In this document: piece after piece, positions 1-64,000 of the stretch | Layout of the letters: every line of letters starts with the position of its first letter | How positions within the stretch are numbered: the first letter of the stretch is position 1 | Assembly (NCBI RefSeq): GCF_040436365.1 | Contig: NZ_AP026369.1 | Coordinates: 62,001-126,000 of the forward strand | Direction: 5' to 3' | Length of the DNA: 64,000 bases | DNA from: Hydrogenimonas sp. SS33 | Lineage (GTDB): Bacteria; Campylobacterota; Campylobacteria; Campylobacterales; Hydrogenimonadaceae | The notes under the pieces: generated by a model | The model's database searches: none | Seen by the model: the letters and a program-made list of their open reading frames with translations, nothing else | What the model was told of the DNA's origin: nothing | Position numbers and translations under genes: made by a program

Positions 1-2
1 GT

Positions 3-3000
3 ATATCTCTCGCCAGGCGTGTCTGTGCGAAGCTCATCGCCAGTCATGACCCGCAGACGCAACGCCGGGCTTTCCCCCTGTGGTACCGAATAGAAAAACA
101 AAACTACTTTTCCACGAAGGATGCTGCCGCACGGAAACGGATCAGGGAAGAGCTTGCCGGAATCCTGGAGTTGATGGAAGAGAAGGGGATGACAGGTACC
201 AAAGAGGCCTCCAAATGGTATGACGAAGCGGTCTGGCTCGGGAAAGATGCCATGGCTCTGAGAATCGCCCTGGGGATCCTCCGCAAAGATCCCGACAACC
301 TTCGGTGGCTCGAACGGAGCTACTACCTCGCCGCCAGATGCAACGATCTGAAAACGGCGGAAACGCTTCTGAAAAAATTGATTCGGCGCGATCGGAATAG
401 AGCGGAGCGTTGGAGAGACGCGCTGGCCTCTCTCTATGTGAAGGAAAACCGCATCGAAGAGGCGGCCACACTCTACCTCCAGGCTTACCGACGCCATTTG
501 TGTGCCGATGAATTTTTCAAAGCCCTCGACCTCCTTACATGGCACCACGAGAACGAAAAGGCGGTGCAGATTGCAAGAAAGTATGAAAAGAGTCTTCGGG
601 CAGAAAAAGCGGCTGAATGGAAACTGTTGCGGTTCTATCTGTCGGCAAACGCACTCGATGACGCCCACCGCATGGCTCTCACCCTTTTTGGGCAATGCGG
701 TGCAGAAGAGAACACTAAACAATGTAACACCGCGCTTCTTTACAAAACCTTCCTCTATGCTTCGGACCCGTCTCATGCCTATGAGGTGGCCGAACTGGCG
801 CTGAAGGCCAAAAAAACCGACGACACATGGCAGCTCCGTGCCGCCCGAAGTGCGATGTGGTCGGGCAGGCCGCAGGATGCGATGCGTCACTACCTGGAGG
901 CGTACCGTCTGCATCCCACTGCCGCGCTGCGTAAAAAGCTTCTGCCGATGCTTATCGCCAACTATCGCTACGAATCCGCCTTGCAACTGGCCATAGAGAC
1001 GGCCCGATCCCATCCCGACGACCGAAAAACCATCGAAACCCTCGTCTATCTCTACGACAAAGTGGGCTACCCTGAGGGTGCCATCGACTTTCTTATGAAG
1101 GCATACGAAAAGAACCATCGGACGTTTCTGCTCTCCAAAGCGCTCCAACTGGCCCTGGACATGGGCGATATGGTCAAAGCTGGCTCGATCGTTTCCATAT
1201 TCAGGAAGAGAGGCATAAAAGACTACACCACGGCACGCCGTGTCGCCTATTTCGAATACCTGCAGCGCCGGCCTTCTGTCGCCTATGAGATAGTGAAAAA
1301 ACAACTGACAAAGATAGACAAAAAAGTGCCGACCGACTTTCTGCAACTGGCAAGCGATCTGGCCTGGTATCTTGGTAAGTACGACGATGCCGGACGATAC
1401 GCCCTTGCACTGCTGGAAAGAGGAGCCGCGCGGAGTGTCGACAGGCAGCGAACCGTGGATGTCTATCGGGAATCGAACCCGAAAGTCGCGCTGGAGGCGG
1501 CCTGGCAAATCTATGAAAGCGACCCGACGCCTGCCCATTTTATAGAGTTCGCCTACCTCGCCGTGGAGCAGGGTGCATACAAGAGGCTTCTATCCGAATT
1601 CGAAAAGATAAAAAAGGACGACAGACTCCTTTCGGATGTCCGCTTCTGGACCATCAAAGCCCATTTGATGTCGGCGCTGCACCGACAGAGTGAAGCCTAT
1701 GAGGCGTTGAAAAAAGCCCTCGGCTTCAGCCCGCACGATCCCACACTCCGGGCCGAAATGCTTTGGATGATGATTGACACGGCCGATTGCCGTGCGCTTC
1801 GTACCTATGTCTCGACACTGGAAAAAGAGGGCGTGCAAAATTCTGAAATGCTTTGGCCCCCTCTGATTGCCGCACATATGCGGTTGCAGGAGGGCGACAT
1901 GGCCATGCTCTACCTGAAAAGGTTAATGAAAAGGGAGGGGGCATCGGTCGATCGGCGGCTCACCTACGCCTATCTCCTGCAGGGATGCAACGAAAACGAA
2001 GCTTTCATGCGGCAGATGGAGAAGATAAAGCGAAAACTGGATACCGAAGCTACCGGAACCCCGGCCAGGATGCATGATCCCGATTTTCTGGAAAAGTACC
2101 TGCAGGCGGCGATGTTTACGATGAACCCCGATCGCTTCTCCTCTCTGCTGCAAAAGTCGAAGAGGTCACTTCCGACGCAGCGCTACCTCCAGTTGGAGGC
2201 ATTGTGGGCTCTTCGTAACGGCGAGTACGAACGGGCGAGGGCCACCCTTTACAAACTGAATGACCCTGAGGCGTGGATGCAACTGACCCTCGCCCTTCAC
2301 TTCTATGACACCTACCGCATGAGCGACCTTCTCGATCGGGCCGTCTGCCGCCTTCCCGTGCGCGACCGGGTGGATGGGGCTGTGCGGTCCGGACGGGTAG
2401 GGCTGGCGCAGTCGCTGGCATTCGAAGGGATGGAGAGCAACAGGTTCGACGAACTGCTCTATTATCAGAACGAACAACTCGAACGCAGATGGGCGGACGA
2501 GTGGCGCGCCACTCTCTCGACAGACACGAGACGCAGTCTGCAGCAATCGACCGCAGAGGTGGCCAACAGAAACGCCATAGGCGGGGGGTGGTATCTGTTT
2601 GAACGGATAAGAGAGCGCATCAATGGAAGCTGGGACGACGATGTCTACCGAAACCTTCCCAAAAACGACACGCGTGCAGAAGCCAACCTGCTTCACCACG
2701 GTGACCGCATGGACCTCTCTCTTGCCGCAGCCCTCAGAACCGGCCTCGAAGACCATTTGCAGCTGGAAGGGAGCATCGACTATCGCATCGACAACCGCTG
2801 GCGGGGCGCCATGGCTCTTGCGTGGCACAAGGATGCCCTGCAGACCGACTATCTCGCCATCGGGGGAATGGAAGACAGTGTGAAGCTTCGGACCGACTAT
2901 GCGCTACTTTCCTCCACCACCATCACGACGACGGCGGGTTACTCCAGGTTCCATTCCCAGGACGGTGTCTACCTGGGTGATGGAATCGAACTCAGATTGG

Positions 3001-3401
3001 AGTCCTATACCACTCTGAGGATCGGCTATCCCGATATCGCCATCTCCTTTTTCGGCGAATACGGAACCTATGACGAGAAGGACGGAAACAAAGGCGTACT
3101 GGAAGAGATTATGGCCGTACCTGGAAAAGTCTTGGCGGAAGATTACCTCAACGTGGGCACCGGGCTATATTGGGGGTATCAGAATAAAGAGAGTTACGTC
3201 CGTCCCTGGCGTCCCTACTTCAGCCTCTCTCCCTATGCCGACCTCATCGGCCACAATCTCAATGTGGCGTTCGATGGGGGAATCGGCGGCAATCTTTTCA
3301 ACCAGGATCATTGGGCCGTTGGCGTAGGCTACACTCCCGGAATCTCCAACAATACGGAATCGGTCCTCCGTGCCTATCTGCAGTACCGCATGCTCTATTG
3401 A
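3..3401 (+). CDS. PelB-like outer-membrane TPR/beta-barrel protein (5' end outside window)
   Basis: The frame is open to the left edge, so the first in-frame ATG (171) is internal and the true start lies upstream; about 1130 residues are visible. The first two thirds is a run of helical TPR-like repeats. From about nt 2500 the sequence becomes amphipathic beta strands ending in a C-terminal aromatic-rich strand (LQYRMLY), as in an outer-membrane barrel. This order matches PelB of the Pel exopolysaccharide system, where periplasmic TPRs bind the modifying enzyme and the barrel exports polymer. No other pel gene follows, so partners would have to lie upstream. A generic TPR-porin is the alternative. 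The PelB assignment is from architecture and strand pattern, not from a search. Confidence 0.6.
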   Translation: MSLARRVCAKLIASHDPQTQRRAFPLWYRIEKQNYFSTKDAAARKRIREELAGILELMEEKGMTGTKEASKWYDEAVWLGKDAMALRIALGILRKDPDNLRWLERSYYLAARCNDLKTAETLLKKLIRRDRNRAERWRDALASLYVKENRIEEAATLYLQAYRRHLCADEFFKALDLLTWHHENEKAVQIARKYEKSLRAEKAAEWKLLRFYLSANALDDAHRMALTLFGQCGAEENTKQCNTALLYKTFLYASDPSHAYEVAELALKAKKTDDTWQLRAARSAMWSGRPQDAMRHYLEAYRLHPTAALRKKLLPMLIANYRYESALQLAIETARSHPDDRKTIETLVYLYDKVGYPEGAIDFLMKAYEKNHRTFLLSKALQLALDMGDMVKAGSIVSIFRKRGIKDYTTARRVAYFEYLQRRPSVAYEIVKKQLTKIDKKVPTDFLQLASDLAWYLGKYDDAGRYALALLERGAARSVDRQRTVDVYRESNPKVALEAAWQIYESDPTPAHFIEFAYLAVEQGAYKRLLSEFEKIKKDDRLLSDVRFWTIKAHLMSALHRQSEAYEALKKALGFSPHDPTLRAEMLWMMIDTADCRALRTYVSTLEKEGVQNSEMLWPPLIAAHMRLQEGDMAMLYLKRLMKREGASVDRRLTYAYLLQGCNENEAFMRQMEKIKRKLDTEATGTPARMHDPDFLEKYLQAAMFTMNPDRFSSLLQKSKRSLPTQRYLQLEALWALRNGEYERARATLYKLNDPEAWMQLTLALHFYDTYRMSDLLDRAVCRLPVRDRVDGAVRSGRVGLAQSLAFEGMESNRFDELLYYQNEQLERRWADEWRATLSTDTRRSLQQSTAEVANRNAIGGGWYLFERIRERINGSWDDDVYRNLPKNDTRAEANLLHHGDRMDLSLAAALRTGLEDHLQLEGSIDYRIDNRWRGAMALAWHKDALQTDYLAIGGMEDSVKLRTDYALLSSTTITTTAGYSRFHSQDGVYLGDGIELRLESYTTLRIGYPDIAISFFGEYGTYDEKDGNKGVLEEIMAVPGKVLAEDYLNVGTGLYWGYQNKESYVRPWRPYFSLSPYADLIGHNLNVAFDGGIGGNLFNQDHWAVGVGYTPGISNNTESVLRAYLQYRMLY

Positions 3402-3508
3402 GATGTATTTCAATATCGGTTCTGTGTTTAAGCTCCCAGCCAAGAAGTTGAGGCTATGATTGTGTTTTATAAAAAATTATAATGACGCTTCAAAGAATGG
3501 GGAACGGA

Positions 3509-4183
3509 ATGGAAAACTACTACCACTACTTCAACCGGCAGGTGATGCTCTGGGGCGAAGAGACCCAGGCTTCCCTGCAGCGCAAAAAAATCGCCATCGT
3601 CGGTTCCGGGGGGCTGGGAAGTTCCCTGGTCATCGCCCTGGGGGCCAGCGGTGTCGGAGCCATCGACCTGATCGACTTCGACGAGGTTTCCACACATAAT
3701 ATCCATCGCCAGATCGCCTTTACGGTGGGGGACGAGGGCAAGTTCAAGGCGGAAGTGGCCGCCGAGCTCGCCATGCGCCGGTGCCCATTCGTGAAGGTGA
3801 CGCCCCATGTGATGCCTTTTGAAACCTTCGCCGGGGAGGAGCGGCGTTACGACCTGATACTCGATGCCACCGACAACCTGCCGAGCCGTGCCCAGATCGA
3901 CGCCTACGCCAAACGTATCGGGTGCCCCTGGGTCTACGGTTCTGTGGAGGCCTTCAACGGGCAGGTCTGCTTCATCGACAAAAGCTCCTTCGACGCCTTT
4001 CGGATCATGGAGCGCGAACCGGCGGGTATCGCGGCGCCCATCGTCATGCACATCGCCTCCCTGCAGGCCAACCTGGCGCTGCGCTATCTGGCGGGAGAGA
4101 GCGTGAAAAAAGACCTCCTCTACTACCTCTACTTCAACGACGAAGGGGAACTGGTAACCCAGAAGTTCAAAATGCCTGTATAA
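3509..4183 (+). CDS. ThiF/MoeB/HesA-family adenylyltransferase lacking the catalytic cysteine
   Basis: An E1-like enzyme fold that would adenylate the C-terminus of a sulfur-carrier protein or a related substrate. Visible: N-terminal arginine (YFNRQVMLWG), nucleotide loop GSGGLGS, acidic DFDEV, NIHRQ, a conserved lysine in GKFKAE, and the DATDN motif. The adenylation site therefore looks intact. The two zinc CxxC pairs and the conserved catalytic cysteine of MoeB/ThiF are absent, and at 224 residues it is shorter than MoeB. I chose ATG 3509 because GGGGAA sits just upstream; in-frame ATGs at 3482 and 3497 have no Shine-Dalgarno. No ThiS/MoaD-like partner is adjacent. A role in thiamine or molybdopterin sulfur transfer is possible but unproven. 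Confidence 0.75.
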   Translation: MENYYHYFNRQVMLWGEETQASLQRKKIAIVGSGGLGSSLVIALGASGVGAIDLIDFDEVSTHNIHRQIAFTVGDEGKFKAEVAAELAMRRCPFVKVTPHVMPFETFAGEERRYDLILDATDNLPSRAQIDAYAKRIGCPWVYGSVEAFNGQVCFIDKSSFDAFRIMEREPAGIAAPIVMHIASLQANLALRYLAGESVKKDLLYYLYFNDEGELVTQKFKMPV

Positions 4184-4194
4184 TAAGTTACCTA

Positions 4195-4317
4195 CTTACG
4201 TTACGCAAAAGGCGTAACGTCCTCTCGAAATCTACGATTTCGTAGCTTTAGGGGGGTGCAGGGGACGGCCGGTCCCCGCCAAAGCTTGGGCTTTGCTCAA
4301 GCTTTGCGTAACGTAAG
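4195..4317 (+). repeat. Multi-hairpin interspersed element, copy 1 (R1)
   Basis: A 123-bp element bounded by a perfect 15-bp inverted repeat (4195-4209 and 4303-4317). It contains four internal hairpins: arms ACGTTACGC/GCGTAACGT (4198-4206, 4212-4220), CTACGA/TCGTAG (4232-4245), GGGGAC/GTCCCC (4261-4266, 4272-4277) and AAAGCTTG/CAAGCTTT (4281-4288, 4298-4305). It starts 11 bp after the stop of the ThiF-like gene and ends before the ribosome binding site of the arginine kinase gene. Three related copies lie at 17448, 24985 and 48313. No T-run follows it, so it is not a classical terminator. Confidence 0.85.
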
Positions 4318-4345
4318 TGACCTGTATATTCTTCAAGGATTCCCC

Positions 4346-5380
4346 ATGCCCTATCCCGAATTTCCTTCGGACTGCCGCTCCCTCTTGTGCAAATACCTGA
4401 CGCCGGAACTCTACGACACGCTCAAGGAGAGGAGGAGCCGGTACGGCTTCACCCTCGACGACCTGATCCGCTCCGGTGTCGCCAATCCCGACAGCAGTAT
4501 CGGTGTCTATGTGGGCGACGAGGAGAGTTACGACCTTTTCGCGCCGCTGCTGGACCCCATCATACGGGAGTATCACGGTGTCGATCCCGAGGCAGGGCAC
4601 AGAAGCGACATGGACCCCTCCCATCTGGATGTGGCCGATCCCGATCCGGAGGGGCGCTTCATTCTCTCCACCCGCCTCCGGGTGGGGCGCAACCTCCACT
4701 GCTTTCCCCTCGGGCCCGCCATCGCCCGAAGGGAGAGGCTGATCGTGGAGTGCATGGCGGTGGATGCCCTGAAGAAGCTGGAAGGGGACCTTGCCGGTAC
4801 CTACTACCCCCTTTCGGGAATGGATGAAGAGACGAAACGGCGGCTCATCGAAGACCATTTCCTCTTCAAGGAGGGGGACCGCTTCCTCGAAGCCGCCGGT
4901 CTCAACCGGGAGTGGCCCGAGGGGAGGGGGATTTTCCACAACGAAGAGAAAACCTTCCTGGTCTGGGTCAACGAAGAGGATCAGTTCCGCATCATCTCCA
5001 TGCAAAAAGGGGGCGATATCCGGGCGGTTTTCGAGCGCCTCTCCCGGGCCGTGGGAAGCCTGCAGCGGCAGTTGACCTTCGCCTACAGCGGGCGCCTGGG
5101 GTACATTACCAGCTGCCCGACCAACCTGGGGACCGCCATGCGGGCCAGTGTCCATATCAGGCTGCCGAAGCTGGGGCGCGACCGTGAGGCGTTCGAAACG
5201 ATCACCGGGCGGTTCCATCTGCAGATTCGCGGTATCCACGGCGAACACAGCGAAAGCGAGGGCGGTATCTACGACATCAGCAACCGGCGACGGCTGGGCG
5301 TTACGGAGGTCGAAGCGGTCAAAGAGATGGCGGAAGGGGTGAAAGCGTTGATCGAAGAGGAGAAGCGAAGAGGCGCATAG
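4346..5380 (+). CDS. Arginine kinase (ATP:guanido phosphotransferase)
   Basis: Reversibly transfers phosphate from ATP to arginine, making phosphoarginine as an energy buffer; cytoplasmic. It is 344 residues, close to the roughly 355 of animal arginine kinases. It has both the helical N-terminal domain (KYLTPELYDTL, SGVANPDS, LFAPLLDPIIREYH) and the catalytic domain. Key motifs: STRLRVGRN near residues 108-116, VNEEDQFRIISMQ (E210/E211), the reactive cysteine in CPTNLGT (C257) and GEHSESEGG (E303). All residues I know to be needed for guanidine and nucleotide binding appear present. Start ATG 4346 follows AAGGA. The N-terminal domain separates it from the bacterial protein-arginine kinase McsB. 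The guanidino substrate is inferred. Confidence 0.9.
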   Translation: MPYPEFPSDCRSLLCKYLTPELYDTLKERRSRYGFTLDDLIRSGVANPDSSIGVYVGDEESYDLFAPLLDPIIREYHGVDPEAGHRSDMDPSHLDVADPDPEGRFILSTRLRVGRNLHCFPLGPAIARRERLIVECMAVDALKKLEGDLAGTYYPLSGMDEETKRRLIEDHFLFKEGDRFLEAAGLNREWPEGRGIFHNEEKTFLVWVNEEDQFRIISMQKGGDIRAVFERLSRAVGSLQRQLTFAYSGRLGYITSCPTNLGTAMRASVHIRLPKLGRDREAFETITGRFHLQIRGIHGEHSESEGGIYDISNRRRLGVTEVEAVKEMAEGVKALIEEEKRRGA

Positions 5381-5392
5381 CGAATGCGCCTC
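5370..5392. terminator. Perfect 9-bp hairpin between convergent genes
   Basis: GAGGCGCAT (5370-5378) pairs perfectly with ATGCGCCTC (5384-5392) across a 5-nt loop. The hairpin covers the stop codon of the arginine kinase gene and lies just before the end of the minus-strand phosphate permease gene. It could stop transcription from both sides, but neither side has a strong T-run, so this is only a candidate. Confidence 0.4.
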
Positions 5393-5399
5393 ATGGCCT

Positions 5400-6983
5400 T
5401 TAGACCATCATCCCTTTGATGATATAGAAGATGACGGCGGCGACCACGCCGGCGGCGGGGACGGTGATGAGCCACGCCGCGACGATCTTCTGGACCGCCG
5501 CACGCTGGACATATTTGGTCTTGTAGACGTTTTTGAGCGCTTTGCTCTCTTTCTTGATCCGTTTTTCATGCTCTCCGATGATTTCGAAGAGATGGACGAT
5601 CCGCTCGTAATCCTGCTGGGATTTGGTCTCTTTCGCCTCCAGGGTTTCGAGCTCTTTTCTGTAGGCTTCCAGTTTGCTTTTCAACGCTTCCAGCTTTTCC
5701 CGCTCCTCTTTGATGCGGTATTCGAGCCGCTGGGTCCTGTCGAGCCACTCACGCAGGAAACCGACGCCGAAAACGCCGCCCAGGGCGATGTGGGTGGAGC
5801 TGACGGGCAGGCCGAGCTGGGAGGCGAGGATGACGGTGATGGCCGCTGCCAGGGCGATGGAAAAGGCGCGGACCTGGTCCAGTTCGGTGATTTCGCTGCC
5901 GACGGTTTTGATGAGTTTCGGGCCATAGAGGGCGAGCCCCAGGGAGATACCGACGGCGCCGATGACCATGACCCACAGCGGAATCGCCGCTTTGGCGCTG
6001 ACCGCATCGTGCGCCAGGGCCGAGTAGATGCCCGCCAGGGGTCCGACGGCGTTGGCGACGTCGTTGGCGCCGTGGGCGAAACTGAGCAGGGCCGCCGCGA
6101 AGATGAGGGGGATGGTGAAGAGGCGGTTGACGCTCTCGCGTTCGTTGGTGACGGTATGTTCGTATTTTCTAATAGCACCCTTGACCAGAACGAAGATGAC
6201 GACCGCCCCCAGAACGCCGATGCCCGCGGCGGTGGGGAAGCCCACCTTCACCATATGCTTGAGCCCCTTCATGATGAGGTAGGTGACGAATGCCCACCCC
6301 ATGATGGCCACATAGAGGGGGACCAGCTTCATGGCCGCCTCTTTGGTGTCGGTTTGGTAGAGGATCGTCTTTTTGATGGCGTAGAGGAAGCCCGCCGCGA
6401 TGATGCCGCCCAGGATCGGGGAGATGACCCAGCTCGCGGCGATCTTGCCCATGGTGCCCCAGTGGACGATGGCGAAGGTTCCGCCCGCGGCGATGCCGCC
6501 CCCCATGACGCCGCCCACGATCGAGTGGGTCGTAGAGACGGGGGCTTTGAGCCATGTGGCCAGGTTGAGCCACAGTGCCGCCGCCAGCAGGGCCGCCGTC
6601 ATCGCCCAGACGAAGTATTCGGGGTGGGCGAAGGCGTGGATGTCGATGATCCCTTTCTTGATGGTTCCCGTGACGTCGGCACCGGCGATCAGGGCGCCGG
6701 CGGACTCGAAAATGGCCGCGATGATGATGGCGCCCATCATCGTCAGCGCTTTGGAGCCGACGGCGGGGCCGACATTGTTGGCGACGTCGTTGGCGCCGAT
6801 GTTCATGGCCATGTAGGCGCCGAAGACCGCGGCGACGGCCAGGAAGGGGTTGCCCGGAATCTTGTTCCATGTGGCGATCAGTACGATCGCCATGAAGATG
6901 AGAGAGAGCCCCAGGCGCAGAAAGTCGCCCCGGCTCTTCTTCTCTGCCTTTTTCTGTATTTTCGCAAAAGTGTTGATTTCCAT
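5400..6983 (-). CDS. PiT-family low-affinity inorganic phosphate permease
   Basis: Inner-membrane phosphate (or metal-phosphate) symporter. The two diagnostic half-repeats are present: GANDVANNVGPAVG near the N-terminus and GANDVANAVGPLAG in the second half, each with a following PVSTTH/PVSSTH motif. About ten to twelve hydrophobic segments surround them. At 527 residues it is longer than E. coli PitA. The extra length includes a charged, heptad-like coiled-coil stretch of about 85 residues just before the last membrane helix. It starts 31 bp downstream of the porin gene on the same strand (AAAAGG upstream of the ATG), so porin and permease probably form one phosphate-uptake operon. Confidence 0.92.
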   Translation of the reverse strand: MEINTFAKIQKKAEKKSRGDFLRLGLSLIFMAIVLIATWNKIPGNPFLAVAAVFGAYMAMNIGANDVANNVGPAVGSKALTMMGAIIIAAIFESAGALIAGADVTGTIKKGIIDIHAFAHPEYFVWAMTAALLAAALWLNLATWLKAPVSTTHSIVGGVMGGGIAAGGTFAIVHWGTMGKIAASWVISPILGGIIAAGFLYAIKKTILYQTDTKEAAMKLVPLYVAIMGWAFVTYLIMKGLKHMVKVGFPTAAGIGVLGAVVIFVLVKGAIRKYEHTVTNERESVNRLFTIPLIFAAALLSFAHGANDVANAVGPLAGIYSALAHDAVSAKAAIPLWVMVIGAVGISLGLALYGPKLIKTVGSEITELDQVRAFSIALAAAITVILASQLGLPVSSTHIALGGVFGVGFLREWLDRTQRLEYRIKEEREKLEALKSKLEAYRKELETLEAKETKSQQDYERIVHLFEIIGEHEKRIKKESKALKNVYKTKYVQRAAVQKIVAAWLITVPAAGVVAAVIFYIIKGMMV

Positions 6984-7014
6984 TGTCCTGCCTTTTGTTT
7001 GGTGGGTCTATATT

Positions 7015-8238
7015 TTACCAATGAACCTCTGCGGTCGCCATATAGTCGTTTTTCTTGCCTTCGTATTCCCGGTCGTCGGTATCGCTGGTGATGCCGTTGA
7101 GAATGAATTTGACATGCCTGTTGTAGGTGTAGGCGACACCGTAGATGGCGCTGGTGCGGTCGTAATCTTTGAAACCGCTCGCCGTTGTTCCGTCGCCGTC
7201 GACCGTCCAGTCGTCGTAGCGTGCGAAAACGGACCATTTGTCTGCGGGGCGGAATTCGCCGTTGACGCTCCAGCCGTCGCCGTTTTTCTTGCTGTCGATA
7301 TGGTTTTGCTGGCTGTCGTTGCTGAGGTAGTAACCGCCGATGAGGAACATCGGCCGGTTGTAGACGGCATGGACGCCCAGCATGTTGTCTTTGTTGTAAC
7401 CCTCTTCCGTGCCGGTCAGGTAGCGTCCGAAGAAGGAGACGTTGAGCCATTCGTCCTGGGTGGCGTGGACATGTTTTTTGCCCGTTCCAAGCAGGTGGCC
7501 GGTCAGACGCCATTCGAAGCTCTGGCCCGTTCCCGTTTTGAGACCGTGGTAGCCGGCATTGTTGAAGAGGCCGATTTCACTGCTGAAGTAGTCGGTCTTC
7601 GTCTTGAAGTTGATGCCGGGTGCGGCGGAGTTGATGATATGGGCGCCGTTGCCGGTTTCGACGAAGGTTTCACTGACGGCGCGGTAGAGCCAGCCGTGGT
7701 GCTCGGCATAGTCGATCCAGGGGCGGTGGACCTGACCAAATTCGACACCCGTATGGGGGAAGTAGTCGGAGAGGTTGAGGTAGAGGTAGGCGTATTTCAG
7801 GCGGACTTCCCAGCTTCCGATGCTGTTGTCTTTTCCGCTGGCGGAATGCTGGAACGTATCAAGCGTCAAGCGGACATAGTCACCGCTGTCGTCCCAGTAC
7901 CCTTTGACCTGGAAGTAGTTCCGGCGGGTTTCGAAGCGGCTGGTATTTTTTTTGCTGTCGTCATCGTATTTTGTATAGTGATAACCGAGATAGTGGGTGC
8001 CGTTAAACTTCAGTTTCGCGACACCCGAGTCCACTTTGATGCCGAGGCTCTTTTTCATTGCTTCATTGCGGTTTTTTTTGATCTCCTCTTTGCTGACGAA
8101 CTCTCCCAGTTTCACCCGGTTCGGGCCCGGTTTGGTGTAGAGCGCGCCTGTTTGGGTATCCTGGTAGAGGGTGATGGAGGCGCTCAACGAGGAGGCGAGC
8201 AACGTGGCGGCTGCCAATGAAAAAAAGCTTTTTTTCAT
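7015..8238 (-). CDS. Outer-membrane porin, phosphate-selective (OprP/OprO) type
   Basis: A 407-residue protein with a clear signal peptide (MKKSFFSLAAATLLASSLSAS), a short charged region, then alternating beta strands typical of a 16-strand porin (FNGTHYLGYHY, YAYLYLNLSDYF, VNGEFRPADKWSVFARYDDW). It lies directly upstream of the PiT permease and divergent from a PhoB/PhoR-like pair. This context supports phosphate or polyphosphate uptake across the outer membrane. The substrate is inferred mainly from context; the fold is the secure part. It probably depends on the response regulator through the repeats at 8283-8304. ATG 8238 has AAGGA upstream. Confidence 0.75.
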   Translation of the reverse strand: MKKSFFSLAAATLLASSLSASITLYQDTQTGALYTKPGPNRVKLGEFVSKEEIKKNRNEAMKKSLGIKVDSGVAKLKFNGTHYLGYHYTKYDDDSKKNTSRFETRRNYFQVKGYWDDSGDYVRLTLDTFQHSASGKDNSIGSWEVRLKYAYLYLNLSDYFPHTGVEFGQVHRPWIDYAEHHGWLYRAVSETFVETGNGAHIINSAAPGINFKTKTDYFSSEIGLFNNAGYHGLKTGTGQSFEWRLTGHLLGTGKKHVHATQDEWLNVSFFGRYLTGTEEGYNKDNMLGVHAVYNRPMFLIGGYYLSNDSQQNHIDSKKNGDGWSVNGEFRPADKWSVFARYDDWTVDGDGTTASGFKDYDRTSAIYGVAYTYNRHVKFILNGITSDTDDREYEGKKNDYMATAEVHW

Positions 8239-8265
8239 GCGGTCGATCCTTGTATGGTTTTTACA

Positions 8266-8304
8266 TTGGCATTGTAGGGCAGTTTGGATACAATTTGGTT
8301 ACAA
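8266..8304. promoter_or_regulatory. Divergent promoter region with Pho-box-like 11-bp direct repeats
   Basis: Two adjacent 11-bp direct repeats, TTTGGATACAA (8283-8293) and TTTGGTTACAA (8294-8304), differ at one base. On the plus strand, TTGGCA (8266-8271), a 17-bp spacer and TACAAT (8289-8294) form a sigma70-type promoter for the regulator gene, so the repeats overlap its -10. On the minus strand, the repeats end 6 bp upstream of another TACAAT (8276-8271) that would be the porin -10. The repeats thus replace a -35, as Pho boxes do. Binding by the adjacent PhoB-like protein is inference. Confidence 0.5.
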
Positions 8305-8323
8305 CGAGGCAAAAGGAGTACAT

Positions 8324-8992
8324 TTGGCGCTGATTGTCGTCATCGAAGACGAACCTGACCTCCTGGAACTGCTCGAGTACCACCTGTTAAAAGAGGGATA
8401 TGACGTCTTCGCCTCCTTCTCGACCAAGGCGGTAGAGAAACTGTTGGAGGAGGAGATGCCGGCTCTGATGATCGTGGATCGGAACCTCCCCGGCGTGGAA
8501 GGGAGTGAATTTGTCGCGGATCTTCGCCGCAACGGGATCGATGTTCCTGTCATTTTTCTCAGTGCCAAATCCTCCGAGCAGGAGATCGAAGAGGGATTCG
8601 AACGGGGTGCCGACGATTATGTGACCAAACCCTTCAATTTCAAAGAGCTGATCCATCGAATCAAGGCGGTACTTCGGCGCAGCAAACCCGAAGAGGGCGG
8701 CATCCTAAGCTTCCGTGACATTGTCGTTAAGCCTGCCCTCCGGGAAGTGACGGTCGGAGGCAGAAAAGTCGAGCTGACCCCTCTTGAATTCAACCTTCTG
8801 CTTGAACTGATCAAAAACAGGCAGATCGTCCTGAGCCGTGAAGAACTTTTCGACCGTGTATGGGGTGCAGAGGGGGAGTATCGGGGCAAGACGGTCAACG
8901 TTGCCGTTACCCGGCTCAAAGAGAAGATCGACCCCGACAAGCAAAAACACTACATCCGATCGGTTCGGGGCGTAGGGTATCAGATGTGTTGA
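8324..8992 (+). CDS. OmpR/PhoB-family response regulator
   Basis: A 222-residue DNA-binding regulator. It has a receiver domain with acidic pocket EDE, phospho-acceptor D52 in VDRNLPG, conserved threonine/serine region FLSAKS and lysine in YVTKPFN. A winged-helix output domain follows (LTPLEFNLLLELIKN, VNVAVTRLKEKID, IRSVRGVGYQ). The start is TTG 8324, preceded by AAGGAG at ideal spacing; a longer upstream reading runs into the divergent porin gene. It is coupled to the sensor kinase that overlaps its end. Position beside a phosphate porin and PiT permease suggests phosphate-starvation control, equivalent to PhoB or Campylobacter PhosR. Confidence 0.85.
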   Translation: MALIVVIEDEPDLLELLEYHLLKEGYDVFASFSTKAVEKLLEEEMPALMIVDRNLPGVEGSEFVADLRRNGIDVPVIFLSAKSSEQEIEEGFERGADDYVTKPFNFKELIHRIKAVLRRSKPEEGGILSFRDIVVKPALREVTVGGRKVELTPLEFNLLLELIKNRQIVLSREELFDRVWGAEGEYRGKTVNVAVTRLKEKIDPDKQKHYIRSVRGVGYQMC

Positions 8993-10416
8993 ACCGCTAC
9001 TACAAACTCTCCCAAATCTTTTTCATCAACTTCATGCTTCTGCTGGGCGGGGTATTGGCTGTGGCTACCATTGTCATCTACTACTCCGTCCAGCAGATTG
9101 AAATCAAACAATATACCGGCCGGCTCAGGAGTGAAATCGCCTATGTGCAGAGGCAAATACGCAGGGGGAACGAACCTGCGCAATTGGCCAAAACATTGGA
9201 AGAGCTGACCGGCAGGCCGCTCCGGGTGACACTCATCGATTGGGAAGGCAGGCCGCTTTTTGACAACAGGGTCGATAGAGGGCGGCTTGGGAATCAGGGC
9301 AGCCGTCCGGAAGTTGCGGAGGCGAAACGCAAAGGGTTCGCCACCGCGGTGCGCTACTCCTCCACGGACGGGAAAGATTATCTCTATGTCGCCAAAAAAA
9401 TCGACCGTGCGAACCGGCCCGTCATTCTTCGCCTCTCCCTGCCGCTGGATACGGTGATGGGTGATTTTCAGCGGCTCTGGGTGCGGATCGCCCTCGTCTT
9501 TTTGGCGGCACTGTTGGCGGGCCTCTATCTGAGCTGGGTGATTCGCTGGCGCATCGACGAAGAGTTGGAGAAGATCACCGACTTTCTTCGCCATCTGGCC
9601 CAAAAACACTATTCGGCGCCTTTTCTTCCCGGATTTACGGCGGAATTTAGGACCATCGGAAAACTGCTCAAAAAGCTGGCGAGACGCCTGGAAAAGAATG
9701 AACGCAAACGGCGCAAATATATCGCCAGGCTCCGGTTGATCGGACGGCAGCGCAGCGACGTCATCTCCGCCATCGGCCATGAATTCAAAAACCCCGTGGC
9801 GGCGATCATGGGATATACCGAAACGCTGTTGGAAGACCCGGGTCTTTCGGCCGACATGCGCAGAAAATTTCTCGAAAGAATCGAACAAAACAGTCGAAGA
9901 ATCATCGGCATGATCGACCGGCTCAGCTTCGTCGCCAGGCTTGAAGGACACGAAATCGAACCGCAGATGAGCCGTTTCGATATCCAAAAGGTACTCATTG
10001 AGGCGGTGGCGGCGATGGAACAGAAATATCCCCAACGAAAGATACGCTGCGAAACGGCGCCGATGGTGGTGGAGGCCGACCGGACCATGATGGAGATGGT
10101 GGTGGTCAACCTGATCGACAATGCCCTCAAATATTCCGACGAGGATGTGGAAGTTACCCTGGTAGAGGGGCGCCTCTGTGTCAAAGACAGCGGCCGCGGC
10201 ATCGCCCCGAAAGATTTACAGAGGGTGACCGAAAAGTATTACCGGGTCGAAAAGAACAGCTGGGACAACTCCATGGGGCTCGGGTTGGCCATCGTATCCT
10301 ATATATTGAAACTCCACGGGACCCAACTCCATATCGACTCCGCGCCGGGGGTCGGGACGACCATCTGTTTCGACATTCCCGCATGTGACGAAAATGACCC
10401 CAATCAAAAAAAGTGA
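8986..10416 (+). CDS. Sensor histidine kinase, PhoR/PhosS-like
   Basis: About 476 residues. An N-terminal membrane helix (FFINFMLLLGGVLAVATIV) is followed by a periplasmic sensor domain of about 135 residues, a second helix (IALVFLAALLAGLYLSW), a HAMP-like linker, and the H-box SAIGHEFKNPVAAIMG with H265. N, G1 and G2 boxes follow (NLIDNALKYS, VKDSGRGI, GLGLAIVSY). It probably starts at GTG 8986 or TTG 8989, either overlapping the regulator's TGA, so the pair is translationally coupled. It would phosphorylate the adjacent PhoB-like regulator. The signal is unknown; phosphate limitation is inferred from the neighbouring porin and permease. Confidence 0.85.
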   Translation: MLNRYYKLSQIFFINFMLLLGGVLAVATIVIYYSVQQIEIKQYTGRLRSEIAYVQRQIRRGNEPAQLAKTLEELTGRPLRVTLIDWEGRPLFDNRVDRGRLGNQGSRPEVAEAKRKGFATAVRYSSTDGKDYLYVAKKIDRANRPVILRLSLPLDTVMGDFQRLWVRIALVFLAALLAGLYLSWVIRWRIDEELEKITDFLRHLAQKHYSAPFLPGFTAEFRTIGKLLKKLARRLEKNERKRRKYIARLRLIGRQRSDVISAIGHEFKNPVAAIMGYTETLLEDPGLSADMRRKFLERIEQNSRRIIGMIDRLSFVARLEGHEIEPQMSRFDIQKVLIEAVAAMEQKYPQRKIRCETAPMVVEADRTMMEMVVVNLIDNALKYSDEDVEVTLVEGRLCVKDSGRGIAPKDLQRVTEKYYRVEKNSWDNSMGLGLAIVSYILKLHGTQLHIDSAPGVGTTICFDIPACDENDPNQKK

Positions 10417-10639
10417 ATAGATTCGCAAATTAATTTGAAGCCATAAAGAAAATGGGTCGAAAATGGCGGATCTATTAGAAAAAATTTATACATATCTCCT
10501 CCGTTCAGCTACAGTTAAAATAACTCTGGTTAGACTGAAAGTGTCGTAATATGGGCGATTGAAAAGGTTTTTGGCTGCTTATGGAAAAGATAAGTTCGTC
10601 GAAAGCCGCGTCTGTATCAACCCAATTCAGGAGGAGTCT

Positions 10640-11278
10640 ATGAAGCTCGGCTTTTTGGTAGACCTCTCGCTTTGCATGGGATGCAAAGGGTGCGAGGTCT
10701 CTTGTAAAGTGGAAAATGAAGTTCCCATCGGAATGTGGCGCCTGCGGGTCAAGTACGTGGATGTGGGAACCTTCCCCGAAGCGAAGCGGACCTTCACGCC
10801 GCTGCGCTGCAACCACTGTGAAAGCGCCCCCTGCGAGCGCATCTGCCCCGTCAGTGCGCTGCACTATCTCGAAAACGGCATCGTCAACGTCGACAAGGAG
10901 CGATGCATCGGCTGCGCCGGCTGTGTCATGGCGTGCCCCTACGGTGCCATTTACATCGACCCGGAGACCAATTCGGCCGACAAGTGTACCTACTGCGCCC
11001 ACCGTATCGCCGGCGGCATGATGCCCGCCTGTGTCGTCGCCTGCCCCGTCGAAGCTAACATCTTCGGCGATCTGGACGACCCGACCAGCAACATCAGCAA
11101 ATACATTATGGAACATCAGGGCGATGTGAAGGTGCGCAAACCCGAAAAGAACACGCATCCGAAGCATTTCTACGTCGGCGGCGGCGAAGTCAACCTGAAC
11201 CCGCTGGCCAGCGAGCGTATCGAAGGGTACAACCTCTTCAACAAAATCACGCACCTGAAACATATAGGAGGTCACTGA
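10640..11278 (+). CDS. Molybdoenzyme iron-sulfur subunit (PsrB/NrfC/TtrB type)
   Basis: A 212-residue electron-transfer subunit with four cysteine clusters of the ferredoxin type: CMGCKGCEVSCK, CNHCESAPCERICP, CIGCAGCVMACP and CTYCAHRIAGGMMPACVVACP. This is enough for four [4Fe-4S] centres. It has no signal peptide, which fits export together with the Tat-signal catalytic subunit. ATG 10640 has AGGAGGAG upstream. It is the first gene of a B-C-A operon with the NrfD anchor and catalytic subunit. In the 223 bp upstream (10417-10639) I see AT-rich sequence but no promoter I can defend. Confidence 0.9.
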   Translation: MKLGFLVDLSLCMGCKGCEVSCKVENEVPIGMWRLRVKYVDVGTFPEAKRTFTPLRCNHCESAPCERICPVSALHYLENGIVNVDKERCIGCAGCVMACPYGAIYIDPETNSADKCTYCAHRIAGGMMPACVVACPVEANIFGDLDDPTSNISKYIMEHQGDVKVRKPEKNTHPKHFYVGGGEVNLNPLASERIEGYNLFNKITHLKHIGGH

Positions 11279-11279
11279 G

Positions 11280-12179
11280 ATGTTGGAACATGCACATGCC
11301 GCAACCCAGGCGGTGGTGACGCTGGACGTCGAACTTCCCGGCATCGTCTGGGGATGGATGATTACCCTGAACATGTGGGCCAAGAGTATCGCCACCGGAG
11401 CGATCCTGGTGGGCGTCTATCTTTTGAAAAAGTATGGTGACCGTGTCGGGAGCGTCAAGACGCTGATGCCCGTGGTCTCGTTCATCTTCCTGAACATCTT
11501 CCTGCTCTTCACGCTGCTCGACCTGCACCACCCCTTCAGAATGCTCAACATCTTCCTGCATCCGCACTGGACGTCGGCCATTACCGTGGGTGCCTGGCTG
11601 GCGACCGTTCTGACCGGTATCATCTTCGTGATGGCGGCCGGCAGACTGTTGCACAAGCTGGACGACGATCAGTACAACAAACTGATGTGGGCCGCCTTCA
11701 TCTTCGCCATTCCGGTTACGCTCTATACGGCGACCATCATGGGTGAAGCGGCGGCGCGCGAACTGTGGCAGACTCCGACCGAACTCTTCCAGATGGCCAT
11801 GGCGGCCTTCATCGGCGGTTCCGCAACCTACCTGATCCTCGGAGTCGGCGACCAGAACGTCAAGCGTGACCTGGGTATCATCCTGGGTGTCAGCGCCTCA
11901 TTGTCGCTGATCGTCTACCTCGGCGAGTACTATTTCGGCGCCATGAAAGCCGAAGAGGTCGCCGCGACCATCGCATTCGTCAAAGAGGGCGGTGCCTACC
12001 ACACCATGTTCTGGGTCGGACAGACGCTCGGTTACATCCTGCCGATTCTTCTGGTCATCTTCGGACTGAAAGAGAAAAACAACAGCCTTCTCGCGTTGGC
12101 GTCGGTTCTGGCACTGGTGGGCCTCTGGATCGCCAAACATGTATGGCTGGTCATTCCGCAGCTGTTGAATCTTAGCTAA
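11280..12179 (+). CDS. NrfD/PsrC-type membrane anchor and quinone-binding subunit
   Basis: A 299-residue protein with about eight hydrophobic helices. Its N-terminus, GIVWGWMITLNMWAKSIATG, resembles the NrfD/PsrC family. It would exchange electrons between the menaquinone pool and the Fe-S subunit. A strong AGGAGG site precedes ATG 11280, one base after the stop of the Fe-S gene. The next gene follows immediately. The B-C-A order resembles ttrBCA, although family membership does not fix the substrate. Confidence 0.88.
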   Translation: MLEHAHAATQAVVTLDVELPGIVWGWMITLNMWAKSIATGAILVGVYLLKKYGDRVGSVKTLMPVVSFIFLNIFLLFTLLDLHHPFRMLNIFLHPHWTSAITVGAWLATVLTGIIFVMAAGRLLHKLDDDQYNKLMWAAFIFAIPVTLYTATIMGEAAARELWQTPTELFQMAMAAFIGGSATYLILGVGDQNVKRDLGIILGVSASLSLIVYLGEYYFGAMKAEEVAATIAFVKEGGAYHTMFWVGQTLGYILPILLVIFGLKEKNNSLLALASVLALVGLWIAKHVWLVIPQLLNLS

Positions 12180-12194
12180 GTGAGGAGAGAGAAT

Positions 12195-15100
12195 ATGATA
12201 AACGAAAGCAGACGAACATTTTTAAAGGGTGCGGCATTTACCGTAGCCGGAGCCTCCCTGGCGACGGGCGTTTTCGAAAACGTCGTCCAGGCCGCCGAAG
12301 AGGCGACTGCCGAATTCACCAACACGCCCGACCACCTCGACTTCTATCCGCCGCTCGAGAAGTGGGACAGTTTCCGCGAACTCGACGGTGACGACTGGAA
12401 GCGGGGCGGTATCAACCGCCACGGCGTGCGCAGCGAAAAGAACCCCGACGGTATCGAAGTCCACGACTACACCATCGTTCCGTGTGTCTGCTCCAACTGT
12501 GAAGCGGGTTGCGGACTGACGGCGTGGGTCGACAAGAAGACGATGACCGTCCGCAAATATATGGGGAACCCGCTGCACAGCGGAAGCCGCGGCCGCAACT
12601 GTGCCAAAGGGTACGCCGCCGAGAGCCAGATGTACGATCCGGACCGGATCCCCTTCCCGATCAAGCGGGCACCCGGTTCCAAGCGGGGCGAGGGTAAATG
12701 GGTACGCATCAGCTGGGACCAGGCTCTCAAGGAGATCGGCAAGAAGATGCACGACACCCTGAAAACGGGCGACGAGATGAGCAAAAAGCTCATCATGTAC
12801 CATGTCGGCCGCCCCAACGAGAACGGCTTCTCCGGCCGCGTTCCCCATACGATGGGCCTCGACGGTTTCGACTCCCATACCAACATCTGTTCCGCCGGTG
12901 CGCGGGAAGGCTCCATCCAGTGGGCCAACGATGACCGCAACTCCCCCGACTGGGCCAACGCGAAGCTGATCTTCCTGCAGAGCTCCCACGCGGCGGATGC
13001 AGGCCACTACTTCCAGCAGAGCGCCGGTCTCATCGCCGATGCGAGAAAGAAAGGGGCGAAGATGGTCGTCCTCGACCCGCGCCTCTCCAACTCCGCCGGT
13101 ATCGCCGACCTGTGGCTGCCGGTATGGCCCGGAACGGAAACGGCTCTCTACCTCTATCTGGCCAACCGCGTCCTGCATGAAAAGGACAAGAACGGCGACG
13201 ATCTGGTCGATCACGAATTCGTCCGCAACTGGATCAACTGGGACCGCCTGATGGCGAACAAAGAGTACCTGAAGTTCATGGTGACCAAAGGGTACATCTC
13301 CAAAATGCCCGAAGACGAAAGCTACGAAAGCTTCATCGAGCTGATGAAAGAGATGTATGCGCCCTACACCAAAGAGTTCGTCATCAAAGAGTGTAAACTC
13401 GAAGGACAGGAGTACAAACTCGACAAACTCTTCGAAATGTTCATCGACGCGGGTCCGCGTGTCGCCACCTATCTCTGGCGGGCGGGGCCCATCGCCCACC
13501 GCGGCGGCTGGATGATCACCCGTGCCGGTTTCTTCCCGCTGGCCCTTCGCGGTGCTCTCCGCGGTGACATCGGCGGCGTGAGCTGGCACCACTGGCACGA
13601 AATCTCCGTCGGCGGCAAAGGGGACAAAGCGACCGTCGCCGGCAAGAAACCGCCGAAAGTCGACGTCTGGAACGAACTGGCGTGGCCGCCGGAATATCCG
13701 CTCAGTACCTATGAGATGAGCTTCATCCTTCCGCACCTGCTGATGGACGAAGAGTGGCAGAACAAGTGGCGCGCCAAGGGGCTCAACGTACCGACCAAAC
13801 TGGCGGTGTGGATTCCCCGTATCTACAACCCGGTCTGGATCAACCCGGACGGTTTCCGCTGGATCGAAGCGCTCAAGGACGAGAGCAAGTTCGAAATGAC
13901 CTTCAACCTCTCTCCGACCTGGAGCGAAACCAACTGGTACTGCGACTACGTCCTGCCCGTCGGCCTGGCCGGCGAGCGCCACGACCAGCAGTCCGCGCCG
14001 ACCAAACCTGAGCGCTGGACCGCATTCCGCCAGCCGGTCCTTCGCGTCGCGATGGAGAAGATGGGCTGGAAGCCCAAAGTCCCCTACCGCGGAACGCTGG
14101 AGGCGCACATGAAAGCGGGTCTCGGCGAAGTGTGGGAAGAGAACGAGTTCTTCGCCGAACTGCTCTGCCTCCATGTCGACCCGGACGGAAGCCTGGGCGT
14201 GCGCCAGTACTGGGAGAGTGCCAAGCATCCAGGCCAGCCCGTCACCGTCAAAGAGTACTACAACGCGGCGTTCGAACTGCTGCCCAAGCTGCGCAAGGCG
14301 GCCCATGCGGCCTACCCGAACAGCGAGTACCCCTGCTATGAATTCATGCGGGACCGCGGCGCCTGGACCGAGACGACCAACGTCTACAAGCCCCAGGAAG
14401 AGGAGCTCCATTTCGACGGCACCTATTACCATGCCCACGGCCACAAATACCATGAGGCCGACGTGGAAAAAGACCGCTTCGGCGTTCTGTGGATCACCGA
14501 CCATGAGGGCCGCAGACGCTCCATCGGTGTCGAAGTCGACGGAAAGCTCTACCACGGCTTCCATACGCCGGACAAAAAGCTCGACCTCTTCTGCGAGTGG
14601 CTCATCGACTGGAAGTGGCCGGAGTACGCGCTGCCGGTCTATCCGCGCAATCCGCGTGAATACGACAAGATGATCCACATCGTCAGCCAGGTCCACCACC
14701 GTTATATGAAGGGTGAGAACGAATTCGCGCTCAACACGGTCTTCCGCCTCCCCTACAACATCCATACCCGGTCGGTCAACTCCAAGCACCTGATGGAGAT
14801 AAGCCAGAACCACAACCCGGTCTGGATCAACACCAAAGATGCGGAGCGCCTGGGCATCAAGCGCGGCGACGCCATCAAAGTACGCATCGTCGATACGGTG
14901 AGCGGACTGGAGAGCGGCTACTTCATCGCGATGGCGGTACCGACGGAAGGAACCCTGCCCGGCGTTCTGGCATGTAGCCACCATGCGGGACGGTGGAAAC
15001 TCAAAAACGCGGTTGAGATTCCCGGCTTCAAACACGCCCTGGGCGTCATGGGCGTCGGTGCACCGCTTTACGAGATGACCATGGACGGCAAAGTGGGTAC

Positions 15101-15491
15101 CCTTAAACCCAAAGAGGGGATCGACAAAGGGATCAAAGAGCGCCCGAAAACGTGGCAGTTCAAAGAGTTCAACAAAGACCTCGACAACATCTGGTGGGAC
15201 GGCCTCAGCGGCTCCTGGCAGAATGCCGTGGCACCGGTCCATCCCGACCCGATCGCGGGTAACCATGCATGGCATCAGAAGGTGATCATCGAAAAGGCGG
15301 GCAAGGACGACAAGATCGGCGATATCTGGGTCAACTACGAAAACAACTTCAAGACCTACAAGGCATGGAGAGACGAACTGACCCGCCCGCTGGATGAAAA
15401 CAGCAAAGAGCGGCGCCCCTTCTGGATCAAACGTCCGGTCGTGCCTCTGAGCAAAAAAGCCTATCTGGTCAACATCCACAGCATTACCTAA
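12195..15491 (+). CDS. Tat-exported DMSO-reductase-family molybdoenzyme catalytic subunit, substrate unknown
   Basis: A 1098-residue protein starting at ATG 12195 (GAGGAGA upstream). It has a Tat signal (ESRRTFLKG) with cleavage near VQA-AEE, so it works in the periplasm. A [4Fe-4S] motif is formed by C99, C102, C106 and C136. Molybdopterin-binding segments follow (LIFLQSSHAADAGHYFQQ, KMVVLDPRLSNSAGIADLWLPVWPGTETAL). The C-terminal cofactor domain includes NHNPVWINTKDAERLGIKRGD. C232 in NICSAGAREG is a possible molybdenum ligand. At about 1100 residues it is longer than PsrA/PhsA and nearer TtrA or ArrA. Sulfur-compound, tetrathionate or arsenate chemistry are all possible. A formate dehydrogenase is less likely because the anchor is NrfD-type. 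Confidence 0.85.
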   Translation: MINESRRTFLKGAAFTVAGASLATGVFENVVQAAEEATAEFTNTPDHLDFYPPLEKWDSFRELDGDDWKRGGINRHGVRSEKNPDGIEVHDYTIVPCVCSNCEAGCGLTAWVDKKTMTVRKYMGNPLHSGSRGRNCAKGYAAESQMYDPDRIPFPIKRAPGSKRGEGKWVRISWDQALKEIGKKMHDTLKTGDEMSKKLIMYHVGRPNENGFSGRVPHTMGLDGFDSHTNICSAGAREGSIQWANDDRNSPDWANAKLIFLQSSHAADAGHYFQQSAGLIADARKKGAKMVVLDPRLSNSAGIADLWLPVWPGTETALYLYLANRVLHEKDKNGDDLVDHEFVRNWINWDRLMANKEYLKFMVTKGYISKMPEDESYESFIELMKEMYAPYTKEFVIKECKLEGQEYKLDKLFEMFIDAGPRVATYLWRAGPIAHRGGWMITRAGFFPLALRGALRGDIGGVSWHHWHEISVGGKGDKATVAGKKPPKVDVWNELAWPPEYPLSTYEMSFILPHLLMDEEWQNKWRAKGLNVPTKLAVWIPRIYNPVWINPDGFRWIEALKDESKFEMTFNLSPTWSETNWYCDYVLPVGLAGERHDQQSAPTKPERWTAFRQPVLRVAMEKMGWKPKVPYRGTLEAHMKAGLGEVWEENEFFAELLCLHVDPDGSLGVRQYWESAKHPGQPVTVKEYYNAAFELLPKLRKAAHAAYPNSEYPCYEFMRDRGAWTETTNVYKPQEEELHFDGTYYHAHGHKYHEADVEKDRFGVLWITDHEGRRRSIGVEVDGKLYHGFHTPDKKLDLFCEWLIDWKWPEYALPVYPRNPREYDKMIHIVSQVHHRYMKGENEFALNTVFRLPYNIHTRSVNSKHLMEISQNHNPVWINTKDAERLGIKRGDAIKVRIVDTVSGLESGYFIAMAVPTEGTLPGVLACSHHAGRWKLKNAVEIPGFKHALGVMGVGAPLYEMTMDGKVGTLKPKEGIDKGIKERPKTWQFKEFNKDLDNIWWDGLSGSWQNAVAPVHPDPIAGNHAWHQKVIIEKAGKDDKIGDIWVNYENNFKTYKAWRDELTRPLDENSKERRPFWIKRPVVPLSKKAYLVNIHSIT

Positions 15492-15504
15492 CCACCACCG
15501 CAAA

Positions 15505-15536
15505 GCGGGGCGTAAGCCCCGCGCGGTATAATTTTT
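15505..15536 (+). terminator. GC-rich hairpin after the molybdoenzyme operon
   Basis: GCGGGGC (15505-15511) pairs perfectly with GCCCCGC (15516-15522) across a GTAA tetraloop, 14 bp after the catalytic-subunit stop. A TTTTT run follows 10 bp later. The gap makes it an imperfect intrinsic terminator. TATAAT at 15527-15532 lies in the gap and could be a -10 for the downstream chaperone gene. Confidence 0.45.
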
Positions 15537-15540
15537 CCCG

Positions 15541-15625
15541 TAAGTTAGAAGTGAGAAGTAAGAAGTGGTAAGTTTTACAACTACTTACTCCCCACTTCTC
15601 ACTCCTCACTTCACATTTCCCACTT
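15541..15625. repeat. Heptanucleotide array with complementary halves
   Basis: Twelve or so 7-nt units in strict register: AGAAGTG, AGAAGTA, AGAAGTG, GTAAGTT, then TACTTAC, TCCCCAC, TTCTCAC, TCCTCAC, TTCCCAC. The second half is roughly the reverse complement of the first, so the whole could fold as a long imperfect hairpin. It lies in the 5' leader of the chaperone gene. Confidence 0.8.
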
Positions 15626-15647
15626 AAAATAAATATGAAGGTTTTCG

Positions 15648-16298
15648 ATGAACGACGTTCTGACCAAACAACTCGCCCGTGTCAATCTCTATGCGCTGAT
15701 CTCCAGAATTCTGATGAAAGAGGCGGATGAAACCTTTCTGGAAAAGTTCGAAGGGGACGAGATGATCCTCTCCTTCTTCCCCAACTACCGGAACTGGGAG
15801 AAACGGGAGGAACTCGGCAGAAAGGAGCTGCTGGAGCAGTTTCTCAATGTCGACTTCACCAACCTCTTCGTTCTGCATATGATTCCCTACGAATCTTTCT
15901 ACCGGCGGGACGACCAGATGCTGGAGACCGGCGGGGACAATCCGGTAGTGCAGATCTACAACGAATACGACTTCCGGGCACAGCTCGACGTGGCCCGTGC
16001 CGTGAGCCCCGACCACATCGGCATCGAACTGGAGTTCATGTATATGCTGGCCTCCTCGGAGTACAAGGCGCTGGAGAACGAAGATACCGCGGCGGCATGC
16101 GAAATCGCAAAAATCGAGAGGGATTTTCTCAAAGAGCATCTGCTGGAGTGGGCGCCGATGTTCCTGATGAACATGAAGGCGGAGGCGGGAACGCCCTTCT
16201 ACTACGATGCCGCCTCACTGGCTTTGGAATTCATGCTCAACGACTACGAGTACCTGAACGAACTGATCGGCGAAGAGGGATGTAACTACCGGGCATGA
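15648..16298 (+). CDS. TorD/DmsD-type molybdoenzyme maturation chaperone
   Basis: A 216-residue all-helical protein: NLYALISRILMKEADETFLEKF at the start, a YNEYDF segment mid-protein, and DHIGIELEFMYMLASSEYKA in the second half. This last segment matches the conserved TorD/DmsD region, including the acidic D-H-I-x-x-E-L pattern. It would bind the Tat signal of the catalytic subunit and hold it for cofactor insertion. ATG 15648 has AAGG upstream. The gene ends in an ATGA overlap with the next gene, so the two are co-translated. Confidence 0.82.
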   Translation: MNDVLTKQLARVNLYALISRILMKEADETFLEKFEGDEMILSFFPNYRNWEKREELGRKELLEQFLNVDFTNLFVLHMIPYESFYRRDDQMLETGGDNPVVQIYNEYDFRAQLDVARAVSPDHIGIELEFMYMLASSEYKALENEDTAAACEIAKIERDFLKEHLLEWAPMFLMNMKAEAGTPFYYDAASLALEFMLNDYEYLNELIGEEGCNYRA

Positions 16299-17449
16299 GT
16301 ACACTGATATTCGAACCGGCACGCTGCGTCCGCAGTGTCACCAAATTTTCCGACTGTACCAAATGTGTCGACATCTGCCCCGTCGATACGTTGACCATCG
16401 CCGAGAACAACCTGCCCGCCTTCGTCCCCTCGGCATGCGTCGACTGCGGCGGCTGCATGGGGGTCTGCCCGACGGAGAGTTTCAAACTCAAGGATTTCGA
16501 TGCCACCGAATTCTTCTTCGAATTCGCCGCGGAACCCTCGCCGCTCATCTCCTGCCGCGTCAATGTCCCCTGCATCATGGCGCTCTCCACCGAGCACCTG
16601 ATATCGCTGGCACTTGTGAAAGAGAAACCGGTCATACTCGATATCGGCCACTGCCACACCTGCCCCTACAAAGAGCCTCTTTACGCCAACATCCTCAAAA
16701 GCGTGGAGGAGGCGAACTACCTGTTGGAGGCGATCGAGAGCGGCAAAAAGATCGAACTACAAGAGATCGCGGCGAGAGAGCAGGGGGTCGGTGACGATGT
16801 GGATCAGAACGACCGGCGCGCCTTTCTGGAACGCTTGTCCCTGAAAGGGGCGGTCAAGTCGAAAGCCCAGTTCGAAGAGCTGCTCGAAGCGACCAGCGAC
16901 GAGATGCGCGAACATGCGGTCGGCCTGGCCGAAATCGCACGCATTAGGCAAAAGGAGCTTCCCGACAAGCGGAAGATCCTCTTCACCGCCCTCAAAAGGG
17001 CGCCAAGGCCCGAACGGTACCATACGATCGCCGAAGAGGATATCTCCTTCGCCTCCCAGAAATTCATCGACATGGAGACCTGCACCAACTGCCAGATGTG
17101 CTACCGCATCTGCCCGACGGGGGCGCTCAGCAGCGACCCGAAGAACAGCAAAATCTTTTTCGACGCGATGATGTGTGTCAAATGCCGGGCCTGCCACGAC
17201 ACCTGCGAGCCCGACAGTCTGAAGCTGCAGCCCACCTTCGAATTGAAGGAGTTTTTTGAGCCGACCCAGCGGCTTCTGGCGGCATTCAGGCTGATCCGCT
17301 GTGACGAATGCGGCATCCACTTCACCTCCCTGCACGGAGAGCGGGTCTGCCCCCGGTGCGCCGTGGAGGAGGAAGAGGCCCTGGAACTCTGGGGCCTCGA
17401 GGAGAAACCCGACGGCTCCATCTGGTTTATCGAAGAGGAGGAGAAATAA
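16295..17449 (+). CDS. Multi-cluster ferredoxin-like protein with C-terminal zinc ribbon
   Basis: A 384-residue cytoplasmic protein (no signal peptide). It has a pair of [4Fe-4S] motifs at the N-terminus (CTKCVDICPVDTL, CVDCGGCMGVCPTES) and another pair in the C-terminal half (CTNCQMCYRICPTGA, CVKCRACHDTCEPDS). A CDEC...CPRC ribbon lies near the end. The middle contains a CHTC site and helices. It overlaps the chaperone gene by four bases, so a role in assembling or feeding electrons to the molybdoenzyme is likely. Similar Fe-S proteins accompany formate dehydrogenase and related clusters in Campylobacterota. The exact reaction is unknown. Confidence 0.75.
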   Translation: MSTLIFEPARCVRSVTKFSDCTKCVDICPVDTLTIAENNLPAFVPSACVDCGGCMGVCPTESFKLKDFDATEFFFEFAAEPSPLISCRVNVPCIMALSTEHLISLALVKEKPVILDIGHCHTCPYKEPLYANILKSVEEANYLLEAIESGKKIELQEIAAREQGVGDDVDQNDRRAFLERLSLKGAVKSKAQFEELLEATSDEMREHAVGLAEIARIRQKELPDKRKILFTALKRAPRPERYHTIAEEDISFASQKFIDMETCTNCQMCYRICPTGALSSDPKNSKIFFDAMMCVKCRACHDTCEPDSLKLQPTFELKEFFEPTQRLLAAFRLIRCDECGIHFTSLHGERVCPRCAVEEEEALELWGLEEKPDGSIWFIEEEEK

Positions 17450-17572
17450 CATTTCGCGAATGCGGAATGTTTTCTCGAAATCTTCGATTTCGAAGTTTTA
17501 GGGGAACCACAGAAACCCTTTGGGACGACCAGTCCCCGCCAAAATATGGGCTTCGCTCATATTTTGGTAAAA
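17448..17572 (+). repeat. Multi-hairpin interspersed element, copy 2 (R2)
   Basis: The most diverged copy of the family at 4195. Hairpin arms: AACATTTCGC/GCGGAATGTT (17448-17457, 17462-17471), CTTCGA/TCGAAG (17482-17495), GGGAC/GTCCC, and CAAAATATG/CATATTTTG (17540-17548, 17558-17566). The first arm begins inside the TAA stop codon of the ferredoxin-like gene. Arm sequences differ from copy 1, but each stem remains paired. It lies 22 bp upstream of the next start. Confidence 0.8.
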
Positions 17573-17594
17573 AAAATATCTATGAGGAGAAAGC

Positions 17595-18437
17595 ATGATC
17601 GACGAAGGCATTCTCTCCAAAGAGAGCCGGCTGATCGCCCTCTACGGCGTCAATGCCCAGACCTCCCCCTTTTTGAAGGTGCTGAACCATACCTTCAAAA
17701 ACCTGGGGCTCAACGACTTCGCCATCGGTCTCAATATCAAGCCGGACGATTTTGCTTATATGGTCAAAGGGATGCCCGATTCGAAGGTCAAAATGGCGCT
17801 CTACGAACCGGAATACCGGGAAGAGGTGGTACCGCTGCTGGACCTTCCCGACATCTGTACGAGACGAAGCGGCCTCTGTGACGGGGCGCTGGCCGAGGAG
17901 GGGAAACTGGCCGGCGTCTGCTTCGTGCCTGAAAGTTTCGAACGGATGGCGGCGTGCGAAGGGGTCAATTTCCGGGGCAAACGGGTTCTGCTCCTGGGCG
18001 CCGGTGCCACGGCACGGGCCATTCTGCCGCTTCTCGGTACACTCGGCGCCGCTTTCGTCGAAGTGGCCGACGAGACGGTGGAGCGGGCCGCCGAGGCGCT
18101 GGAGCTTGCGAAAGAGGCGCTTTTCGGCGTCGAAACCGACATCGCCCGCTTCCAAAGGGGAATGGCCGTGGAGGCGGACCGCTACGACATCGTCATTAAC
18201 GCCGCGGACCTTCATGCCCACGAAGGGGTGCGCCTTCTGGATGTCGAAGGCGACGCGGGCCACCTGCTCCTCATCGATTTTGTGAGGGGAAAAAGCGCTT
18301 TCGACACCCTCTCCGAAGCGCTCGGATGCCGGAAAATCGGCGCAGAGCAGTTCATGCGCGCCCAGGCCCTGAGCGTCGCCCACAAATGGTTGGGTGCAGA
18401 AATTTCGTGCGACGACTATGAGAGGGTGAAAAGTTAA
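17595..18437 (+). CDS. Shikimate-dehydrogenase-fold protein lacking AroE catalytic residues
   Basis: A 280-residue AroE paralogue. The fold is shown by NAQTSPFLKVLNHTFKNLGL (equivalent to the HSxSP region), the Rossmann loop GAGATARAILPLLG and the C-terminal EQFMRAQALSVAHKWLG. However, the lysine of the usual NVTIPHK segment is replaced (MALYEPEYREEV), and the expected GAVNT asparagine and NTD aspartate motifs are not present. A genuine shikimate dehydrogenase is therefore unlikely. It may bind NAD(P) and a different ligand, or be structural. It sits between the ferredoxin-like gene and an FqrB-like flavoprotein gene. ATG 17595 has GAGGAGA upstream. The terminal AGTTAA comes from a heptamer array. 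Confidence 0.7.
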   Translation: MIDEGILSKESRLIALYGVNAQTSPFLKVLNHTFKNLGLNDFAIGLNIKPDDFAYMVKGMPDSKVKMALYEPEYREEVVPLLDLPDICTRRSGLCDGALAEEGKLAGVCFVPESFERMAACEGVNFRGKRVLLLGAGATARAILPLLGTLGAAFVEVADETVERAAEALELAKEALFGVETDIARFQRGMAVEADRYDIVINAADLHAHEGVRLLDVEGDAGHLLLIDFVRGKSAFDTLSEALGCRKIGAEQFMRAQALSVAHKWLGAEISCDDYERVKS

Positions 18438-18466
18438 AAACTAAAAGTTGTTAGTTATTAGTTGAA
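18432..18466. repeat. Heptanucleotide array (AGTTATT type)
   Basis: Five 7-nt units: AGTTAAA, AACTAAA, AGTTGTT, AGTTATT, AGTTGAA. The first unit supplies the stop codon of the AroE-like gene, and the array ends at the ribosome binding site of the next gene. Confidence 0.65.
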
Positions 18467-18478
18467 AAAGGAATGAAT

Positions 18479-18922
18479 ATGGAAGATTTGAGAAAAGAGT
18501 TTGAAAACTATCTGAACGAGCGGTGCGTCACCTCCGAGTGTGAAACCGAAGAGGACAATTACGACTATCCCGACTATGTGGAGGCGATCAACGCCGAGTT
18601 GATGCCCCCCTCCAAAAGCGGTGTCTATATCAGCCGGTGGGACCTGAAGATGGTGGGAGACGCCATCGACGCTTCCATCGCCATGGATGCCAGGGCCCGC
18701 ATGTTCAAGATGCTGATGCGCTCCGTCCACGACAGGGAGACGATGGCACAGCTGCTGGGGGCCTTCAGCTCCCTGATCGATGCCAAAATCGAACCCTACC
18801 GGGAGATGATGGAAGCCTACCCCTCCACCTGCCCCATTTTCGAAGACAAAATCGAAAAAGCGATGCGGGCTCAGGCCTATTTCGATACCATATTGGAGAC
18901 ATACTTTCCCGAAGAGGGGTGA
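18479..18922 (+). CDS. Small acidic helical protein of unknown function
   Basis: 147 residues from ATG 18479 (AAGGA six bases upstream; ATG 18473 is too close to it). No signal peptide or membrane segment. The N-terminal third is acidic with two cysteines (RCVTSECETEEDNYDYPDYVE). The remainder is mostly helical, with a third cysteine in YPSTCPIFEDKIEKAM. I do not recognise the family. It is flanked by the AroE-like and FqrB-like genes with 3 bp to the latter, so a partner role in that operon is the best guess. Confidence 0.6.
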   Translation: MEDLRKEFENYLNERCVTSECETEEDNYDYPDYVEAINAELMPPSKSGVYISRWDLKMVGDAIDASIAMDARARMFKMLMRSVHDRETMAQLLGAFSSLIDAKIEPYREMMEAYPSTCPIFEDKIEKAMRAQAYFDTILETYFPEEG

Positions 18923-18925
18923 AAC

Positions 18926-19918
18926 ATGACGGACAAAATGCACAATCTGGTTATTGTGGGTGCCGGTCCGGCAGGCATTGCCACCGCCGTCGAAAGCTAT
19001 ATCCTGGGAATCCGGGATATAGTAGTTCTGGAAAAAGATCAGAACCACAATGCAACGATCCGAAAATACTACAAAGAGAACAAACGGGTGGACAAGGACT
19101 GGAAAGGGCAGAAGGTCGAACTGGACGGGAATATCTATTTTGTCGACGGGACCAAAGAGAGCACCCTCGATTTTTTCGACGAAGTGATCGCCCACCACTC
19201 TGTGGAACTGATAACCCATACCGAAGTACAGAAGATTGTCAAAAAGGATGACCATTTCGAAGTCCTGATTCCGGGCGGTTCGGTGAAAGCGCGTTATGTG
19301 GTCGTAACGATCGGAAGAATGGGCAAGCCGAACAAACCCGATTACAAAATTCCTCCTTCGATCCGAAAACGCGTCAACTATACCCTCGATGCGTGCGGTG
19401 AGGGGGAGAAGATTCTCGTGGTCGGGGGCGGGGATTCCGCCATTGAGTATGCCTTGGACCTGACCGGAAAAAACGATGTAACCATCTGTTACCGGCGGCA
19501 GACCTTTCGACGGGCCAATCCGACCAACCAGACCGATATCGCCAATGCCATCGCCCATGGTGAGGTACGTCCCTATCTCGGCGTCGATATCGAGGGGCTT
19601 GAAGAGGATGAAGGGCGTGTAAAAGTGATTTTTTCCCAGAAGGAACCGGAGATTTTTGACCGGGTTGTCTATGCCATCGGCGGAACGACACCAAGCGCGT
19701 TTCTGCAGGGGTCGGGCATTCGGGTCGAAGATGGCAAACCGGTCCATGACGAAAATTACATGACCGATGTTCCGGGACTCTATGTCGCAGGTGATATCAC
19801 CCAGGAGTCCGGCGGTTCCATTGCCCTGGGGCTCAATCACGGTTATGCCATCGCCCACCATATCATGCGGCAGATCAAAGACTGTCCCGAGTGCAAACCG
19901 CTGCCCACGGTGGAGTGA
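18926..19918 (+). CDS. FqrB-like FAD/NAD(P)H flavoprotein (thioredoxin-reductase family without CxxC)
   Basis: A 330-residue two-dinucleotide-domain flavoprotein: FAD loop VGAGPAGIATAVE at the N-terminus, NAD(P) loop VVGGGDSAIEYALDL mid-protein and the C-terminal FAD motif GLYVAGDI. The redox CxxC of thioredoxin reductase is missing. The sequence pattern (YYKENKRVDKDWKGQ, TIGRMGKPNKPDYKIP) resembles Helicobacter HP1164 (FqrB, NADPH-dependent flavodoxin:quinone reductase) as I remember it. It would move electrons between NAD(P)H and a flavodoxin, ferredoxin or quinone. ATG 18926 has GAGGGG upstream. It is the last gene of the 15.6-19.9 kb run. Confidence 0.75.
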   Translation: MTDKMHNLVIVGAGPAGIATAVESYILGIRDIVVLEKDQNHNATIRKYYKENKRVDKDWKGQKVELDGNIYFVDGTKESTLDFFDEVIAHHSVELITHTEVQKIVKKDDHFEVLIPGGSVKARYVVVTIGRMGKPNKPDYKIPPSIRKRVNYTLDACGEGEKILVVGGGDSAIEYALDLTGKNDVTICYRRQTFRRANPTNQTDIANAIAHGEVRPYLGVDIEGLEEDEGRVKVIFSQKEPEIFDRVVYAIGGTTPSAFLQGSGIRVEDGKPVHDENYMTDVPGLYVAGDITQESGGSIALGLNHGYAIAHHIMRQIKDCPECKPLPTVE

Positions 19919-19971
19919 AACCGGGCAGGCGGCGGTGTTCCATGTTGCAAAAGTAGGAAGCGAGGTGCATT

Positions 19972-20880
19972 CTGCATTTTACGTTTGAGCATCCCTGGCT
20001 TTTTCTTCTGTTGCTGCTGCTTCCCTGCTTCTGGCGCTGTCCCGCCGGCGTCGTGAAGCTCTATTTTCCGAAAATTTTGCTGCTTCCCGCCTCCCGTTTC
20101 TCTCTTTCTAAAGAGCCGCTGCTCTATGCGTCGGTCTATCTGTTTGCCGTGACGGCTCTCGCTTCGCCGGTGACCTATGACCGCCTGGCCGCCAGCGAAC
20201 GGCACGGGCGCGACCTGGTGCTGGCGCTGGATACCAGCGGCTCCATGGCGGAATCGGGTTTTGACAGGGAACATCCGATGCGCCGGAAATTCGATGTCGT
20301 CATCTCCCTGGTCAAGAGCTTTCTCAAAAACCGTCACGACGACAATATCGGCCTGGTGCTCTTCGGCTCCTTTGCCTTCGCCGCCTCTCCCGTCACCTAC
20401 GATCTGGCGGCACTGCAGGAGATCGTCGACACGGCCGACGTGGGGGTGGCGGGGCAGAGTACCGCCATCGGCGAGGGGATCGACCAGGCGCTTCGGGCCC
20501 TCTCTTTTTCCCATGCCAAAAAGAAGGTGATCGTACTGATGACCGACGGTTACCAGAACGCCGGGTCGGTCTCGATCAAGGAGGCGGTGGAGAAGGCGAA
20601 GCGCCGGGGTGTCAAAATCTACACCATCGGCATCGGCAAACCGAAAGACTACGACGCCAAACTGCTGAAAAAGATCGCCGACGAAACGGGCGCGAAAAGC
20701 TTTTCCGCCGCCAATGCGGAGGATTTGAAGGAGGTCTTCGAAGAGCTCGACAGCCTGGAACCCAGCCCCATCCGCTCCCATACGATGATCAACCGGCGGC
20801 CTCTGTATCAGTGGCCGCTGCTTGGGGCGATGATTCTGCTGATCGGGTATCTCTCTTTTGGGGGGAGGGTGAGAAGGTGA
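19972..20880 (+). CDS. batA: BatA-like von Willebrand factor A membrane protein
   Basis: An inner-membrane protein whose VWA domain projects into the periplasm, with N-terminal and C-terminal helices. The metal-ion site is DTSGSM with a later TDG; both are intact. The family N-terminus (FEHPWLFLLLLLLP) is encoded upstream of the first TTG (20011). The likely start is therefore a CTG at 19972, six bases after GAGG; no ATG, GTG or TTG is available between the preceding stop (19954) and there. The C-terminal RVRR and stop are written in heptamer-repeat sequence. It heads a Bat operon linked to oxygen tolerance and usually to a MoxR ATPase, which is not in this window. Confidence 0.8.
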   Translation: MHFTFEHPWLFLLLLLLPCFWRCPAGVVKLYFPKILLLPASRFSLSKEPLLYASVYLFAVTALASPVTYDRLAASERHGRDLVLALDTSGSMAESGFDREHPMRRKFDVVISLVKSFLKNRHDDNIGLVLFGSFAFAASPVTYDLAALQEIVDTADVGVAGQSTAIGEGIDQALRALSFSHAKKKVIVLMTDGYQNAGSVSIKEAVEKAKRRGVKIYTIGIGKPKDYDAKLLKKIADETGAKSFSAANAEDLKEVFEELDSLEPSPIRSHTMINRRPLYQWPLLGAMILLIGYLSFGGRVRR

Positions 20881-21114
20881 GAAGGTGGGGAGGTGAGAAG
20901 GTGATGGGTCGTTGGTCGTTGGTCGTTGGTCGTTGGAACGGGGCTTCGCCCATTTTTTTGGCATTGGGCATTGGGCATTGGGCATTGGGGAGTGTAAGTA
21001 ACGATTATGGTAACGACATACCACATACTACTCACCTTCCCACCAGCCGCGTAGCGGCGATCTCACCTTCTCACCATTTCTACCTTCGTTTTCTGTTCAC
21101 TGTTCACTGTTTCC
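20866..21114. repeat. Compound heptanucleotide array with terminator-like hairpin
   Basis: This stretch holds several 7-nt arrays in series: GGTGAGAA-type (20866-20900), GGTCGTT x4 (20907-20935), GGGCATT x4 (20960-20988), then CTCACCTTC-type units (21030-21075) complementary to the first array, and TGTTCAC x2 (21093-21110). A triloop hairpin GGGC-TTC-GCCC (20941-20951) followed by seven Ts sits between arrays. It fills the 250 bp between batA and the next gene. No ORF of interest is inside. Confidence 0.85.
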
Positions 21115-21130
21115 CCCCGAAGGACTGGGC

Positions 21131-22723
21131 ATGAGTTTTCTCCATCCCTTTTTCCTCTGGCTGCTGCTGCCTCTGGCCCTTTTCGCGTGGCTTCGCCTGA
21201 GAGATGAGCGAAAAAACGCTCTGCCGCTGCATCCCAAAGTGATTCTCGAAAACCGGCGGACCCTTCTGGTGCGCCTCGCCCCTTTTATCGCGCTGGGGTG
21301 GATGGTGGTGGCGCTCGCCAGGCCCGTGACGAAGGAGAGCGAAACCATCACGGCGCCTTCGGGCAGTACACTCTACCTGGCCATCGACGCCTCCCGCTCC
21401 ATGCTGGCCACGGACCGCAAACCCGACCGCTACCGCTTCGCCAAGGCGGCCATCGAAAGGCTCGTCGAGCGTGACAGCCGCCACAAATTCGCCCTTATCG
21501 CTTTTACCACCAACGCCCTGATCCTCTCGCCGCCGACGGAGGACAAAGCGCTCATCCACGCGGCGCTGGAGGCTTTCAGGCCCGACTACATTCTCACCCA
21601 CGGCACCTCCATCGAAGCGCTGTTGCGCTATGTCGGGCGTTTCGGAGGGGAGCGGAAGGATCTGGTCATCTTCAGCGACGGCGGGGACGAGGAAGACCTG
21701 CAGAAACTGGCCGATCTGGCGCGCGCGAACCACATCCGCGTCTTCGGGGTCGCCTGTGCAACGCGCCGGGGCAGCACCATACCGGGCGAAAGCGGCTGGC
21801 TGCGGGACAAAAACGGCCGCCTGGTGGTGTCGATCCAGAACCCCATTCTCGAAAACCTGGCTGAGGCGACGGGAGGGGCGTTCATCGACGAATCGACCCC
21901 CGAGGCGGTGGCAGATGCGCTGCTGGAGCGAGTACGCGACCCGTTGAAGCGCCAGAGCAGCCAACGCACGACCTACCGGGAGTGGTTCTGGCTGCCGCTG
22001 CTGCTGGGGATCGGCTTCTTTCTCGCGGGTACCCTCTCAAGCGCGGGTCTCGTCAAGCGCCTCCTGCCTCTGTTGGCGCTTCTGGGCATACAGGGCCAGG
22101 CGGGGCTGCTGGACTACCATTACCTCTTGAAAGGGTACGAACTCTACCGCAAGGGCGCCTACGAAAAGGCGGAGAAAGCCTTCGAAAAGGTGGACCCGCC
22201 GCTTCTGGAGAGCCGTTACGGCCTTGGGGCGGCGCTTTATAAAATGGGGGCCTACAAAAAGGCGGGGCAGGTCTTCGCGTCGATCAAAAGCCGTGACCCG
22301 GATGTCAAGGCGGCCATCTACTACAACCTGGGCAACTGCGCCGTGCGAATCGGCCGCTTCAAAAGTGCCCGGGATTACTATGTCAAGGCGATCCAGCTCA
22401 CCTCGGACCCCGACGCGAAATCCAACCTGAAAAAGGTCCTCTTTCTCATCGAAAAGCGGCGGGCGAAGGTGGAACCCAAAGCCAACCGCCACGTCAAGGC
22501 GGCCTCCAGCAGCGCCTCGACCGACCAGAAGAAGGAGAAGGGGACGAAAAAGGGAAGCTCCCAGCAGCGGATGGGGCAGGGCAGCGGGGCGCAGTCCGCG
22601 ACCAAATCGACCCGTGTAGGTGTTCGGAAGGGGTCGCAGAAGATGAGCAGGCGCCACCCCCTCTCCTCCAAAGTCTACGAGATGATCAACAAGGGGTATG
22701 TGCATGAAGAGAGGCCGTGGTGA
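21131..22723 (+). CDS. BatB-BatC fusion: VWA domain plus TPR repeats
   Basis: A 530-residue protein. N-terminal helices (HPFFLWLLLPLALFAWLRL) precede a VWA domain with site DASRSM and IFSDGGDEEDL. A helix (WFWLPLLLGIGFFLAG) follows, then two to three TPR units (LKGYELYRKGAYEKAEKAFE, AAIYYNLGNCAVRIGRFKSA), ending in a low-complexity Lys/Ser/Gln tail. The two parts correspond to separate batB and batC genes in other bacteria. ATG 21131 is preceded by GAAGGA. It works with the neighbouring BatA and BatD proteins in the cell envelope. Confidence 0.85.
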   Translation: MSFLHPFFLWLLLPLALFAWLRLRDERKNALPLHPKVILENRRTLLVRLAPFIALGWMVVALARPVTKESETITAPSGSTLYLAIDASRSMLATDRKPDRYRFAKAAIERLVERDSRHKFALIAFTTNALILSPPTEDKALIHAALEAFRPDYILTHGTSIEALLRYVGRFGGERKDLVIFSDGGDEEDLQKLADLARANHIRVFGVACATRRGSTIPGESGWLRDKNGRLVVSIQNPILENLAEATGGAFIDESTPEAVADALLERVRDPLKRQSSQRTTYREWFWLPLLLGIGFFLAGTLSSAGLVKRLLPLLALLGIQGQAGLLDYHYLLKGYELYRKGAYEKAEKAFEKVDPPLLESRYGLGAALYKMGAYKKAGQVFASIKSRDPDVKAAIYYNLGNCAVRIGRFKSARDYYVKAIQLTSDPDAKSNLKKVLFLIEKRRAKVEPKANRHVKAASSSASTDQKKEKGTKKGSSQQRMGQGSGAQSATKSTRVGVRKGSQKMSRRHPLSSKVYEMINKGYVHEERPW

Positions 22724-23999
22724 GATGAGGGGTGGGAAAGTGAGAAAGTGGGAAGGTGAGAAGGTGGGAAGGTGGGAAGGTGATTTTTGTTATTTTCCCG
22801 TCTTACCTTCTAACATTCTCACCTTCTTACCCTCTCACCGTCCCACCGTCTCACCGTCTCACCTCCTCACCCTCATCCTGCTGATGCTTGCCTTTTTTCC
22901 TCTGATGGGGGCCGACGACTACCGCTACACTCTCACGCTCGACCCGCCGCGGGCCATGGCCAAAACACCGATCCTGCTGACGGTGAAGATCGAGCAGACG
23001 GACCCCTCCAAAGTCCTCTTTTTCGACTTCAAGCCGGTCGGCAGCCACTTTCTTTTCCACAGGCTCGACAAAAAGGTGAACGAGGAGATGCACCACCGCG
23101 TCGAACGGTTCGTCTATCTGGTCTATGGGACGAAGAGCGGCGAATGGCCCATCGGGGGGGAGATACGCGTTCAGCGCACCAACGAAGAGCGGATCGTCGA
23201 CAGTACCATCGTGGACCAGTTCAACGCCCGCACCCTCCAGAGCGAGGAGAGTGTGGACCGCGTGACGCCGGTGAGGGTGACGATCGACCCGCTTCCAGTT
23301 CGGGCCGACCTGGTCGGCGACTTTCGTATGAAAAGCTCCCTGGACAGGCGGCAGACCGAAGCCTTTCGCCCCGTGCACCTGACGCTCCATCTGGAAGGCA
23401 TCGGCTTTCCGCCCCCCGAACAGTTCTTTACTTTCAAGATTCCCGGCGTCCAGGTCTTTGCCGACAAGCCGGCCATGCGGCTGCGCTACACGCCCCGGGG
23501 CGTGCGCGTCGATGCAGACTACACTTTCGCCTTCAGCAGCGACCACGACTTCACCATCCCTCCCCGCCTTTTGCGCCTCTACTCTCCCACGAGGCGCCAG
23601 AGCCGCCGCATCGGCTTCGCCGGCGCTAAGATCCGGGTCGTCACCCCGCCTTCGCTTCGCCAGGCGCTGCTGGATAGGGAGAACGACCCGCCCAGTATCT
23701 TTGAGCGCATCGAAGCGTGGCGCGCCTACACCGTCGACGCGCTGGTGGTGCTGCTCGGCTTTCTCTCCGCTTTCGTGGTGGCGTGGGTCCGGCGCCGTAT
23801 CGGGCGGCTTTTCGTCAAAGACCCCTTTGTTGAAAAGGTTCGCGCCGTCAAAGAGCCCCGCGCCCTTTTGATGCTGCTGATTCAAAGTGACCCCAAACGG
23901 TGCGCCCCCTGGATCGATCGGATCGAGACAGCGCTGCACGAAAAGAGGCCCGTGGAGATGAGACGGATCAAACGGGAGATCGTGAAGGGGTGTCGATGA
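22704..23999 (+). CDS. BatD-like protein 1
   Basis: About 431 residues. The mature part starts near ADDYRYTLTLDPPRAM and consists of Ig-like beta domains. A membrane helix (VDALVVLLGFLSAFVVAWV) and a cytoplasmic tail follow, the usual BatD layout. The signal region is odd: after MKRGRG there are about 45 residues encoded entirely by heptamer repeats (22728-22868) before the hydrophobic core LLTLILLMLAFFPLMGA. The frame is kept through the array. The only later in-frame ATG (22884) would leave too short a signal. The gene overlaps the previous gene by 20 bp and the next by four (ATGA). Confidence 0.72.
   Translation: MKRGRGEMRGGKVRKWEGEKVGRWEGDFCYFPVLPSNILTFLPSHRPTVSPSHLLTLILLMLAFFPLMGADDYRYTLTLDPPRAMAKTPILLTVKIEQTDPSKVLFFDFKPVGSHFLFHRLDKKVNEEMHHRVERFVYLVYGTKSGEWPIGGEIRVQRTNEERIVDSTIVDQFNARTLQSEESVDRVTPVRVTIDPLPVRADLVGDFRMKSSLDRRQTEAFRPVHLTLHLEGIGFPPPEQFFTFKIPGVQVFADKPAMRLRYTPRGVRVDADYTFAFSSDHDFTIPPRLLRLYSPTRRQSRRIGFAGAKIRVVTPPSLRQALLDRENDPPSIFERIEAWRAYTVDALVVLLGFLSAFVVAWVRRRIGRLFVKDPFVEKVRAVKEPRALLMLLIQSDPKRCAPWIDRIETALHEKRPVEMRRIKREIVKGCR
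22728..22868. repeat. Heptanucleotide array with complementary arms inside batD1
   Basis: About eight GGTGGGA/AGTGAGA-type units (22728-22785), a short AT-rich spacer, then about ten units of the complement (CTTCTCACC, CGTCTCA; 22800-22868). The arms can pair as a long imperfect hairpin. The whole array is read through by the batD1 frame without a stop. Confidence 0.85.
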
Positions 24000-25006
24000 A
24001 GTTCGTCACTGGTCATTGGTCATTGGTCATTGGTTTTTTTCTTCGCACGAAAAATTGGCTTTGGACCCTTTTGCTGTTCGCCGGTGTGGGATATGGGGCC
24101 GATTTTCGCTATTCGCTTACGCTGGACCGTCACGAGGCGTGGGTCAAAGCGCCGATTGTGCTGCATTTTAACGTGGAACAGACCGATGCGTCAAAGGTGA
24201 TGTTTTTCGATTTCAAGCCGCTGGAAGAGGGGAGTTTCAAAGCGATCCGCCTCGACAAGAAGGTCGACAACGCCTACCACCACCGAAAGGCGCAGTTTAC
24301 CTATCTGCTCTTCGGGCTGAAACCCGGAACCGTGACGCTGAAGTTCGACCTGCTGGTGCGGCGCACCAACGAGGCGACCATCGCCCAGAGCACCACCGGC
24401 GGCCGCTACAACGTGAAAGATGTGGAGACTCAGGACCGCCATGAACCGATCCCCCCGGAGACCCTCCGCCTCAAGCCGCTGCCGGCGCCGGTGGACCTGG
24501 TGGGCGATTTCACGCTCCAAAGCCGTGTCAGCGCCCAAACGACCCGTGCCGGCCGCCCCGTCTATCTGACGATCCGCCTCAAAGGGGTCGGCTACCCGCC
24601 CCGGAAACGGTTGATCCGCGTCGAGGTTCCGGGGGTCGACATGTTCGAAGACACGCCGAAGGTGTCGCTGCGCTACGGCCCCAAAGGGGCGCTCTACGAT
24701 GCCACCTACACCTATGCCATCAAAGCGGACCGTGACTTCTTGCTCCCCTCTTTGAGGCTGAAAGCCTTTTCTCCCGCCGGCGGGAAGCTGTACGAGCTGA
24801 AGAGCGACGAAATCGCCGTTCAGGTCCTGGCACCGGAGAAGCCACGCAAAGCGCCCCCTCCCGAACCGAAGAAGGAGCGTTCCCCTGCAACAGAGTGGTG
24901 GCCGCAAGTGAAAAGTATTCTTTTTTACGGAGCGCTTTTTTTGATAGGATATATCAGCGGAACCCTGTGGCTCAAAATCCGAATGGACGTTACGAGAAAA
25001 ACGTAA
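23996..25006 (+). CDS. BatD-like protein 2 (tandem paralogue)
   Basis: 336 residues from ATG 23996, overlapping the batD1 stop. It aligns by eye with BatD1 over most of its length (YSLTLDRHEAWVKAPIVLHF against YTLTLDPPRAMAKTPILLTV; VEQTDASKVMFFDFKPL against IEQTDPSKVLFFDFKPV). It ends in a proline-rich linker and one helix (SILFYGALFLIGYISGTLWL). The N-terminal GHWSLVIG is encoded by GGTCATT repeats ahead of the true hydrophobic segment. The last codons and TAA stop are inside hairpin element R3. A tandem duplication of batD is the simplest origin. Confidence 0.78.
   Translation: MKFVTGHWSLVIGFFLRTKNWLWTLLLFAGVGYGADFRYSLTLDRHEAWVKAPIVLHFNVEQTDASKVMFFDFKPLEEGSFKAIRLDKKVDNAYHHRKAQFTYLLFGLKPGTVTLKFDLLVRRTNEATIAQSTTGGRYNVKDVETQDRHEPIPPETLRLKPLPAPVDLVGDFTLQSRVSAQTTRAGRPVYLTIRLKGVGYPPRKRLIRVEVPGVDMFEDTPKVSLRYGPKGALYDATYTYAIKADRDFLLPSLRLKAFSPAGGKLYELKSDEIAVQVLAPEKPRKAPPPEPKKERSPATEWWPQVKSILFYGALFLIGYISGTLWLKIRMDVTRKT
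24007..24033. repeat. GGTCATT heptamer array at the batD2 5' end
   Basis: Three and a half units of GGTCATT in the first codons of batD2, followed by a T7 run. The same unit occurs at 25512, 31820 and 59188. It encodes part of the signal region (GHWSLVIG). Confidence 0.75.
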
Positions 25007-25112
25007 CGTCCTCTCGAAATCTTTGATTTCGAAGCTTTAGGGGGGTGCAGGGGACACTTGTGTCCCCGCCAAAACAAGCGAAGCGTTCCCAAAGGGATGT
25101 TTTGCGTAACAT
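24985..25112 (+). repeat. Multi-hairpin interspersed element, copy 3 (R3)
   Basis: Hairpin arms: GGACGTTACG/CGTAACGTCC (24985-24994, 25002-25011), CTTTGA/TCGAAG (25021-25034), GGGGACAC/GTGTCCCC (25050-25067) and CAAAACA/TGTTTTG (25070-25076, 25098-25104). The first hairpin contains the last five codons and stop of batD2. The fourth stem has a longer loop than in copy 1. Confidence 0.82.
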
Positions 25113-25138
25113 AAAGATTGGGACAAGGAAGTGAGAGA

Positions 25139-25507
25139 ATGAAAAATAATCGGAACATCGTCTTGATCACGGTACTGGCCCTTCTTCCTCTTTTCGGCGC
25201 CGACAAAGGGGAGCAGATATATATGAGCAAGGGGTGTTACGGATGCCACGGCACCCACGGAGAAGGGATCGGCGACTATCCCCGTCTGGCGGGACGGTCG
25301 CAGGCGGAACTGATGCGGCTGCTCGAACAGCTCAAAAAAGGGATCGGCCACACCAGCAAGCGGGAGATGATGATCCCCTTCGCCCAGGCCCTCGACGAAG
25401 CGCAGATGAAAGCGGTCACCCGGTTTCTGAGCGCCCAGAACCCCCATGCCGAAGAGGATGAATCGCTGCGGACCCCGGAAGATATTCTGGGCGGGTCGGA
25501 TATGTGA
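25139..25507 (+). CDS. Small periplasmic c-type cytochrome
   Basis: 122 residues from ATG 25139, with AAGGA upstream. A signal peptide (NIVLITVLALLPLFGA) is followed by one haem site, CYGCH, and later methionines (REMMIPFA) that could give the sixth ligand. This is the pattern of a class I monohaem cytochrome c of the c553/c555 kind. It would carry electrons in the periplasm. It lies between the Bat operon and a NosD-like gene and nearly overlaps the latter's possible upstream starts. Confidence 0.85.
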   Translation: MKNNRNIVLITVLALLPLFGADKGEQIYMSKGCYGCHGTHGEGIGDYPRLAGRSQAELMRLLEQLKKGIGHTSKREMMIPFAQALDEAQMKAVTRFLSAQNPHAEEDESLRTPEDILGGSDM

Positions 25508-25511
25508 GACG

Positions 25512-25641
25512 TATGGTCATTGGTCACTGGTTATTGGTCATTGGGGGGCGTCTTCGGCGCTTTTTATTGAAACGGAAAGCGGAAATCGGGAAACGGGAAA
25601 TGGCAAGAAGAATATTTTCGCACCTTCCCACCCTCTCACTT
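25512..25641. repeat. Composite heptamer element (array - hairpin - T-run - array)
   Basis: In order: GGTCATT-type units (25512-25541), a GC hairpin around GGCGTCTTCGGCGC followed by TTTTT, GGAAA-spaced units (25570-25600), an AT palindrome near AGAATATTTTC, and CACCTTC/CCCTCTCA units (25621-25641). The same parts in the same order occur at 31714-31857 on the other strand. It covers the leader and signal-peptide codons of the NosD-like gene. Confidence 0.75.
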
Positions 25642-26841
25642 CTTATTCTATTGACCGCATCGGTCAATGCCGCGTCACTCCAAAAAGTGATCGACGCGGC
25701 TCCGTCCGGGGCGCGGATCGACCTGCCGGCGGGGGTGTTTCATGGGCCGGTGGTCATCGACAAACCGCTGATCCTGGCCGGTGCGGGCATGGAAAAAAGT
25801 GTCATCGACGGGGGCGGCAGCGGCAGTGTGGTGACGATCCGCGCCTCCCATGTGACGCTTGAGAAGCTGACCCTGCGCCGCAGCGGGCGTAGGCGGGACA
25901 CGTTGGATGCGGCGGTGAAGGTGGCCGGTGTGTCGGATGTGACGGTGAGAAAGTGCCGCATGCGCGAAGACCTTTTCGGCGTGGTGGTGGAGACGAGCCG
26001 GCATGTGAAGATTTTGGACAACGATGTCCGCTCCTATGATGACAAGGTGGTGGACAACCGGGGCGACGGCGTGCGGATCTGGGGGTCGAATGATGTGACG
26101 GTGGAGGGGAACCGGTTTGAACAGGGCAGGGACATCGCCGTCACCCGCTCCCATGACGTACAGGTTTTGAAAAACCGCATCCGAAACGCCCGCTACGGTG
26201 TGCTTCTGGACATGAGCCGTCGTGTGAATGTCGAAGGCAACGACATCGCCGACATCTACGCGGGGGTGCGCACCAAAGGGGGAGCGGGGCTCACCATCGC
26301 CGGCAACACTATCTTCGACACGCGCCTGGAGACGGGGGTGGGGATTCTGCTCGCCCACGGCAGGGAGGTGCGGGTGCGAAACAACCGCATCAGCGGGTGC
26401 GCCCAGGCGATCTACATCGATTCCAGCCCCGCCGAAACAGGGATGCGCCGAACCATCGAGCGCAACGCCATCGTCAACAACAACGAAGCGTTCCATTTCC
26501 ACGCCGCCATCCAAAACAACACGATCCGCGACAACGACGTGGTGGGCAACCTGGATGACGTGGTGTTGGACATCCCAAAGGCCAAACGGGGCCACAACGA
26601 TATCGGCGACAACTACTGGGACCGCTACCAGGGGTTCGACCGAAACAATGACGGCATCGGCGACACCCCGTACGTGGTGCTCATCTACGCCGACAAGTTG
26701 TGGCAATACAACCACCACGCCAAATTTTTCTACGCAACGCCGGTGCTGAGCATCCTCGACTTCATCGAACGCATCGCCCCTTTGACGCAGCCGGACGAAC
26801 TGCTCAGAGACCCGAAACCGAGGATGTCACGCCACTTTTAA
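25600..26841 (+). CDS. NosD-like periplasmic parallel beta-helix protein
   Basis: 413 residues from ATG 25600, which gives a good signal peptide (MARRIFSHLPTLSLLILLTA). A GTG at 25504 or ATG at 25513 would add a repeat-encoded leader. The body is a right-handed beta-helix of about 22-residue rungs (VTLEKLTLRRS, VRIWGSNDVTVEGNRF). It ends with NosD-type GHNDIGDNYWDRYQGFDRNNDGIGDTPY. NosD proteins help mature the copper sites of nitrous oxide reductase. No nosZ, nosF, nosY or nosL is nearby, so this copy may have a different role or serve a distant nos cluster. It overlaps the convergent gene by 15 bp. Confidence 0.75.
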   Translation: MARRIFSHLPTLSLLILLTASVNAASLQKVIDAAPSGARIDLPAGVFHGPVVIDKPLILAGAGMEKSVIDGGGSGSVVTIRASHVTLEKLTLRRSGRRRDTLDAAVKVAGVSDVTVRKCRMREDLFGVVVETSRHVKILDNDVRSYDDKVVDNRGDGVRIWGSNDVTVEGNRFEQGRDIAVTRSHDVQVLKNRIRNARYGVLLDMSRRVNVEGNDIADIYAGVRTKGGAGLTIAGNTIFDTRLETGVGILLAHGREVRVRNNRISGCAQAIYIDSSPAETGMRRTIERNAIVNNNEAFHFHAAIQNNTIRDNDVVGNLDDVVLDIPKAKRGHNDIGDNYWDRYQGFDRNNDGIGDTPYVVLIYADKLWQYNHHAKFFYATPVLSILDFIERIAPLTQPDELLRDPKPRMSRHF

Positions 26842-27561
26842 CGGAAAGAGCATCGGTACCCGCTTCCGGTAGGCGGCGTAGGGTTCTCCCAGGGTTTTGA
26901 CGAGGTCTTTCTCCTCGAAATGGAGGCCGATGAGGATGTAGAGGGTGAAAGTGACGCAGAAGAGTAGGTGACCCATGCTCATGTGGGGCGTGGCCCAGAG
27001 GCCGACCAGGGTGCCGGCCTGAATGGGGTGGCGGACGTAGCGGTAGAATCCCTTTTCCTGAAACCGCTCCGGCGGCTCGGCCTCCCCACGGAATGCCCGC
27101 CACGCCTGGCTGAGGCCGAAGAGCCCGAAATGGTCGATCTGAAACGTAGCCAGCACCGCGATGCTCCAGCCCAGAAAATAGAGCAGCGTCGTCGCCCAAA
27201 AGCCCATACCGTTTTGAAAATCCCACACCACGCCCGGAAGCGGCTGCCAGAAAAGCAGGATGGCCGCGAGGATCAGGGAGGAGGCAAGCGTGTAGAAACT
27301 CCGCTGGATCGGAAGCGGGAGAAAACGGGTGAACCACCTTTTGAAACGGGGACGGACCATCAGGGAGTGCTGCAGGCCGAAAAGCGCGACAAGCCCGATA
27401 TCCAGCGCGGCGGCGAGAGGGACCGGAAAGCGGGGGGTGCCGCTGTCGATGGTCGAGGGCATCCAGGGCCAGGGATAGAGCCAGAAGACCATGTAAACCA
27501 GGGTTCCCAGGCCGATGAGGTAGGCCGCCAGGCCCCCAAGCAGCAGAAAGAGACGCTTCAC
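26827..27561 (-). CDS. MddA-like methanethiol S-methyltransferase (NnrU/ICMT family)
   Basis: A 244-residue membrane enzyme with about six helices. The family core is clear: STIDSG, ALFGLQHSLMVRPRFKRW, the C-terminal RYVRHPIQAGTLVGLWATPHMSMGHLLF, then HFEEKDLVKTLGEPYAAYRKRVPM. These match the group that includes MddA, which methylates methanethiol to dimethyl sulfide with S-adenosylmethionine. Other members methylate isoprenylcysteine or have unknown roles, so the substrate is inferred. It is the last gene of the minus-strand run and overlaps the HAD gene by four bases. Confidence 0.7.
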   Translation of the reverse strand: MKRLFLLLGGLAAYLIGLGTLVYMVFWLYPWPWMPSTIDSGTPRFPVPLAAALDIGLVALFGLQHSLMVRPRFKRWFTRFLPLPIQRSFYTLASSLILAAILLFWQPLPGVVWDFQNGMGFWATTLLYFLGWSIAVLATFQIDHFGLFGLSQAWRAFRGEAEPPERFQEKGFYRYVRHPIQAGTLVGLWATPHMSMGHLLFCVTFTLYILIGLHFEEKDLVKTLGEPYAAYRKRVPMLFPLKVA

Positions 27562-28388
27562 AGCTTCAGCTCCCGGGCCAGAAATTTCGCCACCGCCTCT
27601 TCGTCGTTGCTCCAGGGCAGAACGATGTCCGCCTTCGCTTTCAATTCGTCGATGGCGTTGGCGACGGCGATGCGCCGGCCCGCCGCCGAGAAAAGCCCCA
27701 GGTCGTTGTGGCTGTCGCCGAAAACCGTCGTGTGGGCCGCATCGACACCCTCCATGGCTTCCAGCTTTTTGAGCGCGTGGGCCTTGTCCCCTTCCGGGTG
27801 CAGGAGCGTCATGAACCAGCAGTCGATATAGGGGTCTTTGGAGCGTTTGATTTCGATCTGCTCCTTCAACGCTTTTCGAAAAGCCGCCTCCAACTGCGCG
27901 GTGGCGGCTTCGTCGCCCAGATAGACCAGTTTGAGGTTGCGCTCCATGGCCCGCAAAGGGTCGGCGTCGAGAATGCGGCGGTCGTTGTGGACCGTCTGCA
28001 GCAGCTCCTGTAGACAGGAGTTGCGCCGTCTGGGGTAGATGAACCGCTCCGTGTCGTTTTCGTCCAGTGCCACAACCAGCGGCAGCAGGCCCGCCTCCTT
28101 CGCTCCGATGGCGATAATCTCGTCCCCCAGCTCTTTGGCAAGGGCGCTGACGTGAAGCACTCTCCCCTCGGGCGAAGTGATCAGCACGCCGTCGAGCAGG
28201 ATGAGAGGCTCCCTGAGATGCAGGCCTTTGAGCAGTTTCATGACGCCGGTATAGCTTCGGGCGGTGGCGACGGAGAGTTTCACGCCCCGTTCCACCGCTT
28301 GGTTCCAGATGTGCCGGCTGAAATCACCGACACTCAGGTCGGAGCGAAGGAGCGTTTTGTCCAGGTCGGTCAGGTAGAAGGGGTGCAT
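27558..28388 (-). CDS. HAD-superfamily (Cof-type) phosphatase
   Basis: 276 residues from ATG 28388, where the catalytic motif begins almost at once (MHPFYLTDLDKTLL). A Cof-type cap domain follows, then lysine in GDKAHAL and the metal motif FGDSHNDLGLF with VANAIDELKAKAD near the end. It should hydrolyse a small phosphorylated metabolite. An upstream extension to 28409 would overlap the preceding gene further and lacks a better start. Family clear, substrate unknown. Confidence 0.82.
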   Translation of the reverse strand: MHPFYLTDLDKTLLRSDLSVGDFSRHIWNQAVERGVKLSVATARSYTGVMKLLKGLHLREPLILLDGVLITSPEGRVLHVSALAKELGDEIIAIGAKEAGLLPLVVALDENDTERFIYPRRRNSCLQELLQTVHNDRRILDADPLRAMERNLKLVYLGDEAATAQLEAAFRKALKEQIEIKRSKDPYIDCWFMTLLHPEGDKAHALKKLEAMEGVDAAHTTVFGDSHNDLGLFSAAGRRIAVANAIDELKAKADIVLPWSNDEEAVAKFLARELKL

Positions 28389-28390
28389 CT

Positions 28391-30757
28391 TCAACCGCAC
28401 CGCCACCACAGCAGCGCCGGCGCCACCCGGATGTCGCTGCGCCTGGGTTTGATAAAGAAGGTGTCGATGGGGTAGGCGTCGAGGGTATAGGTGTCATCGA
28501 GCGCGTCGAGTTTCTCCTCCAGCTCCGCTTTGAGGGCGTCGATCTTCTCTTCGACGGCTTCGAGCGCCTCTTGTGCCCGCTGGACATCCGCTTTCTCATC
28601 CAGGACGCGGCGCCCCTTTTTCAGCGCCTGGCCCACTTTGGAGGCGGCGGAGCGCTTCGATCCGAAGAGTGAGCCGAAGATCGCCAACCCCGCGTCGATG
28701 ATCGATTCGGTGGTTTTGGAGCTCACATCCTCCTGCTCTTTCTGGAGTTTCTGCAGGGCGCGCTGTCGCCTCGACTCCAGGGTCTGAAACTTTTTTTCAT
28801 AACGTGATTGCAGTTTCTGCGCCGCTTCGCTTTTTTTCTCTTCCAGAATCTCCTGAAGGCGCTGTTTGAACCTCTCCAGGCTTTCGTGGGGCTGTGATTC
28901 GGCCTTGAGGGGGCGGCAGCGGTAGAGGGTGAGCCGCTTGGAGGCGTAGAGACGGTCGGAAAAGGCCTTTTCCACAGGTTTCAGGCTGCGGGCATCGGCG
29001 ACAAAGGAGGGAAGCGCGGCAAAACCGCAGGCGTCGGCGGGCGATTTGGGCAGGGTGGCCGGGTCGCTCTCACAGGTTTCCGCCCTATCGAAATCGGGGG
29101 CTTCGTCGCCCGCATCCAGCGGAACATCGAGGCAGACCTCTTCCTGCTCGTCGATGCCGCGGGTGGCGTTGAAGTAGCGTATTTCGGCCTTGAGATGCAG
29201 AACCGGCAGGTAGAGGGTGTCCCCGGCCGCGGGAATGTCGAAGGTCTGGGGGATCTTCGCAGAGAGGATGGGACGGGGCGTCGCGGCTTCGGCCTTGGTT
29301 GCCGGAGCCCTTTTCGGCGCGGCGGGGGTTTGGGCCGGTTCGGCTCTTTCGGACCCCTTTTTCGAAGCCATGCACCGGGCGATGTCCCGCTTCTTCATGG
29401 GCCCTTTGAGGTACGAAAGAACCCAGCGGGTTTGAAAGAGGTGAATGCCCGGTATATGGGCGCTTTTGAGGAAGAAGGTGCGTTTGGGAAGGGTGCGGAT
29501 GATGTCGGCGATCTGCTCCTTCGGCAGCCCCTCTTCCGCCTGGCCGGCCAGCCCGTCGACCACTTTGGCGATATCCTGCCGGGTCTGGAGCTTTCCGATG
29601 AACCAGGTGCCGATATTGGATAGCCCCTTGTAGTCCAGGTCCACGGGGTTCTGGGTGCTGAGCACCATTCCGATGCCGAAAGCCCGGGCCTGTTTGAGCA
29701 TCAGCATCATCGGTGTTTTGGAAGGCGGGTTTTTGGACGGGGGGAAGTAGCCGTAGATTTCGTCCATATAGACCAGCGCCCGCAGCCTTCCCGTGCCGCT
29801 TTGGCGCCGCATCCAGCCCAGAATTTTGTTCAGAAGCAGCGTGACGAAGAACATCCGCTCCGCATCGCTGAGGTGGGCGATGGAGAAGACGGCGATCTTC
29901 GATTTCCCCTTTTTGTCGTACATCAGGTTGTCGATATCGAGGGTATCGCCTTTGAGCCAGCTTTCAAAGGTGGGGCTGGCCAGGACGTTGTTGAAACGCG
30001 ACGCCAGTTTGAAGCGCTCGGCGGGCGGGTAGAAGCTCTCCAGCGGCAGGACGCCGATTTTCGAAAAGGGCGGGTTGATGATCTGTGCGATCAGGGTGCC
30101 GATGTCCATGGCGGCGCCTTCGGTCCACCCCTTTTTGAGAATCTGGGCGATGAGGATGTACTCCCGGCTCTCCAGCGGGTCGGCGTCGATGCCGACAAGC
30201 GCCAGCAAAGAGGTGACGGTGGAGCCGATGGCCGAGGCGAGGGCGTCGGCATCTTCCAGCGTCTCCGGCCCCGGCGCATCCAGGCTTCCCAGGACGTTGA
30301 CAGAAACGCCGGCTTCGCTTCCGGGGGTGAAGATGGTGGTGTCGTGCTCTTTGAAGCGGCGGATGCGTTCCGGGGTCTGGTCGAAACTCTCGATCCCCTT
30401 TTTCCACATCTCGGCGATTTTTTTGGCGTAGGCTTTCGGCTCCTCCCCCTTGTGCCGGGCCTCCTCCTCGACCCAGGGGAGGAAGGCGTCGGGGGAGAGG
30501 TCGTCGAAGGCGAGGCAGAGGTTCCCCATGTCCCCTTTGGGGTCGATGGCGATGACGGGAATGTTGTCGATGGCCGCCTCTTCGAGCAGGTCGATGCCCA
30601 GCCCCGTTTTGCCGCTTCCGGTCATGCCGATGATGGCGGCATGGGTCGTGAAGGTGTCGGATTTGACGAGTGTCGGATGATCCGTGGTGGCGAGGGTGTC
30701 GGGGTCGACATCTCTCCCCAGGTAGAAAATGCCCAGTTTTTCGAAAATTTTTTCCAT
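28391..30757 (-). CDS. HerA/DUF87-type ATPase with C-terminal coiled coil
   Basis: 788 residues. The N-terminal ATPase core contains Walker A GMTGSGKT (about residue 45), IAIDPKGDMGNL, Walker B RALVYMDEIYGY and sensor VLSTQNPVDLDYKG. This makes it a relative of the HerA/FtsK-like translocases and YjgR (DUF853). The C-terminal third is highly charged and helical (coiled coil). These proteins pump DNA or remodel complexes, often with a nuclease; none is adjacent here. AAGGGG precedes ATG 30757. It follows the rRNA methyltransferase gene with 3 bp between, so it is co-transcribed. Confidence 0.72.
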   Translation of the reverse strand: MEKIFEKLGIFYLGRDVDPDTLATTDHPTLVKSDTFTTHAAIIGMTGSGKTGLGIDLLEEAAIDNIPVIAIDPKGDMGNLCLAFDDLSPDAFLPWVEEEARHKGEEPKAYAKKIAEMWKKGIESFDQTPERIRRFKEHDTTIFTPGSEAGVSVNVLGSLDAPGPETLEDADALASAIGSTVTSLLALVGIDADPLESREYILIAQILKKGWTEGAAMDIGTLIAQIINPPFSKIGVLPLESFYPPAERFKLASRFNNVLASPTFESWLKGDTLDIDNLMYDKKGKSKIAVFSIAHLSDAERMFFVTLLLNKILGWMRRQSGTGRLRALVYMDEIYGYFPPSKNPPSKTPMMLMLKQARAFGIGMVLSTQNPVDLDYKGLSNIGTWFIGKLQTRQDIAKVVDGLAGQAEEGLPKEQIADIIRTLPKRTFFLKSAHIPGIHLFQTRWVLSYLKGPMKKRDIARCMASKKGSERAEPAQTPAAPKRAPATKAEAATPRPILSAKIPQTFDIPAAGDTLYLPVLHLKAEIRYFNATRGIDEQEEVCLDVPLDAGDEAPDFDRAETCESDPATLPKSPADACGFAALPSFVADARSLKPVEKAFSDRLYASKRLTLYRCRPLKAESQPHESLERFKQRLQEILEEKKSEAAQKLQSRYEKKFQTLESRRQRALQKLQKEQEDVSSKTTESIIDAGLAIFGSLFGSKRSAASKVGQALKKGRRVLDEKADVQRAQEALEAVEEKIDALKAELEEKLDALDDTYTLDAYPIDTFFIKPRRSDIRVAPALLWWRCG

Positions 30758-30760
30758 AGG

Positions 30761-31696
30761 TTACCCCTTTCGTAAAAGTGCGAGATAGAAACCGTCCATC
30801 CTTTCGGTAGGCAAAATACGCATGGTTTTTGACAGGTCGGGATGAAAGCGTTTTTTCCGCCAGGAGGTCAGGCCACAGCGGTAGTTTTCGACGGGAAGCG
30901 ACATCTCAAGAAGCGTCAGATCTTCATGGCGGCTCAGGGCCTTGTCGATGACGGCTTCGTTCTCCTCCGGGGCGAAGGCGCAGGTGGCGTAGAGCAGCGT
31001 GCCTCCCGGTTTGAGAGCTTTGACGGCGGAGGCGAGCAGGCGCTGCTGGAGTCTGGCCATCTCTTTGATCTTCCGTTCGCTCCAATAGGCGTAGGTTTTG
31101 GGATCGTAACTTTTGAATTTCGCTTCGGTGGAGCAGGGGGCGTCCAACAGCACTTTGTCGAAGCGTTCCGGCGTTTTGTTTCCCACGCCGCGCCCGTCAC
31201 GCATGAAGAAGCGGGCGATGGCGACCCCGCCCCGTTCGAGGTTGGCTTTGAGGCGGAAGAAGCGGTCACGCCCCGGCTCCACGACCGAAAGAAGCCCCTC
31301 GTTTTGCATCTGTGCCGCCATCATCAGCGATTTTCCGCCGGGGGCGGCGGTGAGGTCAAGGACCGTTTCTCCGGGTTTCGGGGAGAGCATCAGCGGGGCG
31401 AGCATGGAGGAGAGGCTCTGGATGTAGATGTCGCCGCTTGCAAAGAGGGGAGAGTGGGTGAGGGCATCGCGGTCTTTGGCGGGCAGGGTGAAGGCATGGG
31501 CGTACCAAGGCACCGGTTCGGGCGCCAGGCCGGCCTCCTGCAGGGTCGTCAAAACGGCATCGACCGTGGTTTTGAGAGGGTTGACGCGGAAAGAGACCGG
31601 TTTGGGGTGTCCGAAGGTTTCCAGCAGCCTGTCGGCCTCTTCGGGGTAGATGGCCCGGAAACGTTCGACGAAGGATTCGGGAAGGGCGCTACTCAC
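30761..31696 (-). CDS. RsmB/RsmF-family rRNA (cytosine-C5) methyltransferase
   Basis: 311 residues from GTG 31696 (GGAG upstream). An N-terminal NOL1/NOP2/Sun region (FRVNPLKTTVDAVL, SPLFASGDIYIQSLSS) precedes the methyltransferase core. The SAM loop is DLTAAPGGKS, and the two catalytic cysteines are in DAPCSTEAKF and TCAFAPEENE. It methylates cytosine C5 in rRNA or tRNA. It lacks the PUA or NusB extra domains of E. coli RsmF and RsmB, so the exact position modified is not fixed. Confidence 0.85.
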   Translation of the reverse strand: MSSALPESFVERFRAIYPEEADRLLETFGHPKPVSFRVNPLKTTVDAVLTTLQEAGLAPEPVPWYAHAFTLPAKDRDALTHSPLFASGDIYIQSLSSMLAPLMLSPKPGETVLDLTAAPGGKSLMMAAQMQNEGLLSVVEPGRDRFFRLKANLERGGVAIARFFMRDGRGVGNKTPERFDKVLLDAPCSTEAKFKSYDPKTYAYWSERKIKEMARLQQRLLASAVKALKPGGTLLYATCAFAPEENEAVIDKALSRHEDLTLLEMSLPVENYRCGLTSWRKKRFHPDLSKTMRILPTERMDGFYLALLRKG

Positions 31697-31713
31697 CTAT
31701 GCGCTCCGAATTT

Positions 31714-31857
31714 TTCGGGGTGAGAGGGTGAGAAGGTAAAAAGGTGAGAAGGTGAGAAGGTGGGAAAGTATTCTACTTTCCGATTTCCGTTTCCCCAAAA
31801 AGGCGCCGTAGGCGCCCCCCAATGACCAATGACCAATGACTAGTGACCAAAAACCAA
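31714..31857. repeat. Composite heptamer element, reverse orientation
   Basis: Read on the minus strand: GGTCATT-type units (31855-31820), then a perfect triloop hairpin GGCGCC-TAC-GGCGCC with TTTTT (31817-31796), GGAAA-spaced units, an AT palindrome (AGTAGAATACTTT), and CACCTTC/TTCTCAC units (31765-31714). It has the same module order as 25512-25641. It fills the whole gap between pgpA and the methyltransferase gene. Confidence 0.85.
31796..31817 (-). terminator. Intrinsic terminator within the composite repeat, downstream of pgpA
   Basis: On the minus strand, GGCGCC, a TAC triloop and GGCGCC are followed directly by TTTTT. It lies about 40 bp after the pgpA stop. Stem and T-run together look like a functional Rho-independent terminator carried by the repeat. 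Confidence 0.6.
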
Positions 31858-32328
31858 TCATGATATCCCCGCCAAAGAGAACAAATGGAGCACCAGGGCG
31901 CTGGAGAGGCCCGCCATGGCACCTGCGAGAATGTCGTCCCCCATGACGCCCCATCCGCCGGGGGCCTCCCGGTCGATGCGGCCGACGAGGGAGGGTTTCC
32001 AGATGTCGTAGAGGCGGAAGAAGAGAAAACTGAGCACCGCCGCCGGCAGGGTGGGGCCGCTGATGCAAAGTGCGAGCCAGATGCCGGCGATTTCATCGAT
32101 GACGATGCGGCTGTCGTCATGGATGCCGGTGCGGGCCTCGTAGACGTTGGTGGCCCTGACGCCCCAGAGCGTCACGAGAATGGTCAGTAGAAAAAGGGTT
32201 TGCAGCGGCAGCCACTGAAGAATGAGAAGCCCGAGTATCAGCCCCGTCAGCGACCCCCATGTCCCCGGCGCTTTGGGAAGCATCCCGCTTCCCAGGCCGG
32301 CCAGAAAGAGTTTCTCCTGAAAGGTCAT
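31858..32328 (-). CDS. pgpA: Phosphatidylglycerophosphatase A
   Basis: 156 residues from ATG 32328, which has a strong AAAGGAG five bases upstream. The ATG at 32367 overlaps the previous stop but has no ribosome binding site of its own. It dephosphorylates phosphatidylglycerol phosphate in the inner membrane. Motifs: KAPGTWGSL, DDSRIVIDEIAG, FRLYDIWKPS and GGWGVMGDDILAG, all standard for PgpA, with three or four membrane helices. The same neighbour order (ispDF, regulator, sat-like, pgpA) occurs in Campylobacter. Confidence 0.9.
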   Translation of the reverse strand: MTFQEKLFLAGLGSGMLPKAPGTWGSLTGLILGLLILQWLPLQTLFLLTILVTLWGVRATNVYEARTGIHDDSRIVIDEIAGIWLALCISGPTLPAAVLSFLFFRLYDIWKPSLVGRIDREAPGGWGVMGDDILAGAMAGLSSALVLHLFSLAGIS

Positions 32329-32363
32329 GGAACTCCTTTGCGTTGTTGTTTCGATTTCGGTTT

Positions 32364-33560
32364 TCATTTCAGCGACGTCGTCTGGTAGAGCTTCATCAGT
32401 TTGATGTAGAAATCCTCCTCGCTTTGGCTCTCCAGGAGGCCCGATCCGGGCATCAGGTCGTAGTAGATCTTCTCAAGGTTGTCGAACCGGTTGGGGAAGA
32501 GGTGGGTCAGAATCATGGCGGAGATCTCCTTGCGTATCAGGACCGCGGGGGGCAGGAGCCCCTTTTTGAGCAGTTCAAGAATGGAATCGGCATGGTAGGA
32601 GATGTGGTGATGCTCGCCGTGGGGGCAGGTGCGGTTGCTCACCAGGGTGCGGCAGATGTCGCAGTAGGCGTATTCCGGGGCCGTGTGGATCGTGATGTTG
32701 ATCCCTTTGAGATGGTCGAAGACCGACTGCATCCGGTTTTTGTCGTAAAAGCTTCCCAGCCCCGCATGGTTTTGGCCGATGACCAGTTCGTCACAGCCGA
32801 AATTTTCCGCCACAAGGGCGTCGAGAATCACTTCGTTGTAGCCGGCGAAGATGTAGGTGTACTCCAGCGGCACGATGACGACCCGGTTGGCGGGGAGGTA
32901 GTTTTTGACGAAGTAGTCCATGGCCCGGTAGCGCAGTTCGTAGGGGAGGGTGGGATCTTCCCGGTAGGGTTTGAGCAGGAAGATGACCACCAGGTCGCTG
33001 CGATCCAGCGTCGTGCGGATCAGCCGCTCGTGGGCGCGGTGCAGGGGACGGGCCGCCATCATCAGGGCGCTGGTCTGTTTGGCACCGATACGCTCTTTTG
33101 CCGTGGTGATCTGCTCCTTGATTTTGCGGAATTTCGGGTACGCCACATGGTACTTGCCCGCCACGGCGTAGCGCCCGAGCCGCCGCATCGTCGCCTGTAC
33201 GCCGGGGTGGGCCGGGTTCTGGGTGCCGTAGATCTCCTGGAGGCGCTGCTGGGGGTCGATTTCGAACACTTCGTCGGCGACGAGCCATCCTACCGGTTCG
33301 TCGTCGACGACCAGTTCCAGCCTCTCTTTGGGTTTCAGGGATCTGAGGACCTCTTCGTTGCGGCGCCCGCGGGGTGCGAGGATGAAAGGGAAGGGAAAAC
33401 TGCGCCCTTTGTAGCATTTGGTTTTGTTGACTTCGGCGGCGGTGGCGCTGTCCATCAGCCCGTCGACCGGACGCAGCAACCCCTCCTCCACCAGTGCCAG
33501 GGTCGAGAGCGCCTCCCGGTCGATATAGAGGCGTTTGTCACTTTTTCTTGAAGATGCCAT
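32364..33560 (-). CDS. ATP-sulfurylase-like protein with altered active site
   Basis: 398 residues with full-length Sat architecture: an N-terminal PUA-like domain, then the nucleotidyl-transferase domain with HRAHE, an FAGYNEVILDALVAENFGC stretch and DELVIGQNHAGLG. The usual QTRNP loop reads MMAARP here, and GRDHAG reads GQNHAG. The glutamine, threonine and arginine that contact ATP and sulfate are therefore changed. A C-terminal CDIC...C cluster may bind zinc. It may not form APS at all, or may act on another anion. No aprAB or cys genes are nearby. ATG 33560 has GAGGAA upstream and overlaps the regulator gene by 23 bp. Confidence 0.75.
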   Translation of the reverse strand: MASSRKSDKRLYIDREALSTLALVEEGLLRPVDGLMDSATAAEVNKTKCYKGRSFPFPFILAPRGRRNEEVLRSLKPKERLELVVDDEPVGWLVADEVFEIDPQQRLQEIYGTQNPAHPGVQATMRRLGRYAVAGKYHVAYPKFRKIKEQITTAKERIGAKQTSALMMAARPLHRAHERLIRTTLDRSDLVVIFLLKPYREDPTLPYELRYRAMDYFVKNYLPANRVVIVPLEYTYIFAGYNEVILDALVAENFGCDELVIGQNHAGLGSFYDKNRMQSVFDHLKGINITIHTAPEYAYCDICRTLVSNRTCPHGEHHHISYHADSILELLKKGLLPPAVLIRKEISAMILTHLFPNRFDNLEKIYYDLMPGSGLLESQSEEDFYIKLMKLYQTTSLK

Positions 33561-34425
33561 ACTTTTTCCTCTTCTCCCACAGGGATTTGCGGCTGATGCC
33601 CAGCTTCTTGCTCAGCTCCGTATCGGGGAACTTGCTCTGGTAGTTGTGGATGATGAATTTGACATAGTCGTCGATGGTGAGAATTTCGGTCCGGTCGAAG
33701 ATTTTGTGCTCGCTGACCAGTTCGACGGTCTCCAGCCCCTCCCCTTCGAACTTCTCCGTCGTGGAGGTGATGACGTCCCGCCCCGCGATCGCTTCGAGAA
33801 AGGCCTCTTTTTCACTCTTTTTGAGTGTCTGGAATTCGGGCATGTAGAGGATGTACTCCTCCTCCACGTTTTTGAGCGCCGCGAGGGAGGAGGCGTCGGA
33901 GAGGGGGAGGTATTTGAGGGGGCGCCCCGCCTCCCTGGCGAAGGCGAAGGCGAAGGCGTCCGCCTGTTTCTGGTAGTTGGTCTTGACCATCAGGGGCAGA
34001 GGCATGGAGAGCGACTCGGGAAGCTGGATGTTGCCCAGCTGATGGCTGAGGTAGTCCTCGAAAAGCGCGCACCGTTTCTGCAACTGCTTGAAACGGTGGT
34101 AGTGGTTGATCTTGCGGATCAGCTCCTCGATCATGAAAGGCTTCTGGATGTAATCGTGCGCCCCCGCCTTCAGGGGTGCGGTGACGGTATCGTTGCTGAT
34201 GTAGGAGACCATCAGCAGGATGATGTCGTCGGCGAACTTCCGGATGACGGGGTAGAAATCCTGCCCCGAAAGGTTGGTGGAGAGCAGGACCACGTCGTAG
34301 CGGCCCTCCTGGTCGAGGGCGTCATTGACGGCGGCGAAGATGTCGCACTCGTGGCCGAAGTCGATCAGCTTGCCGGCGATACTCTGGGCCAGGTAGATCT
34401 CCTCTTCTACGATCAGGATTTTCAT
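33538..34425 (-). CDS. HP1021-type atypical orphan response regulator
   Basis: 295 residues from ATG 34425 (ATGA overlap with ispDF). The receiver domain starts KILIVEEEIYLAQS and keeps the lysine (IQKPFMIEEL). The phospho-acceptor position is serine (S49 in VVLLSTNLSG), so it is probably not phosphorylated. A middle domain of about 130 residues is followed by a Fis-like helix-turn-helix (LSKKLGISRKSLWEKRKKYG). This matches HP1021 of Helicobacter and Cj1608, which I recall as redox-responsive regulators acting on oriC and metabolism. Cysteines include C27 and one in QLQKRCALFEDY. No kinase is adjacent. Confidence 0.85.
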   Translation of the reverse strand: MKILIVEEEIYLAQSIAGKLIDFGHECDIFAAVNDALDQEGRYDVVLLSTNLSGQDFYPVIRKFADDIILLMVSYISNDTVTAPLKAGAHDYIQKPFMIEELIRKINHYHRFKQLQKRCALFEDYLSHQLGNIQLPESLSMPLPLMVKTNYQKQADAFAFAFAREAGRPLKYLPLSDASSLAALKNVEEEYILYMPEFQTLKKSEKEAFLEAIAGRDVITSTTEKFEGEGLETVELVSEHKIFDRTEILTIDDYVKFIIHNYQSKFPDTELSKKLGISRKSLWEKRKKYGIFKKK

Positions 34426-35555
34426 GATTGCGTCCAATCGAAAAATTTGAGGGTGGCGGAGGCGCTGACGGCGACTCCTTCCCCGCGCCCCACGAAGCCG
34501 AGCCCTTCGGTGGTGGTGGCTTTGACGTTCATCCGCTGGGGAGGAATCTGCAGAATATCGGCCAGTGTGAAGCGGATGGCCTCTTTGTAGGGGGCCAGTT
34601 TCGGTTTCTGTGCCATAACGGTCAGGTCCGCCTGGACGATCTCGAAACCGGTGTGGATGAGCAGATGGACCACATGGCGCAGCAGTTTGCGCGAATCGGC
34701 CCCCGTCCAGGCGGCGTCGGTGTCGGGGAAGAGTTCGCCGATGTCCCCCATGCCCGCCGCGCCCAGCAGGGCGTCGATGAGGGCGTGGATGGCCACGTCC
34801 CCGTCGGAGTGGGCTTTGAAACCGTAGTCGACGTCGATCTCGACGCCGCCCAGGCGCATCGGTTTGCCCGTTTCGAAGGCGTGGACATCAAAGCCGTTTC
34901 CCGTGAAGCGGGCGTCGGTGTCGGGAGCGGTGAGGCAGGGGAGGCGGCGGGCCTCTTCTCCGAAGGTCAGCTTTTCGAGGCTCTCGCTGCCGCCCACGAA
35001 GGCGACGCGGCCCCCCTGGGCGTGGATGGCGCTGCTTTCGTCGGTGAACTCCCGCTCCCCCAGGAGGGCTTTGCGCAGTTTTTCGGTCCGGCTCAGCTGG
35101 GGTGTCTGGATCCGTAACAGGTGCCTGCGGTCGATCGGCTCGCCCTCGTACCAGGCGGTGTCGGCCACCGGCAGGGCCGGCACGGCGCAGTCGGCATTCT
35201 CGATGGCGCTAAGAAGCGTTTTGCAAAGGGCTTTGTCGACGCAGGGGCGGGCCACGTCGCTGACGAGAACCAGCGCCGTCTTCACCTCTTCCAGGGCGTT
35301 TCGCAAAGAGGCTTGCCGGCTGGGGCCTCCTGTTACGAAACGGACCTTTTCATCGTCGATGTGCCTTTTCATATAATGGAGCTCGTCGGCGTGGCCCACG
35401 ACGACGAGCTCTTTGAAAAGGCGCATTTCGCGGAAACGCCCGAGGACGTCGAGCCAGAGCGGATCGCCTCCCAGACGCAGCCACTGCTTCTTGACCGGTT
35501 TTTTGAATCGGGTCGCCTCGCCGGCGGCCAGCAGGACCAGTGATAAATCGGACAA
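34422..35555 (-). CDS. ispDF: Bifunctional IspD/IspF isoprenoid (MEP pathway) enzyme
   Basis: 377 residues from TTG 35555, with TAGGAG upstream. The longer reading to 36284 is antisense to thiC and is rejected. The N-terminal IspD part makes CDP-ME (LLAAGEATRFKKPVKKQW, ARPCVDKAL). The C-terminal IspF part cyclises CDP-ME 2-phosphate (GFDVHAFETGKPMRLGG, AHSDGDVAIHALIDALLGAAGMGDIGELFPDTD) and carries the metal-binding Asp and His pair. The fusion is typical of Campylobacterota. It is divergent from thiC and is the first gene of the minus-strand run. Confidence 0.93.
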   Translation of the reverse strand: MSDLSLVLLAAGEATRFKKPVKKQWLRLGGDPLWLDVLGRFREMRLFKELVVVGHADELHYMKRHIDDEKVRFVTGGPSRQASLRNALEEVKTALVLVSDVARPCVDKALCKTLLSAIENADCAVPALPVADTAWYEGEPIDRRHLLRIQTPQLSRTEKLRKALLGEREFTDESSAIHAQGGRVAFVGGSESLEKLTFGEEARRLPCLTAPDTDARFTGNGFDVHAFETGKPMRLGGVEIDVDYGFKAHSDGDVAIHALIDALLGAAGMGDIGELFPDTDAAWTGADSRKLLRHVVHLLIHTGFEIVQADLTVMAQKPKLAPYKEAIRFTLADILQIPPQRMNVKATTTEGLGFVGRGEGVAVSASATLKFFDWTQS

Positions 35556-35587
35556 AATCTCTCCTAAATACCCTGAAGTGTTACGAA

Positions 35588-35630
35588 AGTATACACAAGG
35601 AAAGCTTGCTTTTATCTTTTTTGTGATAAT
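35588..35630. promoter_or_regulatory. Divergent promoters of ispDF and thiC
   Basis: Minus strand: TATACT (35593-35588) preceded by TG, suited to an extended -10 about 33 bp before the ispDF start. Plus strand: TGTGATAAT (35622-35630), an extended -10 about 30 bp before the thiC start. No clear -35 is seen for either, as is common in this phylum. I found no thiamine riboswitch in the 105-bp gap. Confidence 0.45.
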
Positions 35631-35648
35631 TTTTGTCCAATTCAGTAG

Positions 35649-37022
<1,374 letters not shown>

Positions 37023-37024
37023 GA

Positions 37025-37129
37025 CCGCGCTTTGCGCGGTCGTCGTTTGTCGTTTGACATTTGACATTTGAACGGAGCTTCGCTCCTTTTGATGGATAAA
37101 ATCCAATATTCAAAGAGGGCCGAAGGCCC
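37025..37129. repeat. Triloop hairpins with a short GTCGTTT/GACATTT heptamer array
   Basis: After the thiC stop: hairpin CCGCGC-TTT-GCGCGG (37025-37039); heptamers GTCGTTT, GTCGTTT, GACATTT, GACATTT (37040-37070); hairpin GGAGC-TTC-GCTCC with TTTT (37074-37090, terminator-like); and hairpin GGGCC-GAA-GGCCC (37117-37129). It belongs to the same modular family as the arrays at 20866 and 31714. Confidence 0.7.
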
Positions 37130-37170
37130 GTTCAAACGTCTAAAATCAAAATTTTCAAGGAGTGAGTTGT

Positions 37171-38310
37171 ATGACTGAACAACAGGTTAAAGAAGTATTG
37201 TCTACCGTTACCTATCCGGGATTCACGAAAGATGTCGTGACCTTCGGATTCGTCAAAGGGATCGAAATCGACGGCGGCCGCGTGGCTGTAACGCTCGATA
37301 TCACCTCCAGCGCCCCGGAAGTGAAGGCGGCGCTGGAAGAGGAGATCAAAACGAAACTGGAGATGGCGGGCGCCAGCGAGGTGATCGTCATGATCCACCA
37401 GCCCAAAATGCCCCGGGAGACTTCCAGCCACGGCAAGAATATCGCGCCGCAGGTGAAGAACTTCGTCATGGTCAGTTCGGGAAAAGGGGGCGTGGGCAAA
37501 TCGACCACCTCCGTCAATCTGGCGATCGCCCTGGCGATGCAGGGTAAAAAAGTGGGCCTTCTGGATGCGGACATCTACGGCCCCAACGTCCCGCGGATGA
37601 TGGGTATCGAAGAGATGCGCCCCGAAGTGGTCGGCAACAAGGTCAAGCCGATCGACGCCTACGGCGTGGAAGTGATGAGTATGGGGGTCCTGATGGAAGA
37701 GGGGCAGTCGCTCATCTGGCGGGGTGCCATGATCATGAAGGCGATCGAGCAGTTCCTGCGCGACATCCTCTGGAGCGACCTGGATGTCCTGGTCATCGAC
37801 ATGCCTCCGGGAACGGGTGACGCGCAGCTGACCCTGGCCCAGAGCGTTCCGGTCACCGCCGGTATCACCGTCACGACGCCCCAGAAAGTCTCCCTGGACG
37901 ACTCTCGCCGGAGTCTGGACATGTTCAAGAAACTTCACATTCCCATCGCCGGCGTCGTGGAGAATATGAGCGGCTTCATCTGCCCCAACTGCGGTACCGA
38001 AAGCGACATCTTCGGCCGCGGCACCGCCCAGGCGGTCGCCGAAGAGTACGGCACGACCCTGCTGGCGCAGATTCCCATCGAGCCGGCGGTCCGCGAAGGG
38101 GGCGACGAAGGCAAGCCCATCGTCTACCACTACCCCGAAAGCGAAACGGCCAAGCGCTACATGAAGGCGGCCGAAGACCTCTGGAACACGGTCGAACAGA
38201 TCAACGAAGAGGGCGGCGTGAGCAACGAAGCGATCCAGCCCACGACCCCTCCCGGCGTCAGCGCCTGTTCCACGGGCGGTCACGGCGGCGGAAGCTGCGG
38301 CACCCACTGA
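37171..38310 (+). CDS. mrp: Mrp/ApbC-type Fe-S cluster carrier ATPase
   Basis: 379 residues from ATG 37171 (AAGGAG upstream). An N-terminal MIP18-like domain (VKEVLSTVTYPG) precedes a deviant Walker A P-loop SSGKGGVGKSTTSVNLA, DADIYGPNVPRMMG, and the cluster-binding CPNC near residue 270. It binds and transfers [4Fe-4S] clusters, useful in a cell with many Fe-S enzymes. The last 16 residues form a Cys/His/Gly tail (ACSTGGHGGGSCGTH) that looks able to bind metal. It lies in the ispDF-pgpA neighbourhood, as in Campylobacter. Confidence 0.93.
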   Translation: MTEQQVKEVLSTVTYPGFTKDVVTFGFVKGIEIDGGRVAVTLDITSSAPEVKAALEEEIKTKLEMAGASEVIVMIHQPKMPRETSSHGKNIAPQVKNFVMVSSGKGGVGKSTTSVNLAIALAMQGKKVGLLDADIYGPNVPRMMGIEEMRPEVVGNKVKPIDAYGVEVMSMGVLMEEGQSLIWRGAMIMKAIEQFLRDILWSDLDVLVIDMPPGTGDAQLTLAQSVPVTAGITVTTPQKVSLDDSRRSLDMFKKLHIPIAGVVENMSGFICPNCGTESDIFGRGTAQAVAEEYGTTLLAQIPIEPAVREGGDEGKPIVYHYPESETAKRYMKAAEDLWNTVEQINEEGGVSNEAIQPTTPPGVSACSTGGHGGGSCGTH

Positions 38311-38333
38311 CCCGACTCCTTCTCCCTTCCCCT

Positions 38334-38398
38334 CCGCCCCTAGGGGGCGGGGCATGCACTCTTTTTCTGGCTAACATCAGTTTTTAAAATGTTATACT
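38334..38398 (+). promoter_or_regulatory. Hairpin after mrp and putative promoter of the porin gene
   Basis: CCGCCCC (38334-38340) pairs with GGGGCGG across a short loop; a TTTTT run follows ten bases later, giving a weak terminator for mrp. Further on, TG-T-TATACT (38390-38398) is a good extended -10 about 40 bp before the porin GTG. No convincing -35. Confidence 0.4.
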
Positions 38399-38438
38399 CG
38401 GATATTATGTCTGTTTCTCATCTACAAGGATATCGGTT

Positions 38439-39443
38439 GTGAACGGAAGACTTTTGTCACTGCTGCTGTTGCTGCTTCCCCTCGCTCTTTTCGCGGAGGA
38501 CTCGGGGTACGAGCTGGGACGGGGCATCAGGCTAGGGGAGCTCCCCCTCTATGCGGGCGGCTACTTCTCTTTCGAATATGAGGATCGTTCCCATGACGGA
38601 AGGACCCTGAAACTCGACGATCTCTCCCTGATGCTTTACGGAGAAAGCGGCCGCTTCGGTTATCTGGCTGAGATGGAGGCCAACGACGTCTACCGGGAGG
38701 ATATCGGCGGGCCGGAGGCGGACGAGACGGTTCACGACCATTTTCATATCGAGCGTCTCTATCTCGACTATACGTTCAATGAAAACTACACGCTCAGGGG
38801 CGGGAAGTTCAACTCGCCCATCGGCCTGTGGAACCTGGTGCCGATCAATGTGCTTCGGGACACGACCTCCAATCCTGTGGTGACGGAAATACTCTTTCCC
38901 CGTTTTACGACGGGGCTGGATCTGAAATACAGCGACTTCCTCCATTCGAGAAGTATGGACCTCATGCTGCAGGCAACGAAGGATATGGACGCTCTCGTCA
39001 GCAGTGAAGTCTACAACAATGTCGATGCGGACCGCCATTTCGCCCTGGGCGTTTCCGGTGACGGGGATGCGTGGGGTTATCATCTAAGCGGTGGCTATTT
39101 CCGCCTTGTCGGTGAAAGCTCCTACTACTATCTCTGTGCGGCGGCCCAATATCTTTACGGGAAATGGAAAGTGCAGGGAGAGGTCGGCTCCCAGTTCGAC
39201 GAAGCGGGGACCACCGTACCCTATGCGGGGTATGCCCAGGCCCTCTACCGGATTCGGGAGGGGCATGAGGCGATCGTCAGGGTCGAGAGTTACGACAATC
39301 GCCGGGAGAGGGAGAGGGACACCTTCGGCGTTTTCGCCTACACCTACCGGCCGCGGTATCCCGTTGCCGTCAAAGGGGAGTATCAGTGGCACGCCGTTGG
39401 AAAAAACGACCGGTTTCTGCTCTCCTTTTCCATGCTTTTTTAG
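38439..39443 (+). CDS. Outer-membrane beta-barrel porin-like protein
   Basis: 334 residues from GTG 38439 (AAGGA eight bases upstream). A signal peptide (LLSLLLLLLPLALFAEDS) is followed by alternating strands (YAGGYFSFEYEDRS, LDDLSLMLYGE, IERLYLDYTFNENYTLRGGKFNSPIGLWNL) and a terminal strand ending LLSFSMLF. GGKFNSPIGLWN is typical of porins that bind carboxylates or inorganic anions. The substrate is unknown. It leads a run with a small PBP-like protein and a sensor kinase, so it may serve in the same response. Confidence 0.7.
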   Translation: MNGRLLSLLLLLLPLALFAEDSGYELGRGIRLGELPLYAGGYFSFEYEDRSHDGRTLKLDDLSLMLYGESGRFGYLAEMEANDVYREDIGGPEADETVHDHFHIERLYLDYTFNENYTLRGGKFNSPIGLWNLVPINVLRDTTSNPVVTEILFPRFTTGLDLKYSDFLHSRSMDLMLQATKDMDALVSSEVYNNVDADRHFALGVSGDGDAWGYHLSGGYFRLVGESSYYYLCAAAQYLYGKWKVQGEVGSQFDEAGTTVPYAGYAQALYRIREGHEAIVRVESYDNRRERERDTFGVFAYTYRPRYPVAVKGEYQWHAVGKNDRFLLSFSMLF

Positions 39444-39452
39444 GGAAAGCGT

Positions 39453-39866
39453 ATGCCAAGGTGGTTTCTCCTTTTGCTTCTTTTCGCGGTTTCGGTGGCG
39501 GCGGAAGAGCTGCTTGTCGTGACCAATCCCGCCAACGATATCGGCCCGCTCGATGCGGCGCAACTACGGCAGATCTACCTGGGGAAGCGCCGGTACTGGA
39601 AAACGTTGAAACTCTTCCCTATTAACCTGCCCCCTGCCAATCCGCTGAGAAAGAGGTTTGAAAGGGAGGTTTTGCATATGACCCCTTCGGCGCTGGATGC
39701 CTACTGGATGAAAGAGCACTACCTCGGGCATCGTCCTCCCTACCGGGTGGAGTCGGTCGAAAGTGTCATACGCTTCGTCAGGAAACTCAAAGGCGCCATC
39801 GGCTATATCCCAAAACACCGTCTGAGCGGGAATCTCAAAGTGATCTACCGGATCAAAGATGAGTGA
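39453..39866 (+). CDS. Small periplasmic PBP-like (PstS-type fold) protein
   Basis: 137 residues: a signal peptide (WFLLLLLFAVSVAA), then LLVVTNPANDIGPLDAAQLRQIYLG, and a C-terminal VRFVRKLKGAIGYIPKHR. It resembles a shortened phosphate-binding-protein domain. Such proteins are often encoded beside sensor kinases and may act as their ligand-binding partner. It overlaps the kinase gene by eight bases. Function inferred from context. Confidence 0.65.
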   Translation: MPRWFLLLLLFAVSVAAEELLVVTNPANDIGPLDAAQLRQIYLGKRRYWKTLKLFPINLPPANPLRKRFEREVLHMTPSALDAYWMKEHYLGHRPPYRVESVESVIRFVRKLKGAIGYIPKHRLSGNLKVIYRIKDE

Positions 39867-41940
39867 AGCATTCGAAAAAGTGCTGTCGCGTTCGCTGAAA
39901 AACAGGCTGCGCATCGCCCTTTTCATGATCGGTTTCATCCCTTTCATTTTCATACTTCTCTATCTGCACAATCTGGGCAGGCAGAAGGTGCTTGACGATA
40001 CCCTGGCCATTCAGCATGCCCAGATGCGTCTGGTGAAAAAGACGATCGAGCAGTATCTGCTTTCGCTGGAAAAGGAGATCCGGTTCCTCGCCTCCCTGGA
40101 GATGATGAACGATATCGTCGTGGACGATGTGGACAAGCGGATCGCCGGGCTGCTGGCCCAGAAAAAACGCGACCTGGGCGGGCGTGTCGACCTGTTCGCT
40201 CTCGACGGGGATGGGAAGGTGGTCGCCTCGACGGGCGGAAAGCCGAACCGACTTTTCCCCTACGCCGGGCAGATCCGCAGGGCGCTGCGGCAAAAAACCG
40301 GCCACTTCTACGAAGGAAAGTATCTCATTCTCTTCACACCCGTTGAGACCTCTTTGCAAAAAGAGAAGCCGCTTGGCTATCTGGTGCTGCGCTACGATCT
40401 GGAGGACCTGACGCGCTTTACGCTGAAACAGAAAGGGCTCCATACGCTCTTCTATTTTCCCGAAGAGGCGTTGAAAATCGAAGCATCCCCCCTGCCTGTG
40501 AGCGCGCATCCGGGCACCTGCCGAAAAGTGCGGATTACCGAAAAGTATCTTATTCTCTGCGAGCGTTTCGACGGCATCCTTTCCGCAGGCGTCATCGTCC
40601 ATGTCGTGGACAAAGCGATCGCCCTCTCCTTTCTCGACCAGTTCCTGCGGTTTGTCTGGACCCTGTTCGCTTTCGGTTTCCTCCTGATCGCCATCTTCTC
40701 CTGGTGGGTGGGGGAGCGCATTCTCAAACCGGTGGAAAAACTGACCGAGGCGACCCGGCGTATCATCCGAAGCAAAGACTACAGCACCCGCGTCGCCGTC
40801 GAATCCCGGGACGAGATATCCCGACTTGCACGCCACTTCAATGTGATGGTGGCGGAGACCGAACAGACGTTGAAGATGCTGGAAGAGGAGAGCCGGCAGC
40901 GTCTTATGCGGTTCGTGCAGCTCATCGCCTTCTTCAACAACATCATCCGTACCGAAGAGGAAAAGGCCTGTATCGAAACGGCCCTGGAGGAGTTGGGAAA
41001 ACTGATGCCCGGCAAACGCTTCTCTTTTACCCGTGCCAGGGTCGAAGAGGTGCCCGGGACGATCTGCCTGCCTCTTGATGTGAGGGATTTCGAAAACGAC
41101 AGCAGCGACCATTACGGAACCATTCTCCTTTACGACGAGAAGGAGGCGACGGATGCGCAGGCGCTCGAGTTCTACCGTTCCGTCTCCAGAATGATCATGC
41201 TGCAGCTTGACCAGATCCGGCTGGTCGCCGGGATCAAGGCGGCCTCTTCGGCGAAATCGACCTTCATCTCCCACATGTCCCACGAATTGCGAACGCCCCT
41301 GCACACGATCCTCAGCGCCACGCAGTATCTCATCGGCTACGAGGGGCTCTCACCCTCCCAGCAGGACAGAGTCTCGACCATCGAAGCGGCGGCGGGGCAT
41401 CTGCTGGGAATGATCAACGACATCCTGGACCTGGTCCAGATCGAGGCGGGAAAGGTGCCCGTCACCAAACAAGCCTATTCCTGCGGGGAGATCGAAAAGG
41501 TGGTCGAAGAGGCGCTCGAACTGATTGGGGTCCTGGCGGAAGAGAAAGGGTTGACACTGACATTCGAAAACCGCGTGGCGGAAGAGAGAGAGGTCGTGGC
41601 GGACAGCGACCTTCTCAGGCAGATTCTCATCAACCTTCTCTCCAATGCCGTCAAATTTACCGAAAAAGGCGGGGTGGATGTGGTCATGCACCTTTGCGGC
41701 GACCGGTGCTGCATCGACGTCTCGGATACCGGCACCGGGCTTTCGGCGAAAGAGATCGCAGCCCTTTTCGAGGAGTTTACCCGATTCAAAAAAACGGCGG
41801 AAGGCGGCCAGAAAAGCAGCGGGCTGGGGCTGGCCATCAGCCGGAAACTGGCCAGGCTCTTCGAAGGGGATATCGAACTAAAGAGCGAAGGCGTGGGCAA
41901 GGGGGTCACGGCGAGGCTCTATCTGACGCTGAATCCGTGA
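39859..41940 (+). CDS. Membrane sensor histidine kinase (periplasmic sensor, HAMP, HisKA, HATPase)
   Basis: 693 residues. Helix 1 (IALFMIGFIPFIFILLYL), a periplasmic domain of about 220 residues with a Cache-like GGRVDLFALDGDGKVVAST, helix 2 (FVWTLFAFGFLLIAIFSWWV), HAMP, a GAF-like linker, H-box HMSHELRTPLHTI, NLLSNAVKF, DVSDTGTGLS and GLGLAISRKL. No receiver domain. It probably pairs with the convergent regulator at 42121-42783, separated only by a repeat. The PBP-like protein upstream may deliver the signal. Confidence 0.85.
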   Translation: MSEAFEKVLSRSLKNRLRIALFMIGFIPFIFILLYLHNLGRQKVLDDTLAIQHAQMRLVKKTIEQYLLSLEKEIRFLASLEMMNDIVVDDVDKRIAGLLAQKKRDLGGRVDLFALDGDGKVVASTGGKPNRLFPYAGQIRRALRQKTGHFYEGKYLILFTPVETSLQKEKPLGYLVLRYDLEDLTRFTLKQKGLHTLFYFPEEALKIEASPLPVSAHPGTCRKVRITEKYLILCERFDGILSAGVIVHVVDKAIALSFLDQFLRFVWTLFAFGFLLIAIFSWWVGERILKPVEKLTEATRRIIRSKDYSTRVAVESRDEISRLARHFNVMVAETEQTLKMLEEESRQRLMRFVQLIAFFNNIIRTEEEKACIETALEELGKLMPGKRFSFTRARVEEVPGTICLPLDVRDFENDSSDHYGTILLYDEKEATDAQALEFYRSVSRMIMLQLDQIRLVAGIKAASSAKSTFISHMSHELRTPLHTILSATQYLIGYEGLSPSQQDRVSTIEAAAGHLLGMINDILDLVQIEAGKVPVTKQAYSCGEIEKVVEEALELIGVLAEEKGLTLTFENRVAEEREVVADSDLLRQILINLLSNAVKFTEKGGVDVVMHLCGDRCCIDVSDTGTGLSAKEIAALFEEFTRFKKTAEGGQKSSGLGLAISRKLARLFEGDIELKSEGVGKGVTARLYLTLNP

Positions 41941-41965
41941 CCGGGCGCGGAAACATGCTCCGCAT

Positions 41966-42118
41966 TATTACCCCTTTTTATGCCTCCCGAAGGGCAAAAA
42001 GATAAACCGATTGACTCTGCGTTAGAAACCTCCTACGTAGCTTCGGCTACGCCTGGGAACATCTGCCTTGATTGAATCGTTTCTCTTTTTGCTCATACTG
42101 TGTATAGTTTTGCAAGAA
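41966..42118 (+). repeat. Partial copy of the 271-bp MITE-like element
   Basis: About 150 bp nearly identical to 54811-54956, including a perfect C(TTCG)G hairpin (GTAGC-TTCG-GCTAC) and the right terminal repeat ending in TTTTGCAAGAA. The left terminal repeat is missing. It fills the gap between the convergent kinase and regulator genes and abuts the regulator's stop codon. Confidence 0.8.
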
Positions 42119-42120
42119 CT

Positions 42121-42783
42121 CTATTCTTTGATCGTGTAGCCTACGCCGCGGACCGTGACGATGAGATTTTTGAGCCCGATCTTTTTTCTGAGATTTTTGA
42201 TATGGACATCGAGAATGTTACTCTGTTTGAGGCTGTTGTATTCCCGGCAGAGATGGTCGTTGAGTTGGTAGCGGGTGAGGACGATATTTTTGTTTTTCAG
42301 CAGCAGCTCCAGCAGGTCGAATTCCGCCGGGCTGAGGGTGACGGTTTCGTCATGAACCTTCACTTCCCGGCTTTTGGTGTCGAGCGTCAGCGGCCCGCTA
42401 TGCAGCAGGGTACTCTTTTGGGGGGCTTCTCTTCGCAATAGAGCACGGATTCTGGCCAGAAGTTCGATGTTGGAGTAGGGTTTGCAAAGGTAGTCGTCGC
42501 CGCCGGCATCGAGTACCGTCACACGGTCGTCCACTTCGCTGTTTGCCGAAAGCATGAGCACGGGAGTGGCGATCTCCAGGGCACGCAGCTCTTTTAGCAG
42601 GGTCAGCCCGTCCCCGTCGGGCAGATTCCAGTCCAGTAGGATGAGATCGTACCGTTTTTCGTCGCAGCGACGCATCGCCTCGTGGTAGTCATAGGCCACG
42701 TCGCACCGGTACTTCTCCCGCTCCATCAGCTCCTTGAGCTGGTCCGCGACACTTTTTTCATCTTCCACGATCAGCAGGTACAC
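42121..42783 (-). CDS. OmpR-family response regulator
   Basis: 220 residues from GTG 42783 (AAGGGGG upstream); reading further upstream adds no domain. The receiver has EDE and D51 in LILLDWNLPDG, with lysine in YLCKPYSN. The winged helix ends IVTVRGVGYTIKE. It is convergent with the kinase at 39859 and divergent from the nine-haem cytochrome gene, which it may control. Direct repeats at 42921 are a candidate site. Confidence 0.85.
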   Translation of the reverse strand: MYLLIVEDEKSVADQLKELMEREKYRCDVAYDYHEAMRRCDEKRYDLILLDWNLPDGDGLTLLKELRALEIATPVLMLSANSEVDDRVTVLDAGGDDYLCKPYSNIELLARIRALLRREAPQKSTLLHSGPLTLDTKSREVKVHDETVTLSPAEFDLLELLLKNKNIVLTRYQLNDHLCREYNSLKQSNILDVHIKNLRKKIGLKNLIVTVRGVGYTIKE

Positions 42784-42814
42784 ATCGCTCCCCCTTGTTT
42801 TTAGAGGTACCCTA

Positions 42815-42942
42815 ATTATAAAGGCTTTCCCCTTAGGCTCAGATGTTTCAAAAAACCTATACTCTGGTACAGATCGGTCGGAATCCAGTTTTCTACGCAG
42901 TTTTTCACAGCAGTGCAATCTTCATGAAAAATTCATAAAGGA
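42815..42942. promoter_or_regulatory. Divergent control region of regulator and multihaem cytochrome
   Basis: Minus strand: TATAAT (42820-42815), about 32 bp before the regulator GTG. On the cytochrome side, an 11-bp-spaced direct repeat TTCATGAAAAA (42921-42931) and TTCATAAAGGA (42932-42942) has the spacing used by OmpR/PhoB proteins. Both assignments are by eye. The 214-bp region is clearly AT-richer than its surroundings. Confidence 0.4.
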
Positions 42943-42997
42943 CCTATAGGCTTCGTGGATAGGCATTTGCAAAAATTAAACTCCAAAGGAGGTTGTG

Positions 42998-45256
42998 ATG
43001 AGAGCGGTTGGATATCTGTGGATCGGCTTGCTGATTTTCTCTTCATTTATGGGATGTGGCGGAGGTTCATCCGGGTCATCGTCCATCAACACCGCTGTTT
43101 TCGTAGATTCACCGGTAGACGGATTGGCGTATGAACGAAGCGAAGGAGAAAAAGGGGTAACAAAAAACGGTGGGCAATTTCTCTTTTCCGACGGTGAAGT
43201 TGTCACGTTCAGGTTGGGAAACGTGACGCTTGGTTCAGTGCGGATGAACGGGAGTAAAAACATTGTGACTCCGATGGATCTTGTGACAAATGCAGCGGGA
43301 AAAGATGTGGATTTGGATGATCCCAGAGTGATTGCCATCGCAAGATTTCTGCTATCTGCAGATGAGGATGACGATGCTGACAACGGCATTCAAATTACGG
43401 ATTCTCTCAGGAAAAAACTGATGGAAAAACCAGCGATAGAACTTGATAAAAATGAGATATCCGATGCTGTCATCGCCGCCTATCTGGATCGTCCTGTAGA
43501 CAAAATCGTATCGAAAGACCGGGCGAAGCAACATCTATTGGAGGTACAAAACCGTATCTCCGACGGAAAATATGACCAATCGGACGGAGAAAGCGGGTAT
43601 CCGGAAACCGGGCAGGGTGGTTCATCCGGCACGGCAGGGAACGGCGGCGGAACTGGAAACGGCGGAGTCGGGGCCGTTTCGGGCGACTATACTCTTCTGG
43701 CCTGGAACGATTTGGGTATGCACTGCATGGACGGGAACGATTATTCCGTTTTTTCCATTCTCCCTCCCTACAACAACCTGACGGCCCAGTTGATCGCCAA
43801 AGGCGATAAACCCGAAATGGTTGAAAGAGGTGTCACATTGACCTATGAAGCAATACCATCCCTGAATGGAAAATTGAATACCCAAAGTGCCACAAAAACC
43901 AATTTTTGGGATTATGCCAAACTCCTTTACGGCAAAGCGCTCTCTCCCAATGTCGGACTGGCGGGTAAACGGTACGATCAGAATCCAAAAGGCCAGACAC
44001 TGGATTATGATACCGACCACCACTGGTGGAAAGCGGAGGGTATTCCCGTCACACCCTATAACGACGATGGCAGTTTCAACAGTTATCCGATGGTGAAAGT
44101 GACGGCGAGGGATACCGCAGGCAAGATCGTGGCGCAGACGACCACCGTGCTGCCGGTGAGTGACGAAATGGATTGCCGCAAGTGCCACGGCTCCGATAGC
44201 AATGTTTTGGAAGCCAAACCCGCGGCGGGATGGGTCCGACTGAACGATCCCGAAAAAGATTACAAATACAACATTCTCCGGTTGCATGACGAAAAAGAGC
44301 CTTCGGCTGTCGCAGATCATCTAAAATCTTTGAAATCGAAGGGGTGGGATTACAACAGTGCGGGTCTCGAAGCGACCGCAAAATCCGGGACTCCCATTCT
44401 CTGTGCGGCATGCCACCGGTCCAATGCTCTTCCGGGTTCGGGAGTCGACCTTATCAAACCGCTGACTAGGGTCATTCACAGCCATCATGCCGATGTTACC
44501 GATCCGTATTCGGGGATGGCGCTCGACAACGCTTTGAACCGAAATGCATGTTACGCATGCCATCCGGGCGCGACCACCCAGTGCCTGCGCGGAGCCATGG
44601 GGGGCGCGAAAGGGGGGAACGGTCAAAACATCATTCAGTGCCAGAACTGCCACGGTTCCATGCGTGCCGTCGGGGCCGCCAACCGGGAAGGATGGCTGGA
44701 TGAACCCAACTGTCAGGCCTGTCATCAGGAGGGGAAAAGATACAGGGACGGCATTGTGGATCAAAAAACAGGAACGCTTCGTCAGGCGATTGATCGACGC
44801 TTTGCCACCACCCCTGATACACCGTTACCCGGGAAAACTCTTTACCGGTTCAGCAGCGGTCACGGCGGTATGAAATGCGAAGCGTGCCACGGGTCCACCC
44901 ATGCGGTCTATCCTTCCGTCAAACCGGAAGACAATGTCCAAAGCATGGCACTGCAGGGACACAGCGGAACGATAGGGTCCTGTACGGTGTGCCATACCGT
45001 GATGCCGAATACGTCGGAAGGTGGACCGCACGGCATGCATTCCGTCGGTCAGGTATGGGTCGATGCGCATAAACACTATGCGGAAAGAAATTTGCAAAAA
45101 TGTGCCGCCTGTCATGGAGCGGATTATCGGGGATCTCCCCTCTCTGCCACGATGCAACCGAGAACCTTCGTCCTGGAACACCGTACAAAAACATTCGCCA
45201 TGAAACATCAGGTCAGCTGTTACGACTGCCACGACGGCCCGAACGGCGATGATTGA
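42998..45256 (+). CDS. Nine-haem c-type cytochrome lipoprotein
   Basis: 752 residues from ATG 42998 (AAAGGAGG upstream). A lipoprotein signal ends in FSSFMGC-GGG, so the mature protein is lipid-anchored. An N-terminal beta-rich domain (VFVDSPVDGLAYE, GGQFLFSDGEVVTFRLG) and a Gly/Ser linker precede the haem domain. Nine CxxCH sites: CRKCH, CAACH, CYACH, CQNCH, CQACH, CEACH, CTVCH, CAACH, CYDCH. It probably passes electrons to an extracellular or periplasmic acceptor. The gene is AT-richer than its neighbours, which may mean transfer. No conduit porin or inner-membrane partner is adjacent. Its role in metal or sulfur respiration is open. Confidence 0.85.
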   Translation: MRAVGYLWIGLLIFSSFMGCGGGSSGSSSINTAVFVDSPVDGLAYERSEGEKGVTKNGGQFLFSDGEVVTFRLGNVTLGSVRMNGSKNIVTPMDLVTNAAGKDVDLDDPRVIAIARFLLSADEDDDADNGIQITDSLRKKLMEKPAIELDKNEISDAVIAAYLDRPVDKIVSKDRAKQHLLEVQNRISDGKYDQSDGESGYPETGQGGSSGTAGNGGGTGNGGVGAVSGDYTLLAWNDLGMHCMDGNDYSVFSILPPYNNLTAQLIAKGDKPEMVERGVTLTYEAIPSLNGKLNTQSATKTNFWDYAKLLYGKALSPNVGLAGKRYDQNPKGQTLDYDTDHHWWKAEGIPVTPYNDDGSFNSYPMVKVTARDTAGKIVAQTTTVLPVSDEMDCRKCHGSDSNVLEAKPAAGWVRLNDPEKDYKYNILRLHDEKEPSAVADHLKSLKSKGWDYNSAGLEATAKSGTPILCAACHRSNALPGSGVDLIKPLTRVIHSHHADVTDPYSGMALDNALNRNACYACHPGATTQCLRGAMGGAKGGNGQNIIQCQNCHGSMRAVGAANREGWLDEPNCQACHQEGKRYRDGIVDQKTGTLRQAIDRRFATTPDTPLPGKTLYRFSSGHGGMKCEACHGSTHAVYPSVKPEDNVQSMALQGHSGTIGSCTVCHTVMPNTSEGGPHGMHSVGQVWVDAHKHYAERNLQKCAACHGADYRGSPLSATMQPRTFVLEHRTKTFAMKHQVSCYDCHDGPNGDD

Positions 45257-45331
45257 CCGTTTCCAGAGTGAAAAAATTTGGTGTTTTGATCATCTCGAAT
45301 GTAAAAGGAAAAGAAAAAATTGAAGAGGCCT

Positions 45332-46057
45332 ATGCCAACAGAATACGAACTGACCATCATCGTTCCCGTTTATAACGAAATCGAGAGCCTTCCCAGGCTG
45401 GGCAGGGTGCTGCGTGACTATCTGGACAGGGCGTCACGAAAAAGCTGTGTGCTTTTCGTCGACGACGGCTCCACCGACGGCAGCGGCAGCGCGATTCACG
45501 CCCTCTGCCGGGAAGAGCCGCGGTTTTTTTGCCTCTCCTTCCGGAAAAACCGGGGGCTGAGTACGGCGATCAAAGCGGGGATCGACCACTGCAAAACCCC
45601 GCTGCTGGGCTACATCGACGCCGACCTTCAGACGATGCCCGAAGATTTCGAGCGGCTGCTGCCTTACATCGACGAATACGACGCCGTCGTCGGCTACCGG
45701 GCCGAGCGCAAGGACAGCCTGAGCAAAAAGATCCAGTCGAAAATCGCCAACGCCGTGCGCCGCGCCATGATCGGTGACGGCATCATCGATACGGGGTGCC
45801 CGCTCAAACTCTTCCGCACCGACCTGTGCAAAAAAATCCCCTTCTTCGACGGCATGCACCGCTTCTGGGCGGCTCTGATCCTGCTGGAAGAGGGCCGTGT
45901 CAAACAGGTGCCCGTCCGCCACTTCGAGCGCACCGCCGGAAAATCGAAATTCAACTTTTTCAACCGCTCCCTCCGGCCGCTGCAGGATATGCTCGCTTTC
46001 CGGTGGATGAAAAGCCGACATATCCGCTATGTCATCGTCTCCGGGAGGCTGCCTTGA
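45332..46057 (+). CDS. GT2 polyprenyl-phosphate glycosyltransferase (ArnC/DPM1-like)
   Basis: 241 residues. GT-A motifs: TIIVPVYNEIESLPRL, FVDDGSTDGSG, the metal site GYIDADLQTMPED, and a conserved DTGCPLKLFR with FDGMHRFW. It would load a sugar onto a polyprenyl phosphate on the inner face of the membrane. ATG 45332 has GAGG close by; a TTG at 45320 is an alternative start. It overlaps the LAB_N gene (TTGA). The three-gene set with LAB_N and an ArnT-like transferase points to modification of lipid A or another envelope glycan. Confidence 0.85.
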   Translation: MPTEYELTIIVPVYNEIESLPRLGRVLRDYLDRASRKSCVLFVDDGSTDGSGSAIHALCREEPRFFCLSFRKNRGLSTAIKAGIDHCKTPLLGYIDADLQTMPEDFERLLPYIDEYDAVVGYRAERKDSLSKKIQSKIANAVRRAMIGDGIIDTGCPLKLFRTDLCKKIPFFDGMHRFWAALILLEEGRVKQVPVRHFERTAGKSKFNFFNRSLRPLQDMLAFRWMKSRHIRYVIVSGRLP

Positions 46058-46701
46058 GCACGCCCTGGTGGGTCTTTGGCGTCGGATTTGCAGCCCAGGG
46101 GCTCTTTTCGGCCCGGCTGCTGGTGCAATGGATCCATTCCGAACGGATGCGCCGTGTCATGACTCCGGAGCTCTTTTGGGAGTTGAGCCTGCTCGCCTCT
46201 TTTCTGATGTTTCTCTACGGATGGCTGAGGGACGATTTTGCCATCGTGCTGGGGCAGAGCATCGGCTATTTCATCTATATCCGCAACATGCAGCTTCAGC
46301 ACAGCTGGCAGCGCCTGCCCAAAGGCCTTCGGCTCTTCTTTCTGCTCTTTCCGCTGCTGGTGCTGGGATACGGTTTCAACAACGGCGATCTCGACACCCT
46401 CCGCTTCTTCCACAACCCGGACATCCCCCACTGGCTGCTGGTGTGGGGGAGTGCGGGGCAGGTGCTCTTCACCTTCCGCTTCGTCTACCAGTGGTTCTTT
46501 TCGGAGCGTGCACGCCGCTCCCATCTGCCGCTTGGGTTTTGGATCATCAGTCTCGCCGGGTCTTCGATGATCCTCCTCTACGCCGTTTTGCGCCGCGACC
46601 CCGTGCTCTTTCTGGGACAGATTTTCGGGTTTGTCGTCTATCTGAGAAATGTGCGGCTCCATTTTCTGGATCGGGAAAACCATGGCTGCATTAAGCATTG
46701 A
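46054..46701 (+). CDS. Tandem LAB_N-domain membrane protein
   Basis: 215 residues from TTG 46054 (GGGAGG upstream, overlapping the GT2 stop). It contains two copies of the small lipid-A-disaccharide-synthase N-terminal (LAB_N) domain: FSARLLVQWIHSERMRRVMTP and FTFRFVYQWFFSERARRSHLP, each with two or three helices. Such proteins accompany GT2 and ArnT-type genes and may move the lipid-linked sugar across the membrane. Role inferred from context. Confidence 0.8.
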   Translation: MSTPWWVFGVGFAAQGLFSARLLVQWIHSERMRRVMTPELFWELSLLASFLMFLYGWLRDDFAIVLGQSIGYFIYIRNMQLQHSWQRLPKGLRLFFLLFPLLVLGYGFNNGDLDTLRFFHNPDIPHWLLVWGSAGQVLFTFRFVYQWFFSERARRSHLPLGFWIISLAGSSMILLYAVLRRDPVLFLGQIFGFVVYLRNVRLHFLDRENHGCIKH

Positions 46702-48310
46702 CCGCAAAACGCTGCTTTTGCTGCTCTTCGCCGCTGTCGTATTGTTGATAGGGGCGGGCAGTTACGGGGTCATCGAAACCAGTGACGCCCGGTATGCCGA
46801 GATCGCCCGGGAGATGCTGCAAAGCCGCGACTGGCTCCACCCCTCTTTGCTTGGGATCCACCACTACCACAAACCGCCGCTGACCTACCAGATCACGGCG
46901 CTGGGGTATGGACTTTGGGGCATCAACCCCTTCGGTGCGCGCTTTTTCCTCCAGATGTCGGTGGTGTTGCAACTGCTGCTTATCTACCTGACCGCCCGGC
47001 GCCTGGGGCTGGATGCGCGCGTCGCCCGGTGGGCCGCGGCCGTCTACTTCTCCTTTCCCCTGGTACTCGCCTCCTCCCGTACCCTGACCACCGACTCTTT
47101 TCTGACCACCTTTGCTCTGGCAGCCGTCTACAGCTGGGTCGGTTATCGCCGGGAGGGGCGGGCGCGATGGCTCTATCTGCTCGCTCTGTGGCTCGGACTT
47201 GGCTTTCTGACCAAAGGGCCGGTTATTCTGATCGCTCCGGTGCTCTTCGCACTCTTCTGGCGCCCGGAGACCGCAGGCCGTGCCGCGCCCAGGTACCACA
47301 AACTTTTCGCCGCCGCTCTTTTCGTGCTGCTGTCTGCTTCCTGGTTCCTCTATCTGGCCCGCGAAAACCCCGCTTTCTGGAGCTATTTCATCGAGCGGCA
47401 GACCATCCAGCGCTTCGGAAGCAACGTGTTTCACCGCCATGAGCCCTTCTGGTACTACTGGCTCTACGCCCCGCTGGTCGGCCTGCCCTGGCTGGCGGCG
47501 CTGCCGTGGCTTTGGGCCCGGGCGGAGGCCGGGGGAGAAAAGAAGCTTCTTCGCGCCCTTCTGTTGGCCGGATTGGCGGGCATGCTCTTCTTCTCGCTCT
47601 CCTCTTCCAAACGCATCCTCTACATCCTCCCCCTCTTCGGATTCTTCGCATTGGCCGTTGCCATGCTGATCGACCGGCTGGGTGCGTCGGATGCCGAAAG
47701 GCTGGAGAGAGGTGTGAAAGCCTATGCCGTCGGTATAGCCCTCCTCTTTGCCGCCGCGCCGTGGCTGCCCCTGCCCGGGGTGCATCTTCCCGCCGTCGTC
47801 ACCCTTTACGCCCTGGGGGCGCTGCTTGCTCTGGCGGGGCTGGGAAGATGGAAGATCTTTTCCAAAAGCAGGGCGGTGCTTGCCGCGGTGATCGCCTCGA
47901 CCCTGTTGCTGCTGGCCGCGACAGCGACCTTGAGCCGCTCCCCCGAATCTTTCAAAATCGCCGACCCCGTCGCCCGATGGATTCGGGCCCGTCACCTGCA
48001 GGAAAGGACCGTCCTGGTCTACGACCGGCGCCTACCTTCTTTGGCTTTCACCCTCAAAAAGCCGATCGTATCGCTCTATGACTGCAGCCGGGACCTTGAC
48101 AGGGAAACGCGGTTCGAAAAAGACGAGAGATGGAGAGAAAACCTGTATAATCTCAAAGACCCGAAAGAGCGGAAGCGGCTGAAACGGGCGCTTTCAAACA
48201 CCGACTATCTGCTGGTTCTTTTTGCCAAAAAGCTGCCCGAAAACCGGCGATGGCTGATCGAAAAGCTCCCCCATGTCGGGAAAATCGGGCGCTGGACGGT
48301 CTATTACTGA
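46682..48310 (+). CDS. ArnT/PMT-type (GT83) lipid glycosyltransferase
   Basis: 542 residues from ATG 46682. A GT-C membrane enzyme with about twelve helices. The first periplasmic loop carries the catalytic pattern ETSDARYAEIAREML, with HKPPLTYQ following and GFLTKGP later. ArnT-type enzymes transfer a sugar from polyprenyl phosphate to lipid A or a protein. A C-terminal periplasmic domain is present. It overlaps the LAB_N gene by 20 bp. The sugar is unknown because no arn biosynthesis genes are here. Confidence 0.82.
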   Translation: MAALSIDRKTLLLLLFAAVVLLIGAGSYGVIETSDARYAEIAREMLQSRDWLHPSLLGIHHYHKPPLTYQITALGYGLWGINPFGARFFLQMSVVLQLLLIYLTARRLGLDARVARWAAAVYFSFPLVLASSRTLTTDSFLTTFALAAVYSWVGYRREGRARWLYLLALWLGLGFLTKGPVILIAPVLFALFWRPETAGRAAPRYHKLFAAALFVLLSASWFLYLARENPAFWSYFIERQTIQRFGSNVFHRHEPFWYYWLYAPLVGLPWLAALPWLWARAEAGGEKKLLRALLLAGLAGMLFFSLSSSKRILYILPLFGFFALAVAMLIDRLGASDAERLERGVKAYAVGIALLFAAAPWLPLPGVHLPAVVTLYALGALLALAGLGRWKIFSKSRAVLAAVIASTLLLLAATATLSRSPESFKIADPVARWIRARHLQERTVLVYDRRLPSLAFTLKKPIVSLYDCSRDLDRETRFEKDERWRENLYNLKDPKERKRLKRALSNTDYLLVLFAKKLPENRRWLIEKLPHVGKIGRWTVYY

Positions 48311-48312
48311 CT

Positions 48313-48431
48313 GATGTTACGCAAAGCTTGAGCAAAGTCCAAGCTTTGGCGGGGACTGGCCGTTCCCTGCACCCCCCTAAAGCTACGAAATCGTAGATTT
48401 CGAGAGGACGTTACGCCTTTTGCGTAATGTC
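48313..48431 (-). repeat. Multi-hairpin interspersed element, copy 4 (R4), inverted
   Basis: Reverse-strand copy nearly identical to R1 at 4195. It keeps the CTACGA/TCGTAG stem, GGGAAC/GTCCCC (one mismatch) and CAAAGCTTG/CAAGCTTTG. It starts two bases after the ArnT-like stop, but is oriented opposite to that gene. It ends inside the leader of the next operon. Confidence 0.85.
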
Positions 48432-48522
48432 TGTTATTGAATTTTTCGATCCACTCTTCACACAATCTTCATTTTCCTCCTCTAAACTTCAAACCATGAA
48501 AATCCACATTGAAAGGATGGTG

Positions 48523-49548
48523 ATGAAATACATTCCCCGCATCCCTCTGCCAACTTTCGCGTTTCTGATGCTCTTTTCCGCGGAATTCACCTACTACCTT
48601 CTGATTCTGCAAACAGGCATTGTGGAGTATCACCACTCCCTGCTGTCTGAGGTATGGATGGTGCCTGCCGGCGGGATGATCGGCATTCTTCTCTCCATAG
48701 GAGCCTATCCCCGGAGGCGGTGGCTGATGCCCTCTCTGCTTTTTGTGCAACTGCTTCTCTCTTTTTCCTACGCCTCCGCCAACGGATGGGAACTCTTCCT
48801 TCTGGGATTGATCAGCGGCCTGACGGCGCCGATGCTCATCGCGCTGGTGCCACGGCTCTGGGTCGTCGCCGTGGCGTTGGCGTTCTCCTATCTGTTCGGT
48901 ACCTGGGTATTCGACGTTCCGGCCATCGACAGAACCTCCATCGCCGTGTCCCTTTCCGCCGTCGCCCTCGGCGCGTCGTTTCTGGGCGATATGCGGCCCG
49001 CAAAGTGCGGGAGCGGCACGGTATCGCTTTACAGCATGGGCAACATCTTTCTCTGGCTGCTGCTCGATGCCGCACTTTTCGAAACCCTTTCGAGGGATGC
49101 GGTGATGCATCTGTGGGGCGAGGAGGGGTTTGCCTTTCCCATCATCCTCTTTCATCTCATCGGCCTTGCCGCCGCCTACGGCATGCGGTCGTACCGGCAT
49201 AACGACGCCCTGCTTCTGGGACTCTTCGCGTTCGCCTACGCCACCTACGCATCCGGCAGCCAGGCATGGCTATGTGTGGTCTACCCCTTCGTCATCTCCT
49301 ACTACAACGTCGTCATCATGGAAAAACTGATCCGCCTTCCCTACACGAAGGTCGCCATGGCCTCCCTCAGCCTCTGGGCGGCGTCCGGGCTGGGGCTTCT
49401 CATCGCCCTCTCCCACACCTTCGCCATCGCCTGGACGGTTCTGGGGCTGCTGTTTGTCAACTATATGGCCCAATCCACCGGATTCCGGGCGCTTTTTTCT
49501 TTGGGAAAAGGCTTTCCTCTCATCCCCGATAAAAGGAGTGCACTATGA
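48523..49548 (+). CDS. Polytopic membrane protein of unknown function
   Basis: 341 residues from ATG 48523 (AAAGGA upstream). About ten hydrophobic helices with short loops (LPTFAFLMLFSAEFTYYLLIL, GWELFLLGLISGLTAPMLIALV, NIFLWLLLDAALFETL). The shape recalls half of an MFS carrier, but I see no signature motif. It overlaps the YceI gene by four bases and leads the 48.5-54.7 kb operon. I do not recognise the family. Confidence 0.65.
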   Translation: MKYIPRIPLPTFAFLMLFSAEFTYYLLILQTGIVEYHHSLLSEVWMVPAGGMIGILLSIGAYPRRRWLMPSLLFVQLLLSFSYASANGWELFLLGLISGLTAPMLIALVPRLWVVAVALAFSYLFGTWVFDVPAIDRTSIAVSLSAVALGASFLGDMRPAKCGSGTVSLYSMGNIFLWLLLDAALFETLSRDAVMHLWGEEGFAFPIILFHLIGLAAAYGMRSYRHNDALLLGLFAFAYATYASGSQAWLCVVYPFVISYYNVVIMEKLIRLPYTKVAMASLSLWAASGLGLLIALSHTFAIAWTVLGLLFVNYMAQSTGFRALFSLGKGFPLIPDKRSAL

Positions 49549-50078
49549 AACGGATGATTTTCACGATACTGCTGGCGGCATCGGGCCTCTTCGCCGCTAA
49601 TCTCTCGGTCGAAAAGGGTGTCGTCAAGGCCCATACGGAGGTTTTCGGCGATTCGACGATCGACCCCGAAACCCGGGGGCTCACCTCCCGCCTGACAATG
49701 GCGGGTATGCCCGAAACGATCCAGGGAAGCGTCGACATTTCGATGACCGTTCTCAAAAGCGACAACGCCAAAAGGGACGAGCATATGATGGAGGCGATCG
49801 AAGCGGATCGTTTCCCCCGGGCGACCTACACGTTCGAAAAGGTGACGAAGAAGCGGGGCGACGGCTATGTCGTCGAAGGGGTATTGACGTTTCACGGCGT
49901 CAAAAGGCCGCTGAAGATCGACGCCAGGATCTTCAACGGTGCCCGGACCCTCTCCTTTGCGGGCCATTCCTCCTTCAACATGTCCGACTACGGCGTACAG
50001 CCGCCCAAACTCCTCTTTCTGACGGTGCGCGACCGTATCGACCTGGCCATCGACGTCACATTCAAAAAAGAGCGGTGA
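49545..50078 (+). CDS. YceI-family periplasmic lipid-binding protein
   Basis: 177 residues: signal peptide MKRMIFTILLAASGLFAANL, then a YceI lipocalin-like barrel (VFGDSTIDPETRGLTSRLTM, VDISMTVLKSDNAKRDEHM, YVVEGVLTFHGVKRPLKIDA). Family members bind polyprenyl or quinone-like lipids. It sits between the polytopic membrane protein and an ABC exporter, so it may carry a hydrophobic ligand for them. Confidence 0.85.
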   Translation: MKRMIFTILLAASGLFAANLSVEKGVVKAHTEVFGDSTIDPETRGLTSRLTMAGMPETIQGSVDISMTVLKSDNAKRDEHMMEAIEADRFPRATYTFEKVTKKRGDGYVVEGVLTFHGVKRPLKIDARIFNGARTLSFAGHSSFNMSDYGVQPPKLLFLTVRDRIDLAIDVTFKKER

Positions 50079-50085
50079 GAGTGGC

Positions 50086-51156
50086 ATGTTCAAATCTTTT
50101 TTCCGACACAAGACCAAAACGCTGCTGATCCTTCTCTCGGCGACCTCCGCCATCGCGTCGATCTTCATGATTACGGCGCTTGGAAACGGCATCATAGAAA
50201 TGTACGCCTCCATGCTCAAAACCGACGGCGACATCATCGTCATGCAAAAAGGGGTCGCCGATACCTTTTTCTCCGACGTCAACCGCTCCCTGATCGGCCC
50301 CATTTCCAAAATCGACAATGTCCGGTCGGCCCAGGGGGTCATCGTCGGGGCGGGGGCGATCGATTCTGTGCCGATCGCCGGGATCTACGGTGTGACGCGG
50401 AACCGTTTCCAAAACTACGCCCTTCGCAGCGGCCGCTACCCCAAAGAGAACGAGGCGATCGTCGGCGAGAGTATCGCCAATCTGCTGGAGGATCCCCGCG
50501 AGATTCACCTGATGGGCAAACCCTTCCGGGTTTCGGGCATCTACAAAAGCGACATCGGATTCGAAAACGGCGGGGTGGTCGTCAACATCGCCGATGCGGA
50601 AAAACTCTTCAACAAGAGTGCCTCTTTCCTGCTCGTCTCCCTTGAGGATCTGGGCAAAGGGGTCGATGACGTGATTGCGAAGATCCGAAAACTCGATGAC
50701 GATATCGAGGTGAAATCGACCAACGATTTCATCGACAATTACAACCAGTTCAAAATCATCCGGATCTCCAGCGGCGTGATCGCCTCCATCTCCTTTTTCA
50801 TGGGCTTTCTGGCGATCGTCAGCCTCATGAGCATGATGATCAACGACCGGCGGTACGAATTCGGCATCAAACGGGCGATGGGCATCTCCCAGGCGAGGAT
50901 CGTTGGGGAGATCGTCGTGGAGGTGGCGGCGTTGACACTGGTTGCGTTCGCGATGGCCTACGGCATCAGCCTGCTCCTGCTGGAGTGGCTGCAGCACATC
51001 CCGAAATTCCAGGGCTACCTGAGCGGCGAGATCGACCTGCGGCTCTTTCTCGAACTGCTGGCCGGCTCCCTCGCCATGGCCCTGACGGGGGCGCTCATAC
51101 CCGCCTTTCTCGCGGCGCGGGTTGATCCGATCATTCTCATCAACAGGGGGCAGTAG
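50086..51156 (+). CDS. FtsX/MacB-like ABC transporter permease
   Basis: 356 residues. One N-terminal helix (TLLILLSATSAIASIFMITAL), a periplasmic MacB-PCD-like domain, then three helices (GVIASISFFMGFLAIVSLMSMMI, VAALTLVAFAMAYGISLLLL, LAGSLAMALTGALIPAFLAA). YEFGIKRAMGIS is a standard FtsX coupling segment. It pairs with the ATPase that overlaps its stop. Such transporters move lipoproteins or act as mechanotransmitters rather than importing. Confidence 0.85.
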   Translation: MFKSFFRHKTKTLLILLSATSAIASIFMITALGNGIIEMYASMLKTDGDIIVMQKGVADTFFSDVNRSLIGPISKIDNVRSAQGVIVGAGAIDSVPIAGIYGVTRNRFQNYALRSGRYPKENEAIVGESIANLLEDPREIHLMGKPFRVSGIYKSDIGFENGGVVVNIADAEKLFNKSASFLLVSLEDLGKGVDDVIAKIRKLDDDIEVKSTNDFIDNYNQFKIIRISSGVIASISFFMGFLAIVSLMSMMINDRRYEFGIKRAMGISQARIVGEIVVEVAALTLVAFAMAYGISLLLLEWLQHIPKFQGYLSGEIDLRLFLELLAGSLAMALTGALIPAFLAARVDPIILINRGQ

Positions 51157-51767
51157 TGTTACGACTCGAACATGTTTCCCACCGGTACGAAAACGAGCCG
51201 GTGCTGCACGATATCTCCCTCTCCTTCGAGCCGGGGAGTTTCAACATCGTCACGGGCGAAAGCGGCAGCGGCAAGTCGACCCTTCTTTCCATCGTCTCCA
51301 CCCTTCTGAAGCCGTCGGAGGGGAAGATCTACTTCGACGGCGTGGAGAGAGGCGAGATCGGAGATATCGACCGCTTCAGGAACCGAAACATCGGTTTTGT
51401 CTTCCAGTTTCACTATCTCATCGGCCATTTGAGCGTGTACGAAAACGTCGCCCTCGTCACGAAAAAGGGGCGCAAGGCGATCATGGTGCTGCTGGAGCGT
51501 CTCGGCATCGCCGAACTGGCGGGGAAACATCCCGACCAGATCTCCGGCGGGCAGCGCCAGCGCGCCGCCATCGCAAGGGCGCTGATCAACGAGCCGCGCT
51601 ATCTCTTCGCCGACGAACCCACGGGCAATCTCGACTCGAAAAACTCGGAAATGGTCTTCGACCTGCTTCGGCAGATCGACGCGACCCGGATCGTCGTGAC
51701 CCACGACAGAAACATTCTGCGGCCTACGGACCGTCTCATCGAACTCAAGGATGGCAAACTATGTTGA
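51156..51767 (+). CDS. LolD/MacB-like ABC transporter ATPase
   Basis: 203 residues from GTG 51156, which shares a base with the permease stop (TAGTG; AGGGGG upstream). Walker A GESGSGKST, Q-loop region FVFQFHYLIGHLSVYEN, signature ISGGQRQR, Walker B YLFADEPTGNLD and H-loop VVTHD are all intact. It energises the FtsX-like permease. It overlaps the next gene by seven bases. Confidence 0.9.
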   Translation: MLRLEHVSHRYENEPVLHDISLSFEPGSFNIVTGESGSGKSTLLSIVSTLLKPSEGKIYFDGVERGEIGDIDRFRNRNIGFVFQFHYLIGHLSVYENVALVTKKGRKAIMVLLERLGIAELAGKHPDQISGGQRQRAAIARALINEPRYLFADEPTGNLDSKNSEMVFDLLRQIDATRIVVTHDRNILRPTDRLIELKDGKLC

Positions 51768-53332
51768 AAACCCGCCTCGCACCCCATATCCGGTTCTCCT
51801 ACCTCTTTCTCGTGCTGGCAGCCTTTTTCGGCCTTCTTTACGCGCTGCAACTGCTGGGTATCGGTACCGATCTGATACGTCCGGACCTGGCGCGGTCGCT
51901 GCACATTTCACTAATGCTCTACGGATTTATCCCGCTGATGATGACCCTGCTTCCCTTCGCTCTTTTTGACAGGGACGGGGTGATGGACGAGAAGGCGGCA
52001 GCCTATCTGGAGCGTTTTCTGTGGGTCTGGTACACCTTTCTCGTATTCATGATTTTCTCCCTTCTTTCGGGTGTGCGGAGGGGACTGCCCTTTTACGACT
52101 TTCCCTACGAGCTCAACTTTCTTCTGGCCCTGGCCGGGCTCTTCTACATCGCGGCCATTTTCAAAAGCATCGCCAATTATGAAAGAAAACCGCTCTGGGT
52201 CAAAGTCTCCCTGGTGCTGGTCGTCGTCAGCCCCTTTGCTTTGCTTGTGCTGATGAATCCGAAATACGGGCAGGTGGAAAAGATGCTGATGGGGCCCCAC
52301 GGCGACAACACCCTGGGGATGAGTTTCGCCCTGGTCGCCGTCTACTACCTGGCGGTGAAACTCGCTTCGCCCAAACGCACCTTCCGAACCCGGTGGCACA
52401 TTCTGTGGATCATCCCCCTGGTGTGCTATCTTGGCAGCGTCCTCTACCGCTCCTTCGTCGGTTCCCTCTCCTACGATGCCGAGTGGTTTCTGCAGTACCT
52501 GACGCTGCTCTATATTCCGCTCCTTGCTCTCTGGTGGAAAGATGCCGGGCTCTCGCTGAAAAAGCATCTGACGCTTTTCATCTCCATGGCCGCCTTTCTC
52601 TTTGCGGATGTGGAGGGGAATATTCTCTTCATCCCCCATCTGCGGGAACTCTTTCACCGAAACGACCTGGTGGTAGGCCACGCCCATGTGGCGGTGGGGA
52701 TCGGGCTGCTCTTTCTCGCCCTCTCCATCGTCGAACCCTTCGTCAGGATCTCCGCGAAACGGGCGCTCTATCTGACGGCAATGCTGCTGCTGATGGCGCT
52801 GGTGCTCACCGTCAGCGGCTTCGCCCAGGCGGGATTTTTGCCCATGCAAATCGAGGCGATGTGGGCGCTTCGCGCACTCTTCGGCCTGCTCTTCATCGGT
52901 GGGCTTCTCTATGGTCCCAAGCTCGCCTTCCCCGCATTCATCAGGCGACTGCGGTGGGTGGACGGGTACAATCTCGCCGGTTTTCTCTCCGACGGCCTCG
53001 GCGGACTCATGCTGGTGCTCTTCGGCGGGTCGCTCTACCATTTCCTCGGGCAGGGGTATGCACCCGGCTACCAGCAGATCGTCTTCGGTTTCGTCATGGG
53101 GGTGGGGCTCATCCATCTACTGGGCATGCTGATGCCGGCGTACGCCTATGCCATGGCGGAGGCGACGGTGATGGTTAGGATATTGACGGCGGCCGGCTTT
53201 TTCGCCCTCTACAAGGCGGGGGTACTGGGGTGGATCGCCCTGGCCGTCGCCCTGGTGGACCTCGCTTTCGTACTGGCCTACCTGCTGGGGGTGAAAGAGC
53301 GGGCGAAACGGTTGGAAGCGGAGGCCGCATGA
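51761..53332 (+). CDS. Haem-copper-oxidase subunit I-like membrane protein (CcoN/NorB-like), degenerate
   Basis: 523 residues from ATG 51761, with about thirteen helices. Histidines sit where CcoN/NorB haem ligands are expected: RSLHISLMLYGF (H48), GPHGDNTLGMSFALVAVYYLA (H180, resembling the helix with the first CuB ligand) and VVGHAHVAVG (H307, H309), which recalls the GHVHSGALG segment of CcoN. The HH pair that completes CuB in oxidases and nitric oxide reductases is not found in the following helix, so terminal oxidase activity is doubtful. It may be a haem-binding quinone protein. No CcoO/P- or NorC-like gene is next to it. NnrS is an alternative relative. Confidence 0.5.
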   Translation: MLKTRLAPHIRFSYLFLVLAAFFGLLYALQLLGIGTDLIRPDLARSLHISLMLYGFIPLMMTLLPFALFDRDGVMDEKAAAYLERFLWVWYTFLVFMIFSLLSGVRRGLPFYDFPYELNFLLALAGLFYIAAIFKSIANYERKPLWVKVSLVLVVVSPFALLVLMNPKYGQVEKMLMGPHGDNTLGMSFALVAVYYLAVKLASPKRTFRTRWHILWIIPLVCYLGSVLYRSFVGSLSYDAEWFLQYLTLLYIPLLALWWKDAGLSLKKHLTLFISMAAFLFADVEGNILFIPHLRELFHRNDLVVGHAHVAVGIGLLFLALSIVEPFVRISAKRALYLTAMLLLMALVLTVSGFAQAGFLPMQIEAMWALRALFGLLFIGGLLYGPKLAFPAFIRRLRWVDGYNLAGFLSDGLGGLMLVLFGGSLYHFLGQGYAPGYQQIVFGFVMGVGLIHLLGMLMPAYAYAMAEATVMVRILTAAGFFALYKAGVLGWIALAVALVDLAFVLAYLLGVKERAKRLEAEAA

Positions 53333-53784
53333 AAAAGGTTCTGCCTGCCCTGCTGCTTCTGGCGGCCGGCCTCTTCGGGGAGATCCGCGTCGGAGATAGC
53401 TTTCCCAAGGTGGCGCTGCCGGACCAGTTCGGAAAGGTTCGGAAAGTGACATCCAAAGACAAAATGGTGCTGATCGCGTTCGAGAAAAAGCTCTTTCTCG
53501 CCATGAACCGGGAGTTGAAACAGGAGAAAGAGGATGTTTTGAAGGCGCATTCCGCGAAGGTGATCGCCGATATCAGCGGTATGCCCGCCTTTATCGCGAA
53601 GATGTTCGCGCTGCCGAAGATGCGCACCTACCCCTTTGGGGTCCTGCTCATACGCGATGGTTTGGGAAAACGTTTCGATAGACGAAAAGGGAAGATCACA
53701 CTCTACACCCTGCAGCATCGGAAGGTGCGCAGTATCCGCTTCCTCACACCCGAAGAAGTGGGTACAATACTCCAAAAACCATGA
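53329..53784 (+). CDS. Cysteine-free thioredoxin-fold periplasmic protein
   Basis: 151 residues from ATG 53329 (ATGA overlap). A signal peptide (VLPALLLLAAGLFGEI) is followed by VGDSFPKVALPDQFGKVRKV, which looks like the start of an AhpC/TlpA-type fold. There is no cysteine anywhere, so it is not a redox thioredoxin. It may be a scaffold or ligand-binding protein for the neighbouring membrane proteins. It overlaps the MBL gene by four bases. Confidence 0.6.
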   Translation: MKKVLPALLLLAAGLFGEIRVGDSFPKVALPDQFGKVRKVTSKDKMVLIAFEKKLFLAMNRELKQEKEDVLKAHSAKVIADISGMPAFIAKMFALPKMRTYPFGVLLIRDGLGKRFDRRKGKITLYTLQHRKVRSIRFLTPEEVGTILQKP

Positions 53785-54689
53785 AGCGATTTCACAACGG
53801 AAAGTTTACCGGCAAATACGATACCTCGGTCCATGTGGGGTTTCCCCAGATCCTTCGGTGGAAACTCTCTCGCCGACCGGGACGGAGGGAGGCGGGCAGG
53901 CCGCTGCGGACGGTCGACATGTCCGACAGGCTGGGAATTGGCGACGATTTTCTCTGCTGGCTCTCCCACGCCTCCTTTCTGCTGCAACTGAATGGAAAAC
54001 GCCTCCTCCTCGACCCGGTCTTCGGAGACATTCCCTTCTACAGACGGCTCAACCCGGCTCCCTACACCCCCGAACAACTGGGAAAGATCGACTATCTTCT
54101 CCTTTCCCACACCCACTACGACCATGTCGACGCCCCCTCCGTTTCCAAAGTTGCCGAAAGTGATCCGTTGGCGGTGGTGCCGCTACACATGTCCAGGCTC
54201 TTGAAAAAGATCGCCCCCGGCCTGCGCTGCGTCGAACTCGACTGGTACGAAACTTTTGGAGAGGAGGGAGTGAAGATCACTCTGGTACCCGCCAGGCACT
54301 GGGGAAGGCGCGGGCTCTTCGACAAAAACCGTGCATTGTGGGGCGGCTACATTCTGCAAACGGCGGGAAAAACCATCTATTTCGCCGGAGATACGGCGGC
54401 GGGTGACCATTTCGAGCAGATCGGCAGGCGTTTCGATATCGACCTGGCGCTGCTGCCCATCGGCGCCTACGAGCCGGCATTCATCATGAAACACAACCAT
54501 CTCAATCCCGAAGAGGCCTTCGCAGCCTTCCGGCAGTTGGGGGCGAAAAAGATGCTCCCCATGCACTACGGCACCTTCCGGCTCAGCGACGAGCCTCCGG
54601 GAGAGCCGCTGGAGCGGATCGAAAAGATCGCCGACGCCCATCCGGGCACCGTGGAGATTGTCAGACCCGGCGAAATCATTCTTTTGTAA
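53781..54689 (+). CDS. Metallo-beta-lactamase-fold hydrolase (UlaG/NAPE-PLD-like)
   Basis: 302 residues. The dinuclear metal site motif is LLSHTHYDHVD, followed by PARHWGRRG, FAGDTAAGDHF and PMHYGTFRLSDEPP, the pattern of UlaG/NAPE-PLD-like hydrolases. NAPE-PLD acts on phospholipids, which would fit an operon with YceI and a lipid-type ABC exporter, but the substrate is not known. It is the last gene of the operon and is followed by a MITE-like element. Confidence 0.78.
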   Translation: MKRFHNGKFTGKYDTSVHVGFPQILRWKLSRRPGRREAGRPLRTVDMSDRLGIGDDFLCWLSHASFLLQLNGKRLLLDPVFGDIPFYRRLNPAPYTPEQLGKIDYLLLSHTHYDHVDAPSVSKVAESDPLAVVPLHMSRLLKKIAPGLRCVELDWYETFGEEGVKITLVPARHWGRRGLFDKNRALWGGYILQTAGKTIYFAGDTAAGDHFEQIGRRFDIDLALLPIGAYEPAFIMKHNHLNPEEAFAAFRQLGAKKMLPMHYGTFRLSDEPPGEPLERIEKIADAHPGTVEIVRPGEIILL

Positions 54690-54690
54690 T

Positions 54691-54961
54691 AGACTTCTTG
54701 CAGAACCATACGCAGATATGAGAGGCATAAAAAGGGGTAAGATCGTGAAAAACAAATTTTTCGGCGTAGCCAAAGCTACGTTGAAAACATTTTTTTATGC
54801 GAGATTGCCCCTTTCTATGCCTCCCGTAGGGCAAAAAGATAGACCGATTGACTCTGCGTTGGAAACCTCCTACGTAGCTTCGGCTACGCCTGGGAACATC
54901 TGCCTTGATTGAATCGTTTCTCTTTTTGCTCATACTGTGTATAGTTTTGCAAGAAGTCTAA
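54691..54961. mobile_element. MITE-like element with approximately 31-bp terminal inverted repeats (full copy)
   Basis: The left end begins AGACTTCTTGCAGAACC and the right end is its near-complement (GTTTTGCAAGAAGTCT), with pairing continuing to GATATGAG/CTCATACT. TA at both edges could be a target duplication. Inside, GAGGCAT...AGGGG (from 54721) pairs with the stretch at 54812-54832, and a C(TTCG)G hairpin lies near 54878. No transposase. An 84-residue ORF inside is not convincing. The partial copy is at 41966. Confidence 0.75.
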
Positions 54962-55065
54962 TGAAGACAACATCGGGTTCGTGCGTTTGGCACGCGGGAG
55001 TGCGATTTGCCCTACGGGACGCGGCCCCATTCCCAAAAACCGCTAATGCCTGCGCCCCCTTAAGG
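54962..55065. other. Non-coding remainder between the MITE and glnD
   Basis: About 100 bp with a short inverted repeat (CGTGCG...GGCACG) and a GC-rich stretch ending at the glnD stop. Together with the MITE it makes the longest gene-free stretch in the window (376 bp). I see no gene, promoter or clear terminator here. Confidence 0.5.
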
Positions 55066-57597
55066 TTATGAATCTTTCGTCAACTCCGAAAGGATTTTCT
55101 CTTTTTTGGTGCAGAACTCCCCATCTTTTTCGATGAGGAAAAGGTCGTTGACCCGGTGTTTCCGGGTCGTGATGACGGCAGTGGCGATGTCAATGCCCAG
55201 TTTGTCGAAGTAGTGGGCGACATAGGCCATGAGGCCCCGCTGGTTGGCGGTTTTTATCTGCATCATCGCGTAGGTTTTGGAGTGTTCGCAGTCGATGGTG
55301 ATCTCCGAGGGTTTGATGACCGGTTTGGTGAGCTTGATGCTCTTTTGCATGTCGAAGGAGTCATGGATGATCTGTTCGACCGTCGGCACCTCTTCGGCGT
55401 TGATGGTGTCGTTGAACTCCAGCACGAAATATTTGACCCCGTCGAAGAGTTTGAAGATCTCCATGGTCACCAGCTCCAGGTGGCTCAGTTTCCCCAGCAG
55501 GTATCCCAGGTTGACGGGGACTTTCCGGTAGATTTCAATCTTCAGGGTCTCTTTGGCACCGATTTGCATGTCGTAGTCGATGACCCCGCGGGCGTGCAGG
55601 GCGATGTCGACGATCTCCCGGGCGCTGTGTTTGATGAAGAAGAGGTTCGATTCGATCCCCAGGATCTTGCGCTGCAGCGTACGGGGAAGGGTTTTGAACA
55701 CCTCCAGCTTCTTGAGGCTTTTCTCTTTGCGCAGCCGCTTGGCCGTTTCGTCGATGATGGCGGGGTTGTCCAGCATTTCGGAGGCGGCGAAGTAGAGGGT
55801 CTTGAGCATGCGGTCGGTGAAGGCGTTGTAGACGCCGGGCCCCACGGCGCTGACGTCGCAGTAGGTGAGGATGAAGAGCATGTCGAGGATCTTGTGGCTT
55901 CCCAGCGGCGCGACGAACCTGCTCACCGTCGATTCGTCGTAGATATCCTCGTTGTGGATCGTCTTCGTCATGCGGGTGTGGTGGCGGATGAGGAGGACCC
56001 CCTCTCTGATCAGCTCCTGGGAGAACCCCAGCTTCCTGGCGTAGACTTTGAAGAGGTCCGCCCCCACTTCGTGGTGGTCGCGCCTGCGCCCTTTGCCGGC
56101 GTCGTGGAGCAGGGCGGCCAGTTTGAGCATCGCTTTGGAGTCCCTGTCGAGCTTGTCGAAGAGGGGTTTGAGGATGGGATGTTCCAGTTCGTCGAGATGT
56201 TTGAGGGTGAACCAGGAGTGAAAGTCGACGGGATAGTGGTGGTACCCGTCGAACTGGGGCAGGTACATCACCTTTTTCAGCGGCGGTACCGCCCCGGGCA
56301 GCTGCCCGCTTTTGTAGATGGCTTTGATAACCGAAGCGCTGTAGGGGAGGTAGAAGATCTGTCTGATGGAGGCGATGAGCTGTTTCCCTTTGGTTTTGGG
56401 AATCTCGGTCCTGTCCATCAGGTGCTCGAAGGAGGCGTCGGTTTCGATGGGGATGGCGGAGGCCTCCTTGAGCAGCATCTTGAGATAGGTGAGAAAGGTT
56501 TTGGGCTTCAGGTGGCGCCGGGCGTAGAGGGTGTCCTGGCAGCGGTAGATGCCCGCTTCCACCCGCTCTTTCCTTAGCAACGGGACGTGTCCGGCTTCGA
56601 AGAGGTAGGGTTTGGCCAGCAGGCCCGTCCAGTAGGCGGTCTTTTTGCGGATGGTATCCAGCGACTGAAGGGTACGGCTCACCAGGGCCCGCTGGGCTTT
56701 CTGGGGATTTTCCTTTTCCAGGCCCATCAGGCGCGCCACGTTGGGAACCAGCTCCAGGCGGAGGGTGTCCTCTTTCTTCTTCGCGCTCAGGTGCAGGGCG
56801 GCCCGCACCCGGAAGATGAACTCCAGGGCGTTGCGGTATTCGGTGTAGTCGGCTTCGTCGATGACGCTGCCGGCGAGGTGGCGGAGCCGAAAGACGTTGT
56901 GGCGCACCGAAGCGATCCAAAAAGCGAGGTTGGCGTCCCGTATGCCGCCGACACACTCCTTGATGTTGGGCTCCATGGAGATGGGGAACTTCCGGTGGCG
57001 GATCTGCGCCTCTTCGATTTTGCTCAGGACGTAGGCTTTGGGGCGGTTGCGGCGTATCCGGGCAATCTGGCGCTCGGTCTCCATCCAGACGAAGTTGGAG
57101 CCGATGACGAAGCGCGATTCGAGAATGGCGGTCTTGATGGTGATGTCGCTCTCCGCCACTTCGGGAAGTTCGGAGATTTCATGGACCCGATGGCCCAGTT
57201 GCAGCCCCGCGTCCCAGGCGATGTAGAGCATCTTTTCGATGATCTCCCTGAGGTTGTAACCGGGGGTCTCTTTGTAGACGATCATCAGGTCGATGTCGCT
57301 GTGGACGCAGAGCTGCTCCCTGCCGTAGCTTCCCAGTGCCACCAGGGCGATGGGAAGGGCGTTACGCATGGGCTGAAACTCCCGGAACATCTTGCGCAGG
57401 ACCACTTTGTAGATGAGGTTCAAAAAGGTGTCGATTTTGCGGGTATGGTGCACCAGAAAAGCTTTGCCCTGGTTCTGCATGAAGATCTCTTCCAGATGGT
57501 CGCGGTAATCTAAGAGCGACTGCTTCAGCAGTTTGGAGATCTCAAAATCGGGCGCATCTTTGTCCAGGAGCGCCTCGATGGCGATGTTCAGGTCCAT
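55066..57597 (-). CDS. glnD: GlnD-like PII uridylyltransferase / uridylyl-removing enzyme
   Basis: 843 residues. Domains in order: nucleotidyltransferase (GSYGREQLCVHSDIDLMIVY, residues about 90-110), a helical GlnD domain, an HD phosphohydrolase (LLHDAGKGRRRDHHEVG) and two C-terminal ACT domains (YFVLEFNDTINAEEVPT, KTYAMMQIKTANQRGLMAYVAHYF). It modifies and demodifies PII protein in response to glutamine, controlling nitrogen assimilation. Slightly shorter than the E. coli enzyme. ATG 57597. It is divergent from mqnE. Confidence 0.9.
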   Translation of the reverse strand: MDLNIAIEALLDKDAPDFEISKLLKQSLLDYRDHLEEIFMQNQGKAFLVHHTRKIDTFLNLIYKVVLRKMFREFQPMRNALPIALVALGSYGREQLCVHSDIDLMIVYKETPGYNLREIIEKMLYIAWDAGLQLGHRVHEISELPEVAESDITIKTAILESRFVIGSNFVWMETERQIARIRRNRPKAYVLSKIEEAQIRHRKFPISMEPNIKECVGGIRDANLAFWIASVRHNVFRLRHLAGSVIDEADYTEYRNALEFIFRVRAALHLSAKKKEDTLRLELVPNVARLMGLEKENPQKAQRALVSRTLQSLDTIRKKTAYWTGLLAKPYLFEAGHVPLLRKERVEAGIYRCQDTLYARRHLKPKTFLTYLKMLLKEASAIPIETDASFEHLMDRTEIPKTKGKQLIASIRQIFYLPYSASVIKAIYKSGQLPGAVPPLKKVMYLPQFDGYHHYPVDFHSWFTLKHLDELEHPILKPLFDKLDRDSKAMLKLAALLHDAGKGRRRDHHEVGADLFKVYARKLGFSQELIREGVLLIRHHTRMTKTIHNEDIYDESTVSRFVAPLGSHKILDMLFILTYCDVSAVGPGVYNAFTDRMLKTLYFAASEMLDNPAIIDETAKRLRKEKSLKKLEVFKTLPRTLQRKILGIESNLFFIKHSAREIVDIALHARGVIDYDMQIGAKETLKIEIYRKVPVNLGYLLGKLSHLELVTMEIFKLFDGVKYFVLEFNDTINAEEVPTVEQIIHDSFDMQKSIKLTKPVIKPSEITIDCEHSKTYAMMQIKTANQRGLMAYVAHYFDKLGIDIATAVITTRKHRVNDLFLIEKDGEFCTKKEKILSELTKDS

Positions 57598-57640
57598 GAA
57601 ATTCCTTCCCTCTTTTGCGGCACCCGCCGGTTGCTTTCGC

Positions 57641-57646
57641 TATAAT
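57641..57646 (+). promoter_or_regulatory. Putative -10 of the mqnE promoter
   Basis: A perfect TATAAT lies 31 bp before the mqnE ATG in the glnD-mqnE gap. A possible TTGCGG -35 (57615) is 20 bp upstream, slightly too far. Confidence 0.45.
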
Positions 57647-57677
57647 ACCGCAAATTTCAGTAACGGAAAATTATAGT

Positions 57678-58739
57678 ATGGATGTCGTCGAAAAAGTACG
57701 GAACAACGCGCGTATCGGAATGGAAGATGCGCTGAAACTCTATGACCTGGACCTCTATACCCTGGGGAGCCTGGCGGACGAAAAGCGCCGGGCGATGCAC
57801 GGGAAGAAGACCTATTTCAACATCAACCGCCATATCAACCCCACCAATGTCTGCAAGGATGTCTGCAAATTCTGCGCCTACAGCGCCAGCCGCAAAAACC
57901 CCAACCCCTACACGATGCCCGTCGAGCAGATCGTCGAAATCGCCAGGCATGCCTGGGAGAACGGAGCGAAAGAGGTGCATGTCGTCAGCGCCCACAACCC
58001 GGAGGCGGGGCTGGATTGGTACCTTGGCATGTTCAGGGCGATCAGGGAGGCGGTGCCGGAGATTCACATCAAGGCGCTGACGGCGGCGGAGATCAACTTT
58101 CTGAGCGAAGCCTACGGCCTCTGCGTTGACGAGGTGCTGGACAAAATGGTGGAGAATGGCGTCGACTCCATGCCCGGCGGCGGCGCGGAGATCTTCGATG
58201 AAGAGGTGCGCGACTACATCTGCAAAGGGAAAGTGAGCAGCCGGGGATGGCTCGACATTCACCGCAAATGGCACCAAAGGGGGAGAAAGTCCAATGCCAC
58301 GATGCTCTTCGGGCATGTGGAGAACCGGGCCCACCGCATCGACCATATGCTACGTCTGCGGGAACTGCAGGACGAGACGGGCGGCTTCAACTGCTTCATC
58401 CCCCTGGTCTACCAGCGCCAGAACAACTACCTCAAAGTGACCGACTTCCCCACGGGGCAGGAAATTTTGAAGACCATGGCCATCGCCCGGATCGTGCTGG
58501 ACAACATTCCCCACCTCAAAGCCTACTGGGTCACGGCGACGATCAACCTCGCCCTCATCGCCCAGGAGTACGGGGCCAACGACCTGGACGGTACCATCGA
58601 GCGGGAGTCGATCCAGGCAGCGGCGGGGGCGCAGAGCGCCCACGGCATGCCGCTGGAGGAGTTCGTCCATCTCATCAAGGACAGCGGTTTCGTCCCCGTC
58701 GAGCGCGACAGCCTCTACAATGAGCTGAAGGTGTGGTGA
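57678..58739 (+). CDS. mqnE: Aminofutalosine synthase MqnE (radical SAM)
   Basis: 353 residues from ATG 57678. The cluster motif is CKDVCKFCAYS (Cx3Cx2C). The family pattern continues with VHVVSAHNPEAGLDWY, HIKALTAAEINFLSEAYG, DSMPGGGAEIFDE and FIPLVYQRQNNYLKV. It adds SAM-derived adenosine to the chorismate-derived enolpyruvyl substrate in the futalosine pathway to menaquinone, the quinone used by the respiratory enzymes in this window. The phosphoribosyltransferase gene starts inside its stop (TGATG). Confidence 0.93.
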   Translation: MDVVEKVRNNARIGMEDALKLYDLDLYTLGSLADEKRRAMHGKKTYFNINRHINPTNVCKDVCKFCAYSASRKNPNPYTMPVEQIVEIARHAWENGAKEVHVVSAHNPEAGLDWYLGMFRAIREAVPEIHIKALTAAEINFLSEAYGLCVDEVLDKMVENGVDSMPGGGAEIFDEEVRDYICKGKVSSRGWLDIHRKWHQRGRKSNATMLFGHVENRAHRIDHMLRLRELQDETGGFNCFIPLVYQRQNNYLKVTDFPTGQEILKTMAIARIVLDNIPHLKAYWVTATINLALIAQEYGANDLDGTIERESIQAAAGAQSAHGMPLEEFVHLIKDSGFVPVERDSLYNELKVW

Positions 58740-59200
58740 TGGAGCGCATCGGCTACGATTACGCCACTTTCGTCGAAGACTTGAAAACCCTGGCGGACAG
58801 GATGGAGGCCGATTTCGACGCCATCGTCGCCGTCGCAAGGGGCGGCATGACCATGGCCCATATGTTGGGGGAGTACTGGGATATCCGGGAGGTTTTCGTC
58901 ATCAACTCCGTCGGGTACGAAGGGACCGAAAAGCTGGCGTCGCCCACCGTCTTCAACGTCCCCCAACTGGCGGGCTTCAGGCGCGTGCTCGTCGTGGACG
59001 ACATCGCCGACAGCGGCGAAACCCTTGACGCCGTGACGAAGGTGCTGCAAAAAAGTTTCCCCGATACCGCCTTTGCGACGGCGACACTCTTCTACAAACC
59101 CGAAAAGTCAATCGTGGAGCCCGATTACTGGCTCAAACGCGCCGATGCCTGGATCGACTTCTTCTGGTCCGATGATTTGAAAAGGGTCATTGGTCATTAG
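58739..59200 (+). CDS. Purine-type phosphoribosyltransferase
   Basis: 153 residues from ATG 58739. A type I PRTase fold with the PRPP loop VLVVDDIADSGETLDAV and an N-terminal DAIVAVARGGMTMAHML. It resembles bacterial Gpt/Hpt-like purine salvage enzymes. The last residues VIGH and TAG stop are formed by the GGTCATT heptamer array. Co-transcribed with mqnE. The base specificity cannot be read from the sequence. Confidence 0.85.
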   Translation: MERIGYDYATFVEDLKTLADRMEADFDAIVAVARGGMTMAHMLGEYWDIREVFVINSVGYEGTEKLASPTVFNVPQLAGFRRVLVVDDIADSGETLDAVTKVLQKSFPDTAFATATLFYKPEKSIVEPDYWLKRADAWIDFFWSDDLKRVIGH

Positions 59201-59240
59201 TCATTGGTCATTGGGATGTTCAAAAACAATGACCGATGAT
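59186..59240. repeat. GGTCATT heptamer array at the phosphoribosyltransferase 3' end
   Basis: Four units (GGTCATT, GGTCATT, AGTCATT, GGTCATT) then CAATGACC in the opposite sense and a TTTTT run. It supplies the terminal codons and stop of the upstream gene and lies between convergent genes. Confidence 0.8.
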
Positions 59241-59246
59241 CGCTTT

Positions 59247-60641
59247 TTAAACCATCCAATAGCCGAAAATCAGAAAGAGTACCAGCGAAAGAGATGCCGC
59301 CAGCAGGGCCCAGGGCAGCTGGGTCTTGACGTGGGCGATGAGGTCGCATCCCGCGGCCATGGCGGCGATGATGGTGGTGTCGGAGATGGGGGAGGCGTGA
59401 TCGCCGAAGACGCCACCCGAGATGACGGCGGCGATGGAGAGCGGCAGCAGGGGGGCAGTGTCGGCCCCCATGCCGGCGGCCATCGTGACGGCGATGGGCA
59501 TCATGATGGAGAAGGTCCCCCAGCTGGTGCCGGTGGAAAAGGCGGTGACGGCGGAGAGGAGGAAGATGCCGGCCGGCAGCAGGGCCGGATGCAAAATGGC
59601 GTGGGCGAAGTGTGCCAGGTAGGGGCCCGTCCCCAGTTTCACCGTCACGTCGCCGATGGCGAAGGCGAAGAGCAGAATGGCGGCGATGGGGACCATCGTC
59701 TTTGCCCCGTCCAGGATCGCTTTGGCGATCTCTCTGGGCTCCATCCGCCTCCGCCACAGAAGGTAGAGGGCCGTGACGGCGACGGAGGAGAGCACCGCGC
59801 CGAAGACCGAGGTCGAACCGCTCCCTTTCAGAGGATTGCCGTTGCCCGTGATAAAGAGAAAGAGGACGACGCCAAGCAGCAGGACGGCGATGGGAACGAC
59901 AAGGGCCGTCAGATCTCCGTCCCGGGTGGCCGGCAGGGTGCTTTCGGACTCGACAGGGGTGAGTGAGGGGAAGTCGATGCCTTTCAGGATGGTGAAGAGG
60001 ACGAGGGCGATGGAGAGGTAGGCATAGAAGTTGAAAAGCAGGGCGTGTGCCAGCAGCGAAAGGGCGCTGCCGGAGATGACGCCGGCGTCGATCTGGGCGC
60101 CGATGAGCCCCAGAAGAAGGGCGCCCCAGGCATTGAGGGGGAAGAGGGTACAGACCGGTGCGGCGGTGGCGTCGCAGATGTAGGCGAGTTTTTCGCGGGA
60201 GGTGCCGAAGCGGTCGGTCAAAGGGCGGCTGACGGTACCGGCGATGAGAGAGGTGATGGAGGATTCGATGAAGATGGCCAGGCCGATGAAAAAGGCAAGC
60301 AGCTCCGCCTCTTTTCTGCTTTTGACGAGGCGTTTGCGCTTTTCGATGAAGGCGACGAAGCCGTCGACCCCGCCGCTTCGACGGATCAGCTCGATGATGG
60401 AGCCTACGAAGACGGCAAAAACCAGGGTTTTGACAACCCACCCCTTCCCAAGAAGCGCCGCCATGCCGCGGCCCGTCTCCCACAGAGCGCCCGCCAGGTG
60501 CCCGTCGAGAATGAGGTAGCCCGAAAAGACGCCGAGAAAGAGGGAGAGAATGACGTTTCTTGATATAATGGCCAAAACGATGGCGATGAGTGGAGGAAGT
60601 AATGAATAGAGGCCGAAATGGTGGACGACTTGCTCTGGCAC
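59247..60641 (-). CDS. NhaC-family Na+/H+ antiporter
   Basis: 464 residues from GTG 60641, with AAAAGGAG five bases upstream; upstream reading to 60746 lacks a site. About twelve helices. Family motifs: FVGSIIELIRRSGGVDGF, FIESSITSLIAGTVSRPL, FSTGTSWGTFSIMMPIAV and GDHASPISDTTIIAAM. It exchanges Na+ for H+ (some relatives exchange organic acids). Its 5' end overlaps the divergent transpeptidase gene by 40 bp, so each ribosome binding site lies in the other gene. Confidence 0.88.
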   Translation of the reverse strand: MPEQVVHHFGLYSLLPPLIAIVLAIISRNVILSLFLGVFSGYLILDGHLAGALWETGRGMAALLGKGWVVKTLVFAVFVGSIIELIRRSGGVDGFVAFIEKRKRLVKSRKEAELLAFFIGLAIFIESSITSLIAGTVSRPLTDRFGTSREKLAYICDATAAPVCTLFPLNAWGALLLGLIGAQIDAGVISGSALSLLAHALLFNFYAYLSIALVLFTILKGIDFPSLTPVESESTLPATRDGDLTALVVPIAVLLLGVVLFLFITGNGNPLKGSGSTSVFGAVLSSVAVTALYLLWRRRMEPREIAKAILDGAKTMVPIAAILLFAFAIGDVTVKLGTGPYLAHFAHAILHPALLPAGIFLLSAVTAFSTGTSWGTFSIMMPIAVTMAAGMGADTAPLLPLSIAAVISGGVFGDHASPISDTTIIAAMAAGCDLIAHVKTQLPWALLAASLSLVLFLIFGYWMV

Positions 60642-61261
60642 GGTTACTCCTTTTAGGAATTGTAACAGGTTTTCTCTGGGGCGGGGAGTGGTCCGATCCC
60701 ATCGGGCGGGAGGAGAGTACGCAGGCAGTGCGGGTCTTTGACGCAAAGGGCCACCACGCCGTGCTTGCCTGGTACGAAAAACGGGGAGGCCGGTGGGTCG
60801 AAAGAGGGCGAATAGAGAGAGTCAACATCGGTCGAAACGGCGTGGGCAAGGAGAAAGAGGGCGACGGCAGGACGCCTGTGGGCGTCTATCCGCTGGAGGA
60901 TGTGTACGGCTATCGGGATGTGGAGACGAAGATGCCCTTTTTTCTGGCGGCCGATTCGCTCATCTGCGTTGACGACCCCCGTTCGCGCTACTACAACCGC
61001 ATTGTCGACGCCCGGCTGGTGAAACACGATTTCGACAGTTTCGAAAAGATGCGGCGGCGAGACGGCCTCTACCGCATTCTCGTGACGGTGGGTTACAACG
61101 GCGAGAGGGAGCAGGGAAAGGGGTCGTGCATCTTTTTGCATGTGGCCGACAGCGCCAAAGCGACGGCGGGATGCGTGGCGATGCCGTTGGAGGCACTGAA
61201 GAGAATCGCGGCGTGGCTCGACCCTGCGCAAAAGCCCGTGCTGGTGGTGGAGGGGCCGTGA
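60602..61261 (+). CDS. L,D-transpeptidase (YkuD-like)
   Basis: 219 residues from ATG 60602 (GGAGG upstream). An N-terminal helix (LALARLLLLGIVTGFLWG) targets it to the periplasm. The domain carries GDGRTPVGVYPLEDVYGY and the catalytic CIFLHVADSAKATAGCVAMPL (His and Cys). It cross-links peptidoglycan or modifies muropeptides; in curved Campylobacterota related enzymes shape the cell. It overlaps the divergent NhaC start and ends in GTGA overlap with the next gene. Confidence 0.85.
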   Translation: MNRGRNGGRLALARLLLLGIVTGFLWGGEWSDPIGREESTQAVRVFDAKGHHAVLAWYEKRGGRWVERGRIERVNIGRNGVGKEKEGDGRTPVGVYPLEDVYGYRDVETKMPFFLAADSLICVDDPRSRYYNRIVDARLVKHDFDSFEKMRRRDGLYRILVTVGYNGEREQGKGSCIFLHVADSAKATAGCVAMPLEALKRIAAWLDPAQKPVLVVEGP

Positions 61262-62001
61262 GCTGGCGGATTCCCGTCTGCTACGAGGATGCGTGGCTCA
61301 TCGCCGTCAACAAACCCGCGGGTCTGCTGGTCCACCGCTCCCGGATCGACAAGGAAGCGACCCGGTTCGCCCTGCAGATTGTGCGGGAGATGACGGGGCG
61401 TTACGTCCATCCGGTCCACCGTCTGGACAAACCCACCTCCGGCGTGCTGCTCTTCGCCTTCGACAAAGAAGTCGCCAGAAAGGTGGGCGAAGCCTTTATC
61501 TCCCGCCGGGTGCACAAACGCTACCTCGCCGTGGTGCGGGGCTACACCGGGGAGAGGGGCGTCATCGACTACCCGCTCAAAGAGGTGCTGGACAAGATGA
61601 CCGATGCAAAGGCGCAGGAGGGGAAACCGCCCCAGGAGGCGGTCACGCGCTACCAAACCCTGGCAAGGGCGGAGCTCCCCATCCCCGTGAGCCGCTACCC
61701 CGCCGCCCGCTACTCACTGGTGGAGCTTGCCCCCGAAACGGGGCGCAAACATCAGCTTCGGCGCCATATGAAACATATCTTCCACCCCATCGTCGGCGAT
61801 ACCAAGTACGGACGCACCGAACACAACAACCTCTTCCGCCGCCACTTCGACTGCCACCGGCTGCTGCTGCATGCCCATACCCTGCAGCTTCCCCATCCAG
61901 CCACGGGGGAGGTTTTGAAAATCGAAGCACCGTTGCCCGACTCCTTTCGAAACGTGATCGAAAGGGTTTTTCCAAGCGACAGAGAGGGGCAGGGTTTCTA
62001 G
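61258..62001 (+). CDS. TruC/RluA-family pseudouridine synthase
   Basis: 247 residues from GTG 61258 (GGAGGGG upstream). Catalytic motif HRLDKPTSGVLLFAFDK, with N-terminal LIAVNKPAGLLVHRS and C-terminal PETGRKHQLRRHM and HPIVGDTKYG. The length and HPVHRLDKPTSG pattern are closest to TruC (tRNA pseudouridine 65), but an Rlu target is possible. It overlaps truA by four bases, convergent. Confidence 0.85.
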   Translation: MSWRIPVCYEDAWLIAVNKPAGLLVHRSRIDKEATRFALQIVREMTGRYVHPVHRLDKPTSGVLLFAFDKEVARKVGEAFISRRVHKRYLAVVRGYTGERGVIDYPLKEVLDKMTDAKAQEGKPPQEAVTRYQTLARAELPIPVSRYPAARYSLVELAPETGRKHQLRRHMKHIFHPIVGDTKYGRTEHNNLFRRHFDCHRLLLHAHTLQLPHPATGEVLKIEAPLPDSFRNVIERVFPSDREGQGF

Positions 62002-62723
62002 TAGAGCACCCGCGCCAGGTAGAGCCCCTGGGGAGGCGCCAGCAGCGTGGTGTGCCGGGCTTTTGCGTCGATCTGCTCTTTGATCTGCTTTTCAGTAAGC
62101 TCTCCCCGCATGCAGAGGATGGCGGCGGAGACGATCATCCGCACCTGGGAGCGCAGAAAACCGTCGGCTTCCAGGTAGAGGGCGTGATAGCTTCTGAAAC
62201 GCTCCACACGGGTTCTGTAGATGGTGCGCACCGTCGAGCCGGGGTCGCTCCCTTTTTTGTGGAAATAGCGGAAATCGTGTTCCCCTTCGAATAGCGAGAG
62301 GGCATTTTTCAAGGCATCCGGGTCCAGGTCGGGCACGGCGAGGCAGTAGGGAAGCTCGAAGGGGGTGGGGGCGCTCTTTTTGAGCATGTAGCGGTAGATG
62401 CGGCGTCTGGCGTCGTAACGGGCGTGGAAGCCGTCGGGAACGGGGGAGAGGGTTTTGAATTGGATGTGCGGGGCGAGATGGCGGTTGAGCATCGTCTTGA
62501 GTTTGGTCAGGTCGTCCCAGTGCGGGGGAAGGTCGAAGTGGACTACCTGCCCTGTGGCGTGGACCCCCCGGTCGGTCCGCCCGCTTCCGACGATGGGCCC
62601 GGCAATGCCCAGGCGACCCGCCGCCCGGGCAAGGGCACCGCTGACCGTTCTGGGGGTGGTCGTCTGGCTCTGGAAACCGTAAAAAGCGGTGCCGTCGTAG
62701 GCGATGACCCCTTTGACGCGCAT
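61998..62723 (-). CDS. truA: tRNA pseudouridine(38-40) synthase TruA
   Basis: 241 residues. Motifs: YDGTAFYGFQSQ, the catalytic SGRTDRGVHATGQVVHF, FHARYDARRRIYRYML and FLRSQVRMIVSAAI. It modifies the tRNA anticodon stem-loop. The ATG shares bases with the stop of the upstream LptF/G gene (TGATG), so the two are coupled. Confidence 0.95.
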   Translation of the reverse strand: MRVKGVIAYDGTAFYGFQSQTTTPRTVSGALARAAGRLGIAGPIVGSGRTDRGVHATGQVVHFDLPPHWDDLTKLKTMLNRHLAPHIQFKTLSPVPDGFHARYDARRRIYRYMLKKSAPTPFELPYCLAVPDLDPDALKNALSLFEGEHDFRYFHKKGSDPGSTVRTIYRTRVERFRSYHALYLEADGFLRSQVRMIVSAAILCMRGELTEKQIKEQIDAKARHTTLLAPPQGLYLARVLY

Positions 62724-63745
62724 CAGAACCTCGTCTGGACCCTGCCGCGGAAGAAGAGGATGCCCACTGCGAAAAAGAGGGCGAGAAAGGTGAAAGAGCC
62801 GATGGCCGAACTCTTCGCCACGGCGGAGATGACGCCGTAGTAGACGGCCGTGACCAGTAAAATGGCGAGGTAGGAGTAGTTGCGGTCGTATCTGGGGTGC
62901 AGAATCCCGTAGCCCAGGGCGTAGGTGAGTGTCAGGAGCGGAAAGAGACTGACGGCGACGAAGATGATGAGGTCTTTGAGCCGTTTTCTGTCGCTCGTGG
63001 CACTGAGCCAGTATTCGGTGATGTTGCGGTAGGTGAACGGCTTGTGGGTCGAGGTGTCGAAAATCTTCATCACCTTGAAGTCGATCTGGTCGATCCGCTT
63101 CTTGGTCAGGCGGTAGGCGACGCCCTGTTCGAGCTGGAGCCCCAGTGCGCCCCCTTCGTTGATGAAGCGCCCCTTTTCCGCCAGGAGAATCTGCTCTTCG
63201 TTGGGCTGGCTGGCGTTGTAGAGGACGATATGGTGCAGGATGCCGCTCTCTTTCTCCTTGCTCTGTAAAAAGACGAGCCAGGGGCCGAACTTCTGGCCGA
63301 ACTCGCTCGCTTCGATGTTGAGGACGGCATGGACGCTCTTGTAGCTGATGAAGGATTTGATGAGCTGCTTTGTTATGGGCACCAGCGCCAGGGAGAGAAG
63401 CAGAAGCAGCAGGGTCGTCAGCAGCGTGATGGGGGTGAAGATGCGCAAAAGGCGCGACGGCGCGATGCCGAAGGAGAAGAGGACGATGTTCTCGAAATCG
63501 TTGGAGAGCTTCACCATCGTCAGCGTCAGGGCTGCGAAAAAGGTGATCGGCAGGGTGTAGAAGAGAATGGTCGGCAGAAAGTAGCCGTACATCGTCACCA
63601 TCTCCGAAAAGGTCATCTGGGTCACTTCCGTCAGTTTGGCGATGCGCACGAAGAGGATGAGCGACCCGATGGCGATGATGGGCAGGAAGATGGAGAAGAA
63701 GAGGGTGCCGAAGCTTCGCAGAAGGTAGCGCGAGGTGTTAGGCAT
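62723..63745 (-). CDS. LptF/LptG-family lipopolysaccharide export permease
   Basis: 340 residues from ATG 63745 (GGAG upstream). Helices at the N-terminus (LFFSIFLPIIAIGSLILFV, YGYFLPTILFYTLPITFFAAL), a periplasmic beta-jellyroll-like domain, and three C-terminal helices. It matches the YjgP/YjgQ family, which extracts LPS from the inner membrane with LptB. I cannot separate LptF from LptG by eye. It overlaps the prepilin peptidase stop by eight bases. Confidence 0.85.
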   Translation of the reverse strand: MPNTSRYLLRSFGTLFFSIFLPIIAIGSLILFVRIAKLTEVTQMTFSEMVTMYGYFLPTILFYTLPITFFAALTLTMVKLSNDFENIVLFSFGIAPSRLLRIFTPITLLTTLLLLLLSLALVPITKQLIKSFISYKSVHAVLNIEASEFGQKFGPWLVFLQSKEKESGILHHIVLYNASQPNEEQILLAEKGRFINEGGALGLQLEQGVAYRLTKKRIDQIDFKVMKIFDTSTHKPFTYRNITEYWLSATSDRKRLKDLIIFVAVSLFPLLTLTYALGYGILHPRYDRNYSYLAILLVTAVYYGVISAVAKSSAIGSFTFLALFFAVGILFFRGRVQTRF

Positions 63746-64000
63746 AGAGCGAACTCCACCAGTGGAGGATCGGTTCGTCGAAGATGTAGGCGACCCAGGT
63801 CCCCATGGCGAGGAAGGGGACGAAAGGCACCATGTGGTTCCGGGCGAAAAGCGCGGGGACGATGGCCAGCAGGGCGGCGATGTAGATGGCCACCAGCACC
63901 AGCGGGAAGCCGAGCATCGCCCCCATGGTGCCGGCGATGATGATATCCGCCTCCCCCAGGGCATCTTTTTTGATGGCCAGCTTGACGAGCAGCCCCAGGG
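63738..64000 (-). CDS. Prepilin peptidase (PilD-like, A24 family), 5' end outside window
   Basis: The C-terminal 87 residues are visible; the frame is open to the right edge. KKDALGEADIIIAGTMGAMLG contains the second catalytic aspartate region (GEAD in place of the usual GxGD). The membrane helices VLVAIYIAALLAIVPAL and VPFLAMGTWVAYIF follow. It would cleave type IV pilin or type II secretion pseudopilin signal peptides. The N-terminus and zinc motif are off the window. Confidence 0.75.
   Translation of the reverse strand, partial: LGLLVKLAIKKDALGEADIIIAGTMGAMLGFPLVLVAIYIAALLAIVPALFARNHMVPFVPFLAMGTWVAYIFDEPILHWWSSLYA

Follow-up and report, generated by a model that had tools for sequence, protein, structure and literature searches.

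The window, a 64,000-nucleotide stretch of the Hydrogenimonas sp. SS33 genome (NZ_AP026369.1, positions 62,001 to 126,000), carries four copies of a MITE-like element that is short, noncoding and dispersed and has terminal inverted repeats, target duplications of fixed length and one empty orthologous site. The pairing of its hairpin core is kept by repeated compensatory changes over many genera of Campylobacterales, an indication that the single strand, once folded, is itself useful. We consider it probable that the element is a nonautonomous transposon moved in trans by a transposase and that its folded core is selected, probably as ssDNA or RNA, in the element's own propagation. The initial annotation of this DNA had recognized four structured copies but missed their mobile nature, which is apparent from the terminal inverted repeats and the 7-bp target duplication.

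Copies and distribution of the element

A covariance model derived from element copies from across the order returned the four copies, R1 to R4, and nothing else in the window. R1 (4195 to 4317, forward strand) is full length with both ends and was also recovered by BLAST. R2 (17448 to 17572, forward strand; E value of 9e-7) is a long middle variant without recognizable terminal repeats, while R3 (24985 to 25115, forward strand; E value of 4e-12) has decayed ends and an enlarged hairpin 4. R4 (48311 to 48433, reverse strand) is inverted, retains both ends and is flanked by a 7-bp duplication identical at 6 of 7 positions. These are the places at which the initial annotation had put its copies, with the right end of R3 now recognizable to 25115 and R4 delimited by its ends. 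That annotation had also anticipated more copies, both elsewhere in the genome and among related Campylobacterota, and these exist: the covariance model finds 87 copies in the closed 2.25-Mb genome of Hydrogenimonas sp. SS33, 77 and 10 in the closed genomes of two congeners (G002 and G016, respectively) and matches in 39 of 160 sampled genomes of the order Campylobacterales, distributed over 18 of 63 genera. BLAST against the own genome gave at least 40 scored matches (best E value of about 1e-31), and these and the 87 model copies place the family well outside chance expectation. When 84,980 species genomes were scanned by pattern, at least 120 loci matched, and among the matches listed, all are titled Campylobacterota or its genera; the genera named on related loci are Hydrogenimonas, Sulfurimonas, Sulfurovum, Sulfuricurvum and Sulfurospirillum.

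The element is about 116 to 145 bp long (about 123 bp for copies in the own genome) and has no coding capacity. G001 and G006 contain copies arrayed in tandem at a spacing of about 120 bp, and in G002 some copies form close pairs. No copies were found in the phages and viral contigs searched, and one plasmid-borne copy is present in Sulfuricurvum kujiense. The suggestion that no named family has this layout agrees with Rfam 15, which gave no element matches above the gathering threshold in the window and nothing plausible in a permissive search of related copies. A literature search for a repeat of this type in Campylobacterota retrieved no paper. We also rejected a hammerhead ribozyme on inspection, the CUGAUG in the ends being fortuitous and GAAA not following the right stem.

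Ends, target duplications and mobility

The element is bounded by inverted repeats of 12 to 15 bp, CTGAYGTTACGCA...TGCGTAACATCAG. The end pattern CTGAYGTTACGCA / TGCGTAACATCAG gave 57 + 64 matches, against 1 + 2 for a reversed-pattern control, and alignment of copies with their flanks revealed sharp boundaries (left, CTGAYGTTACGCAAA; right, TTTGCGTAACATCAG). In R1, the left terminal repeat CTTACGTTACGC (4195 to 4206, forward strand) is the perfect complement of the right one, GCGTAACGTAAG (4306 to 4317, forward strand). The alternative fold proposed in the initial annotation, which joins the left arm to the distal right end, corresponds to the terminal inverted repeat of the transposon; it is perfect over 12 bp in R1, near perfect in R4, decayed in R3 and lacking in R2.

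The flanks of the element are duplicated over a fixed length. For 35 copies from the own genome, identity between the left and right flanks is 0.70 at 7 bp and at most 0.38 at all other lengths from 2 to 12 bp, with 10 perfect 7-mers; among 59 copies from other genomes, it again peaks at 7 bp, with 16 perfect 7-mers against about 0.6 expected. R1 has a probable duplication of this kind, with TTACCTA at 4188 to 4194 on the left and TGACCTG at 4318 to 4324 on the right (5 of 7 positions identical). The AT-rich consensus of the duplication is TTAWTAA, and a TAA, TAG or TGA triplet is present in 41 of the 47 clear 7-bp cases. Since the target site usually contains a stop triplet, copies come to adjoin stop codons, with the stop being regenerated. 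At G000:1999583 in the own genome, the element comes after ...TTCTAA, and in seven relatives, it is absent just past the orthologous stop codon; in G004, the orthologous locus of this one checked site keeps both flanks and lacks the element. Mobility thus explains why copies are dispersed, why a long-range fold is available as an alternative and why copies lie next to stop codons. Location within 11 bp after a stop, which the initial annotation gave for all copies, is correct for those in the window but does not extend to the family, whose flanking genes have all four orientations and lie at many distances.

Derivatives with altered ends were also observed. One copy in the own genome (L023, G000:997936) has a different hairpin (GAGCCTTCCG..CGGAAGGCTC) in place of the left end, leaving a core without the usual ends. 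Separately, solo-end derivatives of 40 to 50 bp consist of two ends flanking a single hairpin (L203, 5250 to 5300; L166, 5149 to 5187; L232).

Fold and covariation of the core

The layout shared across the order comprises an optional hairpin 1, hairpin 2, the linker AGCTTTAGGGGG, hairpin 3 and a hairpin 4 that reaches into the right end. Hairpin 1 is formed by the left end paired with its own 3' arm. The core spans hairpins 2, 3 and 4, with the linker AGCUUUAGGGGG between hairpins 2 and 3. Hairpin 2 has the foot CTC...G.AG, and hairpin 3 has the form GYARGGAC..GTCCCTGC. Conservation is highest in the unpaired linker AGCTTTAGGGGG, which is near invariant across the order. In R1, all on the forward strand, hairpin 1, which offers the left terminal repeat another pairing partner, occupies 4199 to 4219, and it is followed by hairpin 2 (TCTC..G.AG) at 4223 to 4245, the invariant linker CTTTAGGGGG at 4246 to 4255, hairpin 3 at 4258 to 4279 and hairpin 4 at 4280 to 4306; this copy folds with a z of -7.2. 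The register CTACGA/TCGTAG originally assigned to hairpin 2 is visible in the own-genome alignment; across the order, the stem with support is C-GAAA..C / G..TTTC-G, which overlaps it.

The proposal, made from the window copies, that a secondary structure is conserved in RNA or ssDNA is supported by pair counts, compensatory branches and arm exchanges, and covarying pairs persist with more copies aligned. In a structure-blind alignment of 51 sequences, some with the first residues of hairpin 2 cropped, 94.1% of stem cells are paired, against 39.5 to 48.2% in slid controls; double-change cells number 160 against 47.4 in shuffles, with a covariation score of 0.353 against 0.139, and 0 of 500 shuffles matched the observed value on any measure. 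Tree-based counting for hairpin 4 identified seven consecutive pairs with 6 to 11 independent double compensatory branches each and one further pair with 4, the maximum under the null being 4. When arms are exchanged between copies, pairing in hairpins 2, 3 and 4 drops by many standard deviations: own arms pair at 5.23 of 6 positions in hairpin 2, at 5.77 of 6 in hairpin 3 and at 7.65 of 8 in hairpin 4, against 4.03, 5.39 and 4.78, respectively, after swapping. The effect is weaker for hairpin 1 (6.77 against 6.32 of 8), and a 116-bp form found in several lineages lacks it; in G001 and G006, hairpin 1 with its own arm pairs better than the two element ends do together. Column-pair testing, applied first to a structure-blind alignment, yielded only 4 significant pairs, owing to the variable length and misalignment of hairpin 2. 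A variant at L062 of G017 and at L077, present in several tandem copies, has an insert of about 70 to 90 bp within hairpin 3, and this insert seems structured in its own right.

A second element with the same ends and diverged relatives of the core

The own genome harbors a second, unrelated MITE family of 269 bp (239 bp in one case) at 10 loci (L079 to L088; G000:334174, 456262, 951526, 1281100, 1369246, 1397058, 1556501, 1912471, 1983219 and 2053409). The first 13 bases at both of its ends are the same as those of the hairpin element, within a long terminal repeat, CTGATGTTACGCAGTATATRCC..., and it is flanked by 7-bp duplications, 8 of 10 of which are perfect. It lacks the CTTTAGGGGG core, yet it is very hairpin rich (fold z of -13). 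Ends matching this element occur in G002, G004, G012 and G016. That it shares the ends and the duplication length without the core shows that the mobile unit is defined by the ends alone, and its movement without the core indicates that the core is not strictly needed in transposition.

Weaker matches to the covariance model recur in further families of the order. Diverged copies in closed genomes of 1.6 to 1.8 Mb have the linker CTTTAGGTGGGTCA, a hairpin 3 of the form AAGGGAG..CTCCCT and the right end GCGAAGTTAAAA. In G089, three of them lie immediately upstream of 16S rRNA genes (L262, confirmed by Rfam; L266; and L270), and in G135, one lies immediately upstream of an rrn tRNA gene (L258). 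Core and ends thereby look like separable modules, the distant homology resting on covariance model E values near 1e-6 and on the layout.

Search for the mobilizing enzyme

Fixed-length duplications together with inverted ends point to a DDE-type transposase, which would move the element in trans. No autonomous element or gene enclosed by these ends was found in a nonexhaustive search of the own genome, the genus and five further genomes. Candidates for an autonomous partner, defined as inverted end pairs 300 to 4,000 bp apart at all loci and in five genomes, proved to be neighboring separate copies or chance pairs. The transposase domain search of the own genome covered Y1_Tnp and DDE_Tnp_1; an IS4/IS5-type DDE_Tnp_1 helper (PF01609) is absent from that genome.

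The same search identified a RAYT-like Y1_Tnp gene, present once and encoding 257 aa (L049, 1090 to 1863; G000:1781201-1781503), the product of which has a C-terminal helix-turn-helix-like part and which is not flanked by copies or repeats. Similar single genes are present in about half of the genus. Its presence, the hairpin-rich nature of the element and the GTAG that many genera have at the hairpin 2 foot could be taken to indicate a REP/RAYT- or IS200/IS605-type element, moved as ssDNA by a hairpin-recognizing Y1 HUH transposase. We regard this as very improbable, given that Y1 chemistry is at odds with 7-bp duplications and terminal inverted repeats, that no copies flank the own Y1 gene and that the GTAG lies at the 3' foot and not at the 5' end. 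Further, Y1_Tnp is absent from the copy-rich G001 and G012 and from the closed G016, whereas G009 and G005 have Y1 genes and no element; on the basis of this distribution and the 7-bp duplications, we rejected a RAYT/REP origin.

Genomic context and the role of the core

Simple open reading frame calling places 2 of about 100 copies inside open reading frames, and the rest are intergenic, in all gene arrangements and at many distances. Pooled copies between tandem genes are co-directional with them in 40 cases and opposite in 40, and divergent and convergent gaps are also used. No Rho-independent terminator (GC stem and T run) was found in R1 to R4, and no replication-strand bias was seen among the copies, which are evenly spread over both chromosome strands. 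On the AGCTTTAGGGGG strand, stem G.U outnumbers A.C by 138:19 in own-genome copies and by 100:26 across the order, an excess that favors folding of the AGCTTTAGGGGG-carrying strand; across the order, it falls to 36:25 without two fixed wobble columns, and because the excess rests largely on these two positions, we treat it as suggestive only.

Several explanations of the conserved core were weighed against these data. One is that the transcribed element is a cis-regulatory RNA module whose fold in the mRNA would determine how transcripts of adjacent genes are terminated, processed or stabilized, a role proposed for Correia/NEMIS; compensatory changes, G.U tolerance on one strand, the nearly exclusive intergenic location and the diverged copies immediately upstream of 16S rRNA or rrn tRNA genes are all compatible with it. 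Nevertheless, the lack of orientation preference, the use of divergent and convergent places and the want of a U tract or terminator pattern in R1 to R4 do not favor a cis role on neighboring transcripts, and copy numbers and insertion sites are lineage specific, which implies no conserved gene partner. We hence hold such regulation to be unlikely, and the same absence of a U tract and of orientation preference lends no support to the earlier hint that the element might end transcripts. Still less probable, in our estimation, is a purely mutational origin of the covariation. Template-switch correction of quasi-palindromes is a known mutational process for inverted repeats that would change both arms without any function, and the stems are indeed near-perfect palindromes. 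Against such an origin, wobbles persist across the order (U.G in 28 of 51 sequences at columns 37/58 and G.U in 36 of 51 at columns 70/79), the most conserved part is the unpaired AGCTTTAGGGGG linker, and the three hairpins retain their order, size and linker from genus to genus.

A role of the core in propagation of the element would fit better than cis-regulation of neighboring genes. The core may be retained because the AGCTTTAGGGGG-carrying strand must fold when single stranded. It would probably do so in the form of ssDNA during replication or transposition, or in that of a small RNA aiding propagation of the element. A counterpoint to transposition via ssDNA is that the replication-strand bias it would predict is missing. 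More tentatively, and with a distinctly lower probability than the trans-mobilized transposon, the three-hairpin core might be a persisting structured ssDNA/RNA parasite module that predates the present ends and has travelled through the order on two or more different sets of ends; its target, in trans or in cis, would then be a transposase that stands alone or has been domesticated and that does not lie between such ends.

Relationship to known bacterial repeats

The bcr1-type repeats of the Bacillus cereus group are 100 to 400 bp long and intergenic, with up to 130 copies and mobile features; bcr1 to bcr3 are MITE-like, and other bcr families have conserved RNA structures (PMC6542083, PMC3446304). 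The present element resembles bcr1 in copy number, mobility and intergenic location, whereas bcr1 has unrelated ends (TTTAT motif) and is confined to one species group, in contrast to an order-wide distribution, 7-bp TTAWTAA duplications and a compensatory core. Other MITE-like repeats with terminal repeats, duplications and stable stems, including Correia/NEMIS, RUP, ERIC and CIR, have been reviewed (PMC2229807). Correia/NEMIS, RUP and ERIC share with our element a length of 100 to 200 bp, terminal inverted repeats, target duplications and stable stem-loops, but their fold is a long stem between the 5' and 3' ends and most end in 5'TA3' (PMC2229807), unlike the three separate hairpins on a conserved linker, the CTGA ends and the 7-bp duplication described here. 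CIR elements of Caulobacter and Brucella are likewise intergenic, with linker-joined arms and a structure kept between genera; they differ in their GANTC hallmark and in that no terminal inverted repeats are reported for them (PMC2229807), whereas our element has terminal repeats, duplications and another linker. REP/REPIN sequences with RAYT are also dispersed intergenic hairpins with many copies and a transposase in trans, but they are 20- to 40-bp GTAG- or CGTC-tagged palindromes served by a Y1 transposase (PMC3733652, PMC6006769), in contrast to 7-bp duplications and no Y1 link. Sulfurovum NBC37-1 has such GTAG- and CGTC-tagged REPs, as 20- to 40-bp palindromes, which are not the present composite (PMC3733652). 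As far as their published descriptions go, none of the compared repeats has the layout, ends or taxonomic range seen here, and the element is best read as a member of an already known class, the structured bacterial MITEs.

Bacterial MITEs are generally regarded as requiring no more than their ends, with interiors that are expected to decay. Here, the interior is the best-conserved part across an order, its pairing being maintained by repeated double changes, and an element with the same ends but without that interior resides in the same genome, a contrast that separates the needs of the transposase from the function of the core. In Sulfurimonas, Sulfurovum, Sulfuricurvum, Hydrogenimonas and their relatives, the element also amounts to a large repeat family that lacks annotation and can disturb the annotation of operons and small RNAs.

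What the first reader, a model, noticed from the sequence alone, without database searches (positions are those of the whole stretch)
20866..21114. Family of heptanucleotide (7-nt period) arrays at nine or more loci
Arrays with strict 7-nt register occur at 15541, 18432, 20866, 22728, 24007, 25512, 31714, 37040 and 59186. Units differ between loci (GGTCATT, GGTCGTT, GGGCATT, GGTGAGA, AGAAGTG, AGTTATT, GACATTT), but each locus uses one or a few of them. Complementary arrays often face each other so that they can fold back. Heptameric repeats are known in cyanobacteria (STRR). This density and the mix of unit types in a presumed Campylobacterota genome look unusual. The mechanism spreading them is not evident.
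Basis: seen in the sequence. Interest (0 to 1): 0.75.

Follow-up and report, generated by a model that had tools for sequence, protein, structure and literature searches.

The report
Strand-oriented repeat elements with heptamer arms
This bacterium's chromosome is dotted with short DNA elements whose arms are runs of a 7-letter repeat; the main family was copied to about 26 places, nearly all pointing the same way relative to DNA replication, which gives a concrete way to ask what spreads a puzzling kind of repeat known from many bacteria.

Summary
Exact tandem arrays of 3 or more copies: 94 at period 7, 0-12 at each other period from 4 to 30, and 0 for period 7 in a Markov control. The register is not strictly 7: the GGTGAGA-type arrays in the window are octamers. 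Many arrays are parts of composite elements. The main one ("H") has 26 copies: (TTGGTCG)n - hairpin - (TTGGTCA/TTGGGCA)n - an 84-bp core - hairpin - (ACTNYYC)n. All 26 cores lie in one orientation relative to replication (25/26 with a less favourable terminus), while most control MITE families show no such bias and flanking genes do not explain it. The finding's locus is a variant H-like insertion (about 265 bp) between two VWA genes; about ten congeners have a short junction there. Tail units are unlinked to core ancestry, and unbroken 18-21-unit arrays sit beside cores about 13% diverged, so arrays expand in place after dispersal. Best reading: a non-autonomous mobile element, perhaps entering single-stranded lagging-strand template, with 7-nt slippage at its arms. 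Heptamer excess and TTGGTCA arrays are known or seen elsewhere; the oriented composite element is, as far as I could find, undescribed. No enzyme was identified.

The parts
20860..21126 (+). Composite insertion between two VWA-domain genes (the finding's locus): octamer arm, H-like interior, octamer and heptamer arms; ends approximate
   Evidence: About ten congeners have a short junction here; VWA domains on both sides
20868..20904 (+). (GGTGAGAA)4.6 octamer arm; the upstream VWA reading frame now ends inside it
20907..20936 (+). (GGTCGTT)4.3, first L array
20940..20951 (+). Hairpin GGGCTTCGCCC, the H1 module shared with 25 other sites (E=6e-8)
20960..20989 (+). (GGGCATT)4.3, second L array (unit TTGGGCA)
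20990..21045 (+). Divergent core; not detected by the 84-bp core model
21046..21058 (+). Hairpin GCCGCGTAGCGGC in the place of the right-hand H hairpin
   Evidence: direct reading
21061..21087 (+). CTCACCTT octamer array, complementary to the left arm
21093..21111 (+). (CTGTTCA)2.7, R-type heptamer array
22731..22871 (.). Octamer fold-back: (GGTGGGAA)n facing (TCTCACCT)n; the orthologous site in G016 has GGTGAGAA plus (GGTCGTT)3
24005..24034 (+). (GTCATTG)4.3 array at the start of a gene, in signal-peptide-like codons; G016 has CTTCTGGTCATCGGG nearby, a possible seed
25514..25600 (+). L array (TGGTCAT)n, GGGG, hairpin GCGTCTTCGGCGC, R array (GAAACGG)n; L array and hairpin also in G016, R array not
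15540..15625 (.). Facing heptamer arrays AAGTGAG and ACTCCTC
18446..18464 (+). (AGTTGTT)2.7
31719..31858 (.). (GGTGAGAA)6 octamers facing (CCAATGA)5.7 heptamers, i.e. an L array on the minus strand; the minus-strand TTGGTCA run at genome 93819
37042..37071 (+). (GTCGTTT)2.1 and (TTTGACA)2.7 next to a hairpin pair
59185..59214 (+). (GGTCATT)4.3, imperfect

Best explanation
The longest arrays are the variable arms of a small non-autonomous dispersed element ('H element', about 250-500 bp): 5' (TTGGTCG)n, hairpin GGGGCTTCGCCCC, (TTGGTCA)a(TTGGGCA)b, 84-bp core, hairpin ATCAGCTTCGCTGAT, (ACTNYYC)c 3'. Shown: copies at 26 sites; a variant copy with an empty site at the finding's own locus; one orientation relative to replication; arm units that vary independently of the core. 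Inferred: an unidentified trans-acting function inserts it, most likely into single-stranded DNA of the lagging-strand template, which would fix the orientation; the arms then lengthen and homogenise in place by replication slippage in 7-nt steps. Short TTGGTCA arrays elsewhere are simpler relatives (L array, GGG, pyrimidine-rich R array) or arrays born in place from a seed.
For: 26 cores with the same module order. Orientation 26/26 by GC skew, 25/26 with the gene-strand terminus, dnaA near the origin; genes only 62.7% leading, upstream neighbour same strand 17/26, downstream 10/26; control MITEs 39/87, 7/19, 8/14. Empty sites at the finding's locus and upstream of pyrG. Core nearly absent from congeners. 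Tail type unlinked to core similarity (p=0.28) and two identical cores with different left arrays. Unbroken 127-148-nt tails beside cores 13% diverged.
Against: No transposase or other enzyme linked to H: the one RAYT-like Y1 protein has unrelated flanks and the one RT is retron-type. Exact ends, target site and any target duplication are not established. Orientation could come from selection instead of insertion. One TIR-type control family is also skewed (F, 1/12). The terminus position is uncertain. Slippage was not observed: no second isolate was available.
Confidence: 0.45

Rival explanations
1. No mobile element: arrays arise independently in place by polymerase slippage from chance seeds, 7 nt being a favoured step.
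For: Heptamers are over-represented in many bacteria (PMC4692102; PMC6344855). The array at 24005 lies where G016 has a similar short sequence in signal-peptide codons. Simple arrays follow gene direction, not replication.
Against: 26 copies share an 84-bp core and module order, which slippage cannot make. It may still be true of some simple arrays.
Confidence: 0.1
2. H elements are mobile, but the orientation comes from selection: they work as oriented chromosomal signals (replication, segregation or recombination), or copies in the other orientation harm the cell.
For: Orientation 26/26 over both replichores, including truncated copies; none is known to be inserted one way.
Against: Copies are patchy, specific to this species and absent from congeners, unlike known chromosome-wide signals; 84-bp core plus long arms is large for such a signal.
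Confidence: 0.25
3. The arrays act at the RNA level as regulatory or transcript-stabilising sites between genes, and that is why they are kept.
For: 22 of 37 intergenic simple L arrays lie between two genes of their own direction. Similar roles were proposed for TAACTGA heptamers upstream of start codons (PMC4679880) and for STRRs (PMC2670836).
Against: H flanks vary in direction and neighbouring gene functions are mixed; sites are not conserved between species. It does not explain dispersal or orientation.
Confidence: 0.12
4. A telomerase-like reverse transcriptase (DRT10 type) makes the repeats from a short RNA template and they are joined to the chromosome.
For: Each tail is a pure repeat of one unit, units differ between elements independently of the core, and bacterial RTs that make tandem-repeat DNA exist (PMC12632851).
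Against: The only RVT_1 protein found is a retron-type RT-Toprim I-C. G004 and G008 have arrays but no RVT_1 match, though both are drafts.
Confidence: 0.04

Closest known systems
Short tandemly repeated repetitive (STRR) heptamers of cyanobacteria
   Same: 7-bp units in multicopy intergenic arrays; exact TTGGTCA arrays occur in many cyanobacteria; function unknown (PMC2670836).
   Different: Here arrays are arms of a dispersed element with an 84-bp core and fixed orientation; arrays end in TTGGG, which the cyanobacterial loci sampled do not.
TAACTGA heptamer repeats of Beggiatoaceae (also cyanobacteria, Bacteroidetes)
   Same: Many intergenic heptamer sets in patchy, distant taxa; no spreading mechanism known (PMC4679880).
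   Different: One unit only, mostly close upstream of start codons; no core reported. That paper noted a same-orientation subset in a small Microcystis sample and left it open.
Heptamers of Xanthomonas and Nostoc (GGGAATC, GGGGAYT; G-quadruplex type)
   Same: Intergenic heptamer arrays, many copies, length variation between relatives (PMC4692102).
   Different: Those have G runs of 3-4 in every unit; the H arms do not make up such a family and no core was reported.
Miniature inverted-repeat transposable elements (MITEs)
   Same: Short, apparently non-coding, multicopy, intergenic.
   Different: H has no terminal inverted repeats seen and a strict orientation; this genome also has hairpin MITE families, mostly without that bias.
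IS200/IS605-derived elements and REP/RAYT systems
   Same: Subterminal hairpins, no inverted termini, orientation tied to replication (from my own knowledge of IS608-type lagging-strand insertion).
   Different: No IS200/IS605-type enzyme linked to H; the single RAYT-like gene has unrelated flanks; ends and target not established.

Membership tests
Heptamer tandem repeats (STRR-like) | multicopy intergenic arrays of 7-bp units beyond chance | tested here: met
   94 exact arrays vs 0 in control; 152 of 178 outside genes
Heptamer tandem repeats (STRR-like) | same unit as in cyanobacteria | tested here: met
   TTGGTCA arrays in many cyanobacteria; but array ends differ
Heptamer tandem repeats (STRR-like) | length differences between isolates | not testable with these tools
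   one genome per species held
MITE | terminal inverted repeats | tested here: not met
   ends are unrelated heptamer arrays, TTGGTCG-type at 5' and ACTNYYC at 3'
MITE | target-site duplication | tested here: inconclusive
   flanks too diverged for exact ends
MITE | dispersed copies without a gene of their own | tested here: met
   26 cores, elements of about 250-500 bp
IS200/IS605-derived or REP/RAYT element | hairpins near both ends, no inverted termini | tested here: met
   GGGGCTTCGCCCC and ATCAGCTTCGCTGAT
IS200/IS605-derived or REP/RAYT element | partner Y1 transposase with the same ends | tested here: not met
   one Y1 protein, flanks unrelated to H
IS200/IS605-derived or REP/RAYT element | insertion next to a fixed short target | tested here: inconclusive
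   left boundary blurred by degenerate heptamers
DRT10 tandem-repeat synthesis | DRT10 reverse transcriptase and template RNA | tested here: not met
   only a retron RT-Toprim I-C found by RVT_1 search; template RNA not searched

The most novel reading that the evidence does not exclude
A class of replication-coupled mobile elements that enter single-stranded lagging-strand template and grow heptamer arms, of which the enigmatic intergenic heptamer arrays of many bacteria (cyanobacterial STRRs included) are the visible remains.
Probability: 0.2. Interest if true: 0.85.

Novelty: new variant of a known kind. Interest (0 to 1): 0.6.

Why it matters
[quoted passage not shown] Here such arrays are tied to a defined dispersed element with a core, a fixed module order and a replication orientation, in a genome with many congeners for comparison. 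That turns 'what spreads heptamer repeats?' into a testable question: find the trans-acting enzyme, the insertion strand and the growth rate of the arms.

Tried and rejected
Reverse-transcriptase origin: only a retron RT found. RAYT mobilisation: flanks unrelated. Hairpin-promoted growth of simple arrays: hairpins near non-H arrays not above chance (13 vs 8.7 +/- 2.8; 6 of 40 on the 3' side, 14% expected). Fur box: the TTGAGAATGATTCTC palindrome in the core resembles one (from memory), but the G003/G004 relatives have a different palindrome there, so not adopted. RNA covariation: only 2 of 18 pairs with double changes among this genome's copies, not convincing; no Rfam match. H core in viral contigs (exact pattern) and an H element in plasmids: none. 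DNA core search of 60 relatives: only this genome; the covariance model adds one weak match each in G003 and G004. A probability computed over all perfect runs is biased, because runs were chosen for being perfect, and is not used as evidence.

Full report
1. Observation. TRF confirms short tandem arrays at all nine places. The unit is 7 for most, but the GGTGAGA-type arrays at 20868, 22731 and 31719 are octamers. The window is 62001-126000 of a single 2,254,567-bp contig. I joined that bacterial contig from fetched stretches (12,500 bases read N). Exact arrays of three or more copies: 94 for period 7, 12 for period 4, 6 for period 6, 4 for period 8, 1 for period 5 and 0 for periods 9-30; a 5th-order Markov sequence gives 0 for period 7. 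There are 178 exact runs of at least 17 nt; the commonest units are TTGGTCA, TTGGGCA and TGGGTAG. The window's count (6) is close to the genome average of 5.1 per 64 kb.

2. A composite element. Long L arrays (TTGGTCA, TTGGGCA) are regularly followed, about 84-87 nt downstream, by an R array (CTACCCA, CTTCTCA or CTGCTCA read on the L strand). The spacer is a conserved 84-bp core, GCGCGTTGAGAATGATTCGCAGTTTAAAATTTCGTAGAATTGACGACAACCCTTGACAACACATTCAAAATCAGCTTCGCTGAT. nhmmer finds 26 copies, a few truncated or divergent. Upstream lie (TTGGTCG/TTAGTCG)n and AACGGGGCTTCGCCCCTCTTTGATTTCAGTTTTT in most copies. Where both L units occur in one element, TTGGTCA precedes TTGGGCA. I call this the H element.

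3. Orientation. By GC skew the origin is near 1.633 Mb and the terminus near 0.44 Mb; a dnaA-like gene lies at 1,623,400. All 26 cores run in the direction of fork movement. With the terminus taken from gene strand (335 kb) it is 25/26. The H1 module (E<1e-6) is 25/26 by GC skew and 22/26 by the other terminus, including sites without a core. Genes are only 62.7% leading; upstream neighbours are on the same strand in 17/26 and downstream in 10/26 (own rough gene finder). Hairpin MITE families of the same genome, used as controls: 39/87, 7/19, 8/14, 3/9 in one orientation; family C about 17/24 (its two seeds are opposite strands); family F 1/12. So one control is also skewed, but H is the strictest and rests on many copies.

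4. Insertion. At the finding's own locus about ten congeners have a short junction between the two VWA genes, for example ATCTTTCCTTTAGGAGAGTGGCATGAGC in G016, whereas this genome has about 265 extra bases. The block has the H modules in order and in the H orientation: L array, hairpin 1, second L array, a divergent core, a hairpin, R arrays; in addition there are octamer arms on both sides. Upstream of pyrG this genome has H, G016 has a family-A MITE, G008 has pyrimidine-rich repeats, and G007, G011 and others have nothing.

5. Arms and core evolve separately. Tail unit type does not follow core similarity (p=0.28). Two elements with identical cores (1506538, 1674669) have different left arrays. 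Cores differ by 13.1% on average, yet several tails are unbroken for 127-148 nt, 18-21 units. At half that divergence per lineage an unbroken 147-nt stretch would have a chance of about 5e-5 (my arithmetic). I infer growth and homogenisation in place in 7-nt steps.

6. Simple arrays. Outside H, L arrays are short, not biased with replication (24 vs 18), and usually lie in the direction of the upstream gene. A pyrimidine-rich tract lies 3' of 16 of 36 and 5' of 1; a periodic one 3' of 6 and 5' of 0. The same order is seen in another family of the phylum (genus g5; periodic tract 6 vs 0) and less clearly in cyanobacteria (another heptamer array 9 vs 1, one of the units listed being a run of N). 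In these genomes of the window's phylum most arrays end in TTGGG; in the cyanobacterial loci they do not. Common ancestry across phyla is therefore not shown. One array, at 24005, sits in signal-peptide-like codons where G016 has a similar short sequence, suggesting birth from a seed.

7. Relatives. DNA search finds the core only in this genome among 60 relatives; the covariance model finds single weak matches in G003 and G004, downstream of the same gene, with the second half of the core and a hairpin of different sequence. H amplification thus looks specific to this species. TTGGTCA arrays of 25 nt occur in 3 of 298 genomes of the phylum; the reversed control occurs in none.

8. Mechanism. 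Shown: dispersal, insertion, orientation, decoupled arms. Inferred: a trans-acting insertion function working on single-stranded lagging-strand template, and 7-nt slippage. No enzyme was found: one RAYT-like Y1 protein with unrelated flanks and one retron RT-Toprim. Orientation through selection remains possible.

9. Known or new. Heptamer excess in bacteria is known and unexplained (PMC6344855; PMC4692102); STRRs (PMC2670836) and TAACTGA repeats (PMC4679880) are the nearest kinds. The composite, oriented element was not found described in the papers searched, which are open-access papers only.

Noticed in passing
window 4188-4319, 17449-17570, 24985-25112, 48302-48445, 54690-55065, and genome-wide: The genome holds at least six families of hairpin, MITE-like repeats of 130-275 bp (about 87, 19, 23, 14, 9 and 12 copies), a high load for a 2.25-Mb chromosome.
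   Followed up: partly
G000:C1:1281097-1281370 family (F): One hairpin MITE family is skewed in orientation relative to replication (1 of 12, p=0.006 before correction for several families).
   Followed up: no
G000:C1:388312-390075 (L156:1384-3147): A 587-aa retron-type reverse transcriptase fused to a Toprim domain (RT-Toprim I-C).
   Followed up: partly
G000:C1:1780790-1781563: A RAYT-like Y1 transposase gene bounded by the inverted sequence GGGGTCAGGGCTTGAATTTTGAA; related genes occur in many congeners.
   Followed up: partly
L030/L162, L169, L170 (contig ends in G004 and G008): Draft contigs of sister species end inside or next to heptamer arrays, so array and element counts in drafts are likely underestimates.
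   Followed up: no
G000:C1:1917737-1920173: A 2.4-kb block of repeats with the motif TTTCTAAGCTGCCTACGCGGCAG, probably a CRISPR array; judged by eye only.
   Followed up: no
L333, L338, L353, L355, L359 (G040, G269): Genus g5 of another family carries its own composite elements: TTGGTCA array, GGG, hairpins with GCGTTGC, then ATTCCTC/ATTCACC-type arrays.
   Followed up: partly

Follow-up and report, generated by a model that had tools for sequence, protein, structure and literature searches.

A conserved Campylobacterota operon joins a YceI lipocalin, ABC and MFS-fold transport proteins and a hydrolase to an oxidase-fold protein without copper ligands

Introduction

The window analysed here is a 64,000-nucleotide stretch of the genome of Hydrogenimonas sp. 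SS33 (2.25 Mb, single contig). Seven co-directional genes, g1 to g7, occupy window positions 48523–54689 on the + strand, and what they do together is the question that this locus raises. An earlier note on this DNA had taken them for a run of overlapping or near-contiguous envelope genes that might handle a lipid-like or quinone-like molecule in connection with a haem or redox membrane protein, and had recognised no described system of this composition. Our literature searches likewise returned no published description of the gene set and no described homologous operon.

Results

Seven genes form one unit conserved across Campylobacterota

All seven open reading frames are in place on the + strand as the earlier note had them, with overlaps of 4, 1, 7, 4 and 4 bp and one gap of 7 bp (between g2 and g3). 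The parts are as follows:

g1, 48523–49548 (+): 12-helix MFS-fold membrane protein, belonging to no sequence family
g2, 49545–50078 (+): YceI-family periplasmic lipocalin with a hydrophobic, signal-like N-terminal segment
g3, 50086–51156 (+): FtsX/MacB-type ABC permease subunit
g4, 51156–51767 (+): ABC ATPase of the LolD/FtsE type, starting with GTG
g5, 51761–53332 (+): membrane protein of haem-copper-oxidase (HCO) fold, CcoN/NorB-like; CuB ligands absent, haem ligands H48, H307 and H309 kept
g6, 53329–53784 (+): small Cys-free protein, predicted to be exported; putatively thioredoxin-like by the earlier note's account
g7, 53781–54689 (+): NAPE-PLD-like hydrolase of metallo-beta-lactamase (MBL) fold with a complete HxHxDH metal site

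The check that the earlier note had named, conservation of the gene neighbourhood, came out in its favour: the set is kept together across many Campylobacterota genera. In about 80 loci of Campylobacterota, we found that the FtsX, ABC, oxidase-like, MFS-like and YceI genes keep together, their order and strand conserved. Because the same set recurs in Sulfurovum, Sulfurimonas, Sulfuricurvum, Sulfurospirillum and Arcobacteraceae, the arrangement is not due to chance, and the seven genes are a real unit. Relatives most often show the order g3-g4-g5-g1-g2(-g6) (FtsX-ABC-HCO-MFS-YceI, g6 standing at either end), and the order g1-g2-g3-g4-g5-g6-g7 is of the Sulfurovum type; gene order is thus not uniform among relatives. 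Across 84 loci, g5 was present in 84, g1 in 81, g3 in 79, g4 in 78, g2 in 77 and g6, beside the operon, in 62, with many of the missing genes falling at contig ends. At no fewer than one locus (L012) the FtsX-ABC-HCO-MFS genes are kept and YceI is not adjacent, so that YceI may be accessory.

We searched for the operon's genes at several depths. A search with g5 matched 6 of 60 relatives (2 of 18 in its own genus), and a g5 profile search of the class matched 61 of 397 genomes, one of these marginally. An independent profile search with g1 recovered exactly the same 60 genomes that were clear for g5, and g1 adjoins g5 in every genome that has both genes on one contig. Scanning the genomes of 84,980 species with g5 yielded 105 confirmed relatives; the 80 listed among them are Campylobacterota by their record titles, two of which give only general names. 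On a g5 tree the nearest relatives are Sulfurovum records. Decaying copies also occur, with a transposase gene within g1 in one genome (G036) and stops within g5 in another (G410). A plasmid-borne element was considered and rejected, as g5 had no plasmid match.

g5 keeps the haem ligands of an oxidase fold and has lost the copper site

The haem-copper superfamily is known for using a haem-metal pair to reduce O2 or NO. By sequence, g5 reaches 24.4 bits against Pfam COX1, under the curated cut-off of 34.8, and its sequence profile matched no solved structure. It is the fold of its AlphaFold2 model (mean pLDDT 88.6) that bears out the earlier description of g5 as haem-copper-oxidase-like, with Z scores of 23.6–25.5 over some 350–380 residues against cbb3 CcoN and NorB (4xyd, Z 25.5; 9g6b, Z 24.8) and a Foldseek match to cbb3 at E 7e-7.

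We aligned g5 to the CcoN of its own genome. In this alignment H48 falls at the haem ligand of TM2, H307/H309 match the TM10 pair (GHAH opposite GHVH) and D182 takes the place of the TM6 CuB histidine (GDN opposite GHN). HHalign gives the comparison a low probability (19%, E 0.0012), the template being a single sequence; fold and motifs agree. H48, H180, D182, H307 and H309 are invariant in the g5 alignment (83/83 sequences), the segment GPHGDNTLG is strictly conserved, the TM6 CuB histidine is aspartate (D182) in all 83, and no TM7 histidine pair occurs in columns 219–245 of any of them. The haem-ligand sites are therefore kept and the CuB ligands are lost. With the former retained and the TM6 and TM7 histidines gone, two haems may bind, their occupancy being expected from the conserved ligands, and a binuclear centre would not form.

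Since the CuB histidines are gone, g5 is expected to lack both oxidase and NO reductase activity, and having looked for the CuB/FeB site and found it absent, we classify g5 as a divergent relative within the HCO superfamily. The same genome encodes three further COX1-family proteins, which by motif resemble CcoN (cbb3), NorB (cNOR) and gNOR; because these are encoded separately, g5 is none of them. An assignment of g5 to gNOR or cNOR was rejected on this ground and because g5 is without the His pair. Family scans found no CcoO/CcoP or NorC partner subunits among the seven genes, and the operon holds no matched electron partner for g5. What the earlier note had called a haem or redox membrane protein is thus an HCO relative with haem ligands, but the loss of its copper site rules out a reading as respiratory oxidase.

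Lipocalin, transport and hydrolase parts

The other parts were assessed by family scans and by comparison with solved structures. g2 falls clearly in the YceI lipid-binding family named for it before (Pfam YceI, 76 bits against a cut-off of 23.7; 5.1e-21) and has solved relatives in 1y0g, 7bwl, 2fgs, 5ixg and 3hpe. No gene of the seven matched cytochrome b561 (PF01292) in the Pfam scan, and no PsrA-type reductase is encoded in the operon. The genome's second YceI was rejected as a lipocalin-b561 pair because it does not adjoin a b561 gene. g6 is indeed free of Cys and has a hydrophobic, signal-like N-terminus; it gave no Pfam match above chance (30 members) and no match to solved structures by sequence profile.

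g1, first described only as a polytopic membrane protein, can be refined to an MFS fold from its AlphaFold2 model (pLDDT 92), which matches MFS transporters with Z 22.9–25.9 over about 300 residues. Neither Pfam, MFS models included (39 g1 members), nor a sequence-profile search of solved structures gave a match. Its invariant residues are Q30-T31-G32, D182, E187, R191, H211 and Y261-N262. g3 matches Pfam FtsX (6.1e-15), MacB_PCD (5e-14) and MacB-type structures, and g4 matches Pfam ABC_tran (4.4e-32), with NCBIfam LolD/FtsE under equivalog cut-offs. The equivalog scores of the pair all lie under their cut-offs (lolCE, 32.2 against 362; MacB, 23.0 against 966; LolD, 183.9 against 307.75).

g7 is a Pfam metallo-beta-lactamase whose best solved match is human NAPE-PLD (4qn9, E 6.7e-42, residues 3–282), in agreement with the earlier note, and its metal-ligand residues H110, H112, D114, H115, H173, D204 and H262 are conserved at 97% or more. 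In about half of the relatives g7 is replaced by an unrelated calcineurin-type phosphoesterase near YaeI/LpxG. Of 84 loci, 41 carry the phosphoesterase, 28 the MBL, none both and 15 neither. This alternation suggests a functional exchange; as it amounts to only about two changes on the g5 tree, it could also be lineage history.

Genomic neighbourhood

Directly upstream of the operon, at window 45320–48310 (+), lie genes for a glycosyltransferase 2, a protein with two copies of LAB_N and a PMT/ArnT-like protein, likely a lipid A sugar-modification set. Window 42995–45256 (+) encodes a protein of 753 residues in which nine CXXCH motifs occur along with MtrC/MtrF-like and cytochrome c7 domains, and which is likely a surface multihaem cytochrome; nine-CXXCH proteins also lie near the operon in three other loci (L014, L020, L078). 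Window 38439–42918 holds genes for a porin-like protein, a 137-residue binding-protein-like protein, a histidine kinase and a divergent response regulator, a module that in L008 immediately precedes the operon and in L071 lies within it. In five Arcobacteraceae loci (L027, L028, L033, L043, L047) a cytochrome b561 gene stands beside a response regulator/kinase pair, together with genes that presumably encode a DUF1924-like c and a dihaem c cytochrome. Some neighbouring two-component genes may belong instead to this dihaem c/b561 cluster. CopRS regulation was rejected as proof of a copper role, since the neighbouring two-component genes are of different families from locus to locus. Short palindromic repeats (GTAGCTTCGGCTACG and others) occur above chance in the window, in the intergenic flanks at 48313–48500 and 54690–54900.

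Candidate functions of the operon

The operon probably serves to protect or handle lipids or quinones of the envelope. YceI, the MacB/LolD-type ABC pair and the NAPE-PLD-like hydrolase all point to the lipid- or quinone-like molecule that the earlier note had suggested. The closest characterised parallel is LcoA-BcnA of Burkholderia: lcoA (a dihaem cytochrome b561) adjoins or is fused to bcnA, the gene of a YceI lipocalin; other YceI proteins have been found with ubiquinone-8 or similar isoprenoids, lcoA and bcnA mutants both show raised lipid peroxidation, and the LcoA cytochrome has been proposed to re-reduce lipocalin-bound ubiquinone in the detoxification of lipid peroxyl radicals (PMC9113575).

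By analogy, our tentative best explanation is that a menaquinol-fed dihaem cytochrome keeps a YceI-bound quinone or lipid reduced, with the ABC and MFS-fold proteins moving that lipid. Here g5, as a CuB-less dihaem protein of HCO fold, would take electrons from the menaquinol pool and deliver them at the periplasmic face. There the g2 lipocalin would carry a quinone or oxidised lipid to be reduced or recycled. The g3-g4 pair and g1 would load, extract or flip the lipid, and g7 (in other lineages, the metallophosphoesterase) would be a lipid phosphodiesterase for the removal or processing of damaged lipid head groups. We infer quinol as the donor, the ligand of YceI, the direction of electron and lipid flow and the protective role. 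The strict co-occurrence of g1 and g5 and the roughly 80 conserved loci argue for one module; the NAPE-PLD-like g7 and the YaeI/LpxG-like phosphoesterase, both lipid-type phosphodiester enzymes, count for the lipid side, and redox genes near some loci (the nine-CXXCH cytochrome; dihaem c and b561 in Arcobacteraceae) for the redox-lipid reading. That g5 represents an HCO-fold branch without O2 or NO chemistry, now a dedicated electron donor from quinol to a lipid or lipocalin with its own ABC and MFS-fold transporters, we regard as a rather doubtful extension.

About as likely as this redox-lipid reading, and just as tentative, is a transport-centred one, in which the ABC, MFS-fold and YceI proteins move a lipid (e.g., an N-acylated phospholipid or a lipid A part) in lipid trafficking or envelope remodelling, the hydrolase trims it, and g5 is a structural or haem-sensing subunit that gates transport in response to redox state or to the binding of a gas. 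Transport or lipid proteins make up four of the seven parts, lipid-A-type genes (GT2, LAB_N, PMT) immediately precede the operon in the window, and many loci have two-component genes next to the operon, L071 having them within it. However, the strict haem ligands and GPHGDNTLG segment in 83 sequences argue for a catalytic or electron-transfer role of g5, and in most loci the lipid-A genes do not adjoin the operon.

A module for defence against, or sensing of, NO or hydroxylamine, with g5 as an NO-binding haem protein, appears improbable. NorB is a fold neighbour of g5, and in a sister genome (G016) a cytochrome P460 gene is inserted between g1 and g2 (L008:5324-5833). Few operon genomes nevertheless carry P460, and G016 alone has it linked to the operon, for which reason it was rejected as a general operon part. 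nirS is absent from 36 of 54 operon genomes and commoner in operon-free relatives (13/17), a comparison that used a convenience sample and is confounded by descent, and the genome already has other COX1-family proteins, whose motifs suggest cNOR, gNOR and cbb3. The lack of nirS in 36/54 carriers and the linkage of P460 at one locus only make a nitrogen-oxide role less likely, and a denitrification module looks unlikely with nirS missing from most carriers.

Cytochrome cbb3 oxidases are widespread in the class Campylobacteria. That the operon encodes factors for assembling or maturing a respiratory complex, by inserting haem or copper, is the least probable explanation: the g5 fold resembles a subunit possibly helped and Arcobacteraceae have a response regulator–histidine kinase pair of CopRS/HprRS type, but the operon occurs in just 60/397 genomes of the class, own-genus relatives are mostly without it, and neither g6 nor YceI has Cys or Met metal motifs.

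If the redox-lipid explanation is true, a strictly conserved and widespread HCO branch that has no metal ligands and is linked with a lipocalin and lipid enzymes would put the fold to a new use, and Campylobacterota would gain a counterpart of the LcoA-BcnA lipid-protection system. The hosts are sulfur-cycling Campylobacterota of many genera, and operon-bearing isolates with complete genomes (e.g., Sulfurospirillum) make the readings testable.

Comparison with known systems

Compared with MacB, LolCDE and FtsEX, g3-g4 share the FtsX permease with a MacB-like periplasmic core and the LolD-like ATPase; here, there is one permease, no fused ATPase, and MFS-fold and haem partners. g7 resembles NAPE-PLD in sequence over 280 residues with intact metal ligands, whereas it is bacterial, shows no signal peptide and is swapped for a metallophosphoesterase in other loci.

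g5 shares its fold and three haem-ligand His positions (TM2, TM10) with CcoN (cbb3) and NorB (cNOR), but has Asp for the TM6 His, no TM7 His pair, and an operon without CcoO/CcoP or NorC. The gNOR of Sulfurimonas and Sulfurovum is likewise of the HCO family with a TM6 Asp where His is usual; the own-genome gNOR (G000:C1:1015672, by motifs) keeps the TM7 His pair in WSHHLLGD, whereas g5 is without it and is a separate, distant protein.

Closest in composition to our redox-lipid explanation is LcoA-BcnA of Burkholderia (also yceJ-yceI of E. coli): in both systems a YceI lipocalin is encoded alongside a membrane cytochrome for which two b-type haems are expected. Because the linked haem protein is of HCO fold and not b561, we do not assign the operon to LcoA-BcnA; it has no PsrA and adds an ABC pair, an MFS-fold protein, a phosphodiesterase and g6.
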